The position numbers and the translations under genes are program-made. Below, in pieces: positions 1 through 20,431 of a stretch of 20,431 nt of DNA (its first letter is position 1; every line of letters begins with the position of its first letter). A model generated the notes under the pieces. That model saw only the letters and a list, made by a program, of their open reading frames with translations, searched no databases and was not told where the DNA came from. Source of the stretch: a virus; IMG/VR virus record IMGVR_UViG_3300032285_002228, positions 1-20,431 of that record; one strand, written 5' to 3'.

Positions 1-3000
1 GTTACTGCTGTTATACCATCATTTGTAGTAAATGATCCACTAACAGTGTAGTTACCATTTAATGTTTTATTATTAACCCATAGAGCTCCATTATAAACTA
101 ATAAATCACCAGATGTTCTACTACCTACAGATACATCAGATAATCCTGCTAATGTGTTTGAAACGGGAGCTGTGTTACTAGATCCTATACCATTTATACT
201 TCTAAATAACCCACCTTGTACTATAGATGCTTTTGAACCAACTGTTAGATCAGTTGCGTCACCTGCTACAAGAACATACCCAACTAAAATACCATTTTGT
301 GCAGTATTAGGAGCTTCTGTAAAGGCTTCTGTACCAACACCATTTAGAGCATCTGCAAGAGACGCGTATAAACTATTACCATAGTAAACTAAAAATGCAT
401 TTGTAGGTGAGTTTGGAATCCAAAATACACGTTGTATTGTATATCTTAAATTAGCACCATTTGTTGGAACTGCTGTTAAAACACCATTATTGTTATATAA
501 TGTAGGATCAATACCTGTATATCCGGCTCCACCAACACCACTATTAATTACTGAGGTAGATCCTGAAATATAATACCGATAAATTTTACTTACATTAACT
601 TGCCCATCAGATACTATAGAAGGGTGATTTGGGTTAATAACATAGTTAGCTCCATTATTATAAGCTGTACCTGATGTTTTAGTTAATCCTAATGTAGAAC
701 CACTTGTTTGTAATGTATGTCCTGATATTTTTAACGGTCCAAAAGCTCTTAAAAAGTCGTCTGTTCTTTGAGCATATCCATATCCTAATTGAGGAGAGTT
801 ATAAACACCTGTAGATACACTACCAGATAAATGTAGTATAACACCTATTTCAACTTCAGTATCCCATTGGTTAATATCTGTACTACCAATTGGAACTATC
901 TGTTGATTAATAGTACCATCATTTTTTACACTAATATATGTAATTTTTGCAGACCCTGAATTTATAATTGGCTGATTTGTATAGTTATTCCAGTTAAGGT
1001 ATTGTACTGTAGGAAATGGATCAGTACTTGATGTAAAACTATTTAATGATACTATAATAGCTGAACCAGCTGTTAAGTTAAATGTTGTTGATCCTATTGT
1101 TGAGCTTAAAACACCTCCTGATAGTAATCCTGTATATAGATTACCTTCTAACCAGCGTAAACGAGTTGTATTAGAATATCCTGATCCATTTTGACTAAAA
1201 TATAAGTCATTTGTAGATCCACTTACATAAATGTAAGAAGCAGATATTGATGTATCTATATTTGATTTTACAGGTAAATACCTAACATAACCAGTTTGGT
1301 TTATGTCTCCAAAAATGTTAATCGTAGGAGTTGCTAATCCTTGAGATCCTGATATTGTTAAACTTCCTGATAAAGATGTATTTCCAAATAGATTATTGTT
1401 ACCTATTTGAGTAGTTGATCCACTAACTAATAATGAACCTGTTTGGGTAACTGAACCAACATTTGTTGAATTTCCAATAAAACTTTGCGATCCTGATACA
1501 TTTAGACTCCCAGTTACTGTAACAGTACCTACAATATCTAAACTACCTGTAATTCTAGCAGAGCCAGTATATGGAAATGAAGATGCATTAGCTACATAAG
1601 AGGCAGTTAGTGCATAAGAAGCAGTTAATATAGAATTATATCCATTAGGTCCATATACTCCTGATGAAGAAACATACGAAGCGCTGGTTACTGAACTAGT
1701 TAGAAAATAAGATGCGGTAGCTGCATAACTTGCACTAGTTACTGAACTAGTAATAAAGTTTAATGCCCATGAAGCAGTAGTGGCATAAGATGCACTTAAT
1801 ATTGAATTATATCCATAAGGACCATAAACATTAGATGATGATACATAAGATGCGGATGCCGCTGATCCTGATTGAGCTATTACTAAATTATAACTTGTAC
1901 CATCACCTTTGGTAAATGTAATTGTAGATGCATTTACAGATGCTGTTACTAAACCTAATAGTGGAAGAGAAGATGTTGTAGAATATGATGCACTTACAAG
2001 AGATCCTGATACTGTTGCTATTGGGAATCCGTTATATGTAAGACTACCAGAATCATTTACTCCTAGTGAATAGCTGGCATCTATTATATCATCTACAAAA
2101 ATAATACTATTTTTAGAAACATATAATTTATACCATGCATTTTTAGGACCTCCTAAAGTATGATTACCTGCTGATGAAGTAAATCCTGTTCGTCCTATTC
2201 CACTACCACTAAGTACTGGGTATAAAGATCCGCTTATTGTAATAGATCCAGATACTAAAAGATTAGCATTTATTGTTGCACTACCCGTAGTATTAAATGA
2301 TCCACTAAATTGCGGAGCTAAATATGCAGTATTTATTGGAGCGCCACTAAGTTTTAAACTTGCTGTTCCTATTAATGTTCCTATACTTGGTGCAGTATAA
2401 AAAACAATATCTGTTACGCTATTTAAATTACTAGTTCCACCTCCTATATAAATACTACTAGTATTATTAGCTGTATTAGCATGTATAATCGCTGTTGATG
2501 AAGATGCATTATTATATGGCGCAATTGCTATTGAGGCAAACTTTTGTGTATTTTGTGTTCTAGTTGTTAATCCATTATCTGCACCTAAAATTATAGTTGG
2601 TAAATTATTACCCCCTCCAAAAGATATATCTAATCCTCCTGATGGTACGGTAGTATAGATTCCTAAATTACTTGCGCTTTGATATATTACACTACTAGAT
2701 AAATTTGTAACATTAGTAAATAGTGGAATGTAATTTGTAGCTCCTCCATTTATATTCGATGCAGTTCCTGCATAACTTGCAGAAGTTACTGAACCAGTTA
2801 AAAAGTACGATGCTGTAGCCGCGTATGATGCGGTTGTAGAATACGATGCCGTATTAGTAAATGAAGAACTAACTGCCCAACTTGATGTCCCAAAATGTGA
2901 TCCAGTAATGCCAGAAGACACATTAAGCGATCCAGTTATGGTGGCATTTCCTAATATATCAAAAGATCCTGTCAATTGTGAGGATCCTGTTATAATTGCA

Positions 3001-3050
3001 CCACCTTGGTCTACAATAAGACCATTTTTAATTATAAATTGATTCGCCAT
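1..3050 (-). CDS. Large repeat-rich tail fibre protein, C-terminus cut off by the window edge
   Basis: The frame opens with ATG at 3050 and stays open to base 3, giving about 1016 residues without a stop; the C-terminus lies outside the window. The product is very rich in Ser, Thr, Ala, Gly and Tyr. It starts MANQFIIKNGLIVDQGGA and carries many ITGS, VSGS and TASY-type short repeats, which in phage fibres usually mark a long beta-structured, probably trimeric shaft. A stretch near residues 965-985 reads LSDVSV...GDLLVYNGALWVN, a pattern common in phage tail proteins. Two modules recur in the 993-aa fibre downstream of gp15: an INGGATNYIPLF...SSSVIYQS segment near residues 97-130 and a VSSSGVYGPNGYNSIL segment near 455-480. 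I infer a structural fibre or host-recognition component; which fibre it is (long, short or side) cannot be told. Its own candidate promoter motif sits 34 bases upstream of the start. Confidence 0.8.
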   Translation of the reverse strand, partial: MANQFIIKNGLIVDQGGAIITGSSQLTGSFDILGNATITGSLNVSSGITGSHFGTSSWAVSSSFTNTASYSTTASYAATASYFLTGSVTSASYAGTASNINGGATNYIPLFTNVTNLSSSVIYQSASNLGIYTTVPSGGLDISFGGGNNLPTIILGADNGLTTRTQNTQKFASIAIAPYNNASSSTAIIHANTANNTSSIYIGGGTSNLNSVTDIVFYTAPSIGTLIGTASLKLSGAPINTAYLAPQFSGSFNTTGSATINANLLVSGSITISGSLYPVLSGSGIGRTGFTSSAGNHTLGGPKNAWYKLYVSKNSIIFVDDIIDASYSLGVNDSGSLTYNGFPIATVSGSLVSASYSTTSSLPLLGLVTASVNASTITFTKGDGTSYNLVIAQSGSAASASYVSSSNVYGPYGYNSILSASYATTASWALNFITSSVTSASYAATASYFLTSSVTSASYVSSSGVYGPNGYNSILTASYALTASYVANASSFPYTGSARITGSLDIVGTVTVTGSLNVSGSQSFIGNSTNVGSVTQTGSLLVSGSTTQIGNNNLFGNTSLSGSLTISGSQGLATPTINIFGDINQTGYVRYLPVKSNIDTSISASYIYVSGSTNDLYFSQNGSGYSNTTRLRWLEGNLYTGLLSGGVLSSTIGSTTFNLTAGSAIIVSLNSFTSSTDPFPTVQYLNWNNYTNQPIINSGSAKITYISVKNDGTINQQIVPIGSTDINQWDTEVEIGVILHLSGSVSTGVYNSPQLGYGYAQRTDDFLRAFGPLKISGHTLQTSGSTLGLTKTSGTAYNNGANYVINPNHPSIVSDGQVNVSKIYRYYISGSTSVINSGVGGAGYTGIDPTLYNNNGVLTAVPTNGANLRYTIQRVFWIPNSPTNAFLVYYGNSLYASLADALNGVGTEAFTEAPNTAQNGILVGYVLVAGDATDLTVGSKASIVQGGLFRSINGIGSSNTAPVSNTLAGLSDVSVGSRTSGDLLVYNGALWVNNKTLNGNYTVSGSFTTNDGITAV
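1546..1870 (-). repeat. TASY/TSSVTS repeat and duplicated GVYGPNGYNS module inside the left fibre gene
   Basis: Two tandem versions of one protein module lie here. One contains SSNVYGPYGYNSIL followed by TASW and TSSVTS units; the next contains SSGVYGPNGYNSIL followed by TASY units. The second is matched by a module at about 4255-4445 in the other fibre gene. Over roughly 63 residues the two proteins differ at about three positions, while the DNA differs at many wobble positions, so this is not a very recent DNA duplication. Confidence 0.75.
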
Positions 3051-3126
3051 ATATATCTACTGTTTTCACTTCCAACAGTCACTTATAAATATAGTGATCT
3101 ATTGATATATTATATAAAGCATAACA
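3051..3126 (-). promoter_or_regulatory. Intergenic gap with candidate promoter octamer ahead of the left fibre gene
   Basis: This 76-base gap lies between the stop of the lectin-like gene and the start of the left fibre gene. On the coding strand it holds ATATTTAT at 3092-3085, 34 bases before the ATG. The octamer is flanked by a 5-bp inverted repeat (TCACT/AGTGA), and a CTGTT/AACAG pair follows nearer the start. The same octamer recurs in five other gaps. Promoter function is inferred from placement only. Confidence 0.45.
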
Positions 3127-3900
3127 CTAATATCCAAATCTAGATTTATAAAAACCATGTAAATTTTGAATATCCGTTAAAGTAAGTACTCCATTGTATA
3201 CTTTAACAAATCCAATATCTGCTGTTTGAACCTCTGTACTTGTGGTAGCATTACTAAATCTACCAAACAATCTTATTCCGTTAAAACCACCTACAAATGC
3301 TGCTGTTTTATAAACGGCTACTGGGGCGGTATTGGTTGCTATATACAGTTGAGAAAGATTTGATCCATTTCCTGTACCCCAAATAAAGTTCCAGTTAGTA
3401 TCAGCTGCATCACTACTTAAGTTAACAGTACCACCAGGATAAAAAACATTTTTGTATGCGAGAGAAGAAAAATAACTACCTAATAACCAATCAGGGGTTG
3501 CTGAATTAGCATTTAATAATCTACCTTGTGCTGTTGCAGATAATTTATATGCCATGAAAACAGTATATTGCTGAGTACTATTACTATAATCTATACCCGC
3601 GCTGTATAATTGATCTGTTGTATTACCAGTAGATTTTGTAAATACTCCCCCATTATTACTATTCCATGCCATACTTGCATTTGCATTAGTCATTGTTATA
3701 GTATACGCTCCTGTTCCTGCAATAGTAGATCCATTTACAGGGAGTGCAGAATAGTTAGCGGCGTCTAAATCAAGAACTAAAGTTGCTGATACAACCGGAG
3801 CTGCCGTTGATTTTATAGACATTGAAAAATTACCTCTGCTATTTATATTAATCAATGAAATATTACCTGAATTATTTTTATTTAAAAACGTTATTGGCAT
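3127..3900 (-). CDS. LamG / concanavalin-like lectin-fold tail protein
   Basis: This 257-residue protein has the look of a concanavalin A-like (LamG-type) beta-sandwich. LVLDLDAANYSALP near residues 41-55 is the usual opening strand of phage-borne LamG domains. The end, IGFVKVYNGVLTLTDIQ then FYKSRFGY, matches the typical closing strand and helix (a YN-x-x-L...EI...N-x-x-x-RFG-like pattern). Such domains bind glycans or form tips and decorations on tail fibres. The first 40 residues (MPITFLNKNNSGNISLININ...) probably attach it to a partner. Its ATG overlaps the stop of the 993-aa fibre gene as TAATG, which suggests translational coupling and a joint assembly, perhaps as the fibre's distal adhesin. 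A head-decoration role is the main alternative. I see no signal peptide or membrane segment. Confidence 0.75.
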   Translation of the reverse strand: MPITFLNKNNSGNISLININSRGNFSMSIKSTAAPVVSATLVLDLDAANYSALPVNGSTIAGTGAYTITMTNANASMAWNSNNGGVFTKSTGNTTDQLYSAGIDYSNSTQQYTVFMAYKLSATAQGRLLNANSATPDWLLGSYFSSLAYKNVFYPGGTVNLSSDAADTNWNFIWGTGNGSNLSQLYIATNTAPVAVYKTAAFVGGFNGIRLFGRFSNATTSTEVQTADIGFVKVYNGVLTLTDIQNLHGFYKSRFGY

Positions 3901-6881
3901 TATAAAAGATTAGTTATTGTTCTTACTGTCCAACCTGCTGGAGCAGTTACATTTAAGTTTACATTATTTCCTGATAATACTGTTGCAAATGATGCTACTG
4001 AAGTACTTCCTAAATCACTAGTAATTACTTCTGTAAATCTTATTGCACTACCGCTCCATATAGACATTATTTGACCAGCTCTAGCATTTGATGATGATAT
4101 TATTGCGTAGTTATAAAATGCAGAAATATAAGATCCAGTGCCAAGAGAAGATATAGTCGTTGTTCCTGCTACTGTTATAGAGGATGTATTATTAAATTGA
4201 CTATATCCTATATTTAATGTCTGAACATTTGTCGATCCTGTTACTGTTAAACTTCCAGTAATAACAGCGCTTCCTGAATACGGAAATGATGATGCGTTTG
4301 CTACGTAAGATGCAGTTAGAGCATATGATGAAGTTAATATTGAATTATATCCATTAGGTCCATAAACTCCTGATGATGATACATAACTTGCGCTGGTAAC
4401 AGATGATGTTAAGAAATATGATGCGGTAGCAGCATAACTAGCAGAAGTCACTGAACTAGTTACAAAATAAGATGCAGTTAAACTATTTTGAGCCCAACTT
4501 GCTGTTCCAAAAAGAGATCCTGTTATTGACCCAGATACACTTAAACTACCTGTTATAATAACTGATCCAGTTATTGTAGCGGATCCTGAAACTATTATTG
4601 TATCTGCATTAGAAGAGAATATCGTTGTTCCACTACTACCTGAAATAGATAATGATCCTGTTATTGAAACTGGTTGATTTAGTGGATTTAGATAAGAAGC
4701 AGTTCCAGCATAAGATGCACTAGTTACTGAACTAGTTACAAAATAAGATGCAGTAGCCGCATAAGAAGCACTAGTTACTGAACTAGTTAAGAAATTAAGA
4801 GCCCAAGAACTTGTATATGCATAAGAAGCTGTTAATATAGATCCTAATAACACTGATGCGGTTCCTGCATAAGAAGCGCTAGTTACTGAACTAGTTATAA
4901 AATAAGATGCTGTTGCAGAATAACTAGCAGATGTTACTGAGCTAGTTAAGAAATTAAGAGCCCAACTAGAAGTACTAGCATAAGACGAACTTAAACTATA
5001 TGAACTACTTAATGAATATGATGAAGATATAGCATTTGATGAGCTTATACTATACGATGAAGAAACTGCTCTTGAAGAAGAAATAGCAAACGATGAACTT
5101 AATGCTAAATTACCTCCTATAAAAATTGAACCTGTTACAAGTGAAGCTGTTGATGCATAACTTGCACTAGTTACTGAACTAGTTATAAAATAAGATGCGG
5201 TAGCAGCATAAGAAGCACTAGTTACCGAACTAGTTACAAAATAAGAAGCTGTTAAACTATTTTGAGCCCAACTAGCTGTGCCAAAAAGAGATCCTGTAAT
5301 TTTAGGAGCATTAACTACTCCTGTAACTGTTAAGGATGCAGTAATAGAAACAGATCCTGTAAATTGATGTGTATTAGTTAATAAGCTACCAAATTTGCTT
5401 GATCCAGTTACATATTCTTGAGATGCTGTAATAGTTTGTACTACAAGAGTTCTAGCAGTTATAGTATTATTAATAAGTAAATTTGAAGCTGTTATATTTC
5501 TATTTACTTTTAAATCAGTATCTATCTCTAATGAACCTGTTATATTATGAAATCCATTTGGATTTAATTCTAATTTTCTATTCGCATCTGAATCTAAACC
5601 TCCAGCAAAAAATTGAATAGGATAATTTGAAGCATTACCTATATGAAGATGTTGACCTGTTGAATATAGGTAAGCTGAGTTAGGACCTCCAAGTACACCT
5701 GTAAAATTCTCACTATTAATACCTAAATCAATATAATTAGTGGTTTCATTACCATTATTTGCAGTTGCAACAATATCTGACGATGCATTTATGCCTTGAT
5801 TTGTATTATATATATTAATCTGTGCATAGTTATTTAGATTAGCTTTACCGCTCATAATATTGAAAGACGTCGGATGCGGTTGCCATACATATAAAGCCTC
5901 AGGATTATCTGCGGTATTATAATCTTGGTTTATAATAACACTATAACCCCCAGATTGATAGATCGAACTACTTGCTAAACTATTTGGAGTATCAAAATAT
6001 GCAATGTGATTTGTAGCTCCATTTATATTAGTAGAATAACTTGAACTTAAAGAATTTTTTGCCCAACTTGCAGTACCAAATAAAGAAGAAGACGCTGATA
6101 TAGTTATACCGCCGTCTGTAATTAGATTTCCATCGGGCTTAAACGACCAAAGTTTTGATGTAGAACTATTATTACTGTCTGTGGATGTATTAAAAATATA
6201 AGTTCCAGTATTATCTGAAGCAATTCCAGAATTTATAACGCTATTTGGTACTTGTTGTGTTTGGAAACTTAATTCTGTACTAGTATCACTAAAGGCAACA
6301 AAATATTCTCCAGTAGGTGTTGATATTTGATTCCTTACAAGTATTGAACCTGTTACATCAATATTATTAACAAAACTAACTTTATTAGGATATACTAATA
6401 ATCCATTTTCACCTTGATATCCATTTACTTGTAATCCAATACTTTTATTTGATTCATTATGAAAAACAAATCTACCATCATCCCAAGCAAAATAGCCCAT
6501 TACTGCATCTGTCGTGGAAAATGAATCATTATAGAATCTTTCTAACCATGGATACTGATCTACTGCGTGTATATCTGCTAGAGTTGGATAGTCTGGATTT
6601 ACTGAAGCCGCATTCCCACCATATTTTAATATACCATTACTTCCTGATATTGTTTGTATTCCAGTAAATATATTTGAGCTAGTTACTGCAAATGAGCCTG
6701 TATCAATATTAGATTGGCCACTACCAAGTGTAACAATTTCTACACCAGATGAACCTGATTTTTTCATGAAGGCTAAGCCATCATACGTATTGAGAGCTAT
6801 CTCTCCAAAATCTAAGGAAGCTGTGTCAGGAGTTTTACCTGGCACCGATGACCGGCGCAGTTTAAGATACTGGTTAGACAT
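3900..6881 (-). CDS. Long repeat-rich tail fibre protein (993 aa)
   Basis: The first 55 residues (LKLRRSSVPGKTPDTASLDF then GEIALNTYDGLAFMKK) match a widespread N-terminal attachment region of phage tail fibres: a KRS-x-VPGK-x-P...L-x-GE-x-A-x-NT-x-DG-x-x-F-x-K pattern. The rest is a Ser/Thr/Ala/Tyr-rich shaft. Near residues 270-315 is an INGATNHIAYF...IYQS module shared with the left fibre. Residues 515-590 carry ITGSLFGTASWAQNS and TASY/TSSVTS units, 593-640 are eight hexads of the type A-(L/I/V)-S-S-S-Y, then more TSSVTS units follow, with a GVYGPNGYNSIL module near 840-860. The C-terminal 80 residues lack repeats and may be a trimerisation or tip region. The 257-aa lectin-like protein is translationally coupled behind it. 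The ATG at 6881 gives the full N-terminal domain. Role inferred: host-recognition fibre. Confidence 0.85.
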   Translation of the reverse strand: MSNQYLKLRRSSVPGKTPDTASLDFGEIALNTYDGLAFMKKSGSSGVEIVTLGSGQSNIDTGSFAVTSSNIFTGIQTISGSNGILKYGGNAASVNPDYPTLADIHAVDQYPWLERFYNDSFSTTDAVMGYFAWDDGRFVFHNESNKSIGLQVNGYQGENGLLVYPNKVSFVNNIDVTGSILVRNQISTPTGEYFVAFSDTSTELSFQTQQVPNSVINSGIASDNTGTYIFNTSTDSNNSSTSKLWSFKPDGNLITDGGITISASSSLFGTASWAKNSLSSSYSTNINGATNHIAYFDTPNSLASSSIYQSGGYSVIINQDYNTADNPEALYVWQPHPTSFNIMSGKANLNNYAQINIYNTNQGINASSDIVATANNGNETTNYIDLGINSENFTGVLGGPNSAYLYSTGQHLHIGNASNYPIQFFAGGLDSDANRKLELNPNGFHNITGSLEIDTDLKVNRNITASNLLINNTITARTLVVQTITASQEYVTGSSKFGSLLTNTHQFTGSVSITASLTVTGVVNAPKITGSLFGTASWAQNSLTASYFVTSSVTSASYAATASYFITSSVTSASYASTASLVTGSIFIGGNLALSSSFAISSSRAVSSSYSISSSNAISSSYSLSSSYSLSSSYASTSSWALNFLTSSVTSASYSATASYFITSSVTSASYAGTASVLLGSILTASYAYTSSWALNFLTSSVTSASYAATASYFVTSSVTSASYAGTASYLNPLNQPVSITGSLSISGSSGTTIFSSNADTIIVSGSATITGSVIITGSLSVSGSITGSLFGTASWAQNSLTASYFVTSSVTSASYAATASYFLTSSVTSASYVSSSGVYGPNGYNSILTSSYALTASYVANASSFPYSGSAVITGSLTVTGSTNVQTLNIGYSQFNNTSSITVAGTTTISSLGTGSYISAFYNYAIISSSNARAGQIMSIWSGSAIRFTEVITSDLGSTSVASFATVLSGNNVNLNVTAPAGWTVRTITNLL
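4719..5234 (-). repeat. Repeated 18-bp hairpin-capable unit encoding TSSVTS
   Basis: The coding-strand sequence ACTAGTTCAGTAACTAGT has perfect 7-base arms (ACTAGTT/AACTAGT) around a 4-base loop. It occurs at 4719-4736, 4770-4787 and 5166-5183, with one-base variants at 4879-4896 (arms of 6) and 5217-5234 (loop changed). A further exact copy lies in the other fibre gene at 1734-1751. Each encodes TSSVTS. Confidence 0.8.
4962..5105 (-). repeat. Eight perfect-register SSS hexapeptide repeats in the 993-aa fibre
   Basis: Residues 593-640 split exactly into eight 6-residue units: ALSSSF, AISSSR, AVSSSY, SISSSN, AISSSY, SLSSSY, SLSSSY, ASTSSW. The second position is always small or aliphatic, positions 3-5 are almost all Ser, and position 6 is usually aromatic. 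A strict period of six suggests a regular beta-structured shaft segment. The codons vary between units, so the pattern is kept at protein level. Confidence 0.85.
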
Positions 6882-6940
6882 GTGTCTTTGTTGGTTTTAG
6901 TATGTACTAATATTTGACTATGTAGTCAGATTATAAATAT
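6882..6940 (-). promoter_or_regulatory. Gap with candidate promoter octamer ahead of the 993-aa fibre
   Basis: About 58 bases separate the 74-aa gene from the 993-aa fibre gene. The coding strand carries TCTAATATTTATAA, whose core ATATTTAT (6940-6933) touches the preceding stop codon and lies 51 bases before the ATG. The same 14-base string occurs ahead of the 360-aa gene. No ribosome-binding site stands out. Regulatory function is inferred. Confidence 0.4.
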
Positions 6941-7164
6941 TAGAAACTCCCTAAATCCACTGTAAAGAAGCTTCCAGAATCTCCAAAAGAATCTATATTT
7001 TGTATAGTTAATGAACCTGTTGTATAAGGTGTTGATGTTACGAGTGTAGAACCAGATATAACAAAGTCAGGTCTAGTAGTATTACTACCGCTTAATACTA
7101 ATTGAGAATTAGCAGCATTATATTGTAAATTAGAAAATATCTGTTTAAATTTTAATCTTGACAT
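6940..7164 (-). CDS. Small fibre-associated protein (74 aa), family not recognised
   Basis: This short protein starts MSRLKFKQIFSNLQYNAANS and continues with LVLSGSN, FVISGSTLV and GSLTIQNIDSF motifs before ending FTVDLGSF. The SGS-type strands resemble those of the neighbouring fibres, so it may be a small connector or a stand-alone fibre or baseplate accessory; this is inference. I chose the ATG at 7164, one base after the stop of the gp15-like gene, over a TTG three codons upstream that would overlap that gene. A candidate promoter octamer touches its stop codon. Confidence 0.7.
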   Translation of the reverse strand: MSRLKFKQIFSNLQYNAANSQLVLSGSNTTRPDFVISGSTLVTSTPYTTGSLTIQNIDSFGDSGSFFTVDLGSF

Positions 7165-7165
7165 A

Positions 7166-8422
7166 TTAAGCAAATTTACCTATTCCAATTATTACATCTG
7201 AGGATTCAAAACTATATTCTAATAATGCTGGATTGATAACTAATGTTGAACTATTTCCATAATTTGTAAAACTAACTATACTTGCAGGTTCAACATACAT
7301 ACCGTTAACAAAGAAACTAAAGTTAGTTACACTAGTTGCAGGCAATGGTGATGGTGCAGTAGCAAACCCGCTAGAGAATACAACAGTATTATTTGAAACA
7401 TAAGTTCCTAATACAGTTTTATTTATTCCAAGATAAAGAAGTACAGCATCTCCTGCTGTAGCATTCGTAATATTATTAACTATATTCACAGAATCAGATA
7501 TTAATACAGATTTAGCACTAGATGATTTACCTTTAGCAACTCTAACATTAAATTCTTCAGTACCAGTTGCTGTTTCAAGACCAAAAACAATTTCAGAAAC
7601 TCCGTAAGCCGTAGTCATTGAGGCCATACTTTTATTTAAAGATTCTGGGATTAGGTATCCATTTAAACTAAGTGTAAAGTTTGTTCTTGAAGCTCTATTC
7701 TCTCCTAAATTATAGGTTGTATTATCGGTGAATGATTCTATTGAACTATAGAACTGGAAGCGGTTAGGATCGCCCCAATATGATCTGGAAGCGAAATTAA
7801 CATCTTCTATAAGCTTATCCATTTGCTCTACATAGTGAGTCCATAGAATACACTCGTACTCTACAGTAATATAATCAGGAGTAGCAGATACTACATACTT
7901 TTTTTCTGGTTGTCTGCTATTTAATATATTGAAGTTACTGTAAAAATTTCTTTTCGTATACTTTTTTTGAAACAATTGCATGTTATGAGCCATGTTTCCA
8001 TCTAGCTTATTTCCAAGACCTCTATTTTGTGTTACCGTTCCTCTTTTAAACATTAAAAGCGGAGCCATTAATTTTCCATTTTGATCTCTATAATATCCAT
8101 CTTCTTGTACACTTTTCCAGTTTTCTGGTGTTCCGTATATAACTGGTAAATCTACTTTTGTATTATTTTGGATTACACTTAATTTTAGTACTTCATTGAA
8201 ATAATAAAATACCGCTTCATCAATATCTTTTATACCTATATTAAATTCTTTTTCTGGCTCAGACTTAGTACTAATTTCATAAGCTCTGTTTTGTTCAGGT
8301 TGTCCTAATTTAGTTTTTTCAGAAAACACATTATTAGGATTACCGTATTTTGGATCATACGGCTCAACCAATTTATTCATGAATTCTTTCCTATTAGTAG
8401 GTCTAACTGTTTGTATTGCCAT
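7166..8422 (-). CDS. gp15-like tail sheath stabiliser / tail completion protein with C-terminal extension
   Basis: In T4, gp15 caps the finished tail and stabilises the sheath at the head junction. Three segments line up by eye with T4 gp15 in the same order and spacing. They are LPVIYGTPENW (residues 92-102; T4 VPITYASKEHF), VEYECILWTHYVEQMDKLIE (187-206; T4 has a YELSIFTRYEDDM segment), and RTNFTLSLNGYLIPES (246-261; T4 has a RIEWSLTFEVNGWMYP segment). Between them lies a conserved-looking LMFKRGTVTQNRGLGNKLDG stretch. T4 gp15 is about 272 residues; this one is 418. The extra ~155 residues at the C-terminus include a beta-rich part (FSFFVNGMYVEPASIVSF) like adhesin or decoration modules of phage structural proteins. 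The gene follows gp13- and gp14-like genes as in T4, which supports the call. Its ATG overlaps the preceding stop (TAATG). Assignment rests on motif comparison from memory. Confidence 0.65.
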   Translation of the reverse strand: MAIQTVRPTNRKEFMNKLVEPYDPKYGNPNNVFSEKTKLGQPEQNRAYEISTKSEPEKEFNIGIKDIDEAVFYYFNEVLKLSVIQNNTKVDLPVIYGTPENWKSVQEDGYYRDQNGKLMAPLLMFKRGTVTQNRGLGNKLDGNMAHNMQLFQKKYTKRNFYSNFNILNSRQPEKKYVVSATPDYITVEYECILWTHYVEQMDKLIEDVNFASRSYWGDPNRFQFYSSIESFTDNTTYNLGENRASRTNFTLSLNGYLIPESLNKSMASMTTAYGVSEIVFGLETATGTEEFNVRVAKGKSSSAKSVLISDSVNIVNNITNATAGDAVLLYLGINKTVLGTYVSNNTVVFSSGFATAPSPLPATSVTNFSFFVNGMYVEPASIVSFTNYGNSSTLVINPALLEYSFESSDVIIGIGKFA

Positions 8423-8913
8423 TATAATCGTTCTTTAACTATTCCTAATTTATCAGGACTTGAATAGTGAGTTGTTAATGTTATAGAATAAGAATCACCA
8501 AAATTAACTAAATCTGGACTATATGAATAATCAGGATTTTTTCCTAAAATATACTGATTTTCATTAACGTTATCCACTTCATAATAACCCTCATTATACA
8601 TAATAATATCACCAACTTCAGGAACTATATTTGCATCCTCTAAATGATCTCTTAAAAATCTAAAATCATTAGCTCGTATTGTATCAAAACCAAAGCTTGT
8701 TACCTCTCTAGCAAAATCTCCTCTAACTATTAAACATGGTATTAATACAGGACCAATAAAATATTTTGCTAAACTCTCGCCATATATATTTGCTTGAGTA
8801 TCGCCTAATTTAATTTTATAATAACCTATTTCTTGAGAAACAATGTTTTCTATTATTTCTCTAGAAAATATTTTAAATGTATTAACGTCATTTACTGATC
8901 CAAATAAAGCCAT
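8422..8913 (-). CDS. gp14-like neck protein candidate
   Basis: This 163-residue protein contains YGESLAKYFIGPVLIPCLIV (residues 44-63) and FRFLRDHLEDANIVPEVGDI followed by IMYNEGYYEVDNVNEN. The second part, 'R-x-x-L...P-E-x-G-D-I-I-x-x-x-x-x-Y-Y-E-I', is characteristic of small beta-barrel head-tail joining proteins. Its place between gp13-like and gp15-like genes matches T4 gene 14. T4 gp14 is longer (about 256 aa), so this would be a minimal version. It probably acts in the neck, the collar that seals the filled head and docks the tail. It lies nine bases after the preceding gene and overlaps the next as TAATG. It could instead be an unrelated head-completion or tail-terminator protein of similar fold. 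Confidence 0.5.
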   Translation of the reverse strand: MALFGSVNDVNTFKIFSREIIENIVSQEIGYYKIKLGDTQANIYGESLAKYFIGPVLIPCLIVRGDFAREVTSFGFDTIRANDFRFLRDHLEDANIVPEVGDIIMYNEGYYEVDNVNENQYILGKNPDYSYSPDLVNFGDSYSITLTTHYSSPDKLGIVKERL

Positions 8914-8922
8914 AGTATAAAT

Positions 8923-10089
8923 TTATCCAATATAAATAAACATTGGTACTTCATTTAAAGTACTTGAAATAGACTGATTCTCTGATTGTTTACGTTCTAA
9001 TTGAGCTTGTCTACTCATAGCATCAAAATCTCCTCTTAATCTTTCACGTAAAAGAGACTGTTGATCTTTTCCTTTAGCTATTAAGTCTGCGCCATTAAGA
9101 GTAACTTCTGCTCCTGGAGCTGGTATTTGTGTATACTTACCTCTAATTAGACCAAGAAGTTCTGATGCTAAAGCCAATGTGTATTCGTATATCCACTGCT
9201 TTCCTGGTTGGTTTATTTGTTGATATGTAACATTAGTATATGGTACGTTAGAAGGATTTGTAATTAATCCTTGGTTAGTTCCATACGGACTGTTTCCTGT
9301 TATACTAGATAAGTCACTTTTCTTCCAATAGTCAATCCAAACAACAATATCATTAGATTCTGGGCGTGGAAATATAGTTAACTTATTATTTGTTATTCCA
9401 AAAGAATATGCGGATCTTCTAACTGTATTAGACATTTCAATCTCTTGAATACGAGATATATCCCAATATATTGGAAATAATACAAAGTTTAAACCTGGTG
9501 AATAACTCGCCCAACCAAAGTTTTCAGTAGCACCTTGATAGTTTATAGATCCTCCAATATATGGATCATAATATTGATTAATAGCTGGTTGAGATTCATA
9601 ATATATTTTACTTACTACTATTCGATCTCCTTCTGTAATTAAACTTCCACTTAATGCCCATTCTTGTAAATCATATATTTGTTTACTTGCTGATAGGTGT
9701 AATGGGGCTTTAAATATATCAGAATATCCACCTACACCTATTTGTGTACCGTAGTTTTCTGCGACAGTAACTATTGAATTTAATGTAGGTACTACAACCG
9801 TATTATTTAACGTAGATCCTGTTGATGATCCTTCTAAACTAAGGTAATTGTCTTTTATTTTAGATTGAAATAATTCTTCAGAATAAACAGATACGGCTTC
9901 TTCAAAACATGCATATATGTTTATGTCTTGAAGTTCAACTTCCATTACAGGATATCCTAATTTTCTTGCAACATAATTAGCTACTTTAGGTCCATCTGAT
10001 TGGAATTGCAGATCATCATCGTAAAAACCAAACGGAGTATTACCAGCTATTGCTATAGGATTACCATCATATATCGGTGTTGTTGCCAT
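8923..10089 (-). CDS. gp13-like neck / head-completion protein candidate
   Basis: The N-terminus contains FGFYDDDLQFQ (residues 20-30), then ANYVARKLGYPVMEVELQD (38-56) and ACFEEAVSVYSEEL (60-73). The middle carries a beta-rich domain (residues 90-300) and the end a helical, charged tail (LLRERLRGDFDAMSRQAQLE near 343-362). The helix-then-beta plan, with an acidic 'F-E-E-A' helix near the N-terminus, is usual for head-tail connector and completion proteins, and its position before gp14- and gp15-like genes suggests T4 gp13. I did not find a residue-level match to T4 gp13, so the name rests mainly on gene order. At 388 aa it is longer than T4 gp13 (about 309). The ATG overlaps the phoH stop as TAATG. 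Confidence 0.45.
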   Translation of the reverse strand: MATTPIYDGNPIAIAGNTPFGFYDDDLQFQSDGPKVANYVARKLGYPVMEVELQDINIYACFEEAVSVYSEELFQSKIKDNYLSLEGSSTGSTLNNTVVVPTLNSIVTVAENYGTQIGVGGYSDIFKAPLHLSASKQIYDLQEWALSGSLITEGDRIVVSKIYYESQPAINQYYDPYIGGSINYQGATENFGWASYSPGLNFVLFPIYWDISRIQEIEMSNTVRRSAYSFGITNNKLTIFPRPESNDIVVWIDYWKKSDLSSITGNSPYGTNQGLITNPSNVPYTNVTYQQINQPGKQWIYEYTLALASELLGLIRGKYTQIPAPGAEVTLNGADLIAKGKDQQSLLRERLRGDFDAMSRQAQLERKQSENQSISSTLNEVPMFIYIG

Positions 10090-10760
10090 TAATCGTGTGC
10101 TTTATATATTTCAAGAATTTGTTCTACTATTGGATCACGATGATTTGTTTTCAAAGTGACTACACTAAAACCAGGTACTTCTTTAAAATTAGTACATATG
10201 AAATTAAAACCACTCATTTTTTTATCTTTCAAATCAATTTGAGCTCCGTCTCCACATACAATCATTCTACTACCATTACAAATACGACCTAACATTAACT
10301 CCATTTGTCTATGAGTAATATTTTGTCCTTCATCTACAACAATACAACAATTAGATAAATTTCTACCTCTCATAAATGCTAATGGTATAACTTCTATTTG
10401 CCCTTCTAATATTGCTTTATCTATTTTCTCTTTATTATAAAGTCTATACATGTTGTCATATATAGCTGCAGTATAAGGAGCTAATTTAGCATCTTTATCA
10501 CCTGGTAGATAACCTATCTCTTCACCTGATGTTACTGCAGGTCTTGTTAAGATTATCTTTTCCACGTCTCTACGAAATAAAAGATCTAAAGCAACTTGTG
10601 CCGCAACTAAAGATTTACCAGAACCTGCTTGACCTCTTAAAACTGTTATTTTATTTGCTAATATAACTGCTTTTGCTTGTTTTTGCTCTTCATTTAAATT
10701 TACGCCAAACTTTATTGGATTTTTTGGCGTTCTCTTTGTGCTCTTATTTGCATTCTCCAT
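10089..10760 (-). CDS. phoH: PhoH-like P-loop ATPase
   Basis: Residues 43-50 are a Walker A loop (GQAGSGKS), 139-147 contain the Walker B/DEAG-like CIVVDEGQN, and LTRPAV (71-76), FMRGRN (129-134) and VCGDGAQIDL (168-177) are the other hallmarks of the PhoH family. At 223 residues it is the ATPase core alone, without the N-terminal PIN domain of bacterial PhoH2-type proteins. Such proteins are common in marine phages. They are linked to RNA helicase-like activity or phosphate stress in bacteria, but their phage role is not established. The first 18 residues are Lys/Asn-rich. The gene starts a new unit: a terminator and then a candidate promoter octamer lie directly upstream. An AAAAGG stretch about ten bases before the ATG is one of the few Shine-Dalgarno-like sites here. 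It is coupled to the next gene by TAATG. Confidence 0.93.
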   Translation of the reverse strand: MENANKSTKRTPKNPIKFGVNLNEEQKQAKAVILANKITVLRGQAGSGKSLVAAQVALDLLFRRDVEKIILTRPAVTSGEEIGYLPGDKDAKLAPYTAAIYDNMYRLYNKEKIDKAILEGQIEVIPLAFMRGRNLSNCCIVVDEGQNITHRQMELMLGRICNGSRMIVCGDGAQIDLKDKKMSGFNFICTNFKEVPGFSVVTLKTNHRDPIVEQILEIYKAHD

Positions 10761-10797
10761 CAGATACCTTTTGAAATAAATATTGAGTTATAGTAAA
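10761..10797 (-). promoter_or_regulatory. Candidate promoter octamer between the gp23 terminator and phoH
   Basis: ATATTTAT lies at 10783-10776 on the coding strand, 15 bases upstream of the phoH ATG and just after the terminator T-run. Terminator, octamer, gene is the order expected for a new transcription start, making this the best-placed copy of the octamer for a promoter reading. Confidence 0.5.
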
Positions 10798-10828
10798 TAA
10801 AAAACCCAACCTTACGGGGTTGGGCTTT
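10798..10828 (-). terminator. Rho-independent terminator after the major capsid gene
   Basis: On the coding strand, CCCAACC (10824-10818) pairs perfectly with GGTTGGG (10811-10805) around a 6-base loop, and TTTTTT (10804-10799) then ATTT follows. It lies 23 bases after the gp23 stop. The GC-rich stem stands out in an AT-rich window. It should end the abundant capsid message and lower transcription of phoH and the neck genes. Confidence 0.9.
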
Positions 10829-10850
10829 ATTATATATCTAATGGTTATTA

Positions 10851-12524
10851 TTAGATAACGTTAGTATCAGCAACTAATACTAATCCGTAGTATTCCGGAC
10901 GAACCATAGTCATTGCGTAACGAGTCATGATACCTTTTCTTGGAGTGAAGGTATTTGGATCGTACACAAGAGGAGTCATGATCAATGGAACATATGGAGA
11001 GTAAACAGCACCACATTCAAGGAATTGATTACCACGGAATCCAAGAAGGATAGCGTTCTCAACCATGTACGGGTTTTTGTATACTTTGTAACGGCTATTT
11101 AATTGGCCGATTTTCTGAACACCAAATGCATATTTCATAGTATCTGCTGCACCGTCTGTATCAGCTGCAAATCCAGGGATTGATTCAAGGATAGTAGCGA
11201 TAGTTGGAGAAACAACCATGAAGTTAGCACCACCACGTAATGTACGTTGGTGAATGATGTTAGATACTTTTTGAAGTTTAATTCCAAGAGTTTGGAACCA
11301 ACTCATTTGAGTATAATAAACACCAGCAGTGTTTGAAGTAAATCCAGCAGAAGCATTTGTACTTATTTGGTTACCAACCTTTGCAGACCAGTACTCAATA
11401 GTTGGAGAATTTTGGATTAACATGTCTAAAATTTCAAGATCAATCTCAAGAGAGATGTGCTCAGAAAGAAGACCAGTTAATTCAGCTTCAGCATCAAGTG
11501 AATGGTAAGCGTTAAGGTCTTGTGCAAATTCCGGAGTCCATTGTGCTTTTAACTTACGAGTTTTAGCAGAAATGGTTTGGCTCTTCATTTGAACATTGAT
11601 ATCAGGGATAACAATAGATGTGTTAGAAAGACTGTTTGGAACTGAAGGAGTACCTGAACGATCTTCAAATGCACCCATTGCATTGAAATCAGTAGCCTTA
11701 TTATAGTTGATTACATATGATGATACTGCACTACCTGAGAATCCTTTGTTAACAAAGAAGTTAATAAAAACACCAGCAGCACTTGAAGAAAGCTGTGTAA
11801 ACTGTTGTAAGTTATCAGAAGCTAGAATTGTAGAACCTGAAGAAATGATAAATGCGCGAACTCCATCAGGATTGTAAGAAGGTAGTGATGAAGTAGGTAT
11901 TTGCAATTTACCAATTTGGTTAGCAACTGCAGAAGCAGAATAGTTTGCATCATAATCTAAATCAAACCATGTTGCAGAAGATGAAGCAAATCCTGTTGCG
12001 TTACCTAAAATTGAAGCACTGAATTGGTTCAATGAGAAACCAAAACGGCCAGCGCCATAAAGACCACCAGCAGCAGCATTACCAAAGTTTGCAGTTTGAG
12101 TACCGTAAACTGAATCACCGGTAGTGAATGGAGCTTTTGTATTTCCGTATTGGAAATCAAGGAAGAATACTAAACCAGCAGGTAAGTTCATTGGTTGAAC
12201 TGAAACGAATTCCTTCGCAGCAATTTGACCAAAGATTTTACGAACTAATGGAAGAGCAACGCCAGCCCATTGTTCACCAGTACCAGGAGTGAAAGTTGCA
12301 CCAGTACCAGCAGCAAGACCGCCGTTTGTTTGAGAAGCTTCGATTACTAATTGCTTAGCTTGATTCTCAAGCATTAACGACATGTTATTTTTGTCGTAAT
12401 CTTGAAGGCCTTCGAGTAGACCAGATTTTGCCCATTTCTTAGACAATTTCTGAGCAACACCATGTTGATCAGAGAATGCTGTTTGGGCAGATTCGGTTAG
12501 TAAAGATTGTACTAAATTTGCCAT
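10851..12524 (-). CDS. 23: Major capsid protein (T4 gp23-like)
   Basis: This 557-residue protein forms the hexameric lattice of the head. It carries the gp23 signatures: FVSVQPMNLPAGLVF (residues 106-120; T4 VQPMNSPTGQVF), the segment TRKLKAQWTPEFAQDLNAYH with DAEAELTGLLSEHISLEID after it (T4 SRQLKAAYSIELAQDLRAVH, DADAELSGILATEI), and near the end YSPYVPL and a KGIMTRYAM segment (T4 YAPYVAL, KTRYGI). In T4 the protease removes 65 residues after LTE. At the equivalent place here VIE|AS gives a predicted cut after Glu62, and a better consensus match SLLTE|SA lies at residue 11. The leader before the ATG is A-rich (AAATAAAAAACA) with no Shine-Dalgarno. The gene follows the scaffold gene by 15 bases and ends at a strong terminator, consistent with very high expression. 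Confidence 0.95.
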   Translation of the reverse strand: MANLVQSLLTESAQTAFSDQHGVAQKLSKKWAKSGLLEGLQDYDKNNMSLMLENQAKQLVIEASQTNGGLAAGTGATFTPGTGEQWAGVALPLVRKIFGQIAAKEFVSVQPMNLPAGLVFFLDFQYGNTKAPFTTGDSVYGTQTANFGNAAAGGLYGAGRFGFSLNQFSASILGNATGFASSSATWFDLDYDANYSASAVANQIGKLQIPTSSLPSYNPDGVRAFIISSGSTILASDNLQQFTQLSSSAAGVFINFFVNKGFSGSAVSSYVINYNKATDFNAMGAFEDRSGTPSVPNSLSNTSIVIPDINVQMKSQTISAKTRKLKAQWTPEFAQDLNAYHSLDAEAELTGLLSEHISLEIDLEILDMLIQNSPTIEYWSAKVGNQISTNASAGFTSNTAGVYYTQMSWFQTLGIKLQKVSNIIHQRTLRGGANFMVVSPTIATILESIPGFAADTDGAADTMKYAFGVQKIGQLNSRYKVYKNPYMVENAILLGFRGNQFLECGAVYSPYVPLIMTPLVYDPNTFTPRKGIMTRYAMTMVRPEYYGLVLVADTNVI

Positions 12525-12539
12525 TGTTTTTTATTTAAT

Positions 12540-13727
12540 TTATTTTCTTTTTGGAATACCAGCAAGTTTTTGCCATCTGTTAATAAATGGATCTGCATCC
12601 ACTATATTACCTTTTGGAGCCATACCTGCGGCTTGTGAAGCAAAACCAATTGATTCTTTAAGTTGAGCTTTCTTAGTTTCAGTAAAAGACTCTTTCAAAG
12701 TTTCATAAGTGTTCTTAACTTCTGCTACATTACTAGCACGATCAAGAGCATTAATAACTTTTACTTTTTGAGATTCAGTTAAAGACTTAGATTTAAACAA
12801 CTTATTCATGTAAAGATACTTTGCATTAAGAAGATTAACTTCTTGAAGATTTTCACGAAGAGTCTCGATAGTAGCTTTAGCTTCTTCAAGTTCGTTTTCT
12901 TCTTCTAGAGGTTGATTTTTAGCAATCTTTTTGTAATCTGATTCTTTTTCAGTTGCAGCTACAGCGGATTTCTTTTTTTCATCCATTGTAGGATGCTGAT
13001 GTCCATGAGCGTATCCACCACCAGGGAAATCTACATCATGTACTTCTTCTGCTCCTTCAGTTTCTTCAGCTTCAAGTTCTGCTAAGATTTCATCAAGAGA
13101 AATTTCAGATTCAGCTTCTGCATCAGCATCTGCTTCGTCAGAAGGGATATCCATTGACATGTCAGCTTTATCAGCATTTACAGATTGAAGAACTTTTTTA
13201 AGATCTCCTAAAGTAATATCAATCACCTTAGTATCATCTCCGATTTCTTCAGTCTCGTCTGCTTCTTCAGCACCCATGCCATCTTCTTCCTCTTCTTCTC
13301 CTTCCTCTTCTTCAGCTTCTTCATTCATAGACTCGTATAAACCTTCTTCTTCCATGTCTTCTTCCATTGGATTGTGCTGAGCTAAATTTTTATAGCCAGT
13401 TTCATGTTTTGTGACATCAGTAGCAGAAAGTTCTTCTAACTGAGCAAGAATTTCTTCAAGTTCAGCTTCATTGATGTCCATGTTTTCTTCCATACCTACT
13501 GGAGATACGGATTCATCTTCCATGCCATCATTTGCGGCATCAGTTGCTAAGTCTGTAGCAGCCATGTCGTCTTCTTCTAGTGTATCGAACTCTTCAGAGA
13601 GTTTAATACGCATCATTTCTTGGATCTTAGGCTCAAATGCTTCTTCTAAAGCGGCTTTTGCGTTGGCCATTGCACTAGCGCGTAAAGCTTTAGCATCGAG
13701 GATTGCATCCTGGTAAAGGTTACTCAT
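12540..13727 (-). CDS. 22: Prohead scaffold / core protein (T4 gp22-like)
   Basis: This 395-residue, extremely acidic protein has low-complexity Glu/Asp runs (residues 121-165 and 196-228). It has the gp22 core signature NLLNAKYLYMNKLF (298-311), then LTESQKVKVINALDRAS. It should form the internal core that shapes the prohead and is then degraded by the protease. Sites fitting (L/I)-x-E followed by a small or polar residue include LYE|S (130-132), LTE|S (316-318), LKE|S (344-346) and LKE|S (356-358). There is an internal duplication: ETGYKNLAQHNPMEE (109-123) and ESDYKKIAKNQPLEE (262-276). The C-terminus, WQKLAGIPKRK, repeats the LAGI motif at the N-termini of three neighbouring proteins. Its place directly before gp23 is that of T4. 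A long structured leader precedes it. Confidence 0.9.
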   Translation of the reverse strand: MSNLYQDAILDAKALRASAMANAKAALEEAFEPKIQEMMRIKLSEEFDTLEEDDMAATDLATDAANDGMEDESVSPVGMEENMDINEAELEEILAQLEELSATDVTKHETGYKNLAQHNPMEEDMEEEGLYESMNEEAEEEEGEEEEEDGMGAEEADETEEIGDDTKVIDITLGDLKKVLQSVNADKADMSMDIPSDEADADAEAESEISLDEILAELEAEETEGAEEVHDVDFPGGGYAHGHQHPTMDEKKKSAVAATEKESDYKKIAKNQPLEEENELEEAKATIETLRENLQEVNLLNAKYLYMNKLFKSKSLTESQKVKVINALDRASNVAEVKNTYETLKESFTETKKAQLKESIGFASQAAGMAPKGNIVDADPFINRWQKLAGIPKRK

Positions 13728-13874
13728 TTGTAAAAAATGTTGATTGTAATTGCTTATTAGATTTGGGAAGCAATATAGGATTGTAATCTAGTAGTACTAT
13801 ATTAGAATTAGTACATATGCAATAAATATCTAGATTTACTGCAAAAATAAATATTTACAAAAAATATTTTATAT
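13728..13874 (-). promoter_or_regulatory. Structured leader/promoter region of the scaffold-capsid unit
   Basis: This is the longest gap in the window (147 bases). On the coding strand it carries ATATTTAT twice, at 13854-13847 and 13829-13822, starting 25 bases apart. Nearer the gene are two inverted repeats: GTACTA/TAGTAC (13814-13809 with 13799-13794) and ATTGCTT/AAGCAAT (13774-13768 with 13755-13749). A direct repeat GATTGTAAT occurs, read on the plus strand, at 13742-13750 and 13779-13787. A doubled promoter followed by a structured 5' untranslated region would fit the most highly expressed transcript of the phage; function is inferred. Confidence 0.5.
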
Positions 13875-14471
13875 TTAAGCCGCAGCTACTTGTTTAGCTA
13901 ATTTAGCCATATCTACGGCACCAATTAAAGCATCAGTTCCGTGTAATGCTTTCTCTATCCAATGTATAGCATCAGAAACTTCTAATCCACTTTTAATACC
14001 TGTAGCTGCTAACATTAAAAAATAAATAAGTCTTGCATGATCATGAAGTGCTGATGTTTCATCATTTACATCTTGATTTTCATATGCAGTAGGAAATACT
14101 TTTTTTAGTATTTCTCCTATTACTACTAAATAAGATTTTTCAAGTTCATGTCCCCAATGAGCTAAAGCATTTCCTACAACAGTACCTTTCTTTTGATCTT
14201 TTTGAAAGAAAGAAGATATCCAATTAACGCCTTTGCCTACTGCTTGTAAAACTCCAGGAGCTGCTATAATACCTGTTAAAACAACAGATTCATCTAATTC
14301 ACCATCTTTTGGAGATGGTTTTAAAGACGGAATTACAGATTTTAAACCTGCTAAAGCTTGTTTTAAACCTTGCTCAGCATCTTTGTCAGCTATTGGATCA
14401 GTTTTTTCTTCTGCTTCTTTTATAATTCCTGCTAATTGCTGAAATCGTTTTGCTTCATTAATATATTTCAT
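13875..14471 (-). CDS. Putative internal head protein with LAGI targeting tag (198 aa), family not recognised
   Basis: I chose the ATG at 14471 (MKYINEAKRFQQLAGIIKEA), four bases after the preceding stop. A longer frame to 14543 would overlap the previous gene and hide the motif. The first 19 residues contain QQLAGI (11-16) and end in IKE|A (17-20), which fits the T4 prohead protease rule, so the tag is probably removed in the prohead. The mature part has a hydrophobic stretch near residues 62-78 (VVLTGIIAAPGVLQAV) and another near 148-158 (LIYFLMLAATG), with an amphipathic helical look throughout. This suggests a protein carried in the head and possibly membrane-active after ejection; that is inference. 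No enzymatic motif is visible. It sits between the protease and scaffold genes, where core and internal proteins are expected. Confidence 0.7.
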   Translation of the reverse strand: MKYINEAKRFQQLAGIIKEAEEKTDPIADKDAEQGLKQALAGLKSVIPSLKPSPKDGELDESVVLTGIIAAPGVLQAVGKGVNWISSFFQKDQKKGTVVGNALAHWGHELEKSYLVVIGEILKKVFPTAYENQDVNDETSALHDHARLIYFLMLAATGIKSGLEVSDAIHWIEKALHGTDALIGAVDMAKLAKQVAAA

Positions 14472-14475
14472 ATTA

Positions 14476-14931
14476 TTAGTATGTTCCTGCTTCTTCAAAT
14501 TTCCAATGCAATGAACCATCTTTGGCATCAACAGAAAATTCACTAGGATGATTTTTTACATAACTATCTGCATAATTAGCTAAGGTTTTTGAAAAGTCTC
14601 CAGAAGATACACCACTTCCTGGTGCTAACGCTAGTTTTTTAGTTTTAGCATTGATTATGTCTCCTAAATCTGATTTTTGTGTATCATTCATTTTGTCTAA
14701 AGACTTACCAAGAATATTTTCATAATACTCAGTTTGAGCTGCTTTATCAGTTTCAGCTTCTTTATCCATTTGGTATACTTTAGTACCGCCTGCAATAGTA
14801 CCTAATGTAATTAGTCCTGCTAATAACCACTCTTTAAATCCCTCATCTAAGTTTTCTTCATTTATCTGAGATTCGTTAATTATGCCAGCTAATTGCTGCA
14901 TTCTTTTAATTTCGTTGAGTTGTTGTTTCAT
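14476..14931 (-). CDS. Putative internal head protein with LAGI targeting tag (151 aa), family not recognised
   Basis: The N-terminus MKQQLNEIKRMQQLAGIINE shares the QQLAGI core with the 198-aa and 310-aa proteins. It is followed by INE|S (18-21), a match to the T4 gp21 cleavage rule. After an acidic linker (ENLDEG) comes one hydrophobic segment near residues 35-50 (WLLAGLITLGTIAGGT), long enough to cross a membrane, and then a soluble, charged part ending in KFEEAGTY. A tag, predicted cleavage and one membrane segment suggest a small protein packaged in the prohead, perhaps for ejection; no known family is recognised. It starts five bases after the protease stop. The leader lacks a clear Shine-Dalgarno. 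Confidence 0.7.
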   Translation of the reverse strand: MKQQLNEIKRMQQLAGIINESQINEENLDEGFKEWLLAGLITLGTIAGGTKVYQMDKEAETDKAAQTEYYENILGKSLDKMNDTQKSDLGDIINAKTKKLALAPGSGVSSGDFSKTLANYADSYVKNHPSEFSVDAKDGSLHWKFEEAGTY

Positions 14932-14936
14932 AGTAT

Positions 14937-15569
14937 CTATTTAATGCAGCAAACGCCACTTTGTGAGCAAATAATATCAGAAATCATTCTATTAATCTTA
15001 GACGTATTTTTATTTTGTTGTATATTTCTATCAACTGATTCTCTTAATCCTCCAACTGGTTTCATGTATGCACCATAAGTTGATGGTGTAGAAACAAAAT
15101 CCCAGCATATAAGATCAAGATCATCTTCTACTTGTACTAGGCCTTCACCAATAGGAGAAACAGAACCCATAGCTCTAGATGAAATTCCTACTGTAATATT
15201 ATTTTTAAATAATTCTTTTAATATATTACCAGATGGTGTTGGAAGTATTTCAATATCTCCATAGAGATCTTTACCATCCCACCACATCTTAACTATATTA
15301 TGACTAACATTTTTAAGATTAATAACACTAGACTCAGGATGATCTAATTCTCCTAATGCTCTATTTTCTGCAATAGGGCCTGCTATATATTTTTGAACTT
15401 GTTCAAATAGAATTTGATATGGATATATTCTATGATTAGCATTAGGCTTATCACAAGCCTGAACTAAACCAGATACCACCATATTACCATTAGCTAATCT
15501 TCTAGCCTCAGTTAATGATTGAGGAAGTGGGCTAAATGCACTGTATTCTATTAAAAGTTGCTTATTCAT
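14937..15569 (-). CDS. 21: Prohead maturation protease (T4 gp21-like)
   Basis: This serine protease of the T4 prohead (herpesvirus-assemblin-like fold) cleaves scaffold and shell proteins at (L/I)-x-E sites. Its signatures are ANHRIYPYQIL (residues 44-54; T4 NGRIYP), RALGELDHPESS (70-81) with the likely catalytic His77, MWWDGKDLYGDIEILPTPSG (95-114), and TVGISSRAMGSV (126-137) with the nucleophile at Ser130 or Ser131. The VSTPSTYGAYM segment (159-169) ends the catalytic domain. Possible self-processing sites are LTE|A (19-22) and LRE|S (175-178), which would release flanking propeptides as in T4. The C-terminal tail is unusual: CSQSGVCC (201-208), three cysteines in eight residues. At 210 aa it is close to T4 gp21 (212). 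Confidence 0.93.
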   Translation of the reverse strand: MNKQLLIEYSAFSPLPQSLTEARRLANGNMVVSGLVQACDKPNANHRIYPYQILFEQVQKYIAGPIAENRALGELDHPESSVINLKNVSHNIVKMWWDGKDLYGDIEILPTPSGNILKELFKNNITVGISSRAMGSVSPIGEGLVQVEDDLDLICWDFVSTPSTYGAYMKPVGGLRESVDRNIQQNKNTSKINRMISDIICSQSGVCCIK

Positions 15570-15570
15570 A

Positions 15571-16653
15571 TTATACTACTGATACTTTTTTTATCTGTGA
15601 TTTAGCCGATGGTTCTAAAGAATTTATGTAGCTAGTAGCACTACTATCAGTTCCAAATATACCTCCTGGTATATTAGTTCCTTTTTGTGTTTTTAACATC
15701 ACTAGCTCTTTTAAAGCTTTCATTTTCTTTTTATCATGCTTATACTTATCAATATATTTTTTGATAGTTTCAGGATCTAATGGCTTTTTCCAGTGCTCAG
15801 GATCTGTAAGCATTCCTCCAAATACTTTAGGATTTTCTTTATCTCTTTGTGCCCAAGCTGCGTCTAATTCATCTTTAGTAAGAGCCTCGTCTTTTTGAGT
15901 TTCTTTAGCTTTTTCTGTATGTTTATCAACTACATTTACTTGGTAGTCTTTTAAAGATCCGTCTTTCATTTCAATAGTGAAAGTACTACCAATAATTTCT
16001 TTTATTGTGCCTTCTCCATCAGGAGTATGCACTTCAGCACCTACATTATAAGTAGGATGCACATCTTCTTTAACTAAATCTTTTTTTTTAAGAGAAGAAA
16101 CAAGTTCATCAAGAACTGCTTCTTTCATGATCTCTACACCTTTTGGCTTACCTTTTTTATTTTCTTTAGTGCTAACTTTAGTATTAGCTTTATGGTGAGT
16201 ATGACCTTTAACTTTCTTCATTTCACGAGCCTTGTCATTAAAATTATCTTTTTTAACAGGTTCCATTTGAAGTTTAGAATCCTCTTTTTCTATCTCATCG
16301 GCATTAGCAAACATGTCCACTTCGTAGAAGTTTGGATCCTTTATTAAATTTTTAGCTGCTTTATTAAGAGCATTCACATAAGAATCATTAGTTAATTCTT
16401 TCTCTTTTGAAAGAATAGACTGAATTCCTTTTTTAAGAAAGTATGGATTAACAAGATCAACTGCTGGATCTATTTGTACATTTGCATCCATCTCACGGAT
16501 AATTCCTTTATTTTTAAGTATTTTTACGGCATCATCATAAGATGTTACATTAGTTACCCAAGGTAAATTAGTATCTCTACGAACTTCGTATAGAAATTTA
16601 TCACGGCTTACTGTTCCGGATTTATGCTTCTTATATAATTCTAGTGTTGTCAT
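15571..16653 (-). CDS. Lys-rich head-region protein with SH3/KOW-like segment (360 aa), family not recognised
   Basis: Residues 1-55 (TLELYKKHKSGTVSRDKFLY, then NLPWVTNVTSYDDAVKILKN) look like a compact conserved domain. Residues 130-180 are very Lys-rich and low-complexity (KKVKGHTHHKANTK). A segment near 200-243 (YNVGAEVHTPDGEGTIKEI...FTIEMKDGS) resembles a small SH3/KOW-like beta barrel: 'G-x-x-V-x-x-x-x-G-x-G-x-I' followed by 'V/I-x-x-x-D-G'. The C-terminal third is helical and charged (DKYKHDKKKMKALKELVMLK) and ends in KKVSVV. I infer a core or DNA-contacting internal head component from composition and from its place next to the protease; no enzymatic motif is seen. It begins 11 bases after a 41-aa gene, and the candidate promoter octamer ends only four bases before the ATG, so if transcription starts there the message would be nearly leaderless. 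Confidence 0.8.
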   Translation of the reverse strand: MTTLELYKKHKSGTVSRDKFLYEVRRDTNLPWVTNVTSYDDAVKILKNKGIIREMDANVQIDPAVDLVNPYFLKKGIQSILSKEKELTNDSYVNALNKAAKNLIKDPNFYEVDMFANADEIEKEDSKLQMEPVKKDNFNDKAREMKKVKGHTHHKANTKVSTKENKKGKPKGVEIMKEAVLDELVSSLKKKDLVKEDVHPTYNVGAEVHTPDGEGTIKEIIGSTFTIEMKDGSLKDYQVNVVDKHTEKAKETQKDEALTKDELDAAWAQRDKENPKVFGGMLTDPEHWKKPLDPETIKKYIDKYKHDKKKMKALKELVMLKTQKGTNIPGGIFGTDSSATSYINSLEPSAKSQIKKVSVV

Positions 16654-16665
16654 GCTTATAAATAT
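16654..16665 (-). promoter_or_regulatory. Candidate promoter octamer directly before the 360-aa gene
   Basis: ATATTTAT at 16665-16658 begins on the last base of the 41-aa gene's stop codon and ends four bases before the next ATG. The extended string TCTAATATTTATAA is shared with the gap at 6882-6940. The very short distance argues either for leaderless translation or against a promoter role for this copy. Confidence 0.3.
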
Positions 16666-16790
16666 TAGACTTTTCCTTGTCCACGATAGTTTCTTTCTTT
16701 TCTATCATGTTTATTAAAAGATTTCTTTGCAACTCCTTTTTTCTTTTTACCAAAACTAATTTTAATTAAACTACTTGCAGCTTTTGCCAT
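16665..16790 (-). CDS. Small highly basic protein (41 aa), family not recognised
   Basis: An open frame from ATG at 16790 to TAA at 16667-16665 encodes 41 residues. It opens MAKAASSLIKISFGKKKKG, continues VAKKSFNKHDRKERN and ends YRGQGKV. Fourteen of the 41 residues are Lys or Arg, so the peptide is very basic and could bind DNA or counter the acidic scaffold. Its position among head-core genes, between a LAGI-tagged protein and the 360-aa protein, and its tight spacing (16 bases after one gene, 11 before the next) support a real gene. T4 has small prohead-core genes (67, 68) in the same portal-to-protease interval, but I see no sequence match. From memory, short basic proteins ending in a YRGQG-like motif recur in related phages; I cannot verify this here. 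Confidence 0.7.
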   Translation of the reverse strand: MAKAASSLIKISFGKKKKGVAKKSFNKHDRKERNYRGQGKV

Positions 16791-16806
16791 GACTAATTAA
16801 TTTTTA

Positions 16807-17739
16807 TTATTTTATTGTTGCAGCTCTTCTTTCTATTTCAGCTTTGTCCATATATGGATTAGTTTTAGAATCTTGCCCTCTTAACTTTGCAATGGCTTTA
16901 TCAATTCTATTTAGATCACGTCCATATCTATCAGCGATTGGCCCACCTTCTGGCTCCGCCTCTTGTTCCATATCACTCATTAATTCAGCTCTGTGCTTTA
17001 AAAGTACTTTTATCTTTTCAGCATTTTTAATAGCTGGTGATATTGCTGGTTTTGATGATATTGAAGCTACTGGTTTTGGAGCATCTTTTTTAGCTCTCAT
17101 CGCCATTAAAATAGGATCGTTTCTATCTAGTTCTGATAAATTTTCATCATCTGATTGTGATGCCAATACTTTTGCGAAAGATCTAGCGTCATGTACTGGC
17201 TCTCCATATAATTCTACCGTTGGTTCATCATAGTCATCTGATGTATTTATACGAATTGCTCCATCTTGATAATCTAAATCAAGTACTAATGTACTATAAT
17301 TTTTACCTACTGCTGTGCCACCTCTTATTCCTTTACCTGCTTTTTCTGCCCAACCTGCAACTTTATTTACAAGAGAAGATATACCTTTTCTTTTTGCAAA
17401 ATCTTTTATATTACTTGGTACATAAGCTTCACTTATTTCATCTTCTTCAATAGGACCATGATCATCGTCTGGATTATCTGATCCATAGTCATCGTCGTCA
17501 TAGAATGAATCAGCTTCCTCAGCATCTAGCATATCATTAACTATATCCGCCATTTCATTGAAAGCACCTAATAGCCCTTGTTTTGAAGCTGTTGGTATAG
17601 TAGAATCTGTTGATATATTACGATTTAAATTACTAAGTATAGCCTCTAATTTTTCAGCTGCTGATTTAGAACTAACCTCGTTAATATTCTCTTTAAGTAG
17701 ACCTGCTAATTTTTGTAATTGATATTTTTCGTTTTTCAT
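16807..17739 (-). CDS. LAGL-tagged acidic prohead-core protein candidate (310 aa), family not recognised
   Basis: The N-terminus KYQLQKLAGLLKE carries the tag seen in the 151- and 198-aa proteins, with a protease-type site LKE|N at residues 15-18. A second consensus site, ISE|A (102-105), closes an acidic linker (FYDDDDYGSDNPDDDHGP) and may release the rest of the chain. Residues 108-190 (SNIKDFAKRKGISSLVNKVA, then YSTLVLDLDYQDGAIRINTS, then VELYGEPV) look like a folded alpha/beta domain. The C-terminal 90 residues are helical and charged (KIKVLLKHRAELMSDMEQEA). I infer a prohead-core or packaged internal protein processed by gp21. The ATG overlaps the preceding stop as TAATG. Confidence 0.75.
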   Translation of the reverse strand: MKNEKYQLQKLAGLLKENINEVSSKSAAEKLEAILSNLNRNISTDSTIPTASKQGLLGAFNEMADIVNDMLDAEEADSFYDDDDYGSDNPDDDHGPIEEDEISEAYVPSNIKDFAKRKGISSLVNKVAGWAEKAGKGIRGGTAVGKNYSTLVLDLDYQDGAIRINTSDDYDEPTVELYGEPVHDARSFAKVLASQSDDENLSELDRNDPILMAMRAKKDAPKPVASISSKPAISPAIKNAEKIKVLLKHRAELMSDMEQEAEPEGGPIADRYGRDLNRIDKAIAKLRGQDSKTNPYMDKAEIERRAATIK

Positions 17740-18467
17740 TATAGCTCTTTTATCTTTTTATAAGCTTCTACAACTGATGATTTTATTTTTTCCATAAGAC
17801 GGTTTGTTGGAGCATTTCCTGTCTCATGTAACTCTAATTTTAATTTAGAAGCATATTCTAATATAGCATTTACTTCTTTTAGCTTCTTATTTGCTAACTT
17901 AGCGGCCTCATTAAATTGCTGAGACTTATTGCGTTTAGTTATTTCTGTTTTTATTCCCTCTTTTAAAGGCTCTTTTAAATACTCAAATAATTGCTTATAA
18001 ATAAAACCTCCTTTTGAAGGACGATTAGGTACCGAGGGTGCATCTTTCCATCCCCATTTATCTTTCATATATACTTTAGCATGCCCTGCAGCATATTTAG
18101 GCTCTACATCTTTTACTTCATTTTCCTCTTTTACTTTTTTTACATATCCAGCTTTATATACTTTTTCAGGAACATCTAGACCGGCTAAATAAGCTTCTCC
18201 AGATCCTGTTACAGATCCTTCCTCATCTACTTTTTTTACAATATCGGTCATATTAAATCCCGTACTAAAAGCTAAATCTTCAAATTGAGCAAATGTCTGA
18301 GCATCTAGGGAATAATATTCTCCATCATTTTCTAATTGATCGTAAAATTTGGTATTTAATAAATTATCTAATTGAGGATCATTTGTAGAAAATAATACCC
18401 TATCATGTTGGCCTTCAAATTCTTCTCTAAGACGTAAAGTAGAAAATTGTTGATTAAATTCTTTCAT
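17739..18467 (-). CDS. Unknown head-region protein (242 aa)
   Basis: The family is not recognised. The protein starts MKEFNQQFSTLRLREEFEG and has a first globular part (residues 20-100, with GSGEAYLAGLDVPEKVYKAG near 87-106). A middle part contains KDKWGWKDAPSVPNRPSKGG and then FIYKQLFEYLK. A Lys/Glu-rich C-terminal helix region (170-242) probably forms a coiled coil. Sites such as LKE|G near residue 170 could be cut by the prohead protease. It is linked by TAATG overlaps to both neighbours, so it is probably co-translated with the 283- and 310-aa proteins as part of a head-core set between portal and protease. It has no signal peptide or membrane segment. Confidence 0.8.
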   Translation of the reverse strand: MKEFNQQFSTLRLREEFEGQHDRVLFSTNDPQLDNLLNTKFYDQLENDGEYYSLDAQTFAQFEDLAFSTGFNMTDIVKKVDEEGSVTGSGEAYLAGLDVPEKVYKAGYVKKVKEENEVKDVEPKYAAGHAKVYMKDKWGWKDAPSVPNRPSKGGFIYKQLFEYLKEPLKEGIKTEITKRNKSQQFNEAAKLANKKLKEVNAILEYASKLKLELHETGNAPTNRLMEKIKSSVVEAYKKIKEL

Positions 18468-19318
18468 TATGCAGATCTTTTTAGCTCATCAATTAAATCT
18501 AGATACTGAAGGATTCCAGTAATTATCTCGTCTTTAATAGTTTGGTTCTCTTTAATAGGGGTAACAAACTTAAGTACTTCTTCTAATTTAATTTTTACAA
18601 CTTGATCTTGAGTAGATTCTTTTAATAATACTAATTCTGATTTAATTGTCTTTAATTGTTCATTTAAATAAACTCTTAAATTTTTTGTATCAGAAATATT
18701 AGTAATATATTCTTTTAGTACTTCTTTTTGCTTTTCAGACATATTTTGATACTTGTTATTGAATTTTTCTACAAGTATTTTATATGCTAATAATCTGATT
18801 TCTTTATCCTCTTTCATAAACTCCTGAATCAGTGACTTAGGAGCTTTAGAATCATCTAGAGGTTTGTCTGATAAGTGTTCTAAAAGAGTTATTTTATTTA
18901 GAATCAATTGTTTTGTATCAACTGATGTGCTATTTTGTGATTCAAATATAGTATAAATTGAAGCAAATGGCTTATAATTTTCAATTTTAGCCTTAAAGAA
19001 ATTATCTAAATCATAATTAGCCTTAATCTCTTTAATTAAGTTATACTTTAACTTATTTATCTTATCGTGATCTAACTTATTATATTGTTCTATAATAGTA
19101 GAAATAAGGATCTCAGACTTAGCTTCAGTTAATTTTGGGCTAGAGGAAAATGTGCCATAAAGACTATATTCTTTTCCTAATTCTGTATTAGTAAAATACT
19201 TTTTTAAGATTTTAACAGCTTTTGAGTCCTGATTATTAATTAAATCAGACGTAGTCTGTCTAACTAGTAATTCGAATAAAATACCGGTATTACGATATTT
19301 TGAATGTTTTATAGCCAT
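18467..19318 (-). CDS. Unknown mostly helical protein following the portal (283 aa)
   Basis: The family is not recognised by function. The N-terminus is distinctive (KYRNTGILFELLVRQTTSDL, residues 7-26) and looks like the conserved core. Most of the chain is predicted helical, rich in Lys, Glu, Leu and Ile, with coiled-coil-like stretches near 70-110 and 190-260. A consensus prohead protease site, LTE|A, lies at residues 63-66, and LKE|S occurs further on. The position directly after the portal gene is where T4 encodes prohead-core proteins 67 and 68, but there is no visible homology. The gene has its own upstream octamer and an A-rich leader (CAAAAAAACT before the ATG), and overlaps the next gene as TAATG. 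Confidence 0.8.
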   Translation of the reverse strand: MAIKHSKYRNTGILFELLVRQTTSDLINNQDSKAVKILKKYFTNTELGKEYSLYGTFSSSPKLTEAKSEILISTIIEQYNKLDHDKINKLKYNLIKEIKANYDLDNFFKAKIENYKPFASIYTIFESQNSTSVDTKQLILNKITLLEHLSDKPLDDSKAPKSLIQEFMKEDKEIRLLAYKILVEKFNNKYQNMSEKQKEVLKEYITNISDTKNLRVYLNEQLKTIKSELVLLKESTQDQVVKIKLEEVLKFVTPIKENQTIKDEIITGILQYLDLIDELKRSA

Positions 19319-19355
19319 AGTTTTTTTGAATACTCTAGTAATAAATATCTATATA
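19319..19355 (-). promoter_or_regulatory. Gap with candidate promoter octamer after the portal gene
   Basis: Between the portal stop and the next ATG, ATATTTAT lies at 19348-19341 on the coding strand, 22 bases upstream of the start. The wider string TAGATATTTATT also occurs in the scaffold leader. There is no terminator-like hairpin here, so read-through from the portal is likely. Confidence 0.45.
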
Positions 19356-20431
19356 TTAATCTAAACCCTCAATTATATTCTCATCACTTAAAAGATTAGA
19401 CTCTTCAAAAAGTTTAACCTTTCTTCCAACTTTATTCATTTTGGAGAACATGCTCCTATTTTTTAAATATTCGGTCATTGTGTTTTCAAGCGCTAAAGCA
19501 GACCCGCCTTTAAAATTTGATTTCATATTATCTTCACCAGTTTCACTAGAATCCATTCTATCTGCACTACCAATAGGATCACGACCGAACGCAGACCTAT
19601 CAGTATCTTTAATTGAGCTAAAGCTTTTAGGACGTCCTGGTTTATTCTCATCGTAGCCATAAGGTGCATTAAGAACCTCGTCTTCTTTACCTCCATATAG
19701 ACTTGCTATTTGGTGTGGAGTTCCGTATGCTTGGCCTGATTCTGAAGGATCGTTTCCTTCTTCAGCAATTTGTTTATATCTAAAGTCCCTTTTCTTATCT
19801 TCAACTATTTGATCTTCAAGTTCTCCATATTGATCTTCTGAGAAATGGAATATCTTATCATAGATAAAGTCTCTTGGTAATAAAGATCCTTCCATTGCTT
19901 GTTTAGCAAGATCTATTTTCTCTTTGAATAATGCAATCCTTTCTTGATCGTAAATAATAGATGGATTAGTTAAGGAAAGAGTAAAATTAGCAGCACTTTC
20001 ATTTGTATATCCATGTGCATACAAATGTACTAATCCAATTTTAGTTAGTTCAGATATAAGAATTCTTTGAAGTCTTTCTACTGTTCTAGCAAAACGAATA
20101 TCTTCAGCAGCAAGTGTAGCTTTACCAGTTAAATCTTTTTCATAACCCATAAAAGCTTTAGGAATCTTAAGAGCAGCAAATAACTTCTCTCTAAAGTAAG
20201 CCACATCTTCAATACCATTATATTCTAGACCTTTAGCAGTATCTATTTTAGTAGATGTATCATTTCCTCTAACAGGAATAAAGAAATCCTCTAATAAATT
20301 TTGCTGATTGTATTTAAGATTATATTGACCTGTTTGAGGATCCATAAGAGGAGTTTTCTTCATCTTATTAATCATCTTTTGGATATAGTTATCTACTTCT
20401 GCTGGAGGAATTGCTCCTACGTTAACATAAA
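19356..20431 (-). CDS. 20: Portal protein (T4 gp20-like), N-terminus cut off by the window edge
   Basis: The frame is open from the right edge (first complete codon at 20429) to the stop at 19356, giving 357 residues; an internal ATG at 20375 is not the true start. The portal is the dodecameric ring at the head vertex through which DNA is packaged and ejected. Alignment by eye with T4 gp20: YVNVGAIPPAEVDNYIQKM (T4 YVDVGNMPARKAAEHMQ), the segment FFIPVRGNDTSTKIDTAKG with YNGIEDVAYFREKLFAALKI after it (T4 DYWLQRRDG...EVDTLPG...MEDIRWFRQALYMALRV), then IPKAFMG and a LTNPSIIYDQERIALFKEKI region. T4 gp20 has 524 residues, so about the first third is missing here. The C-terminal tail (MNKVGRKVKLFEESNLLSDE) is acidic and phage-specific. 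Confidence 0.93.
   Translation of the reverse strand, partial: YVNVGAIPPAEVDNYIQKMINKMKKTPLMDPQTGQYNLKYNQQNLLEDFFIPVRGNDTSTKIDTAKGLEYNGIEDVAYFREKLFAALKIPKAFMGYEKDLTGKATLAAEDIRFARTVERLQRILISELTKIGLVHLYAHGYTNESAANFTLSLTNPSIIYDQERIALFKEKIDLAKQAMEGSLLPRDFIYDKIFHFSEDQYGELEDQIVEDKKRDFRYKQIAEEGNDPSESGQAYGTPHQIASLYGGKEDEVLNAPYGYDENKPGRPKSFSSIKDTDRSAFGRDPIGSADRMDSSETGEDNMKSNFKGGSALALENTMTEYLKNRSMFSKMNKVGRKVKLFEESNLLSDENIIEGLD

Follow-up and report, generated by a model that had tools for sequence, protein, structure and literature searches.

The window, by which we mean the whole stretch of 20,431 nucleotides that was analysed, contains a head gene cluster in which the gene of the prohead protease gp21 is flanked by those of gp20 and gp23 (Table 1). 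Relatives of this gp21 were found in related loci, where gp23 carries LVIE or LVVE before S. The protein encoded between gp21 and gp23 has the properties of a gp22-type scaffold, as it is acidic, lies at this position and is rich in protease sites, yet no family-model match above cut-off was obtained in Pfam or PHROG.

Table 1 Features of the head gene cluster in the window (a slash marks the predicted cleavage position)
Feature	Position	Strand	Basis or remark
gp23 major capsid protein	10851..12524	-	PF07068, E-value 2e-74; predicted propeptide end LVIE62/A63
Scaffold (gp22-type core protein), 395 aa, Glu-rich	12540..13727	-	Between gp21 and gp23; homologues in relatives
Scaffold C-terminal docking peptide (putative) RWQKLAGI, residues 384-391	12555..12578	-	Conservation, model
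198-aa tagged protein	13875..14471 (ATG at 14471)	-	ORF; all-helical model
Tag of 198-aa protein, MKYINEAKRFQQLAGIIKE/A	14415..14471	-	Site after E19, predicted cut before Ala20
151-aa tagged protein	14476..14931	-	ORF; hydrophobic segment behind tag
Tag of 151-aa protein, MKQQLNEIKRMQQLAGIINE/S	14872..14931	-	Site after E20, predicted cut before Ser21
gp21 prohead protease (Peptidase_S77)	14937..15569	-	PF03420, E-value 1.7e-24; phrog_207, E-value 2.6e-49; tag removal predicted
310-aa tagged protein	16807..17739	-	ORF; no Pfam assignment, PHROG match weak only; no assigned function
Tag of 310-aa protein, MKNEKYQLQKLAGLLKE/N	17689..17739	-	Site after E17, predicted cut before Asn18
gp20 portal, C-terminal part	19356..20375	-	PF07230, E-value 2.2e-34

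The first-pass annotation had pointed to one peptide at the start of three unrelated head-operon proteins and again at the end of the scaffold, and all of these strings were confirmed as given. On the three proteins the tag reads xQ(K/Q)LAG(I/L) followed by (I/L)xE; the 151-aa protein has a second (I/L)xE (LNE) N-terminal to the core. In the AlphaFold model of the 198-aa protein (mean pLDDT 77) the tag is a low-confidence helix lying outside the folded core, which is confident from residue 26. Homologues of the 310-aa protein retain the tag in diverged form (e.g. NLQRIAGILSE/A), as do full-length homologues of the 151-aa protein in loci L238 and L375. When nine head-region proteins of the window were shuffled, 0.003 terminal [QK]xLAG[IL] motifs per window were obtained, against four observed.

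The scaffold ends in FINRWQKLAGIPKRK, with QKLAGI at residues 386-391. Among 32 scaffolds R384, A389 and G390 were invariant and Q386, L388 and I391 were conserved in at least 90 %. The C-terminal motif was observed in 61 of 61 non-redundant scaffold homologues, including those of the cultured phages immuto and Mel-JY01, and the probable scaffold of RM378 ends in ERIKRLAGL. In the scaffold model a helix spans residues 380-388 (pLDDT 84 for block 381-390) behind a linker of lower confidence. This helix ends at LAG. From sequence, the tag peptide is inferred to form, in all probability, a short helix that is capped by Gly or Asn. Foldseek searches with the models of the 198-aa protein and the scaffold gave no match at E-value ≤0.001. 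Covariation at the Q/K position between scaffold and tags was suggestive in one genome (G040, RFKKLAG in both) and is not claimed, because the pattern was broken in another (G018).

The motif [QKERLM]xLAG[ILV] was sought in the window and in about 1 Mb of related sequence retrieved through its gp21 similarity. Of the 86 matches, 84 lay at the C-terminus of a scaffold or at the N-terminus of an ORF. At the DNA level, most matches to a broad pattern whose gap could vary in length were out of frame, and a pattern with a fixed reading frame was used instead. With ExxRxQxLAGI, at least 120 stretches were found in IMG/VR, against five for a permuted control pattern. In the fetched loci, among the matches listed, 128 of 139 lay within 25 residues after an ATG; the LAG core starts most often 13-15 residues after Met. 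The recurrence of the tag and of the scaffold-tail motif is not due to chance. A total of 182 tagged proteins were collected, which fall into about 128 BLASTP families with the tag as their sole common feature. In an alignment of 123 representatives only M, E, R, Q, L, A, G and E were near-invariant, and mean column identity was 5 %. Very few of the 123 tagged families could be assigned using Pfam, PHROGs and PADLOC, and the PADLOC matches were weak and were regarded as noise.

Tags within one locus are more alike (0.71) than tags overall (0.56), as would be expected if a 5' module had been copied. The peptide might thus be functionless and reflect shared ancestry only, through gene duplication or a segment that is mobile at the 5' end. 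However, R, L, A, G and I are fixed at the residue level despite wide variation in their codons, which indicates selection on the peptide, and the motif recurs at C-termini and survives amid diverged flanks. We find an explanation by ancestry alone hardly credible.

The first-pass annotation had regarded an N-terminal LAGI peptide as the tag of this phage family. Its terminal position held, but the peptide was also observed at the C-termini of other large, non-scaffold proteins, where the cleavage-type site is mostly upstream of it, and at N-termini a de novo motif search recovered at least three tag types, of which the LAGI peptide is one. The other types, MIKLxDILKE (DIL) and FDLKKFLVEN (FDL), both end in (I/L)xE, and on homologous cargo the LAGI tag was found exchanged for a DIL- or FDL-type tag. 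A strict regular expression for T4-like capsid-targeting sequences (CTSs) at N-termini gave few or no matches in these genomes.

An (I/L/V)xE site was observed within 12 residues after LAG in 121 of 127 family representatives (about 95 %), compared with 9-16 % in later windows and 18.6 % in the equivalent region of ORFs without a tag. Of the 122 families having a site, 120 have I or L at P3. The expectation that relatives would carry the motif at termini, followed by (I/L)xE, was thus borne out. Cleavage-like sites also occur upstream of the LAGI core (103/127 N-terminal tags), and sites on both sides are what could be expected if the peptide were a gp21 docking element that marks substrates for cleavage, with no carriage into the core; the scaffold, too, is a gp21 substrate in T4 (PMC9958956). 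However, gp23, a main gp21 substrate, has LVIE/A without LAGI, and tags of the DIL and FDL types have a site of this kind in the absence of LAGI. In addition, a protease-only role would leave the prohead entry of diverse proteins unexplained, and we consider it improbable.

Bodies of tagged proteins, counted from 14 residues past LAG, contain (I/L)xE at 0.78 of expectation (CI 0.66-0.88), against 1.23 in untagged genes, and none of 2000 length-matched sets was as low. No depletion of [IL]xD, [IL]xK or [IL]xQ was observed in these bodies. The value weakens to 0.89 when the region directly behind the tag is counted, because of second sites such as SQLNE located there. DIL- and FDL-type bodies showed no clear (I/L)xE depletion. 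Mature gp23, which in T4 encounters gp21, was not depleted either, and the depletion is therefore supportive and not diagnostic.

Several tagged genes are located between gp20 and gp22 within the head operon, and they could encode core-building or morphogenesis factors which the tag recruits but which are subsequently destroyed rather than delivered, as the T4 core components gp67 and gp68 are degraded by gp21 (PMC9958956). Against this, (I/L)xE is depleted in the tagged bodies but enriched in the scaffold (1.76-fold of expectation), and the cargo set is highly diverse from genome to genome and includes some enzymes (e.g. NT5C and 2H phosphoesterase). Such a role is, in our opinion, unlikely.

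A gp23-type capsid gene was observed in 10 of 10 tested tag-bearing records of at least 79 kb. In GTDB (257 Gb) only two genuine tags were found, both on the same contig, and when the tag sequence was compared with 50,697 phage records there was no match at E-value ≤10 except for the cultured Flavobacterium phage immuto (host Flavobacterium sp. LMO8), which has two tagged proteins, KNV73_gp083 and gp230, with mature N-termini predicted at Ser23. Proteins of the FDL type are also encoded by immuto (gp003, gp076, gp077 and gp092). In G001 and Mel-JY01 the scaffold motif is present and no clear N-terminal tag was detected by PSSM. The majority of tagged genes are found elsewhere than in the head operon, and in one tagged family the tag is followed by a hydrophobic stretch, so the peptide could be an address for a membrane, the tail or a host compartment, with the scaffold match being coincidental. 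However, scaffolds retain this pattern at their C-termini, and the tag, to the extent tested, occurs in gp23 phages only and is coupled to a gp21-type site. We consider an address outside the head very unlikely.

We are fairly confident that the LAGI peptide is a prohead-core docking address in a clade of gp23-type myoviruses and is removed by gp21. Packaging, cleavage, binding partner and ejection are inferred in this reading, the first two because no virion or prohead proteomics for these phages was found in the literature. A literature search for the motif string also found nothing. The docking peptide would have the consensus (E)xxR(M/L/F/W)(Q/K)xLA(G/N)(I/L), borne by the scaffold at its C-terminus and copied by unrelated cargo at the N-terminus or, less often, the C-terminus. 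Cargo may join the assembling core through the contact used by the scaffold tail, which is probably located either at the inner surface of gp23 or on the lattice formed by the scaffold; gp21 would then cut (I/L)xE beside the peptide to free mature cargo inside the head, and the cargo would be ejected together with the DNA. The earlier suggestion that the tag might mimic the scaffold tail agrees with the occurrence of the same peptide at scaffold C-termini across the clade, but whether scaffold or gp23 is the partner was not resolved. Most likely, the tag loads more than 100 otherwise unrelated proteins into the growing head for delivery to the next cell. Whether LAGI, DIL and FDL peptides form a general and interchangeable loading code for the head interior, serving a large and fast-changing effector set, with LAGI copying the scaffold contact, is in our view an even question.

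If the docking reading is right, a motif search predicts the injected proteome of a large and mostly uncultured phage clade, in which nearly all cargo lacks a known function, and a new peptide becomes available for loading proteins into phage heads. If the loading code is true, the tags of a genome list its injected proteins, many of which are probably early host-takeover or counter-defence factors. The match to the scaffold also provides a concrete, mutable docking model for core localisation, whereas protein localisation in the T4 scaffolding core is said to remain mysterious (PMC9958956, 2023).

By analogy, the best reading of the LAGI tag is a prohead-core targeting peptide that corresponds to the T4 CTS and is unrelated to it in sequence. 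The equivalence proposed in the first-pass annotation is supported by terminal position, near-absence from cellular genomes and occurrence in gp23 phages, with packaging inferred. Like the CTSs of IPI-IPIII and Alt, the tag is a short N-terminal peptide (about 10-20 residues) on otherwise unrelated proteins and ends at a gp21-type (I/L)xE. Among T-even internal proteins, which have been described as diverse defence proteins, the CTS alone is conserved (PMC3012670). The homology expected of a true CTS is lacking, as the LAGI tag does not resemble the start of T4 IPII and IPIII (MKTYQEFIAE/A). Unlike the T4 CTS, the LAGI peptide equals the scaffold C-terminus, also occurs at C-termini and spans about 128 families. 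The T4 gp22 tail (SVYAKVASRF) is unlike the T4 CTS, so that no such mimicry exists in T4 and scaffold-tail mimicry is no general T4 rule. Ejection proteins of the SPN3US/phiKZ type differ in that several propeptides exceed 100 residues and no gp22 scaffold counterpart is confirmed; similarly to the tagged proteins, they have N-terminal propeptides cut by the prohead protease, and the identical N-termini of gp53 and gp54 have been likened to T4 CTSs (PMC5694885). DarB of P1 is a single large protein of a different phage for which no shared scaffold peptide is described in the accessible part of the source, whereas its N-terminal 30 residues are enough to send a reporter to the capsid (PMC9024508), much as is proposed here for the LAGI tag.

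On re-reading of this 20.4-kb record of an uncultured virus, the LAGI tags (xQ(K/Q)LAG(I/L), then (I/L)xE) that the first-pass annotation had placed on the 151-, 198- and 310-aa proteins and the mirrored scaffold end (WQKLAGIPKRK) were found to be exact, as were the positions of its predicted mature termini (Ser21, Ala20 and Asn18), where cleavage is inferred from sequence only. Shuffled sequences gave an expectation of 0.003 terminal motifs per window, against the four observed. A structure model of the 198-aa protein shows the tag as a helix of low confidence apart from the core, with the predicted cut between the two.

When 80 relatives found by gp21 similarity were searched together with the window (~1 Mb), 84 of 86 motif occurrences lay at the C-terminus of a scaffold or the N-terminus of an ORF, the terminal location that the annotation had proposed. 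IMG/VR was also scanned with a back-translated DNA pattern for ExxRxQxLAGI, for which we estimated ~4 chance matches from base frequencies. At least 120 stretches were found, compared with five for a control pattern with L and A swapped; among 139 matches in the retrieved loci, 128 were within 25 codons after an ATG and five at C-termini. A search of 84,980 bacterial and archaeal genomes gave 72 stretches with the pattern, but only two were real tags on inspection. Both lie on a single 31.6-kb contig that was binned as Fluviicola, which is probably a phage since the same two tagged N-termini are present in the 222-kb IMG/VR record G024. Among 50,697 phage records, the consensus tag matched only Flavobacterium phages immuto. 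The LAGI tag is not a product of chance and is position-specific.

The scaffold mirror was recovered at the C-terminus of all 61 non-redundant scaffold homologues, nearly always as LA(G/N)(I/L) plus a few residues, with bodies diverging to ~28 % identity. In an alignment of 32 sequences, R384, A389 and G390 never vary, and conservation of Q386, L388 and I391 is at least 90 %; AlphaFold models residues 380-388 of the window scaffold's tail as a helix (pLDDT 84 for the block), preceded by a linker of lower confidence. The scaffolds of the cultured phages immuto and Mel-JY01 have the same ending, the protein upstream of gp23 in Rhodothermus phage RM378 ends ERIKRLAGL, and the corresponding ending in a 484-kb uncultured phage is LADIS. 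The endings of Pelagibacter phage HTVC008M and T4 are different. Because the tag matches a conserved scaffold peptide, the simplest model, an inference, is that cargo would use, or compete for, the contact made by the scaffold tail. The peptide also ends non-scaffold proteins, such as those of 641 aa (locus L337, where another gene encodes the scaffold), 761 aa (L331) and 205-230 aa (L354, L349 and L363), and most C-tagged proteins have (I/L/V)xE upstream of the tag.

Tagged proteins were gathered with a PSSM and grouped by BLASTP only, with the tag removed. The 182 unique N-tagged proteins fell into ~128 families, and the only near-invariant columns among 123 representatives were M1, E7, R10, Q12, L14, A15, G16 and E20; the search itself partly imposed E7, R10, Q12, L14, A15 and G16, but not E20. 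Large records carry up to about seven tags (five in G018, four in G020, several in G024, one in G002 and two in immuto), and the PSSM found no N-terminal tags in G001 and Mel-JY01. A gp23-type capsid protein is encoded in all ten tested tag-bearing records of ≥79 kb. These are metagenomic assemblies with gene starts set by rule, and the loci behind the counts were partly chosen by presence of the tag. In family-model searches most cargo had no match; among those that did are a deoxyribonucleotidase (NT5C) and a 2H phosphoesterase; the latter scored just under the Pfam cut-off for anti-CBASS Acb1 and is a candidate pre-loaded counter-defence protein. One large tagged protein (L273) has 840 aa.

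The main scan ended at the I of LAGI, so residues beyond it were unselected. The annotated (L/I)xE pattern recurs there: (I/L/V)xE occurs within 12 residues after LAG in 121 of 127 family representatives, compared with 9-16 % in later 12-residue windows and 18.6 % where untagged ORFs were read at comparable positions. Of 122 sites, 120 have I or L at P3, and most P1' residues are S, N, E, G, I or A; where its propeptide is expected to end, the clade's gp23 reads LVIE or LVVE followed by A or S. In 103 of 127, another (I/L/V)xE precedes the tag core or coincides with its start. In tagged bodies, (I/L)xE was at 0.78 of the level expected from composition (95 % CI 0.66-0.88), compared with 1.23 in untagged genes, and no length-matched untagged set out of 2000 gave so low a value. 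No depletion of [IL]xD, [IL]xK, [IL]xQ or [FM]xE was observed in these bodies. The scaffold has (I/L)xE at 1.76 of expectation, and T4 gp21 degrades scaffold (PMC9958956). The depletion fits proteins having to survive gp21 but is supportive only, because mature gp23 is not depleted.

A de novo search for shared N-terminal motifs, in which LAGI was not assumed, ranked LAGI pairs near the top in several genomes and also uncovered two other sets, MIKLxDILKE (DIL) and (N)FDLKKFLVEN (FDL), whose classes were then defined by regular expressions. Residue 10 is E in 69 of the 77 ORFs that begin with MIKLx[DNESK][IL][LIVM]. One of the four FDL genes in immuto is annotated as cob(I)alamin adenosyltransferase. 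Homologous bodies exchange tags: LAGI for DIL in NT5C (L326 and L384, E 2e-18) and between L240 and L301 (E 2e-27), LAGI for FDL between L332 and immuto gp092 (E 5e-25), and DIL for FDL between L278 and L344 (E 2e-22). This argues that the three tags may serve one function, and the NT5C pair suggests a packaged nucleotidase.

Coordinates of head genes, tagged proteins and probable scaffolds (L, loci of relatives; G, genome records)
Sequence	Position	Strand	Feature	Remark
Window		minus	T4-type head cluster, in order: gp20 portal, 283-aa and 242-aa unknowns, 310-aa tagged protein, 360-aa unknown, gp21 protease, 151-aa and 198-aa tagged proteins, scaffold, gp23, PhoH-like protein	PhoH-like putative, by analogy with annotated gene order of immuto
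Window	3900-6881		993-aa protein with SVTSASYxxTASY and ITGS repeats	Probably tail fibre or related repeat protein
L392 (G020)	3305-3931		Homologue of the window's 198-aa protein, no LAGI	N-terminus has LILETLSE/A (slash, cut)
L308	7913-10309		798-aa protein	LAGI peptide at both ends
L326	4707-5360		NT5C, 5'(3')-deoxyribonucleotidase	LAGI
L384	14411-14917		NT5C, 5'(3')-deoxyribonucleotidase	MIKLLDILKE
L330	584-1147		2H phosphoesterase	LAGI
L312; L301	11013-11798; 2694-3518		Two proteins: zeta-toxin-fold kinase (PF06414, above cut-off) and weak ADP-ribosyltransferase match	DIL
G018, G019, G022, G023, immuto; others (L368, L384, L412, L416, L424)			DIL class, MIKLx(D/N)(I/L)LxE	Many unrelated proteins
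NC_055915 (immuto)	1803, 103806, 117631, 118632		FDL class, (N)FDLKKFLVENKLTxNS	Also G002, G003, G040
NC_055915	gp067		Probable scaffold, ends LAG(I/L) followed by no more than two residues	Annotated DNA polymerase phi-like
PP395634	WWT39314.1		Probable scaffold, same ending	Annotated DNA polymerase phi-like or hypothetical
NC_004735	NP_835729.1		Probable scaffold, same ending	Annotated DNA polymerase phi-like or hypothetical

T4 packages an ADP-ribosyltransferase, Alt. The DIL tag resembles the T4 capsid targeting sequence in length. For the LAGI tag, packaging and cleavage are inferred, without experimental proof. The LAGI tag is not a member of the T4 class by sequence; as far as sequence can show, it works like the T4 capsid targeting sequence.
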